From an uncultured Nitrosospira sp. (GTDB taxonomy: Bacteria > Nitrospirota > Nitrospiria > Nitrospirales > Nitrospiraceae), in assembly GCA_900696515.1 (NCBI GenBank), contig CAADGK010000056.1:184383-248382 (forward strand): a DNA stretch of 64,000 nucleotides, given 5' to 3'. The stretch's first letter is position 1; each line of letters starts with the position of its first letter. A model generated the notes under the pieces. It made no database searches, had not been told where the DNA came from, and saw nothing but the letters and a program-made list of their open reading frames with translations. Shown here one piece after another: positions 1 through 64,000 of the stretch. Position numbers and translations under genes: made by a program.

Positions 1-61
1 TACAGCCAGCTACTCCCGCCGCAAGGCAAAGAGCAGCTCCTAAACTAAAATACCTCTTCAT
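1..61 (-). CDS. Lipoprotein N-terminus (partial, runs off window start)
   Basis: Reverse complement reads MKRYFSLGAALCLAAGVAGC..., a signal peptide with lipobox VAGC, preceded by an AAAAGGAGG Shine-Dalgarno. Not in the ORF track because it is truncated. Confidence 0.7.
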   Translation of the reverse strand, partial: MKRYFSLGAALCLAAGVAGC

Positions 62-394
62 CGAAGCCTCCTTTTGAGTGAACCATTAATGATAATGCTG
101 ATGCGAGAAACTTGGCTGGACAAACTGCAATGGCAGAAGAACCCGCAGTGTCAAACCACTATGAAACATGGAGAGAGTAATACCTGTAATTTAACAATGT
201 CAACCGTTAGGTATGTGAACCATCGAGACTGGCAGCCATGGTGTCGACTGACCGCTGACGCTGAATCCATCCTGTTGTCTGATTGGGAGATTACATCCAG
301 GTGTACAGCAATCAGTATGCCAACGCGAGCGCTGCCTGGTGTGAATAGAGTCTGTTGAAAATCAGTGCGTTCCATCGCGCCTCTAGGTGATAAA

Positions 395-441
395 GTGAAC
401 TGTATCTAATTAGATTCTGAATCCAATTGGATACAGCTCAC
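395..441. promoter_or_regulatory. 47-nt inverted repeat made of two tandem 12-bp perfect palindromes (candidate paired operator)
   Basis: ATCTAATTAGAT (404-415) and ATCCAATTGGAT (421-432) inside a 22-bp arm inverted repeat gtgaactgtatctaattagatt/ctg/aatccaattggatacagctcac (3 mismatches). Confidence 0.5.
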
Positions 442-638
442 ACTCGCTGTTTCAGAAGGAATCGTTGGTGCCTTTCATATCTATTAGGAGTCCACCAGCG
501 TTGCGAGTCCTGTTGCTATCTCAACGCTCGATGGTGCGTCTACGGGGTCGTGTTTTCCTGTTTCATCCAAGAAACCGACATGTGCGGAAAGCAGACCCCG
601 TCTTGTGCTCTGTTTCGTCTTTCGGCATCGACGGCTTC

Positions 639-860
639 CTATGCCGCCACGGCCGGTCGAGCCGTCTTTTTCACCAAATGTCTCGTGAGCCGATTGGCTC
701 GCTGGGCCCGCTGGGTCGTACGGTGAAAGTGGATCAACGGGTCCGCGACGTTCCCGCAGGCCAGGCATCGAAAAGCCTGCATCCACATCGGCAGATAACT
801 TTCCTTCATATCCAGGAAATGGTCCACAATCATCAGGCCATTGCATTTCGTGCAAGTCAT
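639..860 (-). CDS. Small zinc-ribbon-like protein (73 aa)
   Basis: MTCTKCNGLMIVDHFLDMKES...FRCLACGNVADPLI; CxxC...CxxC pairs; AGAAGGAGGGAATCCC-ATG gives a strong RBS. The longer track ORF (to 1256) has an implausible N-terminus. Confidence 0.7.
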   Translation of the reverse strand: MTCTKCNGLMIVDHFLDMKESYLPMWMQAFRCLACGNVADPLIHFHRTTQRAQRANRLTRHLVKKTARPAVAA

Positions 861-902
861 GGGATTCCCTCCTTCTGTGATTGGCCGAGTACGGCTGATC
901 GC

Positions 903-920
903 GCTTACTATGTAGTAAGC
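903..920. promoter_or_regulatory. 18-bp palindrome gcttacta-tg-tagtaagc, candidate operator
   Basis: Perfect 8-bp arms located 43-60 bp upstream of the 639..860 minus-strand gene. Confidence 0.35.
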
Positions 921-1234
921 CGTATACGCAATGACGATGCCAGGATGAAGTGGGTGTTGCTGTGGAGGCGCAACGGCGCGCTGGCCCTGAATCAGCGCGA
1001 TGATTTTCGTGTGTCGTTCGAGCTGCTCTCTGGCTTTATGGTGTTGCATCGTATCTCTCTTGATACAGCAGGGGTGACAAAACGATACAACGTACGGGGA
1101 GGGCGGGGATGGTCGGTGATGTGACAGGATGCGAACGGTTGCATAGTGGTTCTGTCTCGCAGCTAAACAGTCAGCCGGTTGATATGGCTCTCCGTTGACA
1201 AAGATCCGATGCACCGCCGAGAATCCTGTCCGGT

Positions 1235-2479
1235 ATGACAGACAAAGGACTCCCAACCGTTCCCCAATCGGTCGTCGTGCCGGCGGAAGAGGAAGATGAG
1301 CCGACGTTCCCTCGGTACGACGGGCCCGCTTTCTTGTCTTACGGGTTCAGACCCTTCTTTTTAGGCGCGGCGGTCTTCGCCGGTTTGTTGATTCTTGTCT
1401 GGGTTGCCGTCTTCGCAGGCCTGGTACGGGGGGAGTTTCTCTATCCTGCTCGCGAGTGGCATGTGCATGAAATGCTGTTCGGGTATCTGCCGGCGTTGAT
1501 CGCCGGATTCCTGCTGACGGCCATGCCCAACTGGACGGACCGAATACCTCTGAGAGGCGTTCCGCTGCTGCTGCTGTTTCTGCTGTGGCTGGCCGGGCGG
1601 CTGCTCGTCGCTGTGCCGGTGGCTGGCGGTCTAACGACTGCAGGTGTTGACGGAGCCTTCTTGGTTATCTTGGCCGCCTATATTTGGCGGGAGGTCATTG
1701 CCGCTCGCAGCTGGGATCGTGCGCCGATCGGTGTGTTGGTCAGTTTTTTTGCCGGCGCGAACATTCTCTTTCACCTGTCCGCGTTGCAGGGCAGGCCGAC
1801 GGACTTTCCCGAGCGTCTGGCGCTCTCCGTCATGACGTTGATGCTGACCGTGATCGGCGGGCGTCTCACTCCTACGTTTACTCGTGAGTTCTTCATCAAT
1901 GAGAAGATCCCTCGGCCGCCGGAAGTCTTTTCTCGTGTGGATCGTGTCGCAATCGTCCTGGTTCTGCTAGCTGCGATCGGCTGGATCGCTCAACCGGAGA
2001 GTCAGTCGACGGGCGTGATGCTAATCGTGAGCGGCGTCGCGAGTCTGGTGCGTCTCATGCGCTGGAAAGGCTGGCTGACATGGCGGGAACCGCTCGTGCT
2101 GATTCTGCATGTTGGATATGGATGGGTCGGCCTGTTTCTGTTGGCTCTTGGTGGATCGATACTTGAATTTTGGCCGTCTACCGCGAATGCCGTGCATGTC
2201 CTCACCAGTGGGGCAATGGGGACAATGACGTTGGCGGTCATGACCCGTGCAAGTCTCGGCCACACGGGCAGACCGCGGCATGCCGACCAGCTCACTGTGG
2301 CGATGTATCTGCTGGTCAACGCGGGGGCATTGTTACGCATCTTCGCTCCGAACGCCGAGACCCCCACGGTTCTGACCCATGCGATACTTGGGCTATCCGC
2401 ACTTGGCTGGAGCGGAGCCTATCTCCTCTTTGCCGTTCACTATGGACCATACCTGGTCCGCCCGAGCCTCGATGAGTAG
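1235..2479 (+). CDS. NnrS family protein (multi-pass membrane protein)
   Basis: GFRPFFLGAAVFAGL...EWHVHEMLFGYLPALIAGFLLTAMPNWT is the typical NnrS N-terminus; many TM segments. Confidence 0.9.
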   Translation: MTDKGLPTVPQSVVVPAEEEDEPTFPRYDGPAFLSYGFRPFFLGAAVFAGLLILVWVAVFAGLVRGEFLYPAREWHVHEMLFGYLPALIAGFLLTAMPNWTDRIPLRGVPLLLLFLLWLAGRLLVAVPVAGGLTTAGVDGAFLVILAAYIWREVIAARSWDRAPIGVLVSFFAGANILFHLSALQGRPTDFPERLALSVMTLMLTVIGGRLTPTFTREFFINEKIPRPPEVFSRVDRVAIVLVLLAAIGWIAQPESQSTGVMLIVSGVASLVRLMRWKGWLTWREPLVLILHVGYGWVGLFLLALGGSILEFWPSTANAVHVLTSGAMGTMTLAVMTRASLGHTGRPRHADQLTVAMYLLVNAGALLRIFAPNAETPTVLTHAILGLSALGWSGAYLLFAVHYGPYLVRPSLDE

Positions 2480-2594
2480 CGCCTGCAGGGGAAAGCAAAT
2501 TGGTGGTCCTCGGCTAGGGTGTTGCAATCAGAATCTGGATCTCCGCGCTGGCACGACGGCTTGAGTGTGATCCGGTGAAGGTCGGAGAGCCTGC

Positions 2595-3272
2595 TTATGA
2601 TGGCACGTGGCAGCGTACGAAATTCAAAAGATGCCCCCGTTGGGATGGCTTGAGCGGTTCGCCGCATTCAAGATGCATTTCCGTACAGCCATAGCCTTGT
2701 GAGGTGAGCTTGGCGCTTATCTCGCCGCATCGGTTTCGGCCAGGATCGGCGATGAGTATTTGGCAGGTGGGTTTGGCATGCCCGGCCAGAAAGCCTGCAA
2801 GCAGGGTAGGATGATTGCGTTCGTACAATACGTCGCTGCCGATAATGAGATCGAATCGGCCCAGTTCAAGGGTAGGTTCCAGCCATGGGGCATTGAAGAA
2901 GGGAATGGGCGCGAGCCCGTTGAGATCTGTGTTTTGGCGGAGGAACTCTTCGGCCAGAGGGTGGTAGTCGCAGGCAGTGATATTGGCACCGCGCTGTTGC
3001 AGGACGAGGCTGGGGAGGCCGATCCCACACCCGACTTCGAGAATCTGTTTGCCCGTGATGGGAAACCGGCTCATCTCTTCGGCGAGTGCGAGCCCGGCTG
3101 GCCACACGACACCAAAGAGAGGCCAAGAGGCGGAGGAGATTCCGATCCGCTCGGCACACCCGTCAGGGTCGGAGAACTGCCGTCGATCGCGAAGGGTCCG
3201 AATCTGATAGGACACCGTCCCGATCTGATAGCGGGTCGTCTCGATCTCGTACCCTTGTATAGGCACATCCAC
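2595..3272 (-). CDS. Class I SAM-dependent methyltransferase (Methyltransf_16/N-methyltransferase-like)
   Basis: ILEVGCGIGLPSLVLQQRGANITACDYHP (SAM motif I) and FDLIIGSDVLYE. Confidence 0.8.
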   Translation of the reverse strand: MDVPIQGYEIETTRYQIGTVSYQIRTLRDRRQFSDPDGCAERIGISSASWPLFGVVWPAGLALAEEMSRFPITGKQILEVGCGIGLPSLVLQQRGANITACDYHPLAEEFLRQNTDLNGLAPIPFFNAPWLEPTLELGRFDLIIGSDVLYERNHPTLLAGFLAGHAKPTCQILIADPGRNRCGEISAKLTSQGYGCTEMHLECGEPLKPSQRGHLLNFVRCHVPS

Positions 3273-3366
3273 GTAGGATCCAGCATAACCTCTTCCAGGG
3301 GAGGAGGCTACGGATTTTGTGACTCGCCTCTGAGCAGTAGCTGTTTGAAGAGCTCCTGGTATCCTC

Positions 3367-3394
3367 TTGACCGGTGCGGTATGATGGCTATATT
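3367..3394 (+). promoter_or_regulatory. Candidate sigma70 promoter for tmRNA precursor
   Basis: TTGACC (3367-3372), 16-bp spacer, TATATT (3389-3394). Confidence 0.35.
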
Positions 3395-3395
3395 G

Positions 3396-3497
3396 GTAAA
3401 AAGTGAAGGGTGAAAAGTAAAAGGTTAGAGTTAGGAAGTGCCAAAGGAGATCAGGCCTTTCACTTTTACCTCTTACCTTTCACGTCTAACTTTTCAC
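3396..3497. repeat. Inverted heptad-repeat element upstream of tmRNA
   Basis: Left arm heptads GTAAAAA GTGAAGG GTGAAAA GTAAAAG GTTAGAG; right arm (reverse complement) GTGAAAA GTTAGAC GTGAAAG GTAAGAG GTAAAAG. Confidence 0.7.
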
Positions 3498-3510
3498 GTA
3501 ATGAACGAAA

Positions 3511-3860
3511 GGGGGCGACCGGTTTCGACGGGGATACTGAGGTCACTGTCGCATGTCGAGCTCTCGGGAACTCGTAAAAGTCCGAGAAAACGCAACTGCC
3601 AATCAAGAACTGGCACTCGCAGCCTAATTTAGGCTGAGACGTCGTTCCATCTGAGGCCCGCGGGGGTGGAACGGCGCGATGCAGCGGGCTGGTCCCAGGC
3701 CGGTGCTCAGCGGCTGAGGACGAGAATTTTCTGGGCTAGCGGCTGTTCTAAGCCTGCCGACGGGCGTGGATGGCTGCGAAACTTAAATTGTCGGCTACAC
3801 ATGTAGACACAGTGCACTGACGATCTTCGGACAGGGGTTCAACTCCCCTCGCCTCCACCA
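3511..3860 (+). ncRNA. ssrA: Transfer-messenger RNA (tmRNA)
   Basis: 5' GGGGGCGACCGGTTTCGACGGGG and 3' GGACAGGGGTTCAACTCCCCTCGCCTCCACCA; tag ORF ...ENATANQELALAA*-TAA at about 3588-3627. Confidence 0.95.
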
Positions 3861-3957
3861 TTCGACTCGCGCATGTGCTCAAGTGAGCACATGCAGGCTC
3901 GCTCATGGCAGGCCAGCAATCAGTGTTGAGATTCATCCACTGGCGAGTCGAATGGTG
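3856..3957. repeat. Inverted repeat linking tmRNA 3' end to GIY-YIG ORF
   Basis: caccattcgactcgc (3856-3870) and its exact reverse complement gcgagtcgaatggtg (3943-3957); inner perfect hairpin gcatgtgctca-ag-tgagcacatgc (3871-3894). Confidence 0.75.
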
Positions 3958-4278
3958 TCCCGAGCAAGCGAAGCGAGCCGAGGGCCACCACACATCGTAT
4001 ACTACGTCTACATTCTTCAATGTTCTGACACTTCGTTCTACGTCGGTTCAACCACAAATCTAGAGGATCGTGTTCTAGCGCACAATGCTGGTCGCGGTTC
4101 AGCATATACATCGAAGCGTCGGCCTGTCCGATTGATGTATATGGAGCACTTCGAGACGGAAGCCGAGGCGGTCAAGCGAGAGCGTCAGTTGAAACGATGG
4201 AGTGCAGAGAAAAAGCGAAGCCTGATTAGCGGTGATATTCAGACGCTTAAACGGCTGAGTAAACGCTATCGGGACTAA
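3952..4278 (+). CDS. GIY-YIG endonuclease superfamily protein (about 108 aa)
   Basis: YYVYILQCSDTSFYVGSTTNLEDRVLAHNAGRGSAYTSKRRPVRLMYMEHFETEAEAVKRERQLKRWS; ATG at 3952 chosen over the GTG at 3883. Confidence 0.85.
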   Translation: MVSRASEASRGPPHIVYYVYILQCSDTSFYVGSTTNLEDRVLAHNAGRGSAYTSKRRPVRLMYMEHFETEAEAVKRERQLKRWSAEKKRSLISGDIQTLKRLSKRYRD

Positions 4279-4311
4279 TGAGAGTAGAGAAATTCACCGA
4301 TGGTTTCACCC

Positions 4312-6096
4312 CTACAACACATCGCTCCAGGGAGGGCTGAGGGCAAAGGCGGCGTTGATCAGGCCGACGTGAGAATACGCCTGAGGGAAGTTCCCGAGTT
4401 GGATACGAGTGTTCGGTACAAAGTGCTCGGCAAACAGGCCAACGGTGTTGGCGCCGGCGAGGCACTGGCTCATGATCTGTTTGGCCTCCGGCACACGACC
4501 GAGTTTGGCCAATGCCTGAACGACCCAGAACGAGCAAATCACGAAACTCGCCTGGGGTTTGCCGAAGTCATCTTGCCGCAGATATCGATAGAAAAATCCG
4601 GTCTCCTTCCCTTCGTGGCGGAGAGCGAGGGCCTGCTTGATCTGAGAGACCGTCATGTCGCAGACCTCTCGATCCGGAAACCCGAGAATGGCCAGTTGCG
4701 CTAAGGAGGCATCGTAACTGTCGTCTTGAGGGCCGTTCCGTAACGCCTTGTCCTTTGTCGCTCGAAGCAGGGCGTTGGCTGCTCGAGTACGTGCCGCGTC
4801 GAGATCGATCGTCGAATCGCGGAGAAATCCCGCCCGCTGGATGCGGTAGGCGCGATCGAGGCCTGCCCAGCACATGAGGTTGGTGAAGGAATGCTCCTGC
4901 CAGCCGTTCCGAATTTCCCAGAGTCCGGCATCCGGTTGGGAGATACTCCGTTCGCACAGCCGGATCAAGTTTGCGACCAGCGCTTCGTGATCCCTCGTGC
5001 GAAGGTCATAAAAGCGATTGTCGAAAAAGATCGGTGCCAGCGTAAGAAGCATCTCACCGTAGACGTCGTTTTGCACATGCTCGGCCGCCTGATTATGGCT
5101 GCGTACCGGTCCGCTTCCCAGAAAGCCCCGCCAATTGGCATGTTCGGTTTCCGGGAGGGGGAGGTCTTGGCTGAGCGTATAGACCGGCGCCAGTCGATCC
5201 TGTGATTGCTCCCGGGTATACCCGACGTTCAGCAAGAATTTCAGGAACCCTTCCATTTCCTCAAAATGCCCAAGGTTATAGAAGGCAGAGAGTGAAAAAT
5301 GCGCGTCGCGCAGCCAACAGTACCGATAGTCCCAGTTCCGAGGGCCGCCTGGTTCTTCGGGAAGGCTGGTGGTCAATGCGGCAAGGATCGCTCCCGTGTC
5401 TTCGTAGCAGTGGAGTTTGAGCGCGAGGGCGGAGCGGATGACTTCCTCCTGATAGAGTACTGGAATCGAACAGTGTTTCACCCAGATCCGCCAATATTTG
5501 GTGGTCTGGTCGAGAAACTCGTGACTAACTTTGACGAGATCATCTTCAATTCCGCTTCCCCATGTCAGGGCGAAGTACATTCTTGAGGTCAGTACGACCG
5601 ATGTTTCCTCACAGAGATAGGTGAGGGGCATGTTAGTCAGGACCCTCAGGTATTCACCGCGCATTTCGTACCGGAGATGGCTGTTGCCGCGAACAAATCG
5701 TACCGGCGTCTTGTCCCATCCGGACACCGGCTTACAGGAGACGCGAACGGAAGGGGAGCCGCTGAGCGGCTCAACGATTCGAAAGAGGGCGGCCGGCCGG
5801 TAGACACGGCCGTACTGTAGAAAACGAGGACAAAAGTCGGTGATCTGGTACGCGTCCCCGTTCGGGAGGGAGACGGTCGTGACCAAGATATTCGTATTGG
5901 GAAGGTAATGCTGCTTGGAGGTCGTTTCCGATAGAGGAACGGCCGGGTCGATCGAAAAATGCCCCCCTTCTTGATCCAGGATCCTCCCAAAAACAGGGGG
6001 GCTATCCGGCCTTGGGAGACAGAGCCAGTCGATCGATCCGTGGGCACTGATCAACGCCGAAATCTGGCAGTTGCCGATGAGGCCGAACTGGTACAC
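4312..6096 (-). CDS. Glycoside hydrolase family 15 protein (glucoamylase/trehalase-like)
   Basis: MYQFGLIGNCQISALISAHGSIDWLCLPRPDSPPVFGRILDQEGGHF... and NWDYRYCWLRDAHF. Confidence 0.9.
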   Translation of the reverse strand: MYQFGLIGNCQISALISAHGSIDWLCLPRPDSPPVFGRILDQEGGHFSIDPAVPLSETTSKQHYLPNTNILVTTVSLPNGDAYQITDFCPRFLQYGRVYRPAALFRIVEPLSGSPSVRVSCKPVSGWDKTPVRFVRGNSHLRYEMRGEYLRVLTNMPLTYLCEETSVVLTSRMYFALTWGSGIEDDLVKVSHEFLDQTTKYWRIWVKHCSIPVLYQEEVIRSALALKLHCYEDTGAILAALTTSLPEEPGGPRNWDYRYCWLRDAHFSLSAFYNLGHFEEMEGFLKFLLNVGYTREQSQDRLAPVYTLSQDLPLPETEHANWRGFLGSGPVRSHNQAAEHVQNDVYGEMLLTLAPIFFDNRFYDLRTRDHEALVANLIRLCERSISQPDAGLWEIRNGWQEHSFTNLMCWAGLDRAYRIQRAGFLRDSTIDLDAARTRAANALLRATKDKALRNGPQDDSYDASLAQLAILGFPDREVCDMTVSQIKQALALRHEGKETGFFYRYLRQDDFGKPQASFVICSFWVVQALAKLGRVPEAKQIMSQCLAGANTVGLFAEHFVPNTRIQLGNFPQAYSHVGLINAAFALSPPWSDVL

Positions 6097-6144
6097 AGCA
6101 TGACCATATTTGATTTCTGGGTGAAAGTAAACTAACTTATTTCC

Positions 6145-8385
6145 ATGAGGCTCCTCGCGCTTTCACTAAGGTTTGTCCTTCCCTTGGTGATCGTGTTGGC
6201 CGTGATCGCCTATGGGGTGGTCCCGGTCGTGGACTCGCTCGAGCTCAAATGGTTTATCCGCGACCTCGATATGCGGTCCAAGCTGATGGTCAGCACCATG
6301 GGGGGGCCGCTGGCCGATCTGCTGGTTTCCAACTCGACGGGCAAGATCTCCGCCTATTTTACTCGCATTATTCAGGATGAGCGGCTCTTTGCCGTGGGAT
6401 TTTGCGATCTGGAGAATCGCCTGCTCTATGAGACCCAGGCCTTTCCGCAGGATGTCACCTGTCAAGAGACGCTGAGTCTGGCACCAAACTCTTCGGACGT
6501 GCGGTCGTTCGGCAGCGGGCCGATGCATATCATGTCGGCTTCCATCGACTCCAATGGGCGCCGCCTTGGACGGCTTCTGTTGCTTCACGATATGCGGTTT
6601 ATTCAACAGCGGAGCAGTGATACGAAGCGCTATGTCTTTTATGTCTTTGCGGCGCTGACGGCGATCATCTCGCTGGTGACGTTGCTCATCGCGCATTTCA
6701 GCTGGAAAGAATGGGTGGCCGGTGTGCGGGCAATGGTGAAGGGCGAGCGGCTCTTGACCCCGTTGACGCAGGAGCAGCATGCCCCGGAACTTCAGCCGCT
6801 GGCGAAGGACTTGCGTTCGTTGGTGGAGGCGCTTGAGACCGATCGTCGCATGCGGGATGAGAGCCAAGTCTCATGGACGCCCTCCAGCCTCAAGTCGATT
6901 CTTCATGAGCAATTTTCAGGCGACCAGGTGCTGATCGTCTCCAACCGGCAGCCCTATGCCCATTTCTGGCAAGGGCAAAGCATTGCGGTGCAGGTGCCGG
7001 CGAGTGGGCTGGTGTCGGCTCTCGAGCCGGTAATGCGCGCCTGTTCCGGCATCTGGGTTGCACATGGAAATGGATCTGCGGACCGGGATGTCGTGGATGA
7101 CCGACACCATGTCAGCGTGCCGCCCTCGAATCCTACCTATCAGATTCGTCGTGTGTGGCTTACCGCCGAAGAAGAGGCCGGGTATTACTATGGATTTTCC
7201 AATGAGGGATTGTGGCCGCTTTGCCACATCGCCCATGTGCGGCCGACTTTCCGGTCATCAGATTGGAAGCATTATGTGGCCGTCAATGAACGGTTTGCCC
7301 AGGCCGTGTATGAGGAAGCCACGACCGACAATCCGGTCATACTCGTTCAGGACTACCATTTCGCGCTTCTTCCAAAGCTCATCCGAGACCGCTTGCCGAC
7401 TGCCACGATCATCATGTTTTGGCACATCCCCTGGCCGAACGCGGAAAGCTTCGGGATTTGCCCCTGGCGGGAGGAAATTCTGGAGGGACTTCTGGGGAGC
7501 AGCATTCTCGGGTTCCACACCAGGGTGCATTGCAACAATTTCATTGATAGCGTCGATCGTACCCTCGAGGCACGGATCGATCGGAACAGCTCCACGGTGT
7601 CGTATGGGGGAAAAATGACCGCCGTCAATCCCTATCCGATCTCCATTGAGTGGCCGTTGCAATGGCTGCGCAATCAGCCACCGATCCAAGAATGCCGGGC
7701 CAGGCTGCGGGAAGCGTACGGGATGCCGGAGGATCGCCTCATCGGTCTGGGGGTTGAACGGTTGGATTACACGAAGGGTATCCTCGAGCGGTTCATGGCT
7801 GTGGAACGTCTGTTGGAACTCCAACCGGAATGGATCGGAAAGTTTACCTTTATCCAGATTGCTGCTCCGAGTCGCTCCGTCATCGAGCAGTACCACCATT
7901 TTACCAGTCAGGTCTCCGCCCTGGCCGAACAGATCAATAAGCGATTTGGGCATACCGGCTATGAACCGATCTGTCTCCGTATCCAACATCACGAGCCGGC
8001 CGAGGTCTGTGAGTGCTATCGTGGTGTGGATCTGTGTGTCGTGAGCAGTCTCCATGATGGGATGAATCTCGTCGCGAAGGAGTTTGTCGGCGCCCGGGAC
8101 GATGAGCAGGGGGTGCTGATTCTCAGTCAATTCACGGGGGCCGCTCGGGAGCTGACGGAGGCGCTGGTGATCAATCCCTACGACATCGATCAGTTTGCCG
8201 CGGCCCTCCATCTTGGCCTGACGATGCCGAAGGTGGAACAACGGGCCAGAATGCAGAGCATGCGCGGGCTGATTCAGGAGTTCAATGTCTATCGGTGGGC
8301 GGGACGGATGCTCATCGATGCTGCTCGCATGAGGCAGAAGGAACGAGTGATGAAACAGGTACGACGACCGAGTTTACTGGGCTGA
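6145..8385 (+). CDS. otsA: Trehalose-6-phosphate synthase (GT20) with N-terminal TM-extracytoplasmic-TM-HAMP-like module
   Basis: N-terminus with two TM segments flanking about 130 aa; then VLIVSNRQPYAHF..., QDYHFALLPKLIRDRLP, FWHIPWPNAESFGICPWREEILEGLLGSSILGFHT, ERLDYTKGI, DGMNLVAKEFV. Confidence 0.93.
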   Translation: MRLLALSLRFVLPLVIVLAVIAYGVVPVVDSLELKWFIRDLDMRSKLMVSTMGGPLADLLVSNSTGKISAYFTRIIQDERLFAVGFCDLENRLLYETQAFPQDVTCQETLSLAPNSSDVRSFGSGPMHIMSASIDSNGRRLGRLLLLHDMRFIQQRSSDTKRYVFYVFAALTAIISLVTLLIAHFSWKEWVAGVRAMVKGERLLTPLTQEQHAPELQPLAKDLRSLVEALETDRRMRDESQVSWTPSSLKSILHEQFSGDQVLIVSNRQPYAHFWQGQSIAVQVPASGLVSALEPVMRACSGIWVAHGNGSADRDVVDDRHHVSVPPSNPTYQIRRVWLTAEEEAGYYYGFSNEGLWPLCHIAHVRPTFRSSDWKHYVAVNERFAQAVYEEATTDNPVILVQDYHFALLPKLIRDRLPTATIIMFWHIPWPNAESFGICPWREEILEGLLGSSILGFHTRVHCNNFIDSVDRTLEARIDRNSSTVSYGGKMTAVNPYPISIEWPLQWLRNQPPIQECRARLREAYGMPEDRLIGLGVERLDYTKGILERFMAVERLLELQPEWIGKFTFIQIAAPSRSVIEQYHHFTSQVSALAEQINKRFGHTGYEPICLRIQHHEPAEVCECYRGVDLCVVSSLHDGMNLVAKEFVGARDDEQGVLILSQFTGAARELTEALVINPYDIDQFAAALHLGLTMPKVEQRARMQSMRGLIQEFNVYRWAGRMLIDAARMRQKERVMKQVRRPSLLG

Positions 8386-8406
8386 TGGAAAGGTATCACG
8401 GGCATC

Positions 8407-9231
8407 ATGGATTATCTCTTGACGGAAACAGGCAAGCTGGAGTTGGAGAAACTCGTACAAGGGAGAGCACTCTACGCATTTGATTTTGATGGAACCTTGG
8501 CGAAGATCGTTCGAGAGCATCATGCGGCCAGGCTGTCACGCCCCATCCGCTTCTGGCTTGAAAAGCTTGCTCAGGGATCTCCAGCCGCGATTATCTCCGG
8601 ACGCTCCGTCGAAGATTTGCAATCGCGGGTAGGGACGGTCGTGCCTCACTTGATCGGCAACCACGGTTCAGAAGGTCCTCATACGCGTGAAGAGGATCGG
8701 CTCCATGTGCGAGAGACCTGTCGGGCCTGGTTGCAGTCGGTTACCGACCGGTTTCACGATGAACTGGCGCGCTGCGGGGTGTCTATTGAGAATAAGTCCT
8801 ATTCGCTCTCCTTTCACTATCGGACCGTCGAACACCGGGAGGAGGCGCGGGTGCTGATTACCAAAGTGATTGGTGAGTTGTCTCCCCCTCCGCGCATTGT
8901 CCTTGGGAAATCTGTCGTCAACGTGATGCCGCCGACGGCTTCGCACAAGGGGACGGCGTTGTTGGAGTATATGCGCCGGCTTGATTGTTCTCTGGCGCTC
9001 TATGTGGGAGATGACGAAACCGATGAAGATGTCTTTGCGCTACGAGACTCCCGCATTCTCACCGTGAGGGTTGGTCGGAAGAAGGGTTCGGCGGCCCGGT
9101 ATTTTCTGAAAAGACAGGCGGAAATCACCGCGGTACTTCGCTTCCTGGTCGAGGGCGGCAACCACAGTCTTCATACCTGGAGCGGGTGTCATGACCAGGG
9201 GGTTTCCAGACCTATCCCCCCATCCTCATGA
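8407..9231 (+). CDS. otsB: Trehalose-6-phosphate phosphatase
   Basis: ALYAFDFDGTLAKIV (HAD motif I), IISGRSVEDLQ, LIGNHGSE, LYVGDDETDEDVF. Confidence 0.92.
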   Translation: MDYLLTETGKLELEKLVQGRALYAFDFDGTLAKIVREHHAARLSRPIRFWLEKLAQGSPAAIISGRSVEDLQSRVGTVVPHLIGNHGSEGPHTREEDRLHVRETCRAWLQSVTDRFHDELARCGVSIENKSYSLSFHYRTVEHREEARVLITKVIGELSPPPRIVLGKSVVNVMPPTASHKGTALLEYMRRLDCSLALYVGDDETDEDVFALRDSRILTVRVGRKKGSAARYFLKRQAEITAVLRFLVEGGNHSLHTWSGCHDQGVSRPIPPSS

Positions 9232-9352
9232 ACGGATCGGGCGGGGTATTGAAAAGTCCTTCAACTTCGTTCTCGCGTCCCTTGCGGGATGATGTTCCGT
9301 CGTCCGTCCGCGAGACACGCAATGCGGATCAACGAGGCTGGTAACATCCTGG

Positions 9353-10900
9353 TTACTCCGCCAATTGTGATCGTTCCCGTCCGAGCAGCAGATCATACGG
9401 GGCGAAGTCGTCGCTCAGCACCACACCCGGAGGCCAGGGATCGGTTCGGCGCGTAGCTAATAACGCGAGTGTTTCCATCGGCAAGCGCTGTTTTGTGGCC
9501 GCCTCGGTTATCTTCGATAGGGTCTGCTCTGCTGAAGCCTGTTCAATGAAACGGCCTCCAAAGAACACCAAGTTCTTTGCCGGGGACATGCCTGGTTTCC
9601 ACGGTCCTTCCACCGCAAAACTCTCCAGCACTGGAAAGGATTGTCTCATCGTCTGCACGACCGCCGACGCGCGGGCGAGATCCCCCTCTTTCCCGGACGA
9701 GGCCAGGTTGACGGCAACAATGCCATCCGGATTCAGGTGTGCCCTGACCAGGGCATAGAACTCCGCCGTGGTCAGATGGAACGGGATCATGTCTCGCGCG
9801 AAGGCGTCAATCCACATGAGATCGTACGTTTGATCCGTCGCGTTCAGAAAGGCTCGACCATCTTTGACGAAGACGTGGTGATTGGCCGGGGGGTGATACG
9901 CGAAATACTCTTCCGCCATGCGGACCACCACCGGGTCGAACTCCACGACATCCAACTCCAATGCGGGCCATCGTTGTGCCAACCACTTCGCTATTGAACC
10001 ACCACCATGACCGATGATCAGGCCGCGTTTTGGTTCGGACACCAATGCCAGCGACGCGACCATCATTTGGCTGTACGGAAGAAACAGAGAAACCGGTTCG
10101 ACTTTCCACATGGTGGCATGGAACGTCCGGTCCAGGACGAGATAGCGGAACAGATCATCCTCACGGATGCGGACCTGCTGGTAGGGACTTTCCTCCTGAT
10201 GGATGGGAGCCCTAAGTCGTTGGACGGGGTGGAGAGCCAGCATCCCCAACAGCGCGATGCATCCGACTGCAATCAATGGGACGAAGGGGCGGGTGGGTGT
10301 ACCGTGCATCAGCCATAGGAGCCCAAGTCCCACCTGGATGCCGCCCAACCAGGCAAGGAGAGACTGGCTTCCGAGCCAGGACAACAGGAAAAAGGCGGTT
10401 CCCCAGGTTCCGGCCAGACTGCCCACGGTCGAGAGGGCGATCATGCGGCCGGTCTGCCGGCCGAGGTGATCCATATCGGCTACGGCCAACCGCAACATGG
10501 CCGGTAACACCCCGCTGAGGCCGAATGCGGGTGGAGCAAGAAGCACGGTCGCGGCGAGGCAGGGGCCCCAACGAGGGTCCTGCACCAGTTTCTCGATCTC
10601 GAATAGAACGGGCTGGTTCATCCAGGCCACGAGAAACGTCCATCCACCGGAAAGCAGCAATAATGCCGCCAGGACCCGTCCGCTGGCATACCGATCGGAG
10701 ATCCATCCGCCGAAGGCATATCCGCTGCTCATCGCGGCCAGAATCACACCGATCAAGGCTCCCCACACGAACAACGAACTGCCGAATACAGGGGCCAACA
10801 GCCGGCTTCCTAAAATCTCCAAAGCCATCACGACTGCTCCGGTCACAAGGGCAGTGCCGAGCAAGTACCATCGAGGAATACGAGGGGGATGAAGCGTCAT
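9353..10900 (-). CDS. Fused membrane/spermidine synthase-like protein
   Basis: N-terminal MFS-like TM domain (VMALEILGSRLLAPVFGSSLFVWGALIGVILAAMSSGYAFGG) plus C-terminal GLIIGHGGGSIAKWL...LDVVEFDPVVVRMAEEYF. Confidence 0.9.
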   Translation of the reverse strand: MTLHPPRIPRWYLLGTALVTGAVVMALEILGSRLLAPVFGSSLFVWGALIGVILAAMSSGYAFGGWISDRYASGRVLAALLLLSGGWTFLVAWMNQPVLFEIEKLVQDPRWGPCLAATVLLAPPAFGLSGVLPAMLRLAVADMDHLGRQTGRMIALSTVGSLAGTWGTAFFLLSWLGSQSLLAWLGGIQVGLGLLWLMHGTPTRPFVPLIAVGCIALLGMLALHPVQRLRAPIHQEESPYQQVRIREDDLFRYLVLDRTFHATMWKVEPVSLFLPYSQMMVASLALVSEPKRGLIIGHGGGSIAKWLAQRWPALELDVVEFDPVVVRMAEEYFAYHPPANHHVFVKDGRAFLNATDQTYDLMWIDAFARDMIPFHLTTAEFYALVRAHLNPDGIVAVNLASSGKEGDLARASAVVQTMRQSFPVLESFAVEGPWKPGMSPAKNLVFFGGRFIEQASAEQTLSKITEAATKQRLPMETLALLATRRTDPWPPGVVLSDDFAPYDLLLGRERSQLAE

Positions 10901-11063
10901 CGATTGGAGGGGAGTTTGCGAACCCTTCTCCTGAGTTGAACTGGAAGCGGCGTCGGATTGTACTCACCGTATTTCGCAGGAGTCAACGAAGGTCGGCGGG
11001 CGGTACTGGTAAAGTTTGATCCCTTGCCTTCTTGAATTTTTTAGATAGAGTAGACTATAAGGT

Positions 11064-11095
11064 GTTCAGGGAGTAGTGAGCGCTACTCCCTGAAC
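11064..11095. terminator. Hairpin (13-bp stem), possible terminator or island boundary
   Basis: gttcagggagtag-tgagcg-ctactccctgaac perfect arms; no clear T-run. Confidence 0.4.
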
Positions 11096-11110
11096 TACAA
11101 CCCACCGCAC

Positions 11111-11278
11111 TTACTCGTAGACCGGTGCGTTGTATGATCCCTTAACTAACTGGATTCCGGCTAAGCAGTCCTGCTTGTTCCAGTAAGACTCAGCGGAATC
11201 TGCGATGGTTTTCCAGTTGCTTGCGACTAGCCGCCATCGCCACTGACCGATGCTGTCTTTGTATAGTTGAAAGTGCAT
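11111..11278 (-). CDS. DUF1508/YegP-like small protein (55 aa), absent from ORF track
   Basis: Reverse complement translates to MHFQLYKDSIGQWRWRLVASNWKTIADSAESYWNKQDCLAGIQLVKGSYNAPVYE*; start preceded by AAAGGAGGTGA, a full Shine-Dalgarno. Confidence 0.85.
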   Translation of the reverse strand: MHFQLYKDSIGQWRWRLVASNWKTIADSAESYWNKQDCLAGIQLVKGSYNAPVYE

Positions 11279-11299
11279 AGGTATTCACCTCCTTTCGTT

Positions 11300-11503
11300 A
11301 TGGACTATAAAACCTACCTCTTTACCTACAGCTTTGATGGAGCACAATGGGAATTGCCCATCAAAGCCAAGACGCCCGAAGAGGCACAGGCGCGTCTCAA
11401 CCGTGCCGTCTATGCCGAATACACTGGTGAGTTAATAGCCTCCATTCCCATCTCCTCATCGTGGTTTTCACGGGTTGCCAAGTTTTTCAGATTAGGGCAT
11501 TAA
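11300..11503 (+). CDS. Small hypothetical protein
   Basis: MDYKTYLFTYSFDGAQWELPIKAKTPEEAQARLNRAVYAEYTGELIASIPI...; natural-looking composition; no clear Shine-Dalgarno. Confidence 0.55.
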   Translation: MDYKTYLFTYSFDGAQWELPIKAKTPEEAQARLNRAVYAEYTGELIASIPISSSWFSRVAKFFRLGH

Positions 11504-12322
11504 CCGCACAATCTCTTCCAAGCTCCACACATGAGCTGATACTCCGGCTTGCATGGCTGGCGTAACTCTCAGTGTGGAATGAATCCGCGCAAAGTTGTAA
11601 TACATGAAGTAGAGAGCCAGTGCATGCCGGTGATTCTCAATCTTCTTGCTGTGCGCATTGGTCAGTCTGGTAAACCGTCTCATTCCCATCCGTATTTGTA
11701 GGTTCATCCTTTCTGCGTAGCTGGTTGATACATGGGTTGCGTCAGGGTTGCCTGTAATCTTGTTCTTCTTGGCTCCACAGCATTGAGCAGGGCTATACCG
11801 AGTGGTGACACCTTCCTGAGGCGGGGCCGCGTAGATCTTTTCAAGCATGGCGTAGTCAATCTCTGATCCAAAGGCCTTTTCGACAGCCTGCAAGTAGGCT
11901 CTATGTCCATCGGTTGTAAGTTGAACGCGATTAGCTAACCGTGAAGCCACATCAGAGATGAATTTTTCTGCATACGGGACGCTCCGCTCTCCTACTAGCC
12001 ATGAGATCATCAGCTTGGTATCGGCGCAAATAGCTGTCCAGGTCCACACACTGCCGAATCCAAACTTACCCTTCATTTCATCTGACAGATTCTTATCCTT
12101 CGCAAAACAGAACGACCATATTTCGTCGGCTTGAACGCGGCGGCATGGAAGATTGCGGAGCTTCTCGTCCTGATAGTTGGCGCAGCATGCGCCAAGATCG
12201 GCGAGCAACTTGAGGATGGTAGGCTTTGATACTCCAGTCATGCGGACGGTGCTGTTAATACTTGCTCCTTCGACTAACGCAGATACAACCTGCGTCTTCA
12301 ACTTCAGATTTAGTCGGTTCAT
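11492..12322 (-). mobile_element. IS1-like family transposase (single ORF)
   Basis: MNRLNLKLKTQVVSALVEGASINSTVRMTGVSKPTILKLLADLGACCANYQDEKLRNLPCRRVQADEIWSF...TTDGHRAYL...SYAERMNLQIRMGMRRFTRLTNAHSKK. Terminal inverted repeats not identified. Confidence 0.85.
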
Positions 12323-12351
12323 GTGCCGCCCATTAGTTATCAACAGCTAGC

Positions 12352-12380
12352 TTGACATCAGATAATAACTGACTTATAAT
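12352..12380 (+). promoter_or_regulatory. Perfect sigma70 consensus promoter upstream of fic
   Basis: TTGACA (12352-12357), 17-bp spacer, TATAAT (12375-12380). Confidence 0.8.
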
Positions 12381-12416
12381 CAGATTGCAAGATGTAATCA
12401 TGCGTAGAATACGCAC

Positions 12417-13580
12417 ATGTTATTCACAGCAACACATATGGACGGTGATGAGAGTAGAGTCATACAAGATATTGACTCTATAAGGAAGTCTTTGGGGTAT
12501 GCCTTGGGAGCTTCGCCACAAAAATGGTACGGCTATTTAAGAAGAAGCATGCTCGCAAAGGCTATTAGAGGATCAAACAGCATCGAAGGCTACAACATCA
12601 CGCGAGATGATGCGATGGCAGTTGCAGAAGGTGACGAACCTTTTGATGCTAAGACCCAAGAATGGTTAGCCAATGTTGGCTATCGAAATGCGATGACTTA
12701 TGTTCTTCAGCTAGCAAATGATCCGCATTTCTCATACAGCGATGGGCTAATCCGAAGTCTTCATTACATGATGCTGCAATATGACATGCCAAAGAATCCC
12801 GGTCGTTGGAGGCCGGGCAATATTTTCGTTCGTGATGAGCAGAAAAATGAGACAGTATATGAAGGTCCTGAGTTTGAGAAAGTTCCTAAATTGATGAGCG
12901 AACTGATAGATTCCCTGAATATGTCTACTAGGGAACATCCGATTATAAGAGGAGCCATGGCCCACCTTAACCTGGCTATGATCCATCCATTTTCAGATGG
13001 AAATGGACGAATGGCTAGATGTTTACAGACACTCGTGTTGGCTAGAGATGGGATACTTGCGCCTCAGTTCTGTAGTATTGAGGAGTATTTAGGAAGAAAT
13101 ACACAGCCGTACTATGATGTTCTAGCCACAGTTGGGCAAGGTTCTTGGAACCCACACAATGACTCCCGCCCGTGGATCAGATTTTGCCTTACCGCACATT
13201 TCCGCCAGGCCATGATTTTACGGAGGCGCATTAAAGAAGCGAATCGCGTTGGGGAGCAACTGGACATCGAGATAAAAAAACATGGATTTCCTGACCGAGT
13301 GCTAGCGGTATTGTTTGATGCTGCCTTTGGCTATAGAGTCAGAAACTCTTCCTATCGTATTGCAGCCGAAATATCGGAGAACTTGGCCAGTAGAGATTTC
13401 AAAGAGCTTGTAGAGGTTGGGTTATTGGTCGCATCGGGAGAACGCCGAGGGCGTTTCTATATGGCGTCCAAGGCCCTAGCGATGCTACGAGAGAGGGCGA
13501 AAGAATCCAGGGAAGATGAACATCTTGACCCATTTATGAGTGGGAATATTACTCCTCAGGAAAACCTACCGTTTTCTTGA
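12417..13580 (+). CDS. Fic domain protein (putative AMPylase, class II architecture)
   Basis: HPFSDGNGRMAR matches Fic motif HxFx[D/E]GNGRxxR; N-terminal SNSIEG matches inhibitory [S/T]xxxE[G/N]. Confidence 0.93.
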   Translation: MLFTATHMDGDESRVIQDIDSIRKSLGYALGASPQKWYGYLRRSMLAKAIRGSNSIEGYNITRDDAMAVAEGDEPFDAKTQEWLANVGYRNAMTYVLQLANDPHFSYSDGLIRSLHYMMLQYDMPKNPGRWRPGNIFVRDEQKNETVYEGPEFEKVPKLMSELIDSLNMSTREHPIIRGAMAHLNLAMIHPFSDGNGRMARCLQTLVLARDGILAPQFCSIEEYLGRNTQPYYDVLATVGQGSWNPHNDSRPWIRFCLTAHFRQAMILRRRIKEANRVGEQLDIEIKKHGFPDRVLAVLFDAAFGYRVRNSSYRIAAEISENLASRDFKELVEVGLLVASGERRGRFYMASKALAMLRERAKESREDEHLDPFMSGNITPQENLPFS

Positions 13581-13806
13581 TGGCAGTTTCTTCTGAGTAG
13601 ATAAAGATTCCCCAATTGCCGCTTCGACCACAGAGCGGGCCAGTAGGTTTACATCAGTGGGATTTTTCTTGTTTTTTTTCTTCTTTGTTTTTGGCTTTGG
13701 CATGGGCTCATCATGCCAGAGCTGAGAGCCGTTCGCTAGCCCCTCTCAGATTCAAACTTTACCAGTACCCGGCGGGCATTCCCCTGCGGACCGAATAGGG
13801 AATTCA

Positions 13807-13835
13807 TTGCCCGAGGCAGTTCAGGTTGTTATACT
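13807..13835 (+). promoter_or_regulatory. Candidate promoter for ugd
   Basis: TTGCCC, 17-bp spacer, TATACT, about 30 bp before the CDS. Confidence 0.35.
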
Positions 13836-13865
13836 TTTTGAACGAATTTCTAAGGCGAAGGGGGG

Positions 13866-15197
13866 GTGGGCATGCATATCAGTGTGATCGGAACCGGTTA
13901 CGTTGGATTGGTGACAGGAGCTTGTTTTGCCGAGTTCGGCGTGAACGTGACCTGTATGGATAACGACAGCCGAAGAATTGACAAGCTCAACAAGGGAGAA
14001 ATCCCGTTTTTTGAGCCAGGGGTGGCGGAACTTGTTGCGAAGGGGAGCAAGGAAGGCCGGTTGAATTTTACGACGGATATCGCTCAGGCTGTGGACAAGG
14101 CGCTGGTGATTTTCATCGCCGTGGGTACCCCACCAAGCCCGGACGGCAGCGCCGACTTGTCGTTCGTCAAGGAAGTGGGGAGAGGCATTGCTCTCCATAT
14201 GAACAGTTATAAAGTGATCGTCACGAAGTCAACGGTACCGGTCGGGACCGGCGAAGCGATTCGTGAAGTCGTCAAAACAACACAGAAAACGCCGATCCGG
14301 TTCGATATGGTCTCGAATCCCGAATTTCTTCGAGAGGGATCGGCCATTGAGGATTTCATGCGGCCGAATCGTGTGGTCATCGGTGCAGACAGTGATCAAG
14401 CGGTCGCCATCATGAAAGATCTCTATCGGCCGCTCTATTTGATTGAGACTCCGATCGTCGTGACCGACGTGCCGACGGCAGAATTGATCAAGTATGCGTC
14501 CAACGCATTCCTCGCGACGAAGATTTCGTTCATCAACGAGATCGCCAATTTGTGCGAGAAAGTCGGAGCCAACGTTCAATTGGTCGCAAAGGGGATGGGC
14601 TTGGATCATCGCATCGGGTCCAAGTTTCTCCATGCGGGCCCAGGGTTCGGCGGATCGTGTTTCCCGAAAGACTTGGCAGCACTCATCCAAACCGGCGAAC
14701 GCAACGGCTACCCCATGCAGATTGCCTCCGCTGCGTCACATGTCAACGATGTCCAACGGGGGCGGATGGTCGAAAAGATCCGGGACGCCGTCGGCGGATT
14801 GAAAGGGAAAACGTTGGCGTTCCTCGGCCTGTCGTTCAAACCCAATACGAACGATCTCCGGGAAGCCCCGGCCTTGGCGATCGGCAAAGAACTTGTGGCC
14901 GAAGGGGCCACGATTCGCGCCTATGATCCAGAAGCGCTGGCTGAGGCCTGTCAGATGATGCCGGAACTCAAGCCCTGCCATGATGCCTACCATGCGGCGG
15001 AAGGGGCCGATGCCTTGGTGATCATGACCGAGTGGAACGTGTTCAGAAATCTCGATTTTGCGAAGCTGAAGTCCGCCATGCGTTCGCCGCTGTTGATCGA
15101 TCTCCGGAACGTCTATGATCATGAACGAGTGACTGCAGCGGGCTTTAAGCACGTGTCGGTGGGCCGAGCGGCCCACAACCCCAAGGGCAAGGCGTAG
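13866..15197 (+). CDS. ugd: UDP-glucose 6-dehydrogenase
   Basis: HISVIGTGYVGLVTGACFAEFGVNVTCMD; VVTKSTVPVGTG; GPGFGGSCFPKDLAAL; LSFKPNTNDLREAPAL. Confidence 0.96.
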   Translation: MGMHISVIGTGYVGLVTGACFAEFGVNVTCMDNDSRRIDKLNKGEIPFFEPGVAELVAKGSKEGRLNFTTDIAQAVDKALVIFIAVGTPPSPDGSADLSFVKEVGRGIALHMNSYKVIVTKSTVPVGTGEAIREVVKTTQKTPIRFDMVSNPEFLREGSAIEDFMRPNRVVIGADSDQAVAIMKDLYRPLYLIETPIVVTDVPTAELIKYASNAFLATKISFINEIANLCEKVGANVQLVAKGMGLDHRIGSKFLHAGPGFGGSCFPKDLAALIQTGERNGYPMQIASAASHVNDVQRGRMVEKIRDAVGGLKGKTLAFLGLSFKPNTNDLREAPALAIGKELVAEGATIRAYDPEALAEACQMMPELKPCHDAYHAAEGADALVIMTEWNVFRNLDFAKLKSAMRSPLLIDLRNVYDHERVTAAGFKHVSVGRAAHNPKGKA

Positions 15198-15402
15198 AGG
15201 CTAACAGATTCGAGCGGCGCGCTCCGCAAGCAACTTGGAGCAGGCGCTTTGACACGTCTGCCCTGAGTTTGCCGAAGGGTTCAGAGTGAACGGATATTGC
15301 AAACCCTTGAGGCATACCGTTTGCTTATCGGTGAAACGCGGCTCCGCTCTCCTTTCAGAACGACCCAGGCGGTCTGTTGCTGACAAGGTTTCTTACATCT
15401 GG

Positions 15403-16110
15403 CTAGGTCAGGCGGGGCAGTTCAGCCTTGGGAGCTGCTTCCTTCGTTTTTGGTTTATACCCCATTCGGTCCAGTACTTTCATAATCCGCGTCTTCAGCC
15501 GGTCGTCGGCGTCGGCTAACGCGGTGGCCAGTGGTTCTACCGCCGGCTTACCGATCTTCCGCAGAATTTCTGTCGCCGACTGGCGAATTTCATCTTCCTC
15601 CGACACAAGAAAGGGAATGAGGGAGGGGACCGATGGGCCGCCGAGCTTGATGAGTGAATCATAGGCTCGCTGGCGGACATCACCGACCTCATCGCTCAGT
15701 GCTGCCACGAGTGGCTCCACGGCGCGCGGATCTTTCAGCTCTCCCAATACCTCCGCGGCGTATTTCCGGTTCAGCCAGTGCGAATCTTTCAGGTCGAGCA
15801 ACATGGCATCGGCTCGGGCCGTATTGGGGTCTTTCGGGCGAATCCTAAAGCTCTTCGCCACCCGCTTGCCGCCCTCTTCCACGACCCGAATGGTGGCGCC
15901 GTCACCGGCCTTGATTTTTTTGAGGTCCTCCAGCGCTTCTTCCGCCACATCCAGCAGGACCGTCTTACCGTCGTAGGCCAGGAGCTCGACCTCCAGCTGT
16001 CGGCTTTCCGGATTGACCGCGACGACTCGCTCAGTCACTAAGTTAAACCCGTCCTTTTTCTCTCCGCCTTTCGGCGCAATCTGAATCAACTTGGGGGCTT
16101 CATCTGCCAT
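15403..16110 (-). CDS. HEAT-repeat protein with N-terminal non-HEAT beta-rich domain
   Basis: N-terminal NLVTERVVAVNPESRQLEVELLAYDGKTVLLDV; C-terminal HEAT units such as RKYAAEVLGELKDPRAVEPLVAAL. Confidence 0.85.
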   Translation of the reverse strand: MADEAPKLIQIAPKGGEKKDGFNLVTERVVAVNPESRQLEVELLAYDGKTVLLDVAEEALEDLKKIKAGDGATIRVVEEGGKRVAKSFRIRPKDPNTARADAMLLDLKDSHWLNRKYAAEVLGELKDPRAVEPLVAALSDEVGDVRQRAYDSLIKLGGPSVPSLIPFLVSEEDEIRQSATEILRKIGKPAVEPLATALADADDRLKTRIMKVLDRMGYKPKTKEAAPKAELPRLT

Positions 16111-16144
16111 GGGAATGTACCTCTATGGTATGGAGTAAAGATGT

Positions 16145-16909
16145 TTACTGTTCCGGTTTCCAACCAAGGCTGGACAACACCGCCTCGACGGTTTCTTGGA
16201 CCATGGTATTTTCGTCTTCACGCAGTGGGAGTAGTGGCTGAATGGCTTCTGTGGCGCCGAGTCGGGCAAGTGATTCGGCGGCATTGCGCCGGACGAGCCA
16301 ATCTTCATCGCGCAGCGAGTCGATCAAGGGGCCGATGCCCCGGCGATCGCCGATCTTGCCAAGCGCTTCCGCCGCGTGGCGGCGCACCATCCAATTGGAC
16401 CCGAGCAGCCCGTCGATTAGGGCTTCCACTGCCCGCACGTCGCCGACTTTCTTCAGCACGCGGGCTGCATCCTCACGGAGGGTACTGTCCATGAGGGCGT
16501 CGATCAATCCCGGTACCGCCTGGGAATCGCCGATCCGCTCGAGCGCCCAGACTGCCGCCGTCCGCACTGCCCCGTCGCGGTCCTTGATTGCCTTGACCAG
16601 CGGTTCCACCGCGCGCCGGTCCCGTAACTTTCCGAGTGCCGATGCCGCCTGTTCACGGATCGCCCATGAGTCATCCTGAAGCGCCTCGATCATCGGTTCA
16701 ACAACAGACGGGCCCATTCGCACGACCGCGCTGGTCGCGGCTTCCCGAATGACTACGTCCTCATCGGCCATCAACTCGATCAGCCGGGGCAGCGCATCCT
16801 GGCCGGTTTGGCCGAGGCTGGCGATCGCGTGGTCGCGGAGGGCTTCGTTTTCGTCGTAGAGCGCGTGGATCAGTTGTTCAATGCGATCGGACTGAGATTG
16901 CTCAGACAT
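16145..16909 (-). CDS. HEAT-repeat protein
   Basis: Repeated units such as DDSWAIREQAASALGKLRDRRAVEPLVKAIKDRDGAVRTAAVWALERIGD; MSEQSQSDRIEQ start preferred. Confidence 0.88.
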   Translation of the reverse strand: MSEQSQSDRIEQLIHALYDENEALRDHAIASLGQTGQDALPRLIELMADEDVVIREAATSAVVRMGPSVVEPMIEALQDDSWAIREQAASALGKLRDRRAVEPLVKAIKDRDGAVRTAAVWALERIGDSQAVPGLIDALMDSTLREDAARVLKKVGDVRAVEALIDGLLGSNWMVRRHAAEALGKIGDRRGIGPLIDSLRDEDWLVRRNAAESLARLGATEAIQPLLPLREDENTMVQETVEAVLSSLGWKPEQ

Positions 16910-16980
16910 GCCCACCGCCCTCTTCGCGGGTCTGGTTTTCAATGGTTATCATCCGCTCGATGCGATCGGATGCCGGGTGC

Positions 16981-18081
16981 TCAGTCATGCTTGCTGTCCT
17001 CTTCTTGTGTCTGGTTTTCCATGGTCAGGATGGCCTCAAGTTTATCGGCGATCAGGCCGGCATTATAGGCCACCAGGCCATCACGATCCGTCCGGAGTCG
17101 GTCAAAGATGTCTTTGTACGGTGTCAAGACTCCCACGTCCTTGATCTTGGCCAAGGCTTCCATCGCATAGACCCGAAGCGGTCGGATGGGAATGGCATCG
17201 AGATAGAGCTGGGTCGGGCGGGAATCCCCGATCAACCCCAACGCCTTGATCGCCAGCTCCTTCACACCGGTGTCCTTGTCATGTTCGAGCCGTTTCATCA
17301 GTGGGATCACGGCCCGGACATCTCCGATCTTCCCCAGGAGGTCTGCGGCCGCTTCGCGCACGAGCCAGTCCTCATCCTCAAGATATTCGATCAGGATTTC
17401 CACGCTGGGCCGTCCGATTCCCAGGAGATCGATGACGGTCGCCATCCGTGCTTCTTCCCGTTCACTGGCCCCTTCGATGTCGCGCAGCGCATTGAATGTC
17501 GCATCGATACGTTCCCGGATGGCACTCAGTTTCTTTAAGGTGCCCACGGCGATTTCTTGGACTGCCGGTTGTCCCATTGCATCGATGAAGGCGTCAATGG
17601 AGCGAGGATCCAATAGTTGATCGAGCATCAGTGCGGCTGCAATTTGTGCCTCCACATTGGGGTGTTTGAGCAGGTCGCACAGGGGCAGCACGGCAGTCGG
17701 AATAGCACCGACCAGGTGCGTCAAGACTTGTCTTGTGGGGCCCTCCGGTGTGTGCGGTAACAAAGAGACCAGCGCTCGTGCGGTCTCCACATCGAGCACA
17801 CCCGCCATCTGCTCAAGCGCCGCCGCCGCGGCGTTGCGGACGCCGTCCTCATCGCATTCGAGCAGGTCGACCAGGGCGACTCCAGCCTGTGGATCTTTGA
17901 TGCGGGCCAACATCGCCGCCGCTTCCTTCTTCAACTCCGTGGGACCGGTCCGCAAGGCGTCCATAAGCGCCAGGACCGATCGCGGACCACCGGCCACACA
18001 GGCTGCCGTCGCCCGCATGCGGCGCCAGTCTTCTTCATGGATGAGTTCAGAGACCAGTGTCTCGATGGTTTCTTTCGACAT
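16981..18081 (-). CDS. HEAT-repeat protein
   Basis: EDEDWLVREAAADLLGKIGDVRAVIPLMKRLEHDKDTGVKELAIKALGLIGD. Confidence 0.88.
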   Translation of the reverse strand: MSKETIETLVSELIHEEDWRRMRATAACVAGGPRSVLALMDALRTGPTELKKEAAAMLARIKDPQAGVALVDLLECDEDGVRNAAAAALEQMAGVLDVETARALVSLLPHTPEGPTRQVLTHLVGAIPTAVLPLCDLLKHPNVEAQIAAALMLDQLLDPRSIDAFIDAMGQPAVQEIAVGTLKKLSAIRERIDATFNALRDIEGASEREEARMATVIDLLGIGRPSVEILIEYLEDEDWLVREAAADLLGKIGDVRAVIPLMKRLEHDKDTGVKELAIKALGLIGDSRPTQLYLDAIPIRPLRVYAMEALAKIKDVGVLTPYKDIFDRLRTDRDGLVAYNAGLIADKLEAILTMENQTQEEDSKHD

Positions 18082-18086
18082 GGCGT

Positions 18087-19184
18087 TCAGAGGCGGCTAA
18101 CGGAGATCTGACGTGGCCGCCATCCGATGAGCGTCAACGTCTCCCGAACATGGAACCGGATATTCTCATCCGGTGACTCGTTCAACAGCGAAATCAGAGC
18201 CGGAACGACCTTCGATCCGAATTTTGTCAACGCTGCGGCTGCTTCCGCACGCGTATGGGTCGGGCTCAAGGCGGCGACGAGCGAAGGAATCGCCCTGTCG
18301 TCACCGATCAGTCCCAACGCCCGTACGGCCGCCCCTTGCGTGATGAGCTCCTCATTCCACTGATCCCCACAACCGGCCGCCGTTCTCGTCGTTTCCGGAG
18401 GAGCGGCGCCCGTAACAATATCGATCAGAACGGGTACGGCTCTGGGATTGCCGATGCGCCCGAGTGCCTCGACCGCCACAGTCCGTAAACCTGGTTCACG
18501 CATAGCCACGTATAAATGATCCACAGCCTGGGCATCACCGATGTCGCCCAATGCCCGCACGGCGTCTTCGCGAACGGCTGAATCATGGTCGTTGAACAGG
18601 GCCGAGAGCAGCGGCTCGACAGCACGGGGGGAACGTGTCTTCCCCAGCGATTCCACCGCGTGCAGGCGAACCAACCAGTCTTCATGTTCCAAGGCACGCA
18701 CTAAACATGAAATCGCCGCATCACCGATGGCCGCCAGGGCGGTAGCTGCTTCTTCACGAACCGCCTTGACCTTGTCCTGCAGTAGGGGGATCAGGGCGTG
18801 CATGGTCTCTGCGCTCTTCACGCGGCCCAGCGCCCGAGCCGCGTGCATCCGGACGATCCAGTCGGGACTTTTCAGTGCCGATAAGAGCGGAGCGAGTACA
18901 CGCTCATCCGCAATGGTCGCCAGAACGGCCGAAGCTGCTTCTTGAACTGCCAATTCGCCCTCAGTCAGACAGATGCCGAGCGGTTCCACTGCCGGCGCTC
19001 CGATCGCGCGCAGTGCTTCTCCTGCCGCCTCTCGCACGGAACGGTCCTGATCCCGAAGCAGAGCCACGAGAGGACCCACTGCGCGCGGATCGTTGAACTG
19101 GCCAAGCAGACGCGCCGCCTCTTCACGGATCGCCCAATCCTCATCTTTGAGCGCGGCAATCTGTTCTGCCACCTTGTCGGCCAT
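18087..19184 (-). CDS. HEAT-repeat protein
   Basis: MADKVAEQIAALKDEDWAIREEAARLLGQFNDPRAVGPLVALLRDQDRSVREAAGEALRAIG...; contains Cys-bearing insertion RTAAGCGDQWNEE. Confidence 0.88.
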   Translation of the reverse strand: MADKVAEQIAALKDEDWAIREEAARLLGQFNDPRAVGPLVALLRDQDRSVREAAGEALRAIGAPAVEPLGICLTEGELAVQEAASAVLATIADERVLAPLLSALKSPDWIVRMHAARALGRVKSAETMHALIPLLQDKVKAVREEAATALAAIGDAAISCLVRALEHEDWLVRLHAVESLGKTRSPRAVEPLLSALFNDHDSAVREDAVRALGDIGDAQAVDHLYVAMREPGLRTVAVEALGRIGNPRAVPVLIDIVTGAAPPETTRTAAGCGDQWNEELITQGAAVRALGLIGDDRAIPSLVAALSPTHTRAEAAAALTKFGSKVVPALISLLNESPDENIRFHVRETLTLIGWRPRQISVSRL

Positions 19185-19335
19185 ATTGCGTTCTGCCGGG
19201 ATATTGAAACGTCCGCCGGCTTCAGGAGGGTCACGGTTCAGGCTCAGGTTAAGCGAACCAATACTCTCCACTCAGCCTCTTTGGTTTCACTCGCTGCGGC
19301 CTTGCGCGAAGGAGTATGGCGTTCGTCGGATTGAG

Positions 19336-20691
19336 TCAGACGGTGTCGCCGGACGGCCCGAACCGTCCCGTCTGTCCCAGTGGCCGATCGATGCGCATGT
19401 TATCCGCTTGGCTGGAACTGATTTCGACCTCTTCATCAGAAGGGATCCATCCAAGCGTTTCCAAGGTTTCGAGCGCAATTTGCTTAAGAGCATCTTTGGC
19501 CGTCAGGCGAACCGATGCGTAGGACAGCACACGTTCCTTCTCCGCCTCAACTTCCGACGCCTTGGGGTCGTAGAGAAAGGCAATGAGAGGTTCGATTGCC
19601 GCATCACCGATGACGGTCAGGGCTGCTGCGGCCTTTTCGCGCAAGACTCCGTCTTTCAATAACATGATCAAGTCGGGAATCACGCGTGGGTCACGAAACT
19701 GTCCAAGAGCAGTCGCGGCGGCTTCTTTGATGAACGCATCCTCGCTGACGATGCATCCCGGTGTCGGCGAGCCTTCCTGCTTGATCCCTTTGCCCTTCAA
19801 GGCGTCCAGTACGGCCGGGAGCGCACGCGGATCGCCGATCATGCCGAGTGACGCGATGGCATGGCGCTTCACGGCTCCATCTTTCATGGCTTCGATCAGG
19901 GCATCGATCGCGTGAGGGTCGCCGATCATGCCAAGCGCAATCGTGGCATCCTCACGAACGGCTCGATCCGGGTCTTTCAACGCGGCGATGAGGGCCTCGA
20001 CCACCTTGGCATCGCGGACCCACGACCGGCCAATTTGGTAGTCCGTCGTCATTCCCCCCAACGCCCGGGCTGCATGACAGCGAACGACGAAGTCCTTATC
20101 GCTCAGACTCTCGATCAGCGGGTCAACCGAGGGTTGTCCGATGTACACCAGTGCGGTTCCTGCGGTTTCCCTCACGATTTTCGAAGAGTCCCTGAACAGT
20201 TTGATCAAAGCGGGAACAGCCTTGGGGTCTGCGATGCGGCCAAGGGCCTCCGCCACGGCGCTCTTGACGGCCCCGTCCCGGTCCCGGCACGAGGCGATCA
20301 GTGCATCGACCGATTGAGGATCCTTCATTTTGCCGGCGGCCTTGGCGGCGTGTTCTCGGACGCGCCAGCGCTCGTCTTTCAAAGCCGCCACCACACGATC
20401 GATGGCAGGAGATCCTATCCTGGCCATGGCCTCGACCGCCTGGTCTCGAACTTCCATGATCGGGTCATTGAAGAGACCGATCAGGGCTTCCATCGCTTTG
20501 GGGCCGCCGATTTTCGAGACGCCACAACCGGCATAGGCTCGAACAGACCAATAGTCATCGCTGCAGGCGACGAGTAGTGCTTCCAAGGTTGAGGGATCGC
20601 CCAGGTCGGCAAGCGTTTTTGCCGCCTCCTCACGGGTGGCGTCGTCCACGTCCTCAAGCGCATCCAACAAATCGTCGAGTACGTTAGCCAT
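19336..20691 (-). CDS. HEAT-repeat protein
   Basis: MANVLDDLLDALEDVDDATREEAAKTLADLGDPSTLEALLVACSDDYWSVRAYAGCGVSKIGG...; contains insertion QEGSPTPGCIVSED. Confidence 0.88.
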   Translation of the reverse strand: MANVLDDLLDALEDVDDATREEAAKTLADLGDPSTLEALLVACSDDYWSVRAYAGCGVSKIGGPKAMEALIGLFNDPIMEVRDQAVEAMARIGSPAIDRVVAALKDERWRVREHAAKAAGKMKDPQSVDALIASCRDRDGAVKSAVAEALGRIADPKAVPALIKLFRDSSKIVRETAGTALVYIGQPSVDPLIESLSDKDFVVRCHAARALGGMTTDYQIGRSWVRDAKVVEALIAALKDPDRAVREDATIALGMIGDPHAIDALIEAMKDGAVKRHAIASLGMIGDPRALPAVLDALKGKGIKQEGSPTPGCIVSEDAFIKEAAATALGQFRDPRVIPDLIMLLKDGVLREKAAAALTVIGDAAIEPLIAFLYDPKASEVEAEKERVLSYASVRLTAKDALKQIALETLETLGWIPSDEEVEISSSQADNMRIDRPLGQTGRFGPSGDTV

Positions 20692-21151
20692 TGTTTGATT
20701 TCTGGTCGTAATAGGGGTCAGGTTGCCCGCCGTGGGGGTAGGTGCGTTTGCACAGCACGACCAAGGTTTTTGTCCCACGGCCTTGCACACACTGGTCCAA
20801 GGCCGGTGAGTAATCGATGGCGCCGTTCATGCCGACGGTAAAGGAAAAATCGAACGTGAAACTGATGAATTTGTACTTGCCGGGCCGGAGGGACAGGTCT
20901 CGACGCTCGGATGTCTTCGGGGCATCGAGCGACTCCGGATCGGAATTCCATATCGAGGGCGTGACGCCGGGTACCTGCCACCATGACATCGGCACCAACT
21001 TGGTGGCATCGATGGTGATCTGGTGTTCCTGAAGATGTGCTGTCGGCCGGTCTCCGGCAACGCCCCCTTGAACAAATACCATCGTCATTAGGCCGATGAC
21101 GGTGATGCAGAGGTGAAAAAGGCGGTGTTTTGTGACTGGGTGGAAGCTCAT
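20684..21151 (-). CDS. Secreted protein of unknown function (155 aa)
   Basis: Signal-peptide-like N-terminus LFHLCITVIGLMTMVFVQGGVAG; stop overlaps the start region of the downstream HEAT gene. Confidence 0.7.
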   Translation of the reverse strand: MSFHPVTKHRLFHLCITVIGLMTMVFVQGGVAGDRPTAHLQEHQITIDATKLVPMSWWQVPGVTPSIWNSDPESLDAPKTSERRDLSLRPGKYKFISFTFDFSFTVGMNGAIDYSPALDQCVQGRGTKTLVVLCKRTYPHGGQPDPYYDQKSNNG

Positions 21152-21157
21152 AGATGG

Positions 21158-22201
21158 TTAACGTTTCTTGGTAGGGAGCAGAGGCTGGGTGGCTGTCTCG
21201 GGTTGAAAGATCTCCTCGACTACCTTGCTGTCCCATTCGGTGTGGGTCTCGAGCTGGAGCATTCGCATGACGGTCGCCCCGGTATCGATGATGGATACCG
21301 GCTGACGGATGACCTGGCCGCGCGCGATACCTGCTCCGGAAGCGATCCAAGGAACGGCCGGTGTCTCGGCCTGCGTCACTTCCCCGCCGGCGTCATTCCC
21401 CTTTGTACTCAGAGCCGTTACGAGGATGGTCGTGCGGTCCAAGAGATTGTAGTGTTTGAAGAGGTCCAGGACGGACTTCATCGCAGCATCGACCGTCCTG
21501 AGGGCTTGCTGGTATTCCTTCGAATTCCAACCCTGGCTGACACCCGCTCGCCCTGCCTCTGGAAGATGTACCACCAACAAGTGCGGGAGGGCATGGACAG
21601 CGTGGCCGTACCCGTGACCGCTTGCGGCCTTCTGGAAATACTGTTGGATGTAGGCGACGAGCTTCTGAGGGCCGCACTCTGGCCGCAAGGCGCCGCAGAG
21701 TTGATAGTCGGTGTAGGGAGCCGGTTTCGCGAGTTGATAGAGGGATTCGTCCATGAAAAAGACGGCGCTGTCTCGTCCTCCGCCGACATCCAAGTAGTCG
21801 AAGAGGCTCGGGGCGCGTGGATAGCCTCTGCTGAACTCAAACGAATTCCACGTGATCCCATGTTTCTCCACCGGCAGGCCGGTGACGAGGGATGCCATCA
21901 TCGGAAGCCGCAGGGACGGTTGAACGGCGTTGGCCGACCAAGTCACGGATCCTTCCTTGACGAGCTTGTTGAGGACCGGCATGGCACCGCTCTTGAGCGA
22001 GTCCTGGCTAAACCCTTCGAGGACGAACAGGATGACATGCTCTGTTATGGGATTGAGTGGAGCGGCTGCTTTCAAGGGAGGAGTCGCATCAGCGGGAGTA
22101 TACCCTCCGAAGGCAAGACTGCAGGCTAGAAGGCCTCCCAGGATTGTGCGTTTGCGGGACGTACGATGCATCATAACGTGACAATGATCCGTTTGCTTCA
22201 T
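21158..22201 (-). CDS. Alkaline-phosphatase-superfamily-like protein, apparently lacking catalytic residues
   Basis: TEHVILFVLEGFSQDSLKSGAMPVLNKLVKEG...QPSLRLPMMASLVTGLPVEKHGITWN has the AP/phosphodiesterase framework; start codon uncertain. Confidence 0.75.
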   Translation of the reverse strand: MKQTDHCHVMMHRTSRKRTILGGLLACSLAFGGYTPADATPPLKAAAPLNPITEHVILFVLEGFSQDSLKSGAMPVLNKLVKEGSVTWSANAVQPSLRLPMMASLVTGLPVEKHGITWNSFEFSRGYPRAPSLFDYLDVGGGRDSAVFFMDESLYQLAKPAPYTDYQLCGALRPECGPQKLVAYIQQYFQKAASGHGYGHAVHALPHLLVVHLPEAGRAGVSQGWNSKEYQQALRTVDAAMKSVLDLFKHYNLLDRTTILVTALSTKGNDAGGEVTQAETPAVPWIASGAGIARGQVIRQPVSIIDTGATVMRMLQLETHTEWDSKVVEEIFQPETATQPLLPTKKR

Positions 22202-22348
22202 AGAGGAAAGAGGTACCCTAACATGCAAATTTTCCGGAAGGCAAGGTGGGAGACGGCACCCGCCGAATGCTGGCAGAACCATCGTTCCGATGTTAAGCTG
22301 AATCCGCAAGGCTGATCATCCGCCGCTTACAGGCGAGAAGGGTACGCG

Positions 22349-23380
22349 ATGTCCGGTCGATTCGAGCCACCGTCGTTGTCCCTCCATATGGCTTTCTGCA
22401 GAGTTTGTCTTCTGATTTTGTGCCTTCTCATCATCGTTGCCGATTTTGCCGTCACACCTCCTGCATGTGCAGAGCCTCGAGTCGTCAATGCCCAAGGCGA
22501 ACATCGCATGGGCGACCGCGATACGCGTGAGGACGCGATCCGTCTTGCGACGGAGGCGGCCAAACGGAACGCGCTTGAACAGGTTGCTACGTATTTGGAG
22601 AGCGTGACGATCGTCGATGGCATGGACGTGACCAAAGACGAAATCCGAACCTATACCGCCGGTCTGGTGCTGGTGCTCAATCAGCAGATCACCACGAGTT
22701 TGGACGGTGATGTGGTGGTCATCAAAGCAGACCTTCTGGCGCAGATGGATACGGAGGAAGTTGCGCGGGCGATCGCGGCGCTCCGCGAAAACGAAGATGC
22801 CCGTGTGCAGCTGGCTGAGCTGAAGCAAGAAAATGAACAGCTGCAAGAAGAGCTCAAGTCGGTGAATCAGGCGCTGGGCGGCGCCGTCACACCGGAGCAA
22901 GTGCAGCAGGCCGCGCTTAAGCGGAAAGAAATTCTGAACCGTGTGCAGTCGAACGCGATGGTCTCGCAGGCTTGGACCAATTGGGTGCTGGTCTCACCGA
23001 TGGGTATCCCCCAAGGTCTCCTAAATAGCGCAAGCGGGCTTTCCCCGGCCAATCCGCACATTGCCATTGCCCAACAGATCATCGCCTATCGGCATCCCCA
23101 TGTGCCACCCTCTCCCCCACGTCCAGGGCTGTTCCCGGGCCGGATGCCGAGCCATGAGCTCGTCCCGCCTCCCGGCGGTTCCGTAGGGTCCCGCCCGTTC
23201 AATGAGACCATTCATCGGACCCCTCGTGGGGTGCCTCCCGCGGATCGTCAATCAATGAGTCAACCGGGCCAATGGGGTAGCGGAGCGAGGCGAGTACCCC
23301 AGAGGCTGCCGGGAGTGCAGCAATCGGATCCGCCTTACCGGGGTGCCCCGTCTTTCGGAGGACCGGGTGGAGGCCGTTGA
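22349..23380 (+). CDS. Secreted FlgT-N/LPP20-like protein with coiled coil and Pro-rich C-terminus
   Basis: AEPRVVNAQGEHRMGDRDTREDAIRLATEAAKRNALEQVATYLESVTIVDGMDVTKDEIRTYTAGLV; coiled coil AELKQENEQLQEELKSVNQ. Confidence 0.65.
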   Translation: MSGRFEPPSLSLHMAFCRVCLLILCLLIIVADFAVTPPACAEPRVVNAQGEHRMGDRDTREDAIRLATEAAKRNALEQVATYLESVTIVDGMDVTKDEIRTYTAGLVLVLNQQITTSLDGDVVVIKADLLAQMDTEEVARAIAALRENEDARVQLAELKQENEQLQEELKSVNQALGGAVTPEQVQQAALKRKEILNRVQSNAMVSQAWTNWVLVSPMGIPQGLLNSASGLSPANPHIAIAQQIIAYRHPHVPPSPPRPGLFPGRMPSHELVPPPGGSVGSRPFNETIHRTPRGVPPADRQSMSQPGQWGSGARRVPQRLPGVQQSDPPYRGAPSFGGPGGGR

Positions 23381-23381
23381 T

Positions 23382-23840
23382 ATGCGATTTCCGAGGAACA
23401 GCGTGAGAGGCCTTGTCGCAGCGGGGAGTTTCTGGCTAGGGTTTGGACTTGTTTTGAATGTGCCGTCAGCCGCGGACAGTGGCTACTCTGCAGAGCAGTA
23501 CTGGATCGGGAGGGGCCAGGGAGATCTCACCAAAGGGAGAGTGATTTGTCAGCGGGTGTCGGAGCTGGCGGCTCGAACCGACCTGGCCAAGCAGATCCGC
23601 GTGTTGGTCAAGGAACATATGATCGACCGGGTCCGTGAACGGTCAGGGCGAGAGACCGAGCAGGATATTGAACTGACTCGCGAGGAAATCGTGCAGGAAT
23701 ATTTACAAGACGTGAAGATCGTCGATCGCCGAATCGATGAAGAGCAGAAAGTTTGCATTGCCACTGTCGTGATGCCGAAACGTCAGATATTGCCGAAGCT
23801 TCCCAATCACGCTCCAAGCCCTTCTGATACCCGTCAGTAA
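23382..23840 (+). CDS. LPP20/FlgT-N-like secreted protein
   Basis: YWIGRGQGDLTKGRVICQRVSELAARTDLAKQIRVLVKEHMIDRVRERSGRETEQDIELTREEIVQEYLQDVKIVDRRIDEEQKVCIATVVMPK; starts 1 nt after the previous stop. Confidence 0.65.
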   Translation: MRFPRNSVRGLVAAGSFWLGFGLVLNVPSAADSGYSAEQYWIGRGQGDLTKGRVICQRVSELAARTDLAKQIRVLVKEHMIDRVRERSGRETEQDIELTREEIVQEYLQDVKIVDRRIDEEQKVCIATVVMPKRQILPKLPNHAPSPSDTRQ

Positions 23841-23902
23841 CGGAACTCGATCCGCACAGATCCGGTTGCAGTCCAGATTCGAGATCGGCTATGTAATCCC
23901 TT

Positions 23903-25171
23903 ATGCCCCTCGAGAATAACTTCCAACACGATGAGCTGTCGCGCAAGAATCCGGGCGAACGTTTGCGTGTCGCCGATCTGACGGACGGTGTTCCTCCAGA
24001 TTCGCCGGAATGGGGCGTGACCATGGCCCGGTATGGGATGAGCCTGTCTCAAGCCGGTGTCACCGGCGTGGTCTTTCTCCATGGTTCGCTCCATGGCACC
24101 GATCTCTTCGGCATGCAGCGATTGGATGACGCGGGTGGCTTGAAACGAGGCTATTCACGCGGTGTGTCGGGAGTCGATGCCTTACTCGCGGCGATGCGTG
24201 AGGAAAGCAACGGTATTCCGCTGCTGGCAGGCGGTCTCAAGCCGCCGCTATCGAGCGATCCCGCCACGAAGCATCTCCTGGATGAACAGATTGGTGACGC
24301 AGGCAACTTCACCGAGGCTTATGTCGAATCGTTTCAAAAGGCCTTGAACCAGAATCTCGCTCGCCCTATCTCCTGCCATAGACTGCTCTGGGCATCCGAA
24401 CACCACCATCTGGGCCGGGCACTTGCCGCCGTTCGGTTGCTTGATGAACTGCATAGGCTTTGCACACGGGAGAATCTGAGCAGAGGCCAACGAGTTCTCG
24501 TCCAGGCGCATGGGCAAGCTGGATTGGTCATGGCCCTTGCCTCAAATATGCTTTGCCCGAGTCCCATCACAGGGCGGCCAAAGTTACTCAACGTCTTGAA
24601 CGGCTATGCTGACCAGACCAACCGGTCTGAACTCGCTGACACCGTGAAACGTATCGAATCGCTGCTCACGGCGGCTACCCTTCTCAATGGTGTCGCGCTC
24701 GACATCGTCACCTTCGGCACGCCGGTTCGTTACGGATGGGATACTTCCGGGATCGGGAAACTTCTGCACGTTGTCAATCATCGGAATTTGCGAACCGATG
24801 GGAAAAGTTGGCTGGCCAAGATGGAACTGCCTCAAATCACCATGGAGATGCCGATCGCCTGGGGGGGAGACTATGTGCAGGAATTGGCCGTAGCGGGCAG
24901 CGATGCCGTCCCTGCGACCGAGGCGGCCAAGGCGGCGAACAAAATGATCTGGGAGCTGGTAGAGCCTTATGATGGATTTGAGCGGTGGCTGGAATGCGCG
25001 AGACGGGCCGTGCGGTTCCCCAGCGAAGGGCGCTGCCTTCTCGTTGATTATCAGGACAGTACCGGCTCAACGAATCCGCGTGACCACTACTTCGGTCACG
25101 CGGTGTATACGCGCCGCCATGCGCTGTTATTCAATCTGATACAGATCGTTCGCACCTTCTACACATCTTAA
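23903..25171 (+). CDS. Alpha/beta-hydrolase (lipase-like) protein with degenerate nucleophile elbow
   Basis: GVVFLHGSLHGTDLFG; VLVQAHGQAGLVMALASNM; VTFGTPVRYGWDTSGIGKLLHVVNHR. Confidence 0.6.
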   Translation: MPLENNFQHDELSRKNPGERLRVADLTDGVPPDSPEWGVTMARYGMSLSQAGVTGVVFLHGSLHGTDLFGMQRLDDAGGLKRGYSRGVSGVDALLAAMREESNGIPLLAGGLKPPLSSDPATKHLLDEQIGDAGNFTEAYVESFQKALNQNLARPISCHRLLWASEHHHLGRALAAVRLLDELHRLCTRENLSRGQRVLVQAHGQAGLVMALASNMLCPSPITGRPKLLNVLNGYADQTNRSELADTVKRIESLLTAATLLNGVALDIVTFGTPVRYGWDTSGIGKLLHVVNHRNLRTDGKSWLAKMELPQITMEMPIAWGGDYVQELAVAGSDAVPATEAAKAANKMIWELVEPYDGFERWLECARRAVRFPSEGRCLLVDYQDSTGSTNPRDHYFGHAVYTRRHALLFNLIQIVRTFYTS

Positions 25172-27564
25172 TGATCTTTCGTGGTGCTGGTGGCCCCAAC
25201 CGGTTCGCCGCCGGCGGGCGCATCGTGAGAATCGGGATTGAACGCCGCCGGCAGTACCTCTTCAATCCGTTCGGCCAAGATGAACGTCAACTCATCGCGT
25301 ACTTCCTGTGGAACGTCCTTCAGGTCTTTCTCGTTTGCCTTTGGGAGGATGATTCGCTTGATCCCGGCGCGATGCGCCGCCAGCACCTTCTCTTTGATGC
25401 CGCCTACGGGCAAGACAAGTCCGCTCAGACTGATCTCTCCTGTCATCGCTGTGTCGCTTCGCACGGCTCTATTCTCGTAAGCGGAAGCCAATGCGGTAGC
25501 CATGGTGATGCCGGCCGATGGGCCGTCTTTCGGAATGGCTCCCGATGGTACGTGGATGTGGACTCCGTTCCGCTTAAAGCGGGAGATATCCAGTCCCATG
25601 CTCTCGGCATGCGACCAGAGATAACTTCTTGCCGCACGCGCCGACTCCTGCATCACGTCGCCTAGCTGCCCCGTCAGGGTCAACTCGTGACCCCCGGGGA
25701 GCAAGGTGGTTTCAATATAGAGCACATCCCCGCCGGTCGGCGTCCAGGCAAGGCCTGTTGCAACACCGGGAGGCAAATGCTTTCTCGCCTCTTCCGGCAT
25801 AAACCGTTCTGAACCCAACCACTCGTCAAGCATGTCGGTTTGTATCGCGACAGGCCGGCGTTCCTGGCCGTCCGGGAGATCAGCGAATGTCAAGGCGACT
25901 TTTCTGGTCAATCGTCCCAGCATCTGTTCGAGTTGTCGCACCCCGGCTTCCCGTGTGTAGCGCGAGATCACAAGATTCAGCACTTCGTCCGTGAGCACCG
26001 CCTGGCTTTCCTGAATGCCGGCTTCCTTCAGCCGCCTGGGCCATAGGTAGCGGCGAGCGATTTCGGCTTTCTCGCGCTCGCTGTACCCTTGGAGGCGAAT
26101 CACTTCCATCCGATCCAACAGAGGTTGACTGATGGTATCGAGCGTGTTGGCCGTGGTGATGAAAAACACCTTCGACAGATCGAAGGGGAGATCCAAATAA
26201 TGATCACGGAACGTATGATTCTGCGCGGGATCCAAAATCTCCAGCAGTGCCGCCGCAGGGTCGCCCCGGAAATCTCGTCCCATCTTGTCGACCTCATCGA
26301 GCATCAAGACCGGGTTGTTGACTCCCGCCCGGCGAATCGCCTGAATGATACGGCCGGGCAGCGAGCCGACATAGGTGCGACGGTGGCCTCGTAGTTCAGC
26401 CTCGTCATGGACCCCGCCCAGACTGAATCGCTCGAAGGTTCGGCTCATGGCCCTTGCAATCGATTGGCCTAGGCTGGTTTTGCCGACACCAGGAGGTCCG
26501 ACCAGGCAAAGAATCGGAGCCTTGGCTTTCGGATTGAGCTTCAGAACCGCCAAATGTTCGACGATCCGTTCCTTGACCTCCTTGATGCCGTAATGATCCT
26601 CCTCCAGCACCGAACGGACGGTGGAGAGATCAAGGTGCTCCTCGGAGGATTTTCTCCAGGGGAGTTCGAGGACCAGCTCAAGATAGGTCCGAAGCACCTG
26701 ATGGTCGGGTGAGGTGGGCGGGACTTTGCCTAATCTGGTGACTTCTCGCTCAACTTCCTTGCGGATATGATCGGGCAGGTCCGCCTCGGCGATTTGTCGC
26801 TTGAGGCGAGCCGCCTCGTTCTCATCATTCTCGCCTTCACCAAGTTCCTCCTGGATGGCCTTCAATTGTTCGCGTAAGACGTACTCACGCTGGGTTTTTC
26901 CGATTTTTGTCTGGGCATCTCGGGTGATCTTTTCACGAAGTTGCAGGATTTGGATTTCTTTCGACAGGGCGGCGTAGAGGCTGCGCAGGAGGTCGAGGGT
27001 CGACGCACACTCGAGCAGACGTTGTTCTTCCACCACATTGAGATTCACCAGAGAGGCGATACGATAGGCCAGCGCGACAGAGTCATCTTCATTACTCAAG
27101 ACGGCGCCGACTTCTTGAATGGCCGGAGCCTGGATCAGTCTGGGCAATTCGGACACAAGCTCTTGAATGGCCCGGTGCAGTGCCTGCACCTCCGTTCCCT
27201 CGTCCGAAGGACGGGCCAGCGTCCGGACGCGCACGGTGGAGTAGGGAGCCGACTGTTCCTCTTTTAAGAGGACGACGCGATCCAGGCCTTGAACAAGGGC
27301 ATGGATGGTTCCTTCGGAAGCTTGGCCGATTTGCTTGATGGTGGCTTTTGTCCCGATGGAGTACAGATCACCCAAGCCCGGCTCTTCGGTCTGAGGATCT
27401 CGTTGAGCCACCACGACGATCGTTTTTTCTTCCGTCTTCATCGCGGCATTGACGGCGGCGACGGATCGCTCGCGTCCAATCGTCAGCGGCATCATGATTC
27501 CTGGAAACAGAACCGTGCGCTTGACGGGGAGTATGGGCAGTATCGATAAGACAGTCTCTTCCAT
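25168..27564 (-). CDS. lon: ATP-dependent Lon protease
   Basis: LVGPPGVGKTSLGQSIARAM; SLGGVHDEAELRGHRRTYVGSLPGRIIQ; IPKDGPSAGITMATALAS; start taken at MEETVLSILPILPVKRTVLFPG. Confidence 0.97.
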   Translation of the reverse strand: MEETVLSILPILPVKRTVLFPGIMMPLTIGRERSVAAVNAAMKTEEKTIVVVAQRDPQTEEPGLGDLYSIGTKATIKQIGQASEGTIHALVQGLDRVVLLKEEQSAPYSTVRVRTLARPSDEGTEVQALHRAIQELVSELPRLIQAPAIQEVGAVLSNEDDSVALAYRIASLVNLNVVEEQRLLECASTLDLLRSLYAALSKEIQILQLREKITRDAQTKIGKTQREYVLREQLKAIQEELGEGENDENEAARLKRQIAEADLPDHIRKEVEREVTRLGKVPPTSPDHQVLRTYLELVLELPWRKSSEEHLDLSTVRSVLEEDHYGIKEVKERIVEHLAVLKLNPKAKAPILCLVGPPGVGKTSLGQSIARAMSRTFERFSLGGVHDEAELRGHRRTYVGSLPGRIIQAIRRAGVNNPVLMLDEVDKMGRDFRGDPAAALLEILDPAQNHTFRDHYLDLPFDLSKVFFITTANTLDTISQPLLDRMEVIRLQGYSEREKAEIARRYLWPRRLKEAGIQESQAVLTDEVLNLVISRYTREAGVRQLEQMLGRLTRKVALTFADLPDGQERRPVAIQTDMLDEWLGSERFMPEEARKHLPPGVATGLAWTPTGGDVLYIETTLLPGGHELTLTGQLGDVMQESARAARSYLWSHAESMGLDISRFKRNGVHIHVPSGAIPKDGPSAGITMATALASAYENRAVRSDTAMTGEISLSGLVLPVGGIKEKVLAAHRAGIKRIILPKANEKDLKDVPQEVRDELTFILAERIEEVLPAAFNPDSHDAPAGGEPVGATSTTKDH

Positions 27565-27601
27565 GGGTAACCATCCTGGCTGAACGTTCAGGGCATTATA
27601 A

Positions 27602-27616
27602 CAACCTAATAGGTTG
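27602..27616. promoter_or_regulatory. 15-bp palindrome in lon upstream region, candidate operator
   Basis: caacctaataggttg; a minus-strand TATAAT lies immediately downstream. Confidence 0.4.
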
Positions 27617-27892
27617 CGCTGCCTAGAAGTCAAGAGGATGGAGGCGCCGGCAGGCAAGAACCGGTTGAGAAATAACATCTTTGCCGTACTTCTTAAGTAG
27701 GATCTGAATGGCATCGGTCCGGACCTCAGTCCGACCGGGGCTGTGCCTTCTGCAGCAGCAGGCGGTCGTCGCCCTGACGGAGGTATGGGCCAGACGTGCA
27801 AAGCCCGGACGATTGTGGTATCCATGCCTGCCAGTGCAGTCGTGGCGCCGGCGATTTGTCCTTGTTAGTTAGAGATTGGGAACCTATCGGCT

Positions 27893-28438
27893 ATGAACTA
27901 TTGTAGTCACTGTGGCGCGACCGTCACGCACAAAGTTCCGGCGGGTGACAATCTTCCGAGGCATGTGTGTGATCAGTGTGAGCGCATTCATTATCATAAC
28001 CCCAAGATTGTCGCGGGCTGTATCCCGGAATGGGAAGGCCAAGTCCTTCTCTGCCGACGTGCGATCGAGCCACGTCTTGGACTCTGGACGTTCCCGGCAG
28101 GATTTATGGAGTTGGGCGAAAGTACCGAGCAGGCGGCTGTGCGTGAGACGATGGAGGAGGCGCAGGCTGACGTCACGATTGCCGGACTCTATGCTGTGCT
28201 CAGTCTACCTCATATCGGACAGGTCTACCTCGTGTTTCGGGGACGCATGACGGCGCCGACTTTCATGGCCGGGCCGGAAAGTTTGGACGTCAGGCTCTTT
28301 GCACTCTCCGCCATCCCTTGGGAGACGATGGCTTTCCCAGTGGTCAGCGAAGCGCTGAGGCGCTACGTTGCCGATGCGAAGAGCGGGGAGTTCCCAGTCC
28401 ACCTTGCCAGTCTGCCGGATCGGCCTGCGGTTTATTAG
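27893..28438 (+). CDS. NUDIX hydrolase with N-terminal zinc ribbon
   Basis: MNYCSHCGATV...HVCDQCERIHYHNPKIVAG and GFMELGESTEQAAVRETMEEAQADV Nudix box. Confidence 0.92.
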   Translation: MNYCSHCGATVTHKVPAGDNLPRHVCDQCERIHYHNPKIVAGCIPEWEGQVLLCRRAIEPRLGLWTFPAGFMELGESTEQAAVRETMEEAQADVTIAGLYAVLSLPHIGQVYLVFRGRMTAPTFMAGPESLDVRLFALSAIPWETMAFPVVSEALRRYVADAKSGEFPVHLASLPDRPAVY

Positions 28439-28569
28439 GTTACGACGTCCCCCTTTCAGATGCTGCCCCTGGGGATAGAGTAGCTCCACGGTGCGTCATC
28501 ATCAAAGATGAATCAGGATGCGAGGGGGGGTCCGGAGGGGGCTGAGACAACCCACTGCGGTTGGAACCA

Positions 28570-28932
28570 TTATTCAAGCAAGTATTCCAACCATTCCGGC
28601 TCTTTTTTTCTGTCGGCTTGTAACTCCACACCGAACCGTCGTCCGTTCACCCAAGAGACGGTGGCTTGAGGAATGCAGAGGGGACTGTCCCGATCCGGCA
28701 GTTCGAGAAACAGGCCAAGCTCCGTGCCGACCTTCACCTGTTGATTCCCTTGGATTCGGAATCCATAGCGGCTCAGGTCGATGATGGTGCCGTGGCCGAT
28801 GATAATGTTGCTTCCTTCTGAACCGGAGTACCGGACTTTGAACGTTCCTCCAATGCGAGGCTCCCGTCGTCGTTCAGAGTCGAGACGAACCGCCTCCTGT
28901 TTGGCTTTCGCGGAGGATTTCCACCACTTCAC
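28570..28932 (-). CDS. PilZ domain protein
   Basis: ERRREPRIGGTFKVRYSG...GTIIDLSRYGFRIQ...VSWVNGRRFGVELQ. Confidence 0.82.
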   Translation of the reverse strand: MKWWKSSAKAKQEAVRLDSERRREPRIGGTFKVRYSGSEGSNIIIGHGTIIDLSRYGFRIQGNQQVKVGTELGLFLELPDRDSPLCIPQATVSWVNGRRFGVELQADRKKEPEWLEYLLE

Positions 28933-29175
28933 AGGGCTCTCTCCATCCGAAGTTCAGTCATGGATCGGCAGTCTCGTCACGCAACTTGAGTGATCCGATG
29001 AAAGGGCGACTCATATTGCATCTTCAAGACAGGGATAAGCGGCCAACGAGCATGCTCCGTCATATCAAAACCTGCACTCAGGCCCTCAAAACGGCGGTCT
29101 TGGTTCATGAAGATCCCGGCCGAGAATGAGTTGTAGACTGCGGGCGTTCCGGAGGACTGTGCCAGAGAGAGGCAG

Positions 29176-29535
29176 TCAGATTTTCTGCAGCCCGCCTTTC
29201 GGCACGACCAACGCCTGTCCCGCTGTGATGGAAAGCCGCTCCACGATTTGTTTGAGGCGTTCTTGTTCCGGGGCCTCGATTGTTCGAAATTCCACGCCGA
29301 TACCTCGCGATCCGGACCATCGGACCGTGGCCTTGCTGATATGGATTGGGGTGGCGTCTGCTTCAACTTGGAGGAACAGTTCGACTTGCATGCCGGTGAA
29401 GGGGCGAAGCGTGCTTTCCAGCCGGCATCCTTTGAGCGAAAGGTCTTTCACCAGGGCGTTGTATCGCAATTTGTCTTGTTGGACCAAGGTGCTGGGAGCC
29501 GACACAGGGAATCGCGGAAACTTGCGAACAACCAT
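29176..29535 (-). CDS. PilZ domain protein
   Basis: RKFPRFPVSAPSTLV...LVKDLSLKGCRLES...ATVRWSGSRGIGVEF. Confidence 0.82.
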   Translation of the reverse strand: MVVRKFPRFPVSAPSTLVQQDKLRYNALVKDLSLKGCRLESTLRPFTGMQVELFLQVEADATPIHISKATVRWSGSRGIGVEFRTIEAPEQERLKQIVERLSITAGQALVVPKGGLQKI

Positions 29536-29747
29536 CTAGGATCCCTTTTAATAGGTCTCGCTGTCTGCCGATGAGCGGATCGAAGGATTGTGGGGCCACT
29601 TAGTGAGCGGATAGAAATCTCTCTCGATCGTGCTCTAGTGAGCAGGCTATGTGGTGAAGGCCATCTTGTCAATCAAAAGCCCGATCTAAACAGTCGTGAA
29701 ACAGGCGGGATTCGCGGACTTTTCTCCGGTGCGGTTGTTTCCTGCCA

Positions 29748-30230
29748 TCACCAGCGGTAGCCCCAATAATCGAAATGCCGGTGCCCCCAGTACGGGTGGT
29801 AGTAAGGCGAGGCAGAGAAGGCCGTGTTTCCGAAATGCAGGCCTAGTCCGAGCCCGAGGCCAAGGGCCGGTGCCAAGGCGTAACTATAAGGATAGCCGTA
29901 CGAGAAGGGAACGACGCCGGTCGCGGGCCGCTCGGCAAGTTGCCGTTGCAAGGTGCTTGTGGCTGCAGACTGCCGGTCGAGCTGTTCCTTGAGTTGACCG
30001 ACAGTATGTTGCTGTGCCTGAAGTTTCCCTTCCAGCTCGGCGATTTTCTTTTGTTGTGCTTCCATGAAGGCGTTTACGCATCGGGTCTGTGCCTCCGGCG
30101 TATAGCTCGAACACTCCCAAGGTACTTGTAGGATTTCGGCCGTGGATGGGAAGGGAGTGAAGATGTAAACCAAAATTCCAGCGAAAACCAAGGGTCGCAC
30201 CCACCGATTTCGGAAGGATTTCCGTTCCAT
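29748..30230 (-). CDS. Secreted coiled-coil protein of unknown function, Gly/Tyr-rich C-terminus
   Basis: MERKSFRNRWVRPLVFAGILVYIFTPFPSTAEI...EAQQKKIAELEGKLQAQQHTVGQLKEQLDRQ; CAGGAGGAAGGCT-ATG RBS. Confidence 0.65.
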   Translation of the reverse strand: MERKSFRNRWVRPLVFAGILVYIFTPFPSTAEILQVPWECSSYTPEAQTRCVNAFMEAQQKKIAELEGKLQAQQHTVGQLKEQLDRQSAATSTLQRQLAERPATGVVPFSYGYPYSYALAPALGLGLGLGLHFGNTAFSASPYYHPYWGHRHFDYWGYRW

Positions 30231-30409
30231 AGCCTTCCTCCTGTGCAGCTGGTCAGAGAATACCATGCGAGGTTCACGTTGAACAGACGGCTTCGGGTGC
30301 TTGCGGGGTGCTGATCTGACGGCAGTAATCGAACCGCTTGTTTGATTTTTTCAGAACGAGACTTCTACAATGCCATCGGTCATGCGAATGTGGGACATAG
30401 GTTCGGTAC

Positions 30410-31129
30410 ATGCCCGGGCGACGCACATCCAATAAGAAGAAACAATCTCGAAAGACCAATCTTCCTGATCTTTCCGATAAGCGTCGGTTCCAGCAACGAC
30501 TCTTGAAATGGTATGGAGAGCATGGCCGCGATTTGCCCTGGCGAAAAACGTCGGATCCCTATCACATTCTTGTGTCTGAGGTGATGTTGCAACAGACGCA
30601 GGTTGATCGAGTCATCCCCAAGTATCATGAGTTTCTCAAGCGATATCCGAGCTTCGAGGATTTGGCCGAGGCGCCGGTGGCTGAGGTGAAGAAGACGTGG
30701 TATCCGTTGGGATACAACGTTCGTCCGGAACGGTTGCACGGGATCGCCTGCGAAACGGTGGAACGGTATGGGGGAAAGCTTCCCAGCGATGCGGAGGAGT
30801 TGCTGTCTTTCAAAGGAATTGGGCGATATACCGCCGGGGCGATTCGCTCCTTTGCATTCAATGAAGATGCACCCATTCTCGACACCAACGTGATACGGGT
30901 CCTGCACCGAGTGTTTGTTGCCGAAGGGGATCCGAAAGCGCAGAAGGCGGTGCTCTGGGAACTATCGGAGGCGCTCATTCCCCCGAAGAAGGGATACGAC
31001 TTCAACCAGGCGATCATGGATTTTGGGGCAATGGTCTGTACCGCGCGCGATCCCTATTGTCTCCTCTGTCCAATGAAATCGTTCTGCAAAACCTATCCAT
31101 TTAGTCCACCGCCGCGTGAAAGGGGCTAG
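30410..31129 (+). CDS. A/G-specific adenine glycosylase-type HhH-GPD protein lacking the C-terminal Nudix domain
   Basis: RDLPWRKTSDPYHILVSEVMLQQTQVDRVIPKY; LLSFKGIGRYTAGAIRSFAF; FeS ligands CTARDPYCLLCPMKSFC. Confidence 0.9.
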   Translation: MPGRRTSNKKKQSRKTNLPDLSDKRRFQQRLLKWYGEHGRDLPWRKTSDPYHILVSEVMLQQTQVDRVIPKYHEFLKRYPSFEDLAEAPVAEVKKTWYPLGYNVRPERLHGIACETVERYGGKLPSDAEELLSFKGIGRYTAGAIRSFAFNEDAPILDTNVIRVLHRVFVAEGDPKAQKAVLWELSEALIPPKKGYDFNQAIMDFGAMVCTARDPYCLLCPMKSFCKTYPFSPPPRERG

Positions 31130-31541
31130 CGTGCAGAAGACGGTCGTTGAAGTGGCGGCAGGGCTCATTTATCGAGACGGTCGATATTTGATCGGACGCC
31201 GGAAGCCCGGCGCTCATTTGGCGGGCTTCTGGGAATTTCCCGGAGGGAAAAAAGAAGCGGGAGAATCGTTCACGGAATGTTTACGGCGGGAATTGTTCGA
31301 AGAGCTGCGTATCCGAATCGGTTGCCCCATTCCGTATCAGATCGTCCGGCACGAATATCCGGACACGATTGTCGAGTTACATTTCTTCCGCTGCGAAATC
31401 GAACAGGGCGATGCGGTGCCGGTCGGCTGCGAAGAAATCCGATGGGTGCTCCCCGAAGAATTTCAGCAATTCGCCTTCCCTCCTGCGGACGATGCCGTCA
31501 TTGAATCCTTACGGCGCGATGCAATCGGAGTGTCACCATGA
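31116..31541 (+). CDS. MutT-type Nudix hydrolase
   Basis: VVEVAAGLIYRDGRYLIGRRKPGAHLAGFWEFPGGKKEAGESFTECLRRELFEELRI. Confidence 0.92.
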   Translation: MKGASVQKTVVEVAAGLIYRDGRYLIGRRKPGAHLAGFWEFPGGKKEAGESFTECLRRELFEELRIRIGCPIPYQIVRHEYPDTIVELHFFRCEIEQGDAVPVGCEEIRWVLPEEFQQFAFPPADDAVIESLRRDAIGVSP

Positions 31542-32254
31542 AAGTTGTTCTCGATATTGAAACGGTCCAAGCCTCTCGAGAGGAATGGGCTCGTCTTGTG
31601 GGGAAACCATCGGAAGGCACCGGTCCGGATCCAGGGGAAGTAGGCTACGATCTCTTCACGGCGGGTGCAGCAGAGGAGGCGCGTCGTGCGGACGACGAAT
31701 CGTACGCAAAGTCAGCGTTCGATGGGACATTCAGCCGTATCGTCTGCATCGGCCTGCTGGAATTTTCCGATCAGATGGAGGCGCGCAGCGCCATCGCATG
31801 GTATGGGGAGAATGAACGCGAGTTGCTGCGACAGTTTTGGGCCAGATTGGCTCAGGACCGGCCGACCTTATATATCACGCACAACGGGCTGGGCTTTGAT
31901 CTTCCCTTCATCAAGAAGCGATCAATCATCAATCAGGTGAAACCCAGCATCGACATCAATCTGGCAAAATTCCGAACCGAGCCGGTCTATGACACAATGG
32001 CCATTTGGAGTAATTGGGATACGAGAGGGTGGGTCAAGCTGGATGTGTTGGCCCGAGCGCTGCAGGTCGACACGAAGTCAGGCAGTGGAGCGCAGGTTGC
32101 CGAGATGTGGGAGAAGCGGCAGGGGCGTGAACTGGCGCAGTACTGCTTGCAAGATACCTACGTGACCTATGCCTGTTACTGCCGCATGAACTTTCGCCAA
32201 CCGCTCTCCAAAGAAGTCGTTCTGCTGCAACCGGAGTTGCGCGACATCGCGTGA
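31538..32254 (+). CDS. PolB-like 3'-5' exonuclease
   Basis: VLDIETVQ (Exo I), YITHNGLGFDLPFIKKRS (Exo II), LAQYCLQDTYVTY (Exo III); starts in ATGA overlap. Confidence 0.82.
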   Translation: MKVVLDIETVQASREEWARLVGKPSEGTGPDPGEVGYDLFTAGAAEEARRADDESYAKSAFDGTFSRIVCIGLLEFSDQMEARSAIAWYGENERELLRQFWARLAQDRPTLYITHNGLGFDLPFIKKRSIINQVKPSIDINLAKFRTEPVYDTMAIWSNWDTRGWVKLDVLARALQVDTKSGSGAQVAEMWEKRQGRELAQYCLQDTYVTYACYCRMNFRQPLSKEVVLLQPELRDIA

Positions 32255-32266
32255 GCTGATCGGTGC

Positions 32267-33271
32267 TCAGCGCGTCCGGTGCGCTTCCGCTGTTTTCTTC
32301 TTCGGAGCCAATGGGGCTGAGGCCTTGCTGGCTTTCAACGCTTTGACTTCATCCGCCCGCTGCCGGAGTTCCTTCTTGGCCAGGGAGGCTTCCTTCTTCA
32401 GCGTCGCGATCTCGGAATCTTTCAGCTTGTTCGCTTCACGCGCCGCGCGGAGCTCGTCCATTTTTCTATTGAGCAATTCATCGGTGCTCAACTGCAGGGT
32501 GTCGGATTCGGTCCTGGCCTGGGTTGAAAGATCTTGGGGATCAAGAAGGGCCTCATCTGTTCGCGAGGGGGCGGTTTCCGTCTCATGGCCCTGTGATGCC
32601 GGCGAGGTGTGCGATACGAGAGTTGTTGCCGACGAAGCAGATCCTTTGGATACGTCGGTTGCGACAACCGACCCCGAGGTCGAAGTCTTCGCAACGGCCT
32701 GGTAATCGATCACCATGGTCATGGCTCCCTTTCCCATCGCCACGAAGGAGGGAGACTTTTCGATACGGACAGCGGACGGAAGAGCGAATCGTAGTCCCTT
32801 GGTGGATTGAGAAGGAGCGATGGTGAGATACAGAGACCCTTTGTGCGCATAGAGGGTGCCCGCTGTGGGTTCAGCGCCTGACCCTGCCGATGAAAACACC
32901 TTGAAACCGACGATCTGCTCCGGTTTCGCTTCCGATAAACCTTGGGCTAGCAGGGGAGCAAGAAACTCGGCGTCTTCATCGCTGAATACTCTCATCGGCT
33001 TGCTGCCACTGGCGGGCATGTTGGCTGACGGTTTTATGGCGTCCTCGGTCACGATCCCCGCGACGACCCTGCGGATGATCGTCGGATCTATCGTCACCGG
33101 ATGGCTCGCTTCAAACGACCAATCGGCGATGTCCTTCAGATGGACGGCGCCCTTCGTGGTTTTGAAAACTTTAGATTCTCCGGAGAGCGCGGAGCATCCG
33201 GTCATAAACAAGCTGCAGGCCAGGAAGGCACCGGCATACTGAGCACTACGGACTCCAAACCATGCATACAT
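32267..33271 (-). CDS. Lipoprotein of unknown function with C-terminal coiled coil
   Basis: MYAWFGVRSAQYAGAFLACSLFMTGCSALSG lipobox; coiled coil near the C-terminus. Confidence 0.7.
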   Translation of the reverse strand: MYAWFGVRSAQYAGAFLACSLFMTGCSALSGESKVFKTTKGAVHLKDIADWSFEASHPVTIDPTIIRRVVAGIVTEDAIKPSANMPASGSKPMRVFSDEDAEFLAPLLAQGLSEAKPEQIVGFKVFSSAGSGAEPTAGTLYAHKGSLYLTIAPSQSTKGLRFALPSAVRIEKSPSFVAMGKGAMTMVIDYQAVAKTSTSGSVVATDVSKGSASSATTLVSHTSPASQGHETETAPSRTDEALLDPQDLSTQARTESDTLQLSTDELLNRKMDELRAAREANKLKDSEIATLKKEASLAKKELRQRADEVKALKASKASAPLAPKKKTAEAHRTR

Positions 33272-33358
33272 AGGAGGTCTCCTTCTGCGTGTATGAGTCT
33301 CAAGAATTATCATGACTCTGGAATGAGGCCCATGAGTTTCGTGTTTTCGACGATTGAG

Positions 33359-33496
33359 CTACCAGATCCCAAGCCCCATGAGCACCATGCCGATGGCCAA
33401 CCACCCGACGACTCCGACAGAAATGATGGCTTCGAGTGTGATACGAGAGTCGGGTTGGATGGGACCACGCTTGGAATCAGAATCTTGAGGCTTCAT
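33359..33496 (-). CDS. Small single-TM protein (45 aa)
   Basis: MKPQDSDSKRGPIQPDSRITLEAIISVGVVGWLAIGMVLMGLGIW*; below the ORF-track length cutoff; weak RBS. Confidence 0.4.
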   Translation of the reverse strand: MKPQDSDSKRGPIQPDSRITLEAIISVGVVGWLAIGMVLMGLGIW

Positions 33497-33744
33497 GGCC
33501 GTTGCTAACTCACTTAGATGCACAGACGGTTGGACGCCGAGAGTACAGCAAGGTCCATGCCCTCTTGGCTTTTACGGAGACAACCGGGGTTGGTCGTTGA
33601 TCAGAGGGGAGCTGTGTTGATGGACGGGCGTAACCGAGCAGGGAATGTTCGCAGAAGCTTCCCGGGGGGGTGCCCTCAGTCTCCAAGGAAAGTCACGGGC
33701 TTAGCAGTGGATAATAATCAAGTCTGAAGGGAGGAGGAGGAAGG

Positions 33745-33858
33745 ATGGTGACCAAGGAAACTGTTCTGAGGGGCGTCCCTGCCACCGGGGACATGAAAAC
33801 AGAGAAGACGGCCGGTCAGAAAATCGACAGGACCGCCGTCAGAAAATGTTCATCGTGA
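33745..33858 (+). CDS. Candidate basic microprotein (37 aa)
   Basis: MVTKETVLRGVPATGDMKTEKTAGQKIDRTAVRKCSS* preceded by GGGAGGAGGAGGAAGG. Confidence 0.3.
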   Translation: MVTKETVLRGVPATGDMKTEKTAGQKIDRTAVRKCSS

Positions 33859-33933
33859 TCAGTAAGTGTACACAATTGTCCGCGTCGTGAGTTAGGTAAT
33901 TTGCTCGTCGATGATCGTGCCTGCGGCTGGCCA

Positions 33934-35265
33934 TCATTTTCCATATAACGTTGCGGCCGAGGCGTCAACGATCTGTTTCGTCATGAGGGTGCCGGGCTCA
34001 GCGTGGCCGGTGTGTTTCTCCCAGACGACGGTGATGTTGCCGTCGGTTTTCCCCATGCCCTGGGTCGCCGAACGGGTTGCATCGCCTTCAACCAAAATCT
34101 CTACGGCTTTCCCGATATAGCGCCGGTTGCGCTCCGCCGTAATGGCGCGTTGGATCTCAACCAACTTGGCGACACGCTGGCCCTTCAGGTGATCCGGCAC
34201 ATCGTCGACGTATTTTCGTGCGGCGATCGTATTCTTCCGTTCCGAGTACTTGAAGATATAGGCCGAATCGAGCTGGGCCTGTTCCACGAGACGAGCAGTC
34301 GCCTCAAAGTCTTCCTCGGATTCCGAACAGAACCCACAGATGATATCGGTGGTCAGGACGATCTGGGGGATTGTTGTTCTGATTCGATCGGCCAGTGCCA
34401 GGTATTCGGCTCCGGTATAGTTCCGCCCCATCAGTTCAAGGATCCGATTGCTTCCTGACTGCATCGGGAGATGGATGTGTTTGCAAATCTTTGGATGGGT
34501 GGCGATGGCCTCGATCAACGCGGGAGGAAAGTCTTTGGGGTGTGGAGAGGTGAACCGTACGCGTTCGATGCCCGGTGTATCTGCAACGGCGCCGATGAGC
34601 TTGGCAAAGTCCCATTCGTCGTGGCGATAGGAATTGACGTTTTGACCGAGTAGCGTGATCTGTTTAAACCCACGAGTAGCCGCATCATGAGCCTCGAGTA
34701 GGATGGATTCCGGGTCGCGTGATCGTTCACGCCCCCTGGTGTAGGGGACGACGCAAAACGAACAAAAGTTATCGCAGCCGCGCATCACGGTGATCCAGGC
34801 ATTGATCCCGCTGTCGCGGTCCGGGAGGATCCCTTCATACGTCTCATACTCGGACAGATCGAGTGCAAACCCTTTTCGCGCAAGTCCCTGCTCTTGGGCA
34901 TCAAGCGCCGTCGTCAACAGGGACGGGAGTTGTCGGTATGAATCCGGTCCGGCCAAAACGTCGATGAGCGGTTCTTTCTCTGCCAATTCACTCTTTAAAT
35001 TCTGCGCCATGCACCCGAGTACACCGACGACCAACGGGCGCTGCTGTTTTACCGCCTTGAGCTCGGACAGATGAAGATAGATCTTTTTATGAGCATTCTC
35101 CCTGATCGCGCAGGTGTTGACTAACACGACATCGGCTCGTTCACGGTCCTCCGTGAAGACGAATCCTTCCTGTTTCAGCATCGCGCGTACGAGCTCACTG
35201 TCTGATTCGTTCATCTGACAACCGAACGTCTCGATATGCACAAGAGGAAGGGTTTTCACGCTCAT
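33934..35265 (-). CDS. miaB: tRNA-2-methylthio-N6-dimethylallyladenosine synthase
   Basis: ETFGCQMNESDSELV; VMRGCDNFCSFCVVPYTRGRERSR; LLGQNVNSY. Confidence 0.96.
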   Translation of the reverse strand: MSVKTLPLVHIETFGCQMNESDSELVRAMLKQEGFVFTEDRERADVVLVNTCAIRENAHKKIYLHLSELKAVKQQRPLVVGVLGCMAQNLKSELAEKEPLIDVLAGPDSYRQLPSLLTTALDAQEQGLARKGFALDLSEYETYEGILPDRDSGINAWITVMRGCDNFCSFCVVPYTRGRERSRDPESILLEAHDAATRGFKQITLLGQNVNSYRHDEWDFAKLIGAVADTPGIERVRFTSPHPKDFPPALIEAIATHPKICKHIHLPMQSGSNRILELMGRNYTGAEYLALADRIRTTIPQIVLTTDIICGFCSESEEDFEATARLVEQAQLDSAYIFKYSERKNTIAARKYVDDVPDHLKGQRVAKLVEIQRAITAERNRRYIGKAVEILVEGDATRSATQGMGKTDGNITVVWEKHTGHAEPGTLMTKQIVDASAATLYGK

Positions 35266-36599
35266 AGCAGTGCCATGGTGGATGGTATTGCTTGGGGTAA
35301 GGTGATATGGCCGAATCCGTAGCGGTCGGTTGCAGCGGTAATCGTTACGGGCATGATCTGGTTCTGAAGCTCAGCAGCGTCTGTCACCGCCACTCTCGTA
35401 AAGTTGGGGGTGGTCCCGAAGCGATAGGCGCTGTGGGTTCCGGCTTCAAACAGAACGGACACCGTCTTCCCAATCTGTTTATTGTGAAAAGCCAGCCGCT
35501 TGGCACGGTCCAGCTCCAACAACTGATCGGCGCGTTTCTTCACCGATGGCGACGGGATCCGCTGCTTGAGGCGGGCGGCTGCCGTACCAGGTCTTGTGGA
35601 GTAGGGGAAGACATGGATGTATGAAAACGGAAGGTCCGTTGCGACGGCGAGAGTGTTTTGAAACGCCTCATCTGTCTCTCCCGGGAACCCAACCATCAGG
35701 TCTGTTCCAAGGCCAAGGTCGGGAATCTTGGCGAATGCCCGGTCAATGAGTGCACGGTATTCTTTGATGGTATGGCGACGGTTCATGGCCTGCAAGATCT
35801 CGTCATCCCCGCTTTGCAGAGGAATGTGCAGATAGGGGCAGAACTTCTTAGAGGAGGCGATCAGATCAAGCAGTTCCTCGCTGATAGTAGTCGGCTCAAT
35901 CGATGAGATCCGTATGCGATCGAAGCCCTCAACCTGATCGAGCCGGCGAAGCAATGCGCAAAAGTCGTTGCCGCCGTGAACATACTGCCCGATATTCACG
36001 CCGGTCAGGACGATCTCCCGATAGCCCCCTGCCACTAAACTCTCGGCTTCGCGAAGAATGTCGTCGAATGCTCGGCTGCGTTCATGTCCTCTGGCGAACG
36101 GGATGATGCAGAAACTGCACATGGCGCTGCAGCCGTCCTGTATCTTGAGTAACGCCCGAGTCGAGTCAGGCTCAGCGAAGTAGGGCAGATCAAAGTCCCC
36201 ACGCGCCATCGTCTTGGTATGGTGAATGTCCGGGGTCGATCGTTTGCGCAACTCGTGAACGGCCGGGAGATAGGCCGGCAGATCGAGCTTAAATTGATGC
36301 CCGACGATGAGGTCGATCCCGGCTTGACGTTTGAGCTGTTCCATGCCGGTTTGGGCGTAACAGCCGGTCACGGCGACAAAAGCATGGGGAGAGTGCTTCA
36401 GTGTTTTGCGAATCAGGTAGCGCGAGGTCCGTTCGGCGTCCTCCGTCACGGAGCAGGTATTGAGGATCAGCACATCGGTCGGCTGGCCAAACTCGACGAG
36501 CTCAAACCCTTTTCGTCTGAGCCCTTCCCCAAGGATCGAGGTTTCGGCTTGATTCAGGCGGCAGCCGAGCGTATGTAGAGAAGCACGGGTTGTTCCCAT
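35262..36599 (-). CDS. mtaB: tRNA t6A methylthiotransferase MtaB
   Basis: LGCRLNQAETSILGEGL; IQDGCSAMCSFCIIPFARGHERSR; LTGVNIGQY. Confidence 0.92.
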   Translation of the reverse strand: MGTTRASLHTLGCRLNQAETSILGEGLRRKGFELVEFGQPTDVLILNTCSVTEDAERTSRYLIRKTLKHSPHAFVAVTGCYAQTGMEQLKRQAGIDLIVGHQFKLDLPAYLPAVHELRKRSTPDIHHTKTMARGDFDLPYFAEPDSTRALLKIQDGCSAMCSFCIIPFARGHERSRAFDDILREAESLVAGGYREIVLTGVNIGQYVHGGNDFCALLRRLDQVEGFDRIRISSIEPTTISEELLDLIASSKKFCPYLHIPLQSGDDEILQAMNRRHTIKEYRALIDRAFAKIPDLGLGTDLMVGFPGETDEAFQNTLAVATDLPFSYIHVFPYSTRPGTAAARLKQRIPSPSVKKRADQLLELDRAKRLAFHNKQIGKTVSVLFEAGTHSAYRFGTTPNFTRVAVTDAAELQNQIMPVTITAATDRYGFGHITLPQAIPSTMALL

Positions 36600-36724
36600 A
36601 GGATCGGCATTATAGGGAGGTCATGCGTAATCCGGCAAGGTCGCCTCGCTATCGAGACCGCTCCTCCCACTGCCCATTGGTGGCTGCACGGAGGGAACAG
36701 GGTCGTCCAACCTGGGTGTGATGG

Positions 36725-37129
36725 ATGGTGCGGTTGCTTGCCATTCTGTCGGTTTCTCTTTGGCTCCTGGCTGGTCCTCCCGCGGCAGGGTGGGGGAAAG
36801 ACGCCCTGCCGGTTGAGCCGGATCTCAACGCTCGCGTCGATGAGCTCTACGACCATGAAGCCCGTCTGTTCATTCTCCTCTATTCCCTGAAAGGCAACGG
36901 GCAGATCGATTATGTGACCGGCCGGCTGGTTCAGGAGTATTCGCGCAGCAGCTACGGCAATCCGGTGTACCAGACGGAAGTTCAGCCCCTGTTCTATTGG
37001 TGGAACCACACGATGTGGAGCGATCCCGAGCAGGACGGCGTCAACGGCAATGAACGGGTCTACCAGGAAAACACCGAGTTTGATCTCTCACGATACAAAC
37101 CCTGCTTATTTAATGGGCAACCCTGTTAG
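36725..37129 (+). CDS. Secreted protein of unknown function
   Basis: MVRLLAILSVSLWLLAGPPAAGWGKD signal peptide. Confidence 0.6.
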   Translation: MVRLLAILSVSLWLLAGPPAAGWGKDALPVEPDLNARVDELYDHEARLFILLYSLKGNGQIDYVTGRLVQEYSRSSYGNPVYQTEVQPLFYWWNHTMWSDPEQDGVNGNERVYQENTEFDLSRYKPCLFNGQPC

Positions 37130-37279
37130 TCGCAGTGCCAACCAAGTAGGTTGCTTCCCGCGTGTTTTGTGATTCTGCTGAGTTGCCACGCGCAGCGATG
37201 GTATTCTGCGTTCCACTGAGGGTCTATTGGTGCACCTAGACCAGTTCGAATCCATCCACTCTCGCCCAAGCGAGTTTCT

Positions 37280-38566
37280 GTGACGCAAGGTTCGTCCAAT
37301 TTTGCTGCGCTGTTGAATCGGCGTCTCCTGGTAATGTTGCCCTTGGGGTTTCTTTCAGGGCTCCCGCTTGCGCTCACCTCGGGGACGCTCCAAGCCTGGT
37401 TGACGGTTGAAGGGGTCGACCTCAAGACCATCGGAATTTTCACGCTGGTTGGCCTTCCCTATACGCTGAAGTTTCTCTGGGCACCGGTGATGGATCGCGT
37501 AGTGCCACCCTGGTTGGGGCGGCGTCGCGGCTGGATGGTTCTGACGCAACTCTGTGTGGCCCTGGCGCTTGGGCTCATGGCCCTGACCAATCCAAAACTT
37601 CATCCGGGCTGGTTGGCGGCCTATGCCGTGCTCGTCGCATTCCTCGCGGCCTCTTTGGACATTGTCTTCGATGCCTATCGAACGGATACGCTCCAGCCTC
37701 ACGAACGTGGACTGGGTGCGGCAGTCTGGGTGAATGGCTATCGAATCGCCCTCCTGGCCTCCGGAGCCGGGGCGCTGGCGCTCGCTGATTGGGTCGGTTG
37801 GCAAATGACGTACCTGGCGATGGCCGCCATCATGGTCGCCGGAGTGGTCATTGTCTTACTCAGCCCCGATCCGACCCTGGTAGCTGCGGCTCCCAAGAGT
37901 CTGAAGGAGGCTGTCGGTGCCCCGCTGGCAGAGTTCTTTTCAAGGCCCACGGCGCTGGGGTTCTTGGCTGTGATCGTCCTCTACAAACTTGGCGATGCGT
38001 TTGCCTCAGCCCTCCAGACCGCCTTTCTGATTGGAGGATTGGGGTTTTCTTCGACGGAGGTCGGGGCAGCCAAGGGGCTTGGGATTGTTGCCACATTGAT
38101 AGGAGCATTTATCGGTGGGCTCTTGATGACAAAGTCCGGGCTCGTCCGGTCGCTGCTCATCTTCGGCGTCTTGCAGGCTGTATCGAACCTGGGCTTTGTC
38201 GTGTTGGCTGTGGTCGGGAAAAGTGCCGGTGCACTGACGGCTGCAATTGTGATTGAGAATGTAACGGGCGGGATGGGCACGGCCGCGTTTGTGGCCTTAG
38301 TCATGTCGCTCTGCGATGCGCGCTACACGGCAACACAATTTGCGCTCCTGTCCTCACTTGAAGCGTTGGGCCGTGTGTTTGTCGGTCGACCCTCAGCAGA
38401 TCTCGTCGAGGTTGTGGGATGGGCGCAATTCTATGTCCTGACGGCAGTCGCAGCCTTACCGGGGCTCTGGGCTGTGTGGCGAATTCGTCATTCTATCGAA
38501 TTGGCGCCGAAACCGACTGCACGGACCTCCATAGCCGAACCAACTGTTTCGCCTAATGCGGACTGA
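37280..38566 (+). CDS. MFS transporter, AmpG-like
   Basis: LLVMLPLGFLSGLPLALTSGTLQAWLTVEGVDLKTIGIFTLVGLPYTLKFLWAPVMDR. Confidence 0.9.
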   Translation: MTQGSSNFAALLNRRLLVMLPLGFLSGLPLALTSGTLQAWLTVEGVDLKTIGIFTLVGLPYTLKFLWAPVMDRVVPPWLGRRRGWMVLTQLCVALALGLMALTNPKLHPGWLAAYAVLVAFLAASLDIVFDAYRTDTLQPHERGLGAAVWVNGYRIALLASGAGALALADWVGWQMTYLAMAAIMVAGVVIVLLSPDPTLVAAAPKSLKEAVGAPLAEFFSRPTALGFLAVIVLYKLGDAFASALQTAFLIGGLGFSSTEVGAAKGLGIVATLIGAFIGGLLMTKSGLVRSLLIFGVLQAVSNLGFVVLAVVGKSAGALTAAIVIENVTGGMGTAAFVALVMSLCDARYTATQFALLSSLEALGRVFVGRPSADLVEVVGWAQFYVLTAVAALPGLWAVWRIRHSIELAPKPTARTSIAEPTVSPNAD

Positions 38567-38857
38567 CTATGACAACCGTCGCTGAAGGAAGAGGACATAG
38601 ATTAATAGGGTAGGTAGTGGGGCGATGATGAAGGGCACGATCCAGAGCCAGACGTTCTTGCCCCGGACGCGTCCTTGGTCGATCATCCAGACAAACAGCC
38701 ACACGAGTAGACAGGCATAGTTCAAGATGATCCATTGAGTCGTGTGAGTCTTGAGGGCGCTGGTAGTCTCAGACACACCTTGGAAGAGGAAAACACCTAA
38801 TAACAGCACGAAGATGCCCAATAGGGTTCCAACGAGTTTCTTGCTCCAGACAAACAT
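38567..38857 (-). CDS. Small membrane protein of unknown function
   Basis: Three hydrophobic segments; no family recognised. Confidence 0.6.
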   Translation of the reverse strand: MFVWSKKLVGTLLGIFVLLLGVFLFQGVSETTSALKTHTTQWIILNYACLLVWLFVWMIDQGRVRGKNVWLWIVPFIIAPLPTLLIYVLFLQRRLS

Positions 38858-38946
38858 CGCTTCCTCCCAGACTCGATAAGACCGTGTGTGCTAAACCTGG
38901 GCTAAGCTAATTGGCCCGACAATTGTTTGTCAAACCGTAGAACATC

Positions 38947-39318
38947 ATGAGTCTCCTCCGCTTGAGCGGGATCGTCCTTGCGCTGATCTTCTTGGTTGGT
39001 TTGGCCTGGTCCAACCCGACGATGGATGACTATTTGCGCTTCGTTGAACTGGAATTGGGGAAAGCGATAGACCGAATGGACCAGGGCACATCGTCCCGGG
39101 AGCAACGGTTTATTCGGCAGGTGTTTCGAACGCAGAGCAAGAAGCTGCTGGAGTCGGTGGTTCGTCCGAATACGGTGCGACAGAATTGGGGAATGATGAG
39201 TCTGTATGAGGCACAGGTGGCGGGGACGAACGTCGTGGTGTTGGGGATCGGTGGTCTGTTTATTCCTCTCAAGGGTGTCGACGAAGCCACTCTGAAGATT
39301 GGCCGAATGGCCTTCTGA
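38947..39318 (+). CDS. Hypothetical exported/membrane protein (DUF4359-like)
   Basis: MSLLRLSGIVLALIFLVGLAWSNPTMDDYLRFVELEL. Confidence 0.6.
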   Translation: MSLLRLSGIVLALIFLVGLAWSNPTMDDYLRFVELELGKAIDRMDQGTSSREQRFIRQVFRTQSKKLLESVVRPNTVRQNWGMMSLYEAQVAGTNVVVLGIGGLFIPLKGVDEATLKIGRMAF

Positions 39319-39459
39319 AAGAAAAAATGGCTGGGGTCATCTGCGGCGTGGCTGTTTCGAGCAAATTTTCTGTGGATAACCTCGTTCATTCGCCATTAAA
39401 ATAGGCTCTATCACACACGTCTCAACTATTCACAGCCTGTCCCCTCATTTCCCAAAGAT

Positions 39460-39507
39460 CCACAATACTTGGTGTTGACAAAAAAACATGCTAGCTATAT
39501 GTAGGTG
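39460..39507 (+). promoter_or_regulatory. Pair of candidate NrdR boxes overlapping nrdJ promoter
   Basis: ccaCaAtActTgGtgt (39460-39475) and tagCtAtATgTaGgtg (39492-39507), cores 32 bp apart; TTGACA at 39475-39480 between them. Confidence 0.6.
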
Positions 39508-39595
39508 TCGCGCGCAAGAGTTGAGTATCCCAGACCGGTATGAAGGCTTCAAACCAGCTCATGGACCCTAATCCTTTTCCCCTTGGAGGACTACT

Positions 39596-42500
39596 GTGAG
39601 AATTGATCGCAAATTTACCCGCCGCGGCGTGAGTCCATATGAGGGATTGGCGTTCGTCAAACGGTCGTCCGAGATTCGGAACCCCGATGGATCGACCGTT
39701 TTCAAGCTTGAGAATATCGATGTTCCTGAGGCTTGGTCTCAGCTGGCGGTGGATATTCTGGCGCAAAAGTACTTCCGGAAGGCAGGCGTTCCGCAGTGCG
39801 ATCAGGGCGGCCAGCCGCTGGCCGATGCCGACGGCAAGCCGGTGCTCGGCGGAGAGCGGGATGCCAGGCAGGTCTTTGAGCGCATGGCCGGGTGCTGGAC
39901 CCATTGGGGCAGAGCCCATGGGTACTTCAAGACACCGGAAGAGGCTGAATCCTTTCATGATGAGATGTGCTACATGCTGGCGCACCAAATGGCTGCGCCG
40001 AATTCCCCCCAGTGGTTCAACACCGGTCTGCACTATGCCTACGGATTATCAGGACCGGCTCAGGGGCACTATTACGTCGATCCGAAAACGCAGGAGGTGG
40101 TGAAAGCGACGAATGCGTTCGAACATCCGCAGCCACATGCCTGTTTCATTCAATCGATCGAGGATGATCTGGTGAATGAAAACGGCATCATGGACCTGTG
40201 GGTTCGGGAGGCGCGTTTGTTCAAGTATGGTTCCGGAACCGGAACGAACTTCTCGAAACTGCGCGGTGATGGCGAAGGACTGTCCGGCGGAGGACGATCC
40301 TCCGGGCTCATGTCCTTCCTGAAGATCGGTGATCGAGCGGCAGGAGCCATCAAGTCCGGTGGGACGACGCGTCGTGCGGCCAAAATGGTCTGTTTGGATT
40401 TAGACCATCCCGACATCGAAGAATTCATCGATTGGAAGGTCATCGAGGAACAAAAAGTGGCGGCGATGGTGACGGGGTCGAAGATCTGCGCGCAGCGTCT
40501 CAATGCCGTCTTGAAGGCCTGTCATACCGTCGATGGGAATGGCGCGCTCCGGCTGGATCTTGATCGGAAAACGAATTCAGTCCTGCGCGAGGCGTTGGCG
40601 TCAGCCCGCCGGGAGATGGTCCCGGAGGCCTATATCCAGAGGATGTTCTCCTATGCGCAGCAGGGGTTCACGCATTTTGTTTTTCACGAATACGATACCA
40701 ATTGGGACGGGAAGGCCTATCAAACAGTCTCCGGCCAGAATTCGAACAACAGCGTCAGGATTCCCAACGAGTTTTTTGCCGCGCTCGAAGCCGATGCCGA
40801 CTGGCAACTGAAACGACGCACCAACGGCAAGGTCTGTAAAACCATCAAGGCCAGAGAGTTATGGGATCGCATCGCGTGGGCGGCCTGGACCTGTGCCGAT
40901 CCGGGGACGCAGTACGATACCACCATCAATGAATGGCATACTTGTCCCGAGGATGGCCGAATCAATGCCTCTAATCCCTGCTCAGAATACATGTTTTTGG
41001 ATGACACGGCCTGTAATCTCGCGTCGCTCAATCTGACGAAGTTCTACAGCGCCGATGGGCAGTTCGAACTCGAGGAGTTCCGCCATGCCGTTCGGCTGTG
41101 GACGATTGCGCTGGAGATCAGTGTCTTGATGGCGTCTTTCCCGAGCCAGTCGATCGCCGAGAAAAGCTATCAGTTCCGGACGCTGGGATTAGGGTACGCG
41201 AATCTGGGGACAGTGCTCATGCGCCAAGGTATCCCCTACGACTCGCCCAAGGCGTTAGCCATCTGTGGTGCCATCACGTCGATCATGACGGGGGAAGCGT
41301 ACAGTGCCTCGGCGGAAATGGCGGCTGAACTGTCGGCTTTCCCCGGCTACGCAAAAAACCGGGAACACATGTTGCGCGTCATTCGTAACCATCGACGGGC
41401 AGCCTATCAGGCGTCTCCCGAGGAATATGAACGGTTGACCATTGCTCCTTCGGGAGTACGTCCTGAACATTGCCCCCCAGAATTGCTCCTGGCTGCCCGG
41501 AGGGCCTGGGACCATGCGCTTGAGCTCGGGACTGCATACGGGTATCGCAATGCCCAAGTGACGGTGATTGCTCCGACCGGGACGATCGGGTTGGTCATGG
41601 ATTGTGATACCACCGGGATTGAACCGGACTTTGCACTGGTCAAATTCAAGAAGTTGGCCGGTGGAGGGTACTTCAAGATCATCAACCAAAGTATTCCACT
41701 CGCCTTGGCCAATCTCGGGTACACGGATCAACAGGTAAGGGACATCGTCCATTACTGTGTCGGGGCCCAGACGCTCAAAGGGGCTCCGTTCATCAACCAC
41801 GACACGCTTCGGCTGAAAGGTTTCGACGACGCGGCGCTCGATCGTCTGGAACGCGGTTTGTCGCAAGCGTTCGAGATTCAATTCGCGTTCAATAAATATA
41901 CGTTTGGGGAGACCTTCTGCATCGAGCAACTTGGTCTGACCGAGGCGCAGCTGAACGAGAAGAACTTCAATATGTTGAAGGCGCTCGGCTTTACGCAGGA
42001 AGAAGTCGCTGCCGCGAACGATTTCTGTTGCGGGACGATGACTGTCGAGGGCGCGCCGCACGTGAAGGCCGAGCATCTGGCGGTCTTCGACTGTGCGAAT
42101 CGATGTGGCCGCATCGGGCAACGTTCCATCGCCGTTGATGCCCACATCCGCATGATGGCCGCGGCGCAACCCTTCATCAGCGGTGCGATCAGCAAGACCA
42201 TCAATATGCCGTCCGAGGCCACGGTTGAAGACGTCAAAGCCTCGTATTTTCTTGCCTGGAAGAGCATGGTGAAGGCGGTAGCGCTCTATCGAGACGGGTC
42301 CAAGCTCAGTCAACCCTTGAGTGCATCGTCCGAGAGCGGGAAAGCATTGGAGGCTGTGCCCGGTGTCTTGGAAATGGCTGAAAAAGTGACGGAGCGCGTG
42401 CTCGTTCGATATCTTGCCAAGCGGCGTCCGCTCCCCAGTCGGCGTAACGGGTACACGCAAAAGGCCATTGTCGGGGGGCATAAGCTCTATCTCCGAACCG

Positions 42501-43138
42501 GTGAATACGAGGATGGGACGGTCGGGGAAATATTTTTGGACATGCATAAGGAGGGGGCGGCGTTTAGGAGTCTGATGAACTGCTTCGCCATCGCCATTTC
42601 CCTTGGGCTTCAGCATGGTGTGCCGCTCGAAGAGTTCGTGGAGGCCTTCGTTTTCACCAGGTTTGAACCCAACGGCCCGGTAAAACTGAACGATCGGATC
42701 AAGATGTCGACGTCGATTATCGATTACATCTTCCGTGAATTGGCCGTCACATATCTCGATCGATATGATCTTGCCCAGGTCAAAGAAGAGGATCTGCGCA
42801 TGGATTCAATGAAGAAAGACGACATGGATCCTGAATGTTTCGACGAGGAAGCCGATCTGAATGCATTGGCCAAATCGTCCGTCCTTACGGAACACCTTCC
42901 GATCCGTCGGAACGGCGGAACGGGAAATGGCCATAGCCATGGAAACGGACACAGCGTTGCCCGGCAAGTGGAAATCATGCGGGAAACGCTGACGCTGACC
43001 GAAGTCCAAAACGCCAAGGATGCCAAGGTAAAAGGGTACGAAGGGGATCCTTGTCCTGAATGCAAGCAGTTCACCATGGTTCGGAACGGTACGTGCCTCA
43101 AATGTGTGAGCTGCGGCTCGACGAGCGGGTGTTCATAA
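39596..43138 (+). CDS. nrdJ: Vitamin B12-dependent ribonucleotide reductase
   Basis: GTG start with [52 protein letters not shown]-terminal [28 protein letters not shown]. Confidence 0.96.
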
Positions 43139-43385
43139 GGGATGGATCACGATGCAAAGTAAGCGGCCTTCATCCTGTGTCGGGCATCGAAAGCGGCGTG
43201 TTCTGCGGACTTGCGCCGGGAGCAAGAGACGCTCGATCATGCGAATCATGGCGGGAAAGTCTTGTTGTGCACGGTCGTTATGGCGGGCGCAGGTGGATCA
43301 TCATGGGGCCTGGACGCCGTTACGGGCGGCTCGTTCAGCAAGGCGAAGAAGGTTGTGATATCAGCCAGTTACGGGGAGTATCGAT

Positions 43386-43796
43386 ATGCCGACTACAACA
43401 CAGCTCGTCATCAGCGGACAGAGTAAACCAGGCGCGCTTGCCGGAGTGACGGCGGTGCTCGGTGCAGCGGGGGTCAATATCAAGGCGTTTTCGGCCCCAG
43501 AGGTCATGGGAACAGGCAAGTTGCGGCTGCTGGTGGCCGATCTCGAAGGAGCTCGTGCGGCCTTGCGTGCGGCCAAGATCAAATTCCGGGAGGAGACGGC
43601 GCTTGTCTTGAGCCTTGAGAACAAGCCTGGAGCCTTGAGAAAAGTGGCGGACACACTGACAAGGAGCCGGATCAATATTAAGTGCGGTTATTGTACACCT
43701 TCGCGGGAGGGGAAGCGGGCCATCGTGGTTCTGACCGTTTCCAAAACTGAAAAAGCCCTCACGATTCTCCGCAACCAATCGCTCGACGAGTTTTAG
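43386..43796 (+). CDS. Tandem ACT domain protein
   Basis: QLVISGQSKPGALAGVTAVLGAAGVNIKAF and VLSLENKPGALRKVADTLTRSRINIKCGY. Confidence 0.88.
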   Translation: MPTTTQLVISGQSKPGALAGVTAVLGAAGVNIKAFSAPEVMGTGKLRLLVADLEGARAALRAAKIKFREETALVLSLENKPGALRKVADTLTRSRINIKCGYCTPSREGKRAIVVLTVSKTEKALTILRNQSLDEF

Positions 43797-43799
43797 CCC

Positions 43800-44477
43800 A
43801 TGCGGCTGCGGCCGCTCACGGATTCTGCGCTTCGCCTCATCATTGCCGTCGGGTGTAGTGCGGTTCTGTATGAAGGTTGCGCCGCACCTCTTCGCCATGT
43901 CGATCGCTTCCCCGGCTATCCCGTTGGATTTGTTGAACGAGGAATGGCCTCGTGGTATGGCCCTGGCTTTCATGGGAATAAGACCGCCAATGGAGAACAA
44001 TACGACATGTATGCGTTGACGGCTGCGCATCGAACGTTACCACTGGGTGCTGTCGCGGCAGTTCGTTCATTAACTTCGGGGCGCCATGTGAGAGTCAGGA
44101 TCAATGATCGAGGACCATTCGCCAAGGGGAGGATCTTGGATCTTTCGTTGGCCGGTGCGCAGGCTCTTGGGATGACGAGCAACGGAACCGACCTGGTTGA
44201 GCTTCGAGTCGTCGACTATGACCCTCGGCCTGAAGGGATGGGGGTCCTCAGGGTTCAAGTCGGCTCCTTCTCAGACCTTCATAATGCGCGGGCTCTGTTC
44301 GCAAGGATCCGGCGGGCTTTTGCTGATGGACGCATTATTCAAACCGATCTTCCTGAAGGACGCCGATATCGAGTCCAGATCGGCCGGTTCTCGGACGAGC
44401 CTGAAGCTCGCAAGGCCTCAATGAGCCTTGATCGAATGTTTCATTTCCAATCATTCGTGGTGCGGGATGATGGGTAG
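43800..44477 (+). CDS. rlpA: RlpA-like septal ring lytic transglycosylase with SPOR domain
   Basis: GMASWYGPGFHGNKTANGEQYDMYALTAAHRTLPLG; RVRINDRGPFAKGRILDLS; SPOR-like C-terminus. Confidence 0.9.
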   Translation: MRLRPLTDSALRLIIAVGCSAVLYEGCAAPLRHVDRFPGYPVGFVERGMASWYGPGFHGNKTANGEQYDMYALTAAHRTLPLGAVAAVRSLTSGRHVRVRINDRGPFAKGRILDLSLAGAQALGMTSNGTDLVELRVVDYDPRPEGMGVLRVQVGSFSDLHNARALFARIRRAFADGRIIQTDLPEGRRYRVQIGRFSDEPEARKASMSLDRMFHFQSFVVRDDG

Positions 44478-44752
44478 CTATTGAAAGGACGACGGCAGAA
44501 GATGGCGAGTGCGGGCTATCGTTAGCATGATGGTAAATTTGGAACCGATTGATTTTTCAGCATGATTTTTTGAATTACTTGCCTGCTCGTGGCCCCTGTG
44601 ATAGATGTATCCGCTGTGAATCCTATTCTGAGCTGTCCGGTTATCCTAATCGAACGATCCTCTAAAGGGTGGGCCAAGGGGTATCCTCTGGGAGACGCCC
44701 AGCTTTTCATCAGGCCAGCCGAACTGGTCCAACGTCCCTAAATAGTGATTGC

Positions 44753-46021
44753 ATGGACATCCTCATCCTTCTAGGGTTGATAGGGTTATCCGCCATTATT
44801 TCCACTGCCGAGATCGGTTTTTTCTCGGTCAATGAAACCAGGCTGAGGGCCTTGGCCCAGACTGGCAGCAAGCGGGCGGAGAAAGCCCTTCAGCTCAGAA
44901 GTGACCCCCAGAGGCTCTTTTCGACCATTCTTGTGGGTGATCGTCTGGTCAGTACGGCGATTCCAATGTTTGCCACCTTTATCACGCTGAGTGCCTACGG
45001 GGAGAAGACCATTTTGGAGGAGGCCATCGCCGTCATGGTCGGGATCTTGACCTTCGTGCTGTTGGTCTGCGTGGACGTGGTGCCAAAAACGTTGGCAGCG
45101 AAATTTTCTGTGCCTGTGACCCTGAATTTGGCCTACCCGATCTACGGGGTTCAGGTCATGCTGCGGCCGCTCTTGTTCTTGATGGTGCCGCTGATCTACA
45201 GCTTGACGGGCGGAAAAGGACTCACGCATCCCCTGGTCACGGAAGAAGAGCTGAAGATCATGCTTGATCAGGGAGGAAAAGCGGGCGAAATCGAATCCGA
45301 AGAAGTCAAGATGATCAAGAACGTGTTCCAACTGAAGGGGATTACGGCTGAAGATGCGATGACCCCGCGTATCTATGTGTTTTCATTGGACGGGAATCTT
45401 CGCCTCAAGGAGGCGCAGGAGCAACTCTATAATTCGAAATATTCCCGTATTCCGCTGTATGACGGTACGCTCGATAACATCACGGGAATCCTCTACAAAA
45501 CCAAGGCGTTGACGGAACTGGCGAAAGGGCGGATCGATTTGCGGTTGCGCGACATTGCGCATCCTCCACTCTTTGTTCCGGCCGGTAAGACGGCGGATGA
45601 TTTAATGAAGCAGTTTCAGCAGGAAAAGCGACATATGGGAGTCGTCGTGAACGAATTCGGCGGTGTCATGGGGCTCGTGACTCTTGAGGATCTCCTTGAA
45701 GAGGTAGTCGGTGAGATCGTCGACGAAACGGATATCACGGAAGAACTCATTAAGCGTATCGGAAAGAGCCAGATCCTGGTTCACGGGCGGACCGAGGTGC
45801 GGAAGGTGAATGATTTTCTCAAGGTTGAACTTGGGGGAGATGAAGCCCTGACGATCGGAGGATTGATCCAGGAAAATCTCGGCCGGATCCCCACGGCAGG
45901 AGAAGAACTTCGCATCGAGAACTGCCGACTGGTCGTCCACGAGGCCGATCCTCGCTCGATACGGAGCGTCACTATTTTCAAGGATGAGAAGGTGGCGGTT
46001 CCGGTCGAAGCTTCTGTGTAG
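44753..46021 (+). CDS. CNNM/CBS-domain hemolysin-family membrane protein
   Basis: DUF21 region SAIISTAEIGFFSVNETRLRALAQTGSKRAEKAL; CBS pair; CorC_HlyC-like C-terminus. Confidence 0.92.
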   Translation: MDILILLGLIGLSAIISTAEIGFFSVNETRLRALAQTGSKRAEKALQLRSDPQRLFSTILVGDRLVSTAIPMFATFITLSAYGEKTILEEAIAVMVGILTFVLLVCVDVVPKTLAAKFSVPVTLNLAYPIYGVQVMLRPLLFLMVPLIYSLTGGKGLTHPLVTEEELKIMLDQGGKAGEIESEEVKMIKNVFQLKGITAEDAMTPRIYVFSLDGNLRLKEAQEQLYNSKYSRIPLYDGTLDNITGILYKTKALTELAKGRIDLRLRDIAHPPLFVPAGKTADDLMKQFQQEKRHMGVVVNEFGGVMGLVTLEDLLEEVVGEIVDETDITEELIKRIGKSQILVHGRTEVRKVNDFLKVELGGDEALTIGGLIQENLGRIPTAGEELRIENCRLVVHEADPRSIRSVTIFKDEKVAVPVEASV

Positions 46022-46023
46022 CC

Positions 46024-48258
<2,235 letters not shown>

Positions 48259-48312
48259 CTAAGCGTCTCTTCGTCCTTGGGAATCGGTGATGGCCGGGCA
48301 AAAGGAGGGTGT

Positions 48313-48960
48313 ATGCGGAGGGATGAGTATCCAATCGGTGCACGCATGCGGAAGGCCGCTTTATTCGGAATCCTATTAGCTGGATGGCCGGTGGTGGGCG
48401 GGTGTGTGGTGTTGGAAGAAAAGTTCAACGCCGAAAAGGCAAGAAGTCTCAATTTTCAACGCCTTTTGGCCCAAGAGGAAAAGCGCACCGCTGAGCTGGA
48501 CAGTGAAGTGAAACGGACGAAGACGGAGCTGGCCGAGTTCGAAGCGAGAAATCGAGAGTTGTCGGCGCAGGTCCAGATGGCACGAGAACAGATGACCCGT
48601 CTTCAGGAGGAAACTGAAGCGATCAGGGAAGCCACAGTGCTCGAACGAAAGGCGCTCGAGGACATGCAGCGGAAAGGTCCTTCCGCTGCGGGAAAGCCCA
48701 AGAAAATTGAACCATTCAAAGAACCGGCAAAAGTCACCACGACGGAATCGAGTGCGAGCGACGCCAAAGCTTCTTCATCTCAAAGTACACTGAATGCCAT
48801 GCCGAAGTCGGGTTCGACGGTTCATGTCGTGAAGCCGGGTGAGACCCTTTTCGGTATCAGCCGACGGTACGGTCTGGATATCGAGAAGGTGAAGAAAATG
48901 AACAAGTTGCCGGATGATATCATCGAAGTCGGCCAAAAAATCCTGGTGGGAAGCGAGTAA
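48313..48960 (+). CDS. LysM-domain lipoprotein with coiled coil
   Basis: RBS aaaggagg; VVGGC lipobox; VHVVKPGETLFGISRRYGLDIEKVKKMNKLPDDIIEVGQKI. Confidence 0.88.
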   Translation: MRRDEYPIGARMRKAALFGILLAGWPVVGGCVVLEEKFNAEKARSLNFQRLLAQEEKRTAELDSEVKRTKTELAEFEARNRELSAQVQMAREQMTRLQEETEAIREATVLERKALEDMQRKGPSAAGKPKKIEPFKEPAKVTTTESSASDAKASSSQSTLNAMPKSGSTVHVVKPGETLFGISRRYGLDIEKVKKMNKLPDDIIEVGQKILVGSE

Positions 48961-48969
48961 GCGGGAGAG

Positions 48970-50466
48970 GTGCGGGCTGTGACCTATTCGCTTAGCCTGG
49001 ATGAGTTTCGTTCCTACGCGAAGCAGGGCAATCTTATCCCACTGTTTCGAGAAATCCTCGCGGACCACGATACACCAGTCTCGGCTTTTGCCAAGATCGA
49101 CCATGGTCCCTCGGCCTATTTACTGGAAAGCATTCAAGGGGGGGAGAAATGGGCGCGGTATTCTTTCCTCGGTAGCGGATCTCCGGTCGTCATCTACGAA
49201 GACCGCGGGGATTTGTGCATCAAGAAGGGGGGGCGTGTGCGCCGGATCCCCAGCCGAGGCGCCCCCATGGATCGTCTGCGGGAGATCCTTGAGGCCTATC
49301 AGCCCGTGACGGTGCCGGAGTTGCCTCGTTTTGTCGGTGGAGCCGTGGGGTATCTCGGCTATGATATCGTCAAGACGTTTGAGGACCTTCCTTCTCGGCG
49401 AAAAGACGACCTCCATCTTCCGCAGTTTGCCTTTCTCCTGACCGAGACGTTGCTGATTTTCGATAACGTGTCGCAGAAAATCAAAGTCGTGGCCAACGCA
49501 CAGGTCAAGTCCGAATCGGACCGGGACATTCGTGCGGCCTATCGAGAGGCGACAACCCGCATTGAAAAGATGATCGCGAGAATTCGTCGCCCGCTTCGCC
49601 GAGTCAAACCCAAACACCGGCGGTCTCCTCTCCGCTTTGTCTCCAATATGAACAAAGCTGATTTTGAGAAAATGGTCTCGCGGGCGCAGGACTACATCAA
49701 GGCGGGCGACATCTTTCAGTGTGTGCTCTCACAACGATGGGAAACGAATTTGCAGGCTCCACCGTTCCAGCTGTACCGGGCGCTCCGTGTGGTGAATCCT
49801 TCCCCGTACATGTACTACCTGCGCATTGCAGGAGTGGAACTGGTCGGATCGTCCCCGGAAATTCTCGTGCGTTGCGAAGACGGCCTCGCGTCCGTGCGTC
49901 CGATTGCGGGGACCAGGCGACGTGGAATGACGCCGGAAGAGGATGCGGAGCTTGAGCGACGGCTGTTGGCTGATGCCAAGGAGCGAGCCGAACACATTAT
50001 GCTGGTGGATCTGGGGCGAAACGATATCGGGCGGGTGGCTGAACGGGGATCGGTCAGCGTCGAATCGTTGATGAATGTTGAGCGATACTCCCATGTCATG
50101 CATATTGTGTCGAATGTGACCGGGAAATTGAGCAAGGAGAAGACCGTCTATGATGTGCTCAAGGCCTGTTTCCCGGCCGGTACGGTGTCCGGAGCACCGA
50201 AGATTCGAGCGATGGAAATCATCGAGGAGCTTGAACCGACCACACGCGGACCCTATGCCGGAGCGGTCGGCTACATCAGCTTCTCGGGGAACATGGACAT
50301 GTGTATCAATATTCGTACGGTGGTCGTCTCAGGCCATCGGGCGTTTATCCAAGCCGGAGCCGGCATCGTGGCTGATTCGAATCCGGTCCATGAATATGAA
50401 GAAACCTGTAACAAGGCCCGTGCCATGATGAAAGCCATCGAATTGGCGGAACAGGGGCTGGAATAG
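48970..50466 (+). CDS. trpE: Anthranilate synthase component I
   Basis: GDIFQCVLSQRWE; GSSPEILVRCEDG; PIAGTRRRG; FPAGTVSGAPKIRAMEIIEELEP. Confidence 0.95.
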   Translation: MRAVTYSLSLDEFRSYAKQGNLIPLFREILADHDTPVSAFAKIDHGPSAYLLESIQGGEKWARYSFLGSGSPVVIYEDRGDLCIKKGGRVRRIPSRGAPMDRLREILEAYQPVTVPELPRFVGGAVGYLGYDIVKTFEDLPSRRKDDLHLPQFAFLLTETLLIFDNVSQKIKVVANAQVKSESDRDIRAAYREATTRIEKMIARIRRPLRRVKPKHRRSPLRFVSNMNKADFEKMVSRAQDYIKAGDIFQCVLSQRWETNLQAPPFQLYRALRVVNPSPYMYYLRIAGVELVGSSPEILVRCEDGLASVRPIAGTRRRGMTPEEDAELERRLLADAKERAEHIMLVDLGRNDIGRVAERGSVSVESLMNVERYSHVMHIVSNVTGKLSKEKTVYDVLKACFPAGTVSGAPKIRAMEIIEELEPTTRGPYAGAVGYISFSGNMDMCINIRTVVVSGHRAFIQAGAGIVADSNPVHEYEETCNKARAMMKAIELAEQGLE

Positions 50467-50569
50467 GGAAGCCTTCAGCAGTTAGCTGTCGGCGTCAAGC
50501 AGTCCGGAACCGTCGAGGTCTATTTGATGCGCTGAATACTGAGAGCTGAAAGCCAGAAGCTGGATTCAC
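50467..50569. repeat. Inverted heptad-repeat element between trpE and trpG
   Basis: Left CTTCAGC AGTTAGC TGTCGGC GTCAAGC AGTCC; right GCGCTGA ATACTGA GAGCTGA AAGCCAG AAGCTGG. Confidence 0.55.
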
Positions 50570-51133
50570 ATGCTACTTGTCATCGACAACTACGATTCCT
50601 TCACCTACAACCTCGTGCAATACCTGGGGGAACTCGGTGAGGAGATCCGGGTCATTCGCAACGACAAGATGACCCTGGATCAGATCGACGAATTACGCCC
50701 GGACCGGCTGGTAATTTCTCCCGGACCCTGCACGCCCAAGGAAGCAGGGATTTCCGTCGAGGCGATCCGTCGATTCGGTGGGAAGCTCCCGATTCTCGGC
50801 GTCTGTCTCGGGCATCAGTCGATGGCGGTCGCCTACGGAGGAGAAGTGATCCGCGCGTCACGGTTGATGCATGGAAAGACTTCTCAGATCAAACATGACG
50901 GGAAGACCATCTTCCGATCGCTTTCCAATCCATTCGAAGCGACGCGCTATCATTCGCTGATTGTCAATCGAGCCAATCTTCCTGACTGCTTTGAAATCTC
51001 TGCCGAGACGGCCGAGGGCGAAATCATGGGGCTTCGGCATAAAGTACTAGGTGTCGAAGGAGTTCAATTCCATCCGGAGTCAATTTTAACGACATCGGGA
51101 AAAGACCTTCTACGAAACTTCCTGAAACTCTAG
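50570..51133 (+). CDS. trpG: Anthranilate synthase component II (glutamine amidotransferase)
   Basis: [46 protein letters not shown]. Confidence 0.94.
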
Positions 51134-51156
51134 CCGCTTCTGCTGCTGTGTGACCA

Positions 51157-52170
51157 ATGATCAAAGATGCACTCGCCAAGTTGGCCGACCGAGTCGATCT
51201 TTCCGTGCAGGAAGCCGAATCGATCATGTGCGAGATCATGGACGGGGCTGCGACCCCGGCGCAAGTGGCGGCCTATCTCATGGGGCTCAGGCAGAAGGGC
51301 GAAACGGTTGAGGAAATCGTCGGCTCGGCGAGAGCGATGCGATCGCGGGCCGCGCGCATCAGTGTCGGAGCGTCCATCGTCGTGGATACCTGTGGGACCG
51401 GCGGGGATGGAGCGAATACATTCAATATCTCGACGACGGCCGCGTTCGTCGTGGCGGGAGCCGGCATTACCGTTGCCAAGCACGGCAATCGTTCCGTATC
51501 TTCCAGAAGCGGAAGCGCCGATGTGTTGAGCGCCCTCGGCGTCAAGATTGAGTTGGAACGGGAGCGGGTCGCCGACTGTATCGATGAGGTCGGCATCGGG
51601 TTCTTGTTTGCGCCGCACTACCACAGTGCCATGAAACATTGTGCCGGGCCGAGGCAGGAGATGGGCATCCGAACGATCTTAAATGTGCTCGGGCCGCTCA
51701 CGAATCCGGCCGGAGCCACGCATCAAGTGCTTGGGGTGTATGAGGCACAGAAGACGGAAATCCTCGGACGGGTCTTGCTGGAGCTGGGATCGCAACATTG
51801 CTTCGTGATTCATGGGATGGATGGACTGGACGAGATTACGCTGTCGGACCGGACAAAAGTTTCCGAGGGCAAGGGCGGAGTCGTCTCGAGTTACTTTATC
51901 TCGCCGGAGGAGTTCGAGCTGCCCCGTGTTCCCAGAAAAGAGGTTGCAGGGGGTTCGCCGGAGGACAATGCGCGGATCGTCAAGGAGATTTTACAAGGCC
52001 GGAAAGGTTCCAAGCGGGACATCGTTTGCCTGAACGCAGCACCTGCAATGGTTGCCGGCCAGAAAGCGAAAACGCTCAAAGATGGATTCCGCCTCGCCCA
52101 GCAGACCATCGACTCAGGAGCTGCTGCGGAGAAACTCGATCGTCTTATCGCATTTACCACGAAGGCATGA
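51157..52170 (+). CDS. trpD: Anthranilate phosphoribosyltransferase
   Basis: VDTCGTGGDGANTFNISTTAAFVVAGAGITVAKHGNRSVSSRSGSADVLSALG. Confidence 0.96.
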   Translation: MIKDALAKLADRVDLSVQEAESIMCEIMDGAATPAQVAAYLMGLRQKGETVEEIVGSARAMRSRAARISVGASIVVDTCGTGGDGANTFNISTTAAFVVAGAGITVAKHGNRSVSSRSGSADVLSALGVKIELERERVADCIDEVGIGFLFAPHYHSAMKHCAGPRQEMGIRTILNVLGPLTNPAGATHQVLGVYEAQKTEILGRVLLELGSQHCFVIHGMDGLDEITLSDRTKVSEGKGGVVSSYFISPEEFELPRVPRKEVAGGSPEDNARIVKEILQGRKGSKRDIVCLNAAPAMVAGQKAKTLKDGFRLAQQTIDSGAAAEKLDRLIAFTTKA

Positions 52171-52177
52171 TGGGCCA

Positions 52178-53005
52178 ATGATTCTCGATCGTATTCTGGA
52201 ACATAAAAAAGCGGAACTCCGGCATAAGCAAAGCCGTGCCTATCTTGCTGAACTCAAAGCGGCTATCCGTGACGCACCCCCCACGCTTGGCTTCGCCGTC
52301 ACACTCGATGCGACGAAACCGACGACTAGTCCATCCTTGATTGCCGAGGTGAAGAAGGCATCACCAAGTCTCGGGCTCTTACGGGAAGAGTTCGCGGAGA
52401 AGTTTGATCATTTGGGACTGGCACGGACCTATCGAGAACAAGGCGCCTCAGCTGTGTCCGTTTTGACCGACAAGGATTTTTTCCAAGGAGACCTTCAGTA
52501 CCTCAAAGCCATCAAACAAGCGTTGCCAATCCCGGCACTCAACAAAGAATTTATGGTCGGGGACATCCAATTTTATGAGGCGCGGGCCCACGGAGCCGAT
52601 GCGATTTTGCTGATCGTCGCAGCATTGGAGAAACGACAGTTGATCGACTTCCATGCCTTGGCGACAGAACTGGGGATGGATAGTCTGTTCGAGACGCACC
52701 ATGAGCGAGAGTTGGATACGGTCTTGGAATGGATTCCTAATGCGCGAATGATCGGAATCAATAATCGGGATCTCAGAACCTTCACGACCGATCTCAATGT
52801 CACGTTTCGTCTGGCCAAGCGGATTCCGTCTGACAAATTGATCATCAGTGAAAGCGGGATACATAAGCGAGATGACGTGGTGAAATTGAACGAGGCCGGT
52901 ATTCACGCCATGTTGATCGGCGAGTCGCTCATTCGTGCGGACAACACCGGCGACAAGGTTCGCGAATTACTTGGAACCACGGAGAGTAGTGGCCATTCAG
53001 GATAG
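52178..53005 (+). CDS. trpC: Indole-3-glycerol-phosphate synthase
   Basis: MILDRILEHKKAEL; LIAEVKKASPSLGLLREEF; IGINNRDLRTFTTDL; ISESGIHKRDDV. Confidence 0.95.
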   Translation: MILDRILEHKKAELRHKQSRAYLAELKAAIRDAPPTLGFAVTLDATKPTTSPSLIAEVKKASPSLGLLREEFAEKFDHLGLARTYREQGASAVSVLTDKDFFQGDLQYLKAIKQALPIPALNKEFMVGDIQFYEARAHGADAILLIVAALEKRQLIDFHALATELGMDSLFETHHERELDTVLEWIPNARMIGINNRDLRTFTTDLNVTFRLAKRIPSDKLIISESGIHKRDDVVKLNEAGIHAMLIGESLIRADNTGDKVRELLGTTESSGHSG

Positions 53006-53016
53006 GTGATGCGGGT

Positions 53017-53646
53017 ATGGTGAAGATTAAGGTCTGCGGTATCACTAATGTGGACGACGCGAGGATGGCGGTAGCAGCCGGTGCGGATGCCTTAGGTTTT
53101 GTGATGTATCGAAAAAGTCCCCGCTTCGTCGAACCGGCAGTGGTGAAAGCGATTGTGGCCGGGCTTCCCCTGTTTGTACTGCCCGTTGGAGTCTTCGTCA
53201 ATGAAGAGCCAGAGCGGGTGCGGGCCTTGGTGGATGAATGTGGCCTGGCCTTGGCGCAGCTGCATGGAGATGAAACCGCACTGTATTGTCAGGACCTTGG
53301 ACGTCCTGTGATGAAAGCCCTTCGCCTCAAAGACCGGGGGACCTTTCTGGCTCTGGCCGAATTCCAAGGACGGGCCAACGTACGAGGGGTTCTCATTGAT
53401 GCTTTCTCCAATCAGGCTTATGGCGGCACCGGGCAGACCGTTGATTGGGGGTTGGCTCAGGAGGCGGCTCGGTCCACACCGATCGTTCTGGCTGGTGGGT
53501 TGACTCCAATGAATGTCGCCGAGGCGATCGCTCAGGTTCGCCCCTATGGAGTCGATGTGAGTAGCGGGGTGGAGCTCACCCCAGGGAAAAAGGACCATGA
53601 CAAGGTAAAGGCGTTTATTGCAGCAGCCAGACTTGTGCCAGCCTGA
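53017..53646 (+). CDS. trpF: Phosphoribosylanthranilate isomerase
   Basis: [51 protein letters not shown]. Confidence 0.95.
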
Positions 53647-53698
53647 CCCGCGCTACTATACTTCCCTTCTCATATGTTATTCAGGAGGAGCTGATCAC

Positions 53699-54892
53699 AT
53701 GCCGACGCTTCCAGATAATCGTGGCCGGTTCGGACCCTACGGGGGCCGGTATGTGCCTGAAACTCTCATGCCGGCCTTGCTGGAGCTGGAAGAGGAGTAT
53801 GCCAAGGCGAAGAAAGACCGACGCTTCCAGACCGACCTCGCTTACTATCTGAAACAGTATGTTGGCCGTCCCACCAGTCTCTACCGTGCCGATCGACTGA
53901 CCAAGAAATTGGGCGGCGCTAAGATCTATCTGAAGCGGGAAGACCTGTGTCATACCGGTGCGCATAAGATCAATAACGCGATCGGCCAAGTGCTATTGGC
54001 CATACGGATGAAAAAGCGACGCATCATTGCGGAGACCGGTGCCGGTCAGCACGGAGTGGCCACTGCCACGGCAGCGGCGATGTTTGGATTGGAATGTGAA
54101 GTTTACATGGGCACGGAAGATATGCAGCGTCAGGCGCTGAATGTCTTCCGCATGCGATTGCTCGGTTCGAAAGTGACCGGTGTCGATGCCGGCAGCCGGA
54201 CGTTGAAAGATGCCATCAGTGAAGCCATGCGGGATTGGACCACGAATGTGCGCACGACCCATTACATTCTCGGGTCCGTGCTAGGGGCGCATCCCTATCC
54301 GATGATGATTCGGGATTTCCAGGCGATTATTGGAAAAGAGGCGAGGAAACAGATCCTGGCTGCGGAGGGGAAGTTGCCCGATTATCTCGTGGCCTGTGTC
54401 GGTGGGGGGAGCAATTCGATCGGACTGTTCCATGCGTTTATCGGAGACTCCAAGGTGAAGATGGTGGGAGTCGAAGCCGGAGGAAGTGGGATTGTGAGTG
54501 GGAAACATGCCGCGCGGTTTTCCGGTGGGAAGCCGGGCGTCTTACAAGGGACGATGACATATCTCTTACAAGACGAAAATGGGCAGATCAATCTGACCCA
54601 TTCAGTCTCGGCTGGATTGGACTATGCTGCGGTGGGACCGGAGCACAGTCTCTATCATGACCAGGGCCGGATCGAATACAGCTATGCGACAGATGATGAA
54701 GCGATGGCTGCCTTTGATCTGCTGGCTCGTGAAGAAGGGATCGTGCCTGCATTGGAAAGTGCCCATGCTATTGCGCATGTCATCAAGTTGGCCCCGAAGA
54801 TGAAAAAGTCACAGGTGATCATTGCCAACCTGTCTGGCCGTGGCGACAAAGATGTTCAGCAAGTGGCGAGAATGCGAGGGGTGGAGCTATGA
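53699..54892 (+). CDS. trpB: Tryptophan synthase beta subunit
   Basis: [64 protein letters not shown]. Confidence 0.97.
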
Positions 54893-55692
54893 GCGGGCGG
54901 CTGGAAATCACGTTTCAACGGTTGCGTGACAAGAAAGAGAAAGCGCTCATCGCCTACCTGATGGCGGGAGATCCAGGGCTTGCGGAGACAGAACAACTGG
55001 TCGTGGCCTTGGAACAGGCAGGAGCCGATATCATCGAGCTCGGTGTGCCCTTCTCCGATCCGATTGCTGACGGCCCAGTCATTCAGCAGGCCGCCGAGCG
55101 AGGATTGAAGAGCGGCACAACACTCCGGAAAATTCTAGATTCCGTGAAGAACCTCAGGCAGCGCACCGAGATCCCCATCGTGCTCATGCTGTACTACAAT
55201 TCGATCCATGCCATGGGGTACGAGCCGTTTTGCAAAGCTGCAACAGCTGCCGGAGTTGATGGGTTGATCGTGCCTGATATGCCGCCAGATGAAGCAGGGC
55301 CGCTTAAGAAGCCAGCCGATGCCGCTGGTCTGCCGCTCATTTTCCTGTTGGCTCCGACGAGCACACCCAGCCGCCGAAAACTGGTGGCGGAAGAATCACA
55401 CGGGTTTGTCTACTATGTCTCGTTGACGGGGATCACAGGGGCGAAGCTCAGCAACGTGACGGACATCCAACAGAATGTTCAAAAGCTCAAGAAGGTTTCA
55501 GCCTCGCCAGTCGCCGTCGGCTTCGGCGTGGCAACGCCCGAAGATGCCGCACAAGTCTCCAAAATGGCCGATGGTGTCATCGTCGGCAGCGCCATCGTCA
55601 AACAGATCGCCTCCCACCAACAGGATCCAGCAATGGTGAGCCATGTCGCTGAGTTTGTCCGATCATTAAAAACTGCGATGGCTCAGGCCTAG
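54889..55692 (+). CDS. trpA: Tryptophan synthase alpha subunit
   Basis: [45 protein letters not shown]. Confidence 0.96.
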
Positions 55693-55828
55693 GAAACTGC
55701 CATAATCCTCAAGTCGAAGCTGGATCTTGATACAAGAAGCAAGATCTGCTCCTAAGAGACCTGTAGATGCGATCATCCGCTTGCATCATTCTCCTCATTA
55801 GTGAGGTGTCTGTGCAATCGGGGGAAGA

Positions 55829-56014
55829 TCAGTCGGCCAGGGCTTGCGGTTCCGACGTTCCGAGGGCAACGGCCAGATCGATGTCTTGCGCGGCTCGTGC
55901 GACACCGCAGGCCGATACGGCAAATCCGCCGATCAACGCGTAGGAAGCAAGCAACCGAGCGCGGTGTGCTTGGTCCAAACGTTCAACAATCTGATTTAGG
56001 GCTTTGGAGAACAC
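55829..56014 (-). pseudogene. Truncated nucleotidyltransferase (AbiEii-like toxin remnant)
   Basis: LLASYALIGGFAVSACGVARAAQDIDLAVAL retains GG...DxD-type NTase start, then stops after 61 aa. Confidence 0.5.
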
Positions 56015-56178
56015 CGGCTCAAGTCGTAGCAGACATCTGACAGGTGCAATGCGATGGTCAGCCGCTCTTCAGGCGTCTGGCGGCGTGTACGTTCGATCTT
56101 CTCATCCGAGAGCTGTTGCCCCAATTGACTGGGTTGCCTTCGAGACTTCTGCGAGAGGATCGATTGCTGATGCTTCAT
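55996..56178 (-). CDS. Small antitoxin-like ORF upstream of truncated NTase
   Basis: MKHQQSILSQ...RRQTPEERLTIALHLSDVCYDLSR; overlaps the NTase start by 19 bp. Confidence 0.45.
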   Translation of the reverse strand: MKHQQSILSQKSRRQPSQLGQQLSDEKIERTRRQTPEERLTIALHLSDVCYDLSRCSPKP

Positions 56179-56590
56179 GTGTGTAACTATACATGGGTCC
56201 GCTGAAACCTAAAAGGATGAAAACCTACTGCTGGCAGGGCGACCAAGCATGCTCTTGGGCAATAAAGGGCATCTGACAGACAAAACTGAAAAGGGTAAGG
56301 AAAGGCCGTCATTAGTGCGTTGTGGTCACCAGGGTCGGTGTTTGAGTTTGCACCATTGGGAACCTCATTTGTCTCTCAGTTGTATTCGAGTGCTCTCGGC
56401 TTGTCCTGCGCCAAAGCAATCTGAGGCACAATCCTGGCTTGCCCAAAGACCATTTATTGATTCCTTTTAGCTCACCTGCGACGCGATCATATTTCGTCCA
56501 TTTTCCCCACAATGCTTTTGTGATCTTCGTTTTGTTGCTACAGTACTGAAATCGTGCGACCTGCTATGTGCTGAGAACTCATCCATCATC

Positions 56591-57949
56591 ATGACCAGTG
56601 CGCTCCTTTACGATCGTCTCCAGTTTGCCTTTACCGCTACCTTCCACTATCTCTTTCCACAGTTGACGATGGGGCTGGCCTTTCTGCTGTTCTACTTGCG
56701 CACCCGAGTGCTGCTGACCGGCGACACCCATTATGAAGAAGTCGCGAATTTCTGGACCAAGATCTTTGCCCTCAATTTCGGATTCGGCGTCGTCACCGGG
56801 ATTCCGCTTGAATTTCAATTCGGGACCAACTGGGCACGGTTTTCGACCTATGCGGGAGGCGTGATCGGGCAAACGCTTGCGATGGAAGGGGTCTTTGCCT
56901 TTTTCCTCGAGTCCTCGTTTCTCGGAGTGCTCCTGTTTGGGAAGCGGTTCAGTCGACGAGTGCAATGGTTTGCCACCCTCATGCTCTTCGTCGGGACCTG
57001 GCTGTCGGGCTATTTCATCCTGGCCACGAATGCCTGGATGCAGCATCCTGTTGCGTATCAGGTGGCAGATGACGGTCGGCTGTTCGTTACCAGTCTGAGT
57101 GGATTGCTGACTAACCCGTGGCTGTTCTGGCAATTCACGCACAACATGACGGCGACGGTTGTCACGGCGTCCTGTATGGTGGCGGCGGTAGGTGCGTATT
57201 ATTTGTTGTCCGGTCAGCATCAGGCGCATGCGAAAACATTTCTACGGACTGGCGTTGTTGTCGGCGCGATCACATCCGGACTGATGATCTTCCCGACTGG
57301 TCACGGCAATGCCGACCAGGTGTTCCAGCATCAACCGGTCAAGGGCGCCGCATTTGAGGGGCTCTTCAGGACGGAGCGCGAGGCGGGTCTCTATCTGGTT
57401 GGGCAACCGAACCTCGAAACGATGACCATCGATAACCCCATTGAGATTCCTGGAGCGCTCAGTTTTCTCGTGTACAAAGACCTCTATGCGAAAGTCAAAG
57501 GGCTCGATGCGTTTCCGCGCGATGAGTGGCCGGACAATTTACCGCTCCTCTACTATGCCTATCATGTCATGGCGGGATTGGGGACGATTTTTGTGCTTCT
57601 CTTCGGCACGGCCCTCCTCTCCCTGTGGCGAGGCTGGTTGTTCAAGATGAAGTGGCTGCTGTGGTGGTTGATGCTCTGTGCCCCGTTCCCGTACATCGCC
57701 ACGTCGGCCGGGTGGATGACCGCCGAGCTTGGGCGTCAACCCTGGCTAGTGTATGGTCTCTTACGTACCTCAGAGGGCACCTCGCCGCTCGTCCATTCGG
57801 GGAATGCCCTCTTTACCTTGATCGGTTTCGTGGGATTGTACCTGCTCCTTGGCATGCTGTTTATTTTATTGGTCAGCAATCTCATCCGACAGGGGCCTGT
57901 CTCAATCAATCTATCAGCGACGCACCTCCCTCAAAGCCCAGGGGCGTAA
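56591..57949 (+). CDS. cydA: Cytochrome bd ubiquinol oxidase subunit I
   Basis: YDRLQFAFTATFHYLFPQLTMGLAFLLF; FWQFTHNMTATVVTASCM; YYAYHVMAGLGTIFVLLFG. Confidence 0.94.
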   Translation: MTSALLYDRLQFAFTATFHYLFPQLTMGLAFLLFYLRTRVLLTGDTHYEEVANFWTKIFALNFGFGVVTGIPLEFQFGTNWARFSTYAGGVIGQTLAMEGVFAFFLESSFLGVLLFGKRFSRRVQWFATLMLFVGTWLSGYFILATNAWMQHPVAYQVADDGRLFVTSLSGLLTNPWLFWQFTHNMTATVVTASCMVAAVGAYYLLSGQHQAHAKTFLRTGVVVGAITSGLMIFPTGHGNADQVFQHQPVKGAAFEGLFRTEREAGLYLVGQPNLETMTIDNPIEIPGALSFLVYKDLYAKVKGLDAFPRDEWPDNLPLLYYAYHVMAGLGTIFVLLFGTALLSLWRGWLFKMKWLLWWLMLCAPFPYIATSAGWMTAELGRQPWLVYGLLRTSEGTSPLVHSGNALFTLIGFVGLYLLLGMLFILLVSNLIRQGPVSINLSATHLPQSPGA

Positions 57950-58986
57950 TGGAAACGGCATGGTTTATCATCGTCACCTTGATGCTCGCCATGTACGTGG
58001 TCTTGGACGGTTTTGATTTCGGCGTCGGTATGGTGTATCCGTTCATCGCTCGAACCGAAGCGGAGCGGAAAACAGCCTTGACCTCTATCGGACCGGTATG
58101 GAACGCCAATGAGGTGTGGTTGATCGCCGCCGGCGCCGTGCTGTTTTTCGCCTATCCCAAGGCCTATGCGGCGGGATTCAGCGGGTTCTATCTCGCCCTG
58201 ATTTTGGTGCTGTGGCTGCTCATTTTTCGAGGCCTGGCGTTGGAATTGCGGGCTCAGGTTGATCATCTATTGTGGAGGCAAGCCTGGGATGCGGCCTTAA
58301 ACATCAGCAGCGTGCTCTTGGCGATTGTGTTTGGTACGGCCTTGGGCAACCTGATTCGTGGGGTCCCTTTAAACCAAGACGGGTATTTCTTCGTTCCGCT
58401 CTGGACCGACTTTCTTCCGGGATCGGCACCCGGCATCCTCGATTGGTTCACCGTGCTGCTGGGGCTATCCAGTGCGGTGATTTTAGCTTTCCATGGAGCG
58501 AATTACCTGGCTATGAAAACTGACGGCTTCCTGCATCAGCGGGCCGTCGCGGCCGCTCGAATTCTGGGGTGGATGTCCGCAGGGTACACAGCCTTGACCG
58601 TGATGGCTGTGCCGATGGTGCAACCGAGCTTGGCGCTCAATTTTACCAGGAACCCTGTGGTGTACCTGGCACCGTTGATCGGGGCAATTTCGCTGGGGTA
58701 TAGCCTGTATTTCAGGCTCCGCCGGCGGGACACCTCCGCATTTCTTGCCTCCAGCGTGTTTATCTTTCTGATGCTCGCCAGCGTAATGTTCGGCATGTAT
58801 CCGTACATCTTGGTCTCAACGACCGACCGGGCATTCAGCCTGACCGTGTTCAACGCGTCCACTGATTCCTATGGATTAACCGCCGGGATCGGCTGGTTTG
58901 TCGGCGGGTTTCTGCTTATTCTGGCCTATCAGGTCTATCTCCATTCACAGTTCTTCGGCAAGGTTCGGTCGGACGACATCCACTAA
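57949..58986 (+). CDS. cydB: Cytochrome bd ubiquinol oxidase subunit II
   Basis: METAWFIIVTLMLAMYVVLDGFDFGVGMVYPFIARTEAERKTALTSIGPVWNANEVWLIAAGAVLFFAYPKAYA; TAATG overlap with cydA. Confidence 0.94.
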   Translation: METAWFIIVTLMLAMYVVLDGFDFGVGMVYPFIARTEAERKTALTSIGPVWNANEVWLIAAGAVLFFAYPKAYAAGFSGFYLALILVLWLLIFRGLALELRAQVDHLLWRQAWDAALNISSVLLAIVFGTALGNLIRGVPLNQDGYFFVPLWTDFLPGSAPGILDWFTVLLGLSSAVILAFHGANYLAMKTDGFLHQRAVAAARILGWMSAGYTALTVMAVPMVQPSLALNFTRNPVVYLAPLIGAISLGYSLYFRLRRRDTSAFLASSVFIFLMLASVMFGMYPYILVSTTDRAFSLTVFNASTDSYGLTAGIGWFVGGFLLILAYQVYLHSQFFGKVRSDDIH

Positions 58987-59200
58987 ATCTCCGTGCTGTT
59001 TCCAAGGAGGACCGATGGTCTTGGGGTCGGCGACTGGTGTTATGCCGGATCGGTCAGTGACTCTTCGCCTCGGCTGAGTCAGCAACGCTTTGACATGACT
59101 CAGTACAGGTGCTTCGACCTGGATCAGCTGGGACAAAAACTAAGTTCCGTGGAAATGGGTGCTTGTGTACGATGCGGATCGGCTGGATGCCGAGAGCGGC

Positions 59201-59806
59201 TTACTTCTTCGTTTGCGGAGGCATGTAGTTGATTATCTCGCCGGCGAGCTCTTTTGCGATGTCTTTGAGGCTTGGCTTGATGAACATATAACTGTCCGAC
59301 CGTTCATGGCGGGCTTTCCAGACCGTGGTACCGGTGGCGGCATCGACCAGTCGAAGACTGAGCCCGACTCGGCCAACGTTATCGCCTTCTTTCCGGACGT
59401 ATTCCCAGGAATTGACGCGAACCACGAGGAAGGCATCGACGTTCAAGGCTTTCCCGAGCTTGACGGCCGAATCTTTGTCGGATTGTCCGGTCATCTCTAG
59501 ACGAGAAAAGTAGAACACCAGTGAATCAAACGCTTCCTTTGAGGCCTGGAAGATATCCGTGACATTTTCAGGCGAGACGACCCGCTCGATATTGCCTTGC
59601 CGATTCAGTGCTCCTACCAGGACGTCCTGAATGTCCTCCCGGGCGCTGTCGTACTGGCTGGCCATCGGCGGCAGCACGGCGATGGTCTGAGGTCGAAATA
59701 CCCTGGCGCCGGGGCCTTCCCACACCTCTTGCAACCCTCCGCAGCCGTTGAGTAGCGCGACAAGCAAGACGAGAAAGGGGATGCGCACAGATAATCGAGC
59801 CAGCAT
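59201..59806 (-). CDS. Lipoprotein, GNA1162/DUF799-like
   Basis: LLVALLNGCGGLQEVW lipobox; TIAVLPPMASQYDSAREDIQDVLVGALNRQG. Confidence 0.7.
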   Translation of the reverse strand: MLARLSVRIPFLVLLVALLNGCGGLQEVWEGPGARVFRPQTIAVLPPMASQYDSAREDIQDVLVGALNRQGNIERVVSPENVTDIFQASKEAFDSLVFYFSRLEMTGQSDKDSAVKLGKALNVDAFLVVRVNSWEYVRKEGDNVGRVGLSLRLVDAATGTTVWKARHERSDSYMFIKPSLKDIAKELAGEIINYMPPQTKK

Positions 59807-59821
59807 GGGTTTAGTATACCA

Positions 59822-60967
59822 TTAGAACGTCAAGGAAATAGACGCGGACACGAGCGCGCCCTTTTCACGAAAGTCATACCCCCCGCCGGCATCGGCCCGG
59901 AAATTAAACCACCGCATCCCCAGGCCTGCCGTCGGAACGAAGGGGGTCGACGCATCCTGCATATTCTTGAATGTTCCGATCCGAAACGAAAGAAATTCCG
60001 ACAAAATTGTCTGTTCGAGTCCCAAGCTCACAAGTTGGCTCTTCACACCTGGGATAAAGGTCTTGTTTGACGTCGCATCTACATCGGCTGTTAACGTTAG
60101 CGTGGAGTAGGGGTTAATCGCGACTCCAACTCGGACCTGTGGCTCCAGCTTCAGTTCGCCTCCGCCGGCGGCATCGAAAGTTGGCTTATTGATATCCTTT
60201 GCAACGACCCCAAACCTCACCCAGGAGGATGGCCGATAGATTGCCCCGATGTCAATTCCGTAGGTTGTGGAGATGTTCGGTTTGCCGAAGTGATCGGTTG
60301 TGCTCACCCCACTTCCCCCTTGGAGTTCGGTGGAGCCATTGTATGCCGCCCCCTGAATGACCTTTGCCGTAATCCCGATTGAAAAGGTCTTGTCAGCAAA
60401 GGCGTAGGCATAGGAAAAGGCCAGTTGCCTGGCTTCCAGGCCGCGGAGCGCCATCTGGCCAGTCACCGTGACCGGTAATCCTGGCCCAGCTGGCGGGGTG
60501 ACCGTCACCGGTGTTGAGACGAATCCACCGCCTGTGGCGACATCAGAGATATTGAATCCAAAGGCATGTTCACCGAGGTGTCCTTTAAAATAGAGGCCGG
60601 CCGATCCATTGACTGAAACCGTGGCGCCGGGCCGATTGATGCGATCGGCAATCAACTGGGCTTTCACCAGATTCGCCGGAGCGGTATCATTACGATCGAA
60701 GTTCTCCAGATCATGCAGGGCATCTCCGATGCCGAGACGGTCTGTGGCTTGTCCGCCGCCTTGAAGGCGAATATCGACGGTTTGAGTCATGGCCAGGCCG
60801 GCAGGATTCCAATAAGTGGCGAGCGCATTGGTGGTCACGGCGACGCCGGCTCCGCCCATGCCCATGGCGCGAGGGCCTGAGATGACGAATTCCGCCGCGG
60901 ATACGAGTGACGGCCATACTGACAGAGCCAGCAATAGGCTGATGCGGAGGGGAGATGAACGGTGCAT
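59822..60967 (-). CDS. Outer-membrane beta-barrel protein (TraF_2/PorV-like)
   Basis: Signal peptide; GPRAMGMGGAGVAVTTNALATYWNPAGLA; C-terminal aromatic residue ...SISLTF. Confidence 0.75.
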   Translation of the reverse strand: MHRSSPLRISLLLALSVWPSLVSAAEFVISGPRAMGMGGAGVAVTTNALATYWNPAGLAMTQTVDIRLQGGGQATDRLGIGDALHDLENFDRNDTAPANLVKAQLIADRINRPGATVSVNGSAGLYFKGHLGEHAFGFNISDVATGGGFVSTPVTVTPPAGPGLPVTVTGQMALRGLEARQLAFSYAYAFADKTFSIGITAKVIQGAAYNGSTELQGGSGVSTTDHFGKPNISTTYGIDIGAIYRPSSWVRFGVVAKDINKPTFDAAGGGELKLEPQVRVGVAINPYSTLTLTADVDATSNKTFIPGVKSQLVSLGLEQTILSEFLSFRIGTFKNMQDASTPFVPTAGLGMRWFNFRADAGGGYDFREKGALVSASISLTF

Positions 60968-61138
60968 GTCGATCTCTACTGTAGTAAATGGAAACCTACG
61001 CGAGTCTAGAGAAGGATCAAAAGTTCGTCAAGGAATCGCCGGTTGCTCACCGGCCGGTATAAAAAGATGAAGGATCCGCTTACCACCTGTCTCCGGAGAG
61101 ATAGAAGGAAAGAGACTTTCGCCTGAGGGTAAGGCGTT

Positions 61139-61801
61139 CTAGACGATTTGTCCGTCCTGCATGTGGATAATGCGATCGGATTGGGCAGAGAGTTTGTCGT
61201 TATGCGTGACGATCACGAACGTCGTGCCGCGTGTCTTGCTCAACGTGCGCATCAATCCGAACAATCCGTCTCCGCTATGGGTGTCCAGGTTGCCGGTCGG
61301 TTCATCTGCCAAGACAACATCCGGCTTCTGCATGAGTGCGCGGGCCATGGCGACTCGCTGCTGCTCTCCTCCCGACAGCTCCCCGGGCTTGTGATGCAAC
61401 CGATGTCCCAATCCGACTTCCGAGAGGAGGGTGGTGGCTTCGGTTCTGACAATGGCGGGGTCGCGACGTTGCACGAGCGCCGGCATGCAGGCATTTTCCA
61501 ACGCCGTGAATTCGGCGAGCAAGTGATGGAATTGGAAGACGAACCCGATCCGCTTATTACGGAACTCCGCTTGCTGCGCCTCGGTCATGCGAAAGAGATC
61601 CTGCCCATCGAATGTGACGGTTCCGCTGCTCGGCTTATCTAGGGTGCCGATAATGTGGAGCAAGGTGCTCTTGCCGGCCCCGGAGGCGCCGACAATAGCC
61701 ACCAACTCGCCGCGCTGAATCTCAAGATTGATTCCCTTGAGCACGGGCACTTCGTAGGATCCCATCGAGAAAGACTTATGCAGATTGGTGACCGTAATCA
61801 T
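61139..61801 (-). CDS. lolD: Lipoprotein-releasing ABC transporter ATP-binding protein
   Basis: IVGASGAGKSTLLHIIGTLDKPSSG; LSGGEQQRVAMARALMQKPDVVLADEPTGNLD. Confidence 0.93.
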   Translation of the reverse strand: MITVTNLHKSFSMGSYEVPVLKGINLEIQRGELVAIVGASGAGKSTLLHIIGTLDKPSSGTVTFDGQDLFRMTEAQQAEFRNKRIGFVFQFHHLLAEFTALENACMPALVQRRDPAIVRTEATTLLSEVGLGHRLHHKPGELSGGEQQRVAMARALMQKPDVVLADEPTGNLDTHSGDGLFGLMRTLSKTRGTTFVIVTHNDKLSAQSDRIIHMQDGQIV

Positions 61802-61922
61802 GACGGAAGCTTTCAGCTGTCAGTTTTCAGCGGACAGTAGTCGCAGCGAATTCTCTATCGTGAGCAATTGGTTTCTGATCCGACAGCTGATAGCTAAACG
61901 CTGTCAGCTGTTTGCCGGAACT
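61802..61922. repeat. Inverted heptad-repeat element between lolC/E-type gene and lolD
   Basis: Left CAGCTGT CAGTTTT CAGCGGA CAGTAG; right arm reverse complement CAGCTGA CAGCGTT TAGCTAT CAGCTGT. Confidence 0.6.
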
Positions 61923-63200
61923 TCATTCATAACGCAACGCCGCCACCGGTTCCAGCTTTGCGGCCTGATTGGCCGGGTGGACCGTTGCGACAAAACTAAT
62001 CAAGATGGCCGACCCCGCCACGAGCAACACATCCTCGGCCAATACGTGCACCGGAATGGTCGAGATGTAATACACGCTCGGGTCGAAGGTCCAAAATGTT
62101 TGAATCAGCCAGAGAAACGCATAGCCTAACGGGATCCCGATGCCGGTTCCGGTGAATCCAATGATCAATCCGTTGAGCATGAAAATGCGGCGAATGCTCT
62201 GCTTGGTCGCGCCCATGGCCTTGAGGATCGCGATTTCCTTCTGCTTCTCCGTCACGATCATGGTCAATGTGCTGACGATGTTGAATGAGGCCACGATCGT
62301 GATAAGGACCAGGAGGAGAAACATCATCGTCTTCTCCAGTTTGAGCGCCGAAAACAGGTTGCGATTCATCTGCATCCAATCTCTGGCCCCATGACTGAAC
62401 CCTAACTCCTGTTCAATGTTACGAGCGATATCCGCGGCACGGAACACATCAGTGACTTTGACTTCCACGCCGGAGACGCTGGCAGTCATGTTGAAAAACT
62501 TTTGAGCTTCGCCGAGCTCGATATAGGCCAGAGACGAATCGTATTCATACATGCCGGAATGGAAGAGGGCGGCGACGGCGAACGTTCGGATCTTGGGGAC
62601 CATGCCCATCGCGCTGATCGGCCCGACGGGAGAGACCACATTGACGGTGTCGCCGACGAACACTCCTAACCTCAGCGCCAGCTCTTTGCCGAGGATGATG
62701 CCAGGTTTTTCGACGAGACGCGGTTCTCCTTGAGGGTCGTCGACAGGAGCCTGCATCACCTTGACCGGAGCGAGGAGGTCATTCAGTTGTCCTGCTGTAA
62801 TATTCTTCGCGAGCTCGGTCACATTCGCTTCCCGTTTTGGGTCGATGCCACGCAGGACGATCCCCTGTACGCCCGACTGTGTTGTGAGGAGCACCTGTCG
62901 GAGGACAAACGGGGTGGCCGCCACCACGTCGGGGACCGTCTGAATCTTATCGGCGAGACGGTCATAGTCGCTCATATGCTCTTTCATGCGTTCTTGGACG
63001 ATGATATGGGCGGTGGTGCCGAGGATCTTGCTTTGAATGTCTTCCCGGAATCCGGTCATGATGCCGACGGTGCCGATCAGTGCTGCGACGCCCAATGTAA
63101 TACCGGCGATCGACACGAAGGTATTCAGCGAAATGGTCCGGTTCCGGCGCTTGGCGCGCAGGTAGCGAAGCCCGACGAAGATTTCAAAGGGAAGGGTCAC
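61923..63200 (-). CDS. lolC: Lipoprotein-releasing ABC transporter permease (LolC/E family)
   Basis: FVGLRYLRAKRRNRTISLNTFVSIAGITLGVAALI; VSTLTMIVTEKQKEIAILKAMGATKQSIRRIFMLNG. Confidence 0.92.
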   Translation of the reverse strand: MTLPFEIFVGLRYLRAKRRNRTISLNTFVSIAGITLGVAALIGTVGIMTGFREDIQSKILGTTAHIIVQERMKEHMSDYDRLADKIQTVPDVVAATPFVLRQVLLTTQSGVQGIVLRGIDPKREANVTELAKNITAGQLNDLLAPVKVMQAPVDDPQGEPRLVEKPGIILGKELALRLGVFVGDTVNVVSPVGPISAMGMVPKIRTFAVAALFHSGMYEYDSSLAYIELGEAQKFFNMTASVSGVEVKVTDVFRAADIARNIEQELGFSHGARDWMQMNRNLFSALKLEKTMMFLLLVLITIVASFNIVSTLTMIVTEKQKEIAILKAMGATKQSIRRIFMLNGLIIGFTGTGIGIPLGYAFLWLIQTFWTFDPSVYYISTIPVHVLAEDVLLVAGSAILISFVATVHPANQAAKLEPVAALRYE

Positions 63201-63202
63201 GC

Positions 63203-64000
63203 TTACGATTTCTCCGGCCGGAGCTGAGGAAAGAGGACGACATCCCGAATGGATGCCTGGTCGGTCAACAGCATGATCAGACGGTCGATCCCGATCCCTT
63301 CTCCCGCGGTCGGGGGCATGCCGAATTCGAGGGCGCGCAAGAAGTCTTCATCGACGACATGGGCTTCCTCATCGCCCGCTTCACGCTGAGCGGCTTGGCT
63401 CTCAAACCGCTCACGTTGGTCCAACGGATCGTTCAGCTCGGAAAAGGCGTTCGCGATCTCCCGACCGGCGATGTACAGTTCGAATCGATCGGTCAAGGCC
63501 GGGTCTGCATCCTTCCGTCTCGCCAGTGGAGAAATTTCGATCGGGTAGTCGGTGATAAACGTAGGCTGTTGAAGATTCGGCTCAACGGTTTCCTCGAAGA
63601 TCTCGTTAAGGATCGTAAACAAAGTAGATTTAGGGTCTACATGGACGTTCAGCTGTTTGGCTGCTGCCAGGGCCTTGTCACGATCATGGAGTACCGACGA
63701 GTCGAGACGATTCACCTCCAGAATAGCCTGATGATAGGACCATCGCCGCCAGGGAGGGGTGAGGACGATCTCCTTGCCCTGGTAATGAATCACCGTCTTC
63801 CCCAGGAGCTGTTGAGCCAAGCTGGAGATGAGTGTTTCGGTGAGAGCGATCAGATCCTGATAGTCCGCGTAGGACATGTAGAATTCCAGCATCGTAAATT
63901 CAGGATTGTGAATCGTCGAGATGCCTTCATTCCTAAAGTTGCGGTTGATCTCGAAGACCCGTGGAAATCCTCCGACGATCAGGCGCTTCAGATAGAGTTC
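63203..64000 (-). CDS. lysS: Lysyl-tRNA synthetase (partial, runs off window end)
   Basis: [87 protein letters not shown]. Confidence 0.96.

Follow-up and report, generated by a model that had tools for sequence, protein, structure and literature searches.

A substituted phosphodiesterase-fold protein of Nitrospira is encoded together with a small exported partner protein

Analysis of the window (the whole stretch of 64,000 nucleotides) revealed a minus-strand gene encoding a protein with the fold of a nucleotide pyrophosphatase/phosphodiesterase (NPP), designated pAP here. This gene is followed on the same strand by a gene for a small exported protein (sec155) and by genes for HEAT-repeat proteins. 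The following features are found at the locus.

21158..22174, minus strand: pseudo-NPP (pAP), 338 amino acids from Met10; based on the open reading frame, Pfam PF01663, orthologue N termini and fold
20684..21151, minus strand: sec155, exported protein of 155 amino acids that matches no Pfam family and is predicted to fold as a beta-sandwich; 6 bp separate it from the stop codon of pAP upstream
19336..20691, minus strand: HEAT-repeat protein without a signal peptide, next gene of the likely operon; it probably starts within the 3' end of sec155
18087-19271, 16981-18081, 16145-16942 and 15403-16110, minus strand: four further tandem HEAT genes, from open reading frames, conserved in order
22349..25171, plus strand: divergent neighbours encoding two exported proteins of 343 and 165 amino acids (the latter LPP20-like) and a protein of 422 amino acids, from open reading frames and Pfam

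The pAP frame comprises 347 codons at positions 21161-22201 of the minus strand, with the stop codon at 21158-21160. The first-pass annotation had placed the start at 22201. This start is possible, but the N termini of the orthologues align with the internal Met10, and 22174 is therefore the likelier start. A Sec-type signal peptide of the 338-amino-acid form was read from the orthologue N termini. A lipoprotein anchor, considered for the LLAC in the leader, was rejected because the cysteine is not kept in orthologues. A five-helix membrane domain was not found in pAP, where only the signal-peptide-like leader precedes the AP core. pAP is probably an exported, soluble NPP-fold protein of the periplasm.

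Among the four further HEAT genes, Pfam revealed the domain in 18087-19271 only, and the other three were judged from sequence. Five tandem HEAT genes thus lie directly downstream of the pair (15403-20790, minus strand). Literature searches for HEAT repeats or phosphodiesterase in Nitrospira gave no relevant result. Elsewhere in the window, a transposase-like frame (minus strand) lies beside a Fic-like protein (plus strand) at 11492-13580, both recognized by eye, and a tmRNA gene is located at 3511-3860 (plus strand; tag ANQELALAA).

Comparison of pAP with the Pfam Phosphodiest profile (PF01663) gave 77 bits (cut-off, 23), and the best relatives of solved structure in phmmer were the Xanthomonas NPPs. 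An AlphaFold2 model of pAP, generated with the orthologue alignment as input, reached a pLDDT of 82.5 and a pTM of 0.88. Foldseek analysis of this model revealed Xanthomonas NPP 7n1s as the top match in the PDB (TM, 0.70; probability, 1.00). In its predicted structure, pAP has the NPP fold. The alkaline-phosphatase (AP) superfamily framework, previously read from motifs at residues 55-69, 95-120 and 257-267, is accordingly confirmed by the profile, the model and the match to 7n1s.

The catalytic positions were compared between pAP (numbered as the 347-amino-acid form) and NPP (reference residues). Orthologues were analysed in f1, the Nitrospira family of the window genome, and in the sister families f2 and f3; the counts for single positions refer to non-redundant sets. 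None of the seven positions for the metal ligands and the nucleophile retains its NPP residue in pAP: D54 is replaced by E62, T90 by R98, D210 by G217, H214 by V221, D257 by L264, H258 by S265 and the last metal His by G272.

22016..22018, minus strand: E62, in place of the first metal-ligand Asp (D54); E in 29/29 f1 sequences
21908..21910, minus strand: R98, in place of the nucleophile Thr (T90); R in 29/29 f1 sequences
21539..21553, minus strand: residues 217-221 (GRAGV), former DxxxGH metal pair D210/H214; from the alignment
21407..21412, minus strand: L264-S265, former Asp-His pair D257/H258; from the alignment
21386..21388, minus strand: residue 272, former last metal His; H in 7/7 f2 sequences, G/-/N/A/V in f1

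Position 62 is also Glu in 15 of the 16 f3 sequences (Asp in the remaining one) and Asp in 6/7 f2 sequences. Position 98 is Thr in 14/16 f3 sequences (Pro in two) and in all seven from f2. The remaining metal ligands are gone in all f1 and f3 sequences and kept in all f2 sequences. These results bear out the first-pass annotation as to the change of the metal-binding Asp to Glu, of the nucleophile Thr to Arg and of VTSDHG to VTALST. A check of the orthologues, as proposed there, showed the substitutions to be fixed. The DxxxGH pair had been described as missing; both ligands are indeed substituted, but the segment itself is present as EAGRAGVSQG. The same replacements were found again in about 190 related sequences. 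No alternative set of Asp/His residues was found at the metal sites in the orthologue alignment, where position 221 is V, A, E, L or T, position 272 is free to vary in f1 and position 217 also varies. Judged from these residues, pAP is presumably inactive as a phosphodiesterase.

That pAP is still an enzyme, with catalysis taken over by other residues or metal bound at a newly formed site, appears improbable. The AP superfamily tolerates ligand changes, as in YejM, whose divergent site retains Mg and phosphatase activity (PMC7576196), and D135, D138, D144, E152, H200 and H212 of pAP are newly or still invariant. Against this, all canonical ligands are gone, positions 217, 221 and 272 vary, and YejM retains a Thr nucleophile and a metal site, of which the f1 proteins have neither.

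The window genome belongs to Nitrospira, and its named neighbours include N. moscoviensis CP011801. The closest pAP orthologues, in Nitrospira MAGs, are about 96% identical. The pAP family is present in 58 of the 59 genomes of the same genus, in 27/28 genomes of f3, in 7/8 of f2 and in 0/4 of a further family, f4. Family names and the assignment of nitrite oxidoreductase (NXR) to families follow an order-level study of Nitrospirales (PMC12342949); f1 probably corresponds to Nitrospiraceae, f3 to UBA8639 (lineage IV), f2 to NS-4 and f4 to UBA2166. The same study proposed 140 genes as diagnostic of nitrite oxidation.

In a maximum-likelihood tree, f1 and f3 form a single clade (100/99) whose sister is f2 (100/98), and both are separate from the outgroups (98/93). 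The stem of f1+f3 is the longest internal branch of the tree (1.0). The outgroup branches are long and their mutual order is unsure; the split between f2 and f1+f3 is independent of that order. The f2 proteins read VDG, PSLTLP, DADTAGH, DHGGH and THG. The ligands are also kept in five outgroup proteins, from Meiothermus, Persicobacter, Asticcacaulis, Phocaeicola and Xanthomonas, with Thr or Ser as the nucleophile; in the Xanthomonas protein, the last His falls beyond the aligned stretch. Because f2 and these outgroup proteins are intact, the presumed loss of catalysis is a single event on the stem shared by f1 and f3. Since f3 mostly keeps Thr98 and all f1 proteins have Arg, the metal ligands were lost before the nucleophile, whose loss followed in f1. 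The three sister families thus preserve an intact, a half-erased and a fully erased state, which makes the sequence of events readable. A second intact paralogue was not found at strong scores in the Nitrospira genomes with pAP or the f2 protein as the query, which revealed weak generic AP relatives only.

The dN/dS ratio of pAP ranged from 0 to 0.23 (20 close pairs), which indicates strong purifying selection. Sequencing error or chance was rejected as the source of the changes by the about 190 sequences that share the replacements, and a pseudogene or sequencing error was rejected by the dN/dS ratio and the fixation across genomes. It is extremely improbable that pAP represents a formerly active gene in decay: the loss of all catalytic residues would fit decay, but the dN/dS ratio, the conservation of pAP in 92 of the 99 related genomes, its retention after duplication and its new invariant sites do not. 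The pseudoenzyme reading of the first-pass annotation is supported by the predicted fold, the fixed substitutions and the dN/dS ratio.

To locate new constraint, sites were scored that have one residue in at least 95% of the 45 non-redundant f1+f3 sequences and in which that residue is absent from all f2 sequences. This analysis revealed 25 sites, 13 of which fall into one segment (max-window permutation P = 0.0002).

21692..21817, minus strand: residues 129-170 of pAP, FDYxDxxGGxD..FxMDE..YQL..P..Y.D.Q.CG; 13/25 new fixed sites

From the way NPP folds are generally laid out, we place this segment at the side of the cleft that faces the substrate. As the strongest candidate for a new functional surface of pAP, it may form a contact or ligand face. 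The old catalytic pocket was considered as the functional centre, and this was not supported; conservation of the active-site windows compared to the rest of pAP was 0.72 versus 0.77 in f1 and 0.63 versus 0.73 in f3. The same values weigh against a pocket in which Arg98 and Glu62 would continue to hold a small ligand, whether an oxyanion, a nucleotide or a lipid headgroup, with pAP as a sensor or carrier and sec155 as a secondary partner. Such a pocket would agree with the fixation of Arg98 in f1 and of Glu62 in f1 and nearly all of f3, and with the retention of H114, W118, E152 and the fold framework; the Thr at position 98 of most f3 proteins would, however, need a different mode of binding. 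We regard this reading as unlikely, though not the least likely of the alternatives.

The partner protein sec155 is strongly conserved and has two invariant Cys residues. A Pfam search with sec155 gave no match. Its predicted structure is a beta-sandwich of moderate confidence (pLDDT, 75), for which the best fold match, to CnaB/SpyCatcher, was not significant (E = 0.07; probability, 0.98; TM, 0.50). sec155 adjoins pAP on the same strand in 95/95 testable loci of f1 and f3, the sole exception to adjacency being a contig end at that spot. The distance from the pAP stop codon to the aligned sec155 core is 86 to 155 bp across loci. Twelve f1 loci are duplicated (L058-L069), and both genes are present in each, which shows that pAP and sec155 were duplicated together. 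In f2, sec155 occurs in 6/8 genomes, unlinked to the pAP homologue; it stands alone between genes for an ABC transporter ATPase and a dihydroorotate-dehydrogenase-like protein (L239-L244). Since f2 has both genes unlinked, the pairing formed in the lineage that lost catalysis. Elsewhere in the phylum sec155 is absent, save for weak matches to a repeat protein. Weak tandem matches lie inside large repeat proteins of another family of the class (G205:C2:168856-170161), and these proteins are possibly the wider origin of the sec155 domain.

The strict pairing with an exported protein of 155 amino acids favours the "binding" role that had been proposed for pAP, and pAP is probably one half, for binding or as a scaffold, of a two-protein module formed with sec155 in the periplasm. 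According to this model, an active metal-dependent phosphodiesterase-type ancestor, of the type still present in f2, would have lost its metal ligands on the f1+f3 stem, and f1 would then have exchanged the nucleophile Thr for Arg. The protein would have been retained because its surface acquired a binding role. pAP would form the larger half and the beta-sandwich sec155 the other half of a putative physical complex, with segment 129-170 as the contact or ligand face. Several points speak against the module: gene adjacency can arise from shared regulation without contact, the sec155 model is of moderate confidence and its best fold match is not significant, the pairing is derived, as sec155 and the enzyme are unlinked in f2, and a purely periplasmic complex leaves the HEAT proteins of the likely operon, which have no signal peptide, unexplained.

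The HEAT gene next to sec155 is present at 80 pAP loci, including all primary loci with long flanks, and adjoins the pair in both f1 and f3. The 422-amino-acid protein (23903-25171, plus strand) has no Pfam match and is conserved at f1 and f3 loci, divergent from the pair; by eye, it appears hydrolase-like (VVFLHGSLHG). Three f3 genera (g9, g11 and g14; L232-L235) share a conserved arrangement of about 11 kb, in which nxrA-nxrB, nth and pntAB come ahead of the divergent 422-amino-acid gene and the pair is last. NxrB was identified by its match to PDB entry 7b04 (597 bits). The duplicated pairs of f1 lie in islands with genes for DabA/DabB, SbtA or SulP, PII, LarB-like and PAPS-reductase-domain proteins and for an exported protein of 800 amino acids without a Pfam match. 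L062 has only the LarB-like gene of these markers, and 2 of the 12 duplicated loci are on short contigs. None of the markers was found at any primary pAP locus examined. Several islands share ancestry, so the twelve loci do not represent twelve independent events, and the cargo of SulP may be sulfate rather than bicarbonate. As a lead, the genomic surroundings suggest a link with nitrite oxidation or carbon acquisition and not with phosphate metabolism.

It is very unlikely that the pair is a dedicated NXR accessory for assembly or periplasmic tethering. The proximity of nxrAB to pAP in the three f3 genera, with conserved intervening genes, would suit this role, as would the occurrence of the pAP family and sec155 in f1, f2 and f3 and in 0/4 f4 genomes, which fits the families reported to carry NXR (PMC12342949) if the inferred mapping holds. 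However, nxrB and pAP are on different contigs of the window genome (C93 and C56, respectively) and linkage is absent in most of f1, nth and pntAB lie between, the duplicated pairs are located elsewhere, and f2 appears to have NXR and yet an intact enzyme. The pseudoenzyme state as a marker of NXR was likewise rejected as not clean, given that some f2 genomes appear NXR positive with the intact enzyme. A wider reading is doubtful, in which the pair would serve chemolithoautotrophy as a periplasmic module specific to the lineage of nitrite-oxidizing Nitrospirales, the original acting with NXR or the electron-transport apparatus and the duplicates with inorganic-carbon uptake (DabAB, SbtA and SulP islands). 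If true, such a system would have recruited an AP-superfamily member as a subunit without metal, for which we know of no precedent.

Fully metal-free pseudoenzymes are hardly described in the AP superfamily; none was found by full-text search of a literature collection with few subscription papers. pAP and sec155, the latter without a Pfam family, are nearly universal in a major nitrite-oxidizing group. Their constant adjacency, together with an old and never reversed loss of the catalytic residues, suggests that, in Nitrospira, a former enzyme became one of the two proteins of a binding module.

The bacterial NPP of Xanthomonas (PDB 2gsn/7n1s; PF01663) has the fold (TM, 0.70), the order of motif segments and export in common with pAP. 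pAP differs in its replaced catalytic positions, its shorter core (about 290 residues versus 383), its obligate neighbour sec155 and the new conserved segment 129-170. The closest intact relative is the f2 homologue (L097-L103, probably NS-4), with 37 to 38% identity, which shares the Cys169/Cys176 pair, the GWxS and EWxS motifs and the signal peptide. Unlike pAP, it keeps VDG, PSLTLP, DxxxGH, DHGGH and THG, apart from a Glu in the first ligand position of one of the seven proteins, and is unlinked to sec155 and the HEAT genes. The CnaB-type Ig-like domains (FbaB/SpyCatcher), to which the predicted fold of sec155 bears a weak, non-significant likeness, have a conserved Lys-Asp/Asn isopeptide pair; the sec155 alignment has no invariant Lys for such a bond and shows the two invariant Cys residues instead. 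The nearest concept to pAP is the periplasmic domain of the LPS regulator YejM/PbgA/LapC, in which, as would hold for pAP, an AP-superfamily fold was repurposed for regulation or protein contact. YejM belongs to a different subfamily (16 to 17% identity in the fold match), and its profile (NF038282) gave 20 bits with pAP, below the cut-off of 825. YejM is anchored in the membrane by five TM helices, whereas pAP has only its leader, and it still has Thr302 as the nucleophile, binds Mg and acts as a phosphatase despite its divergent site (PMC7576196), whereas pAP has Arg98 and no ligands.
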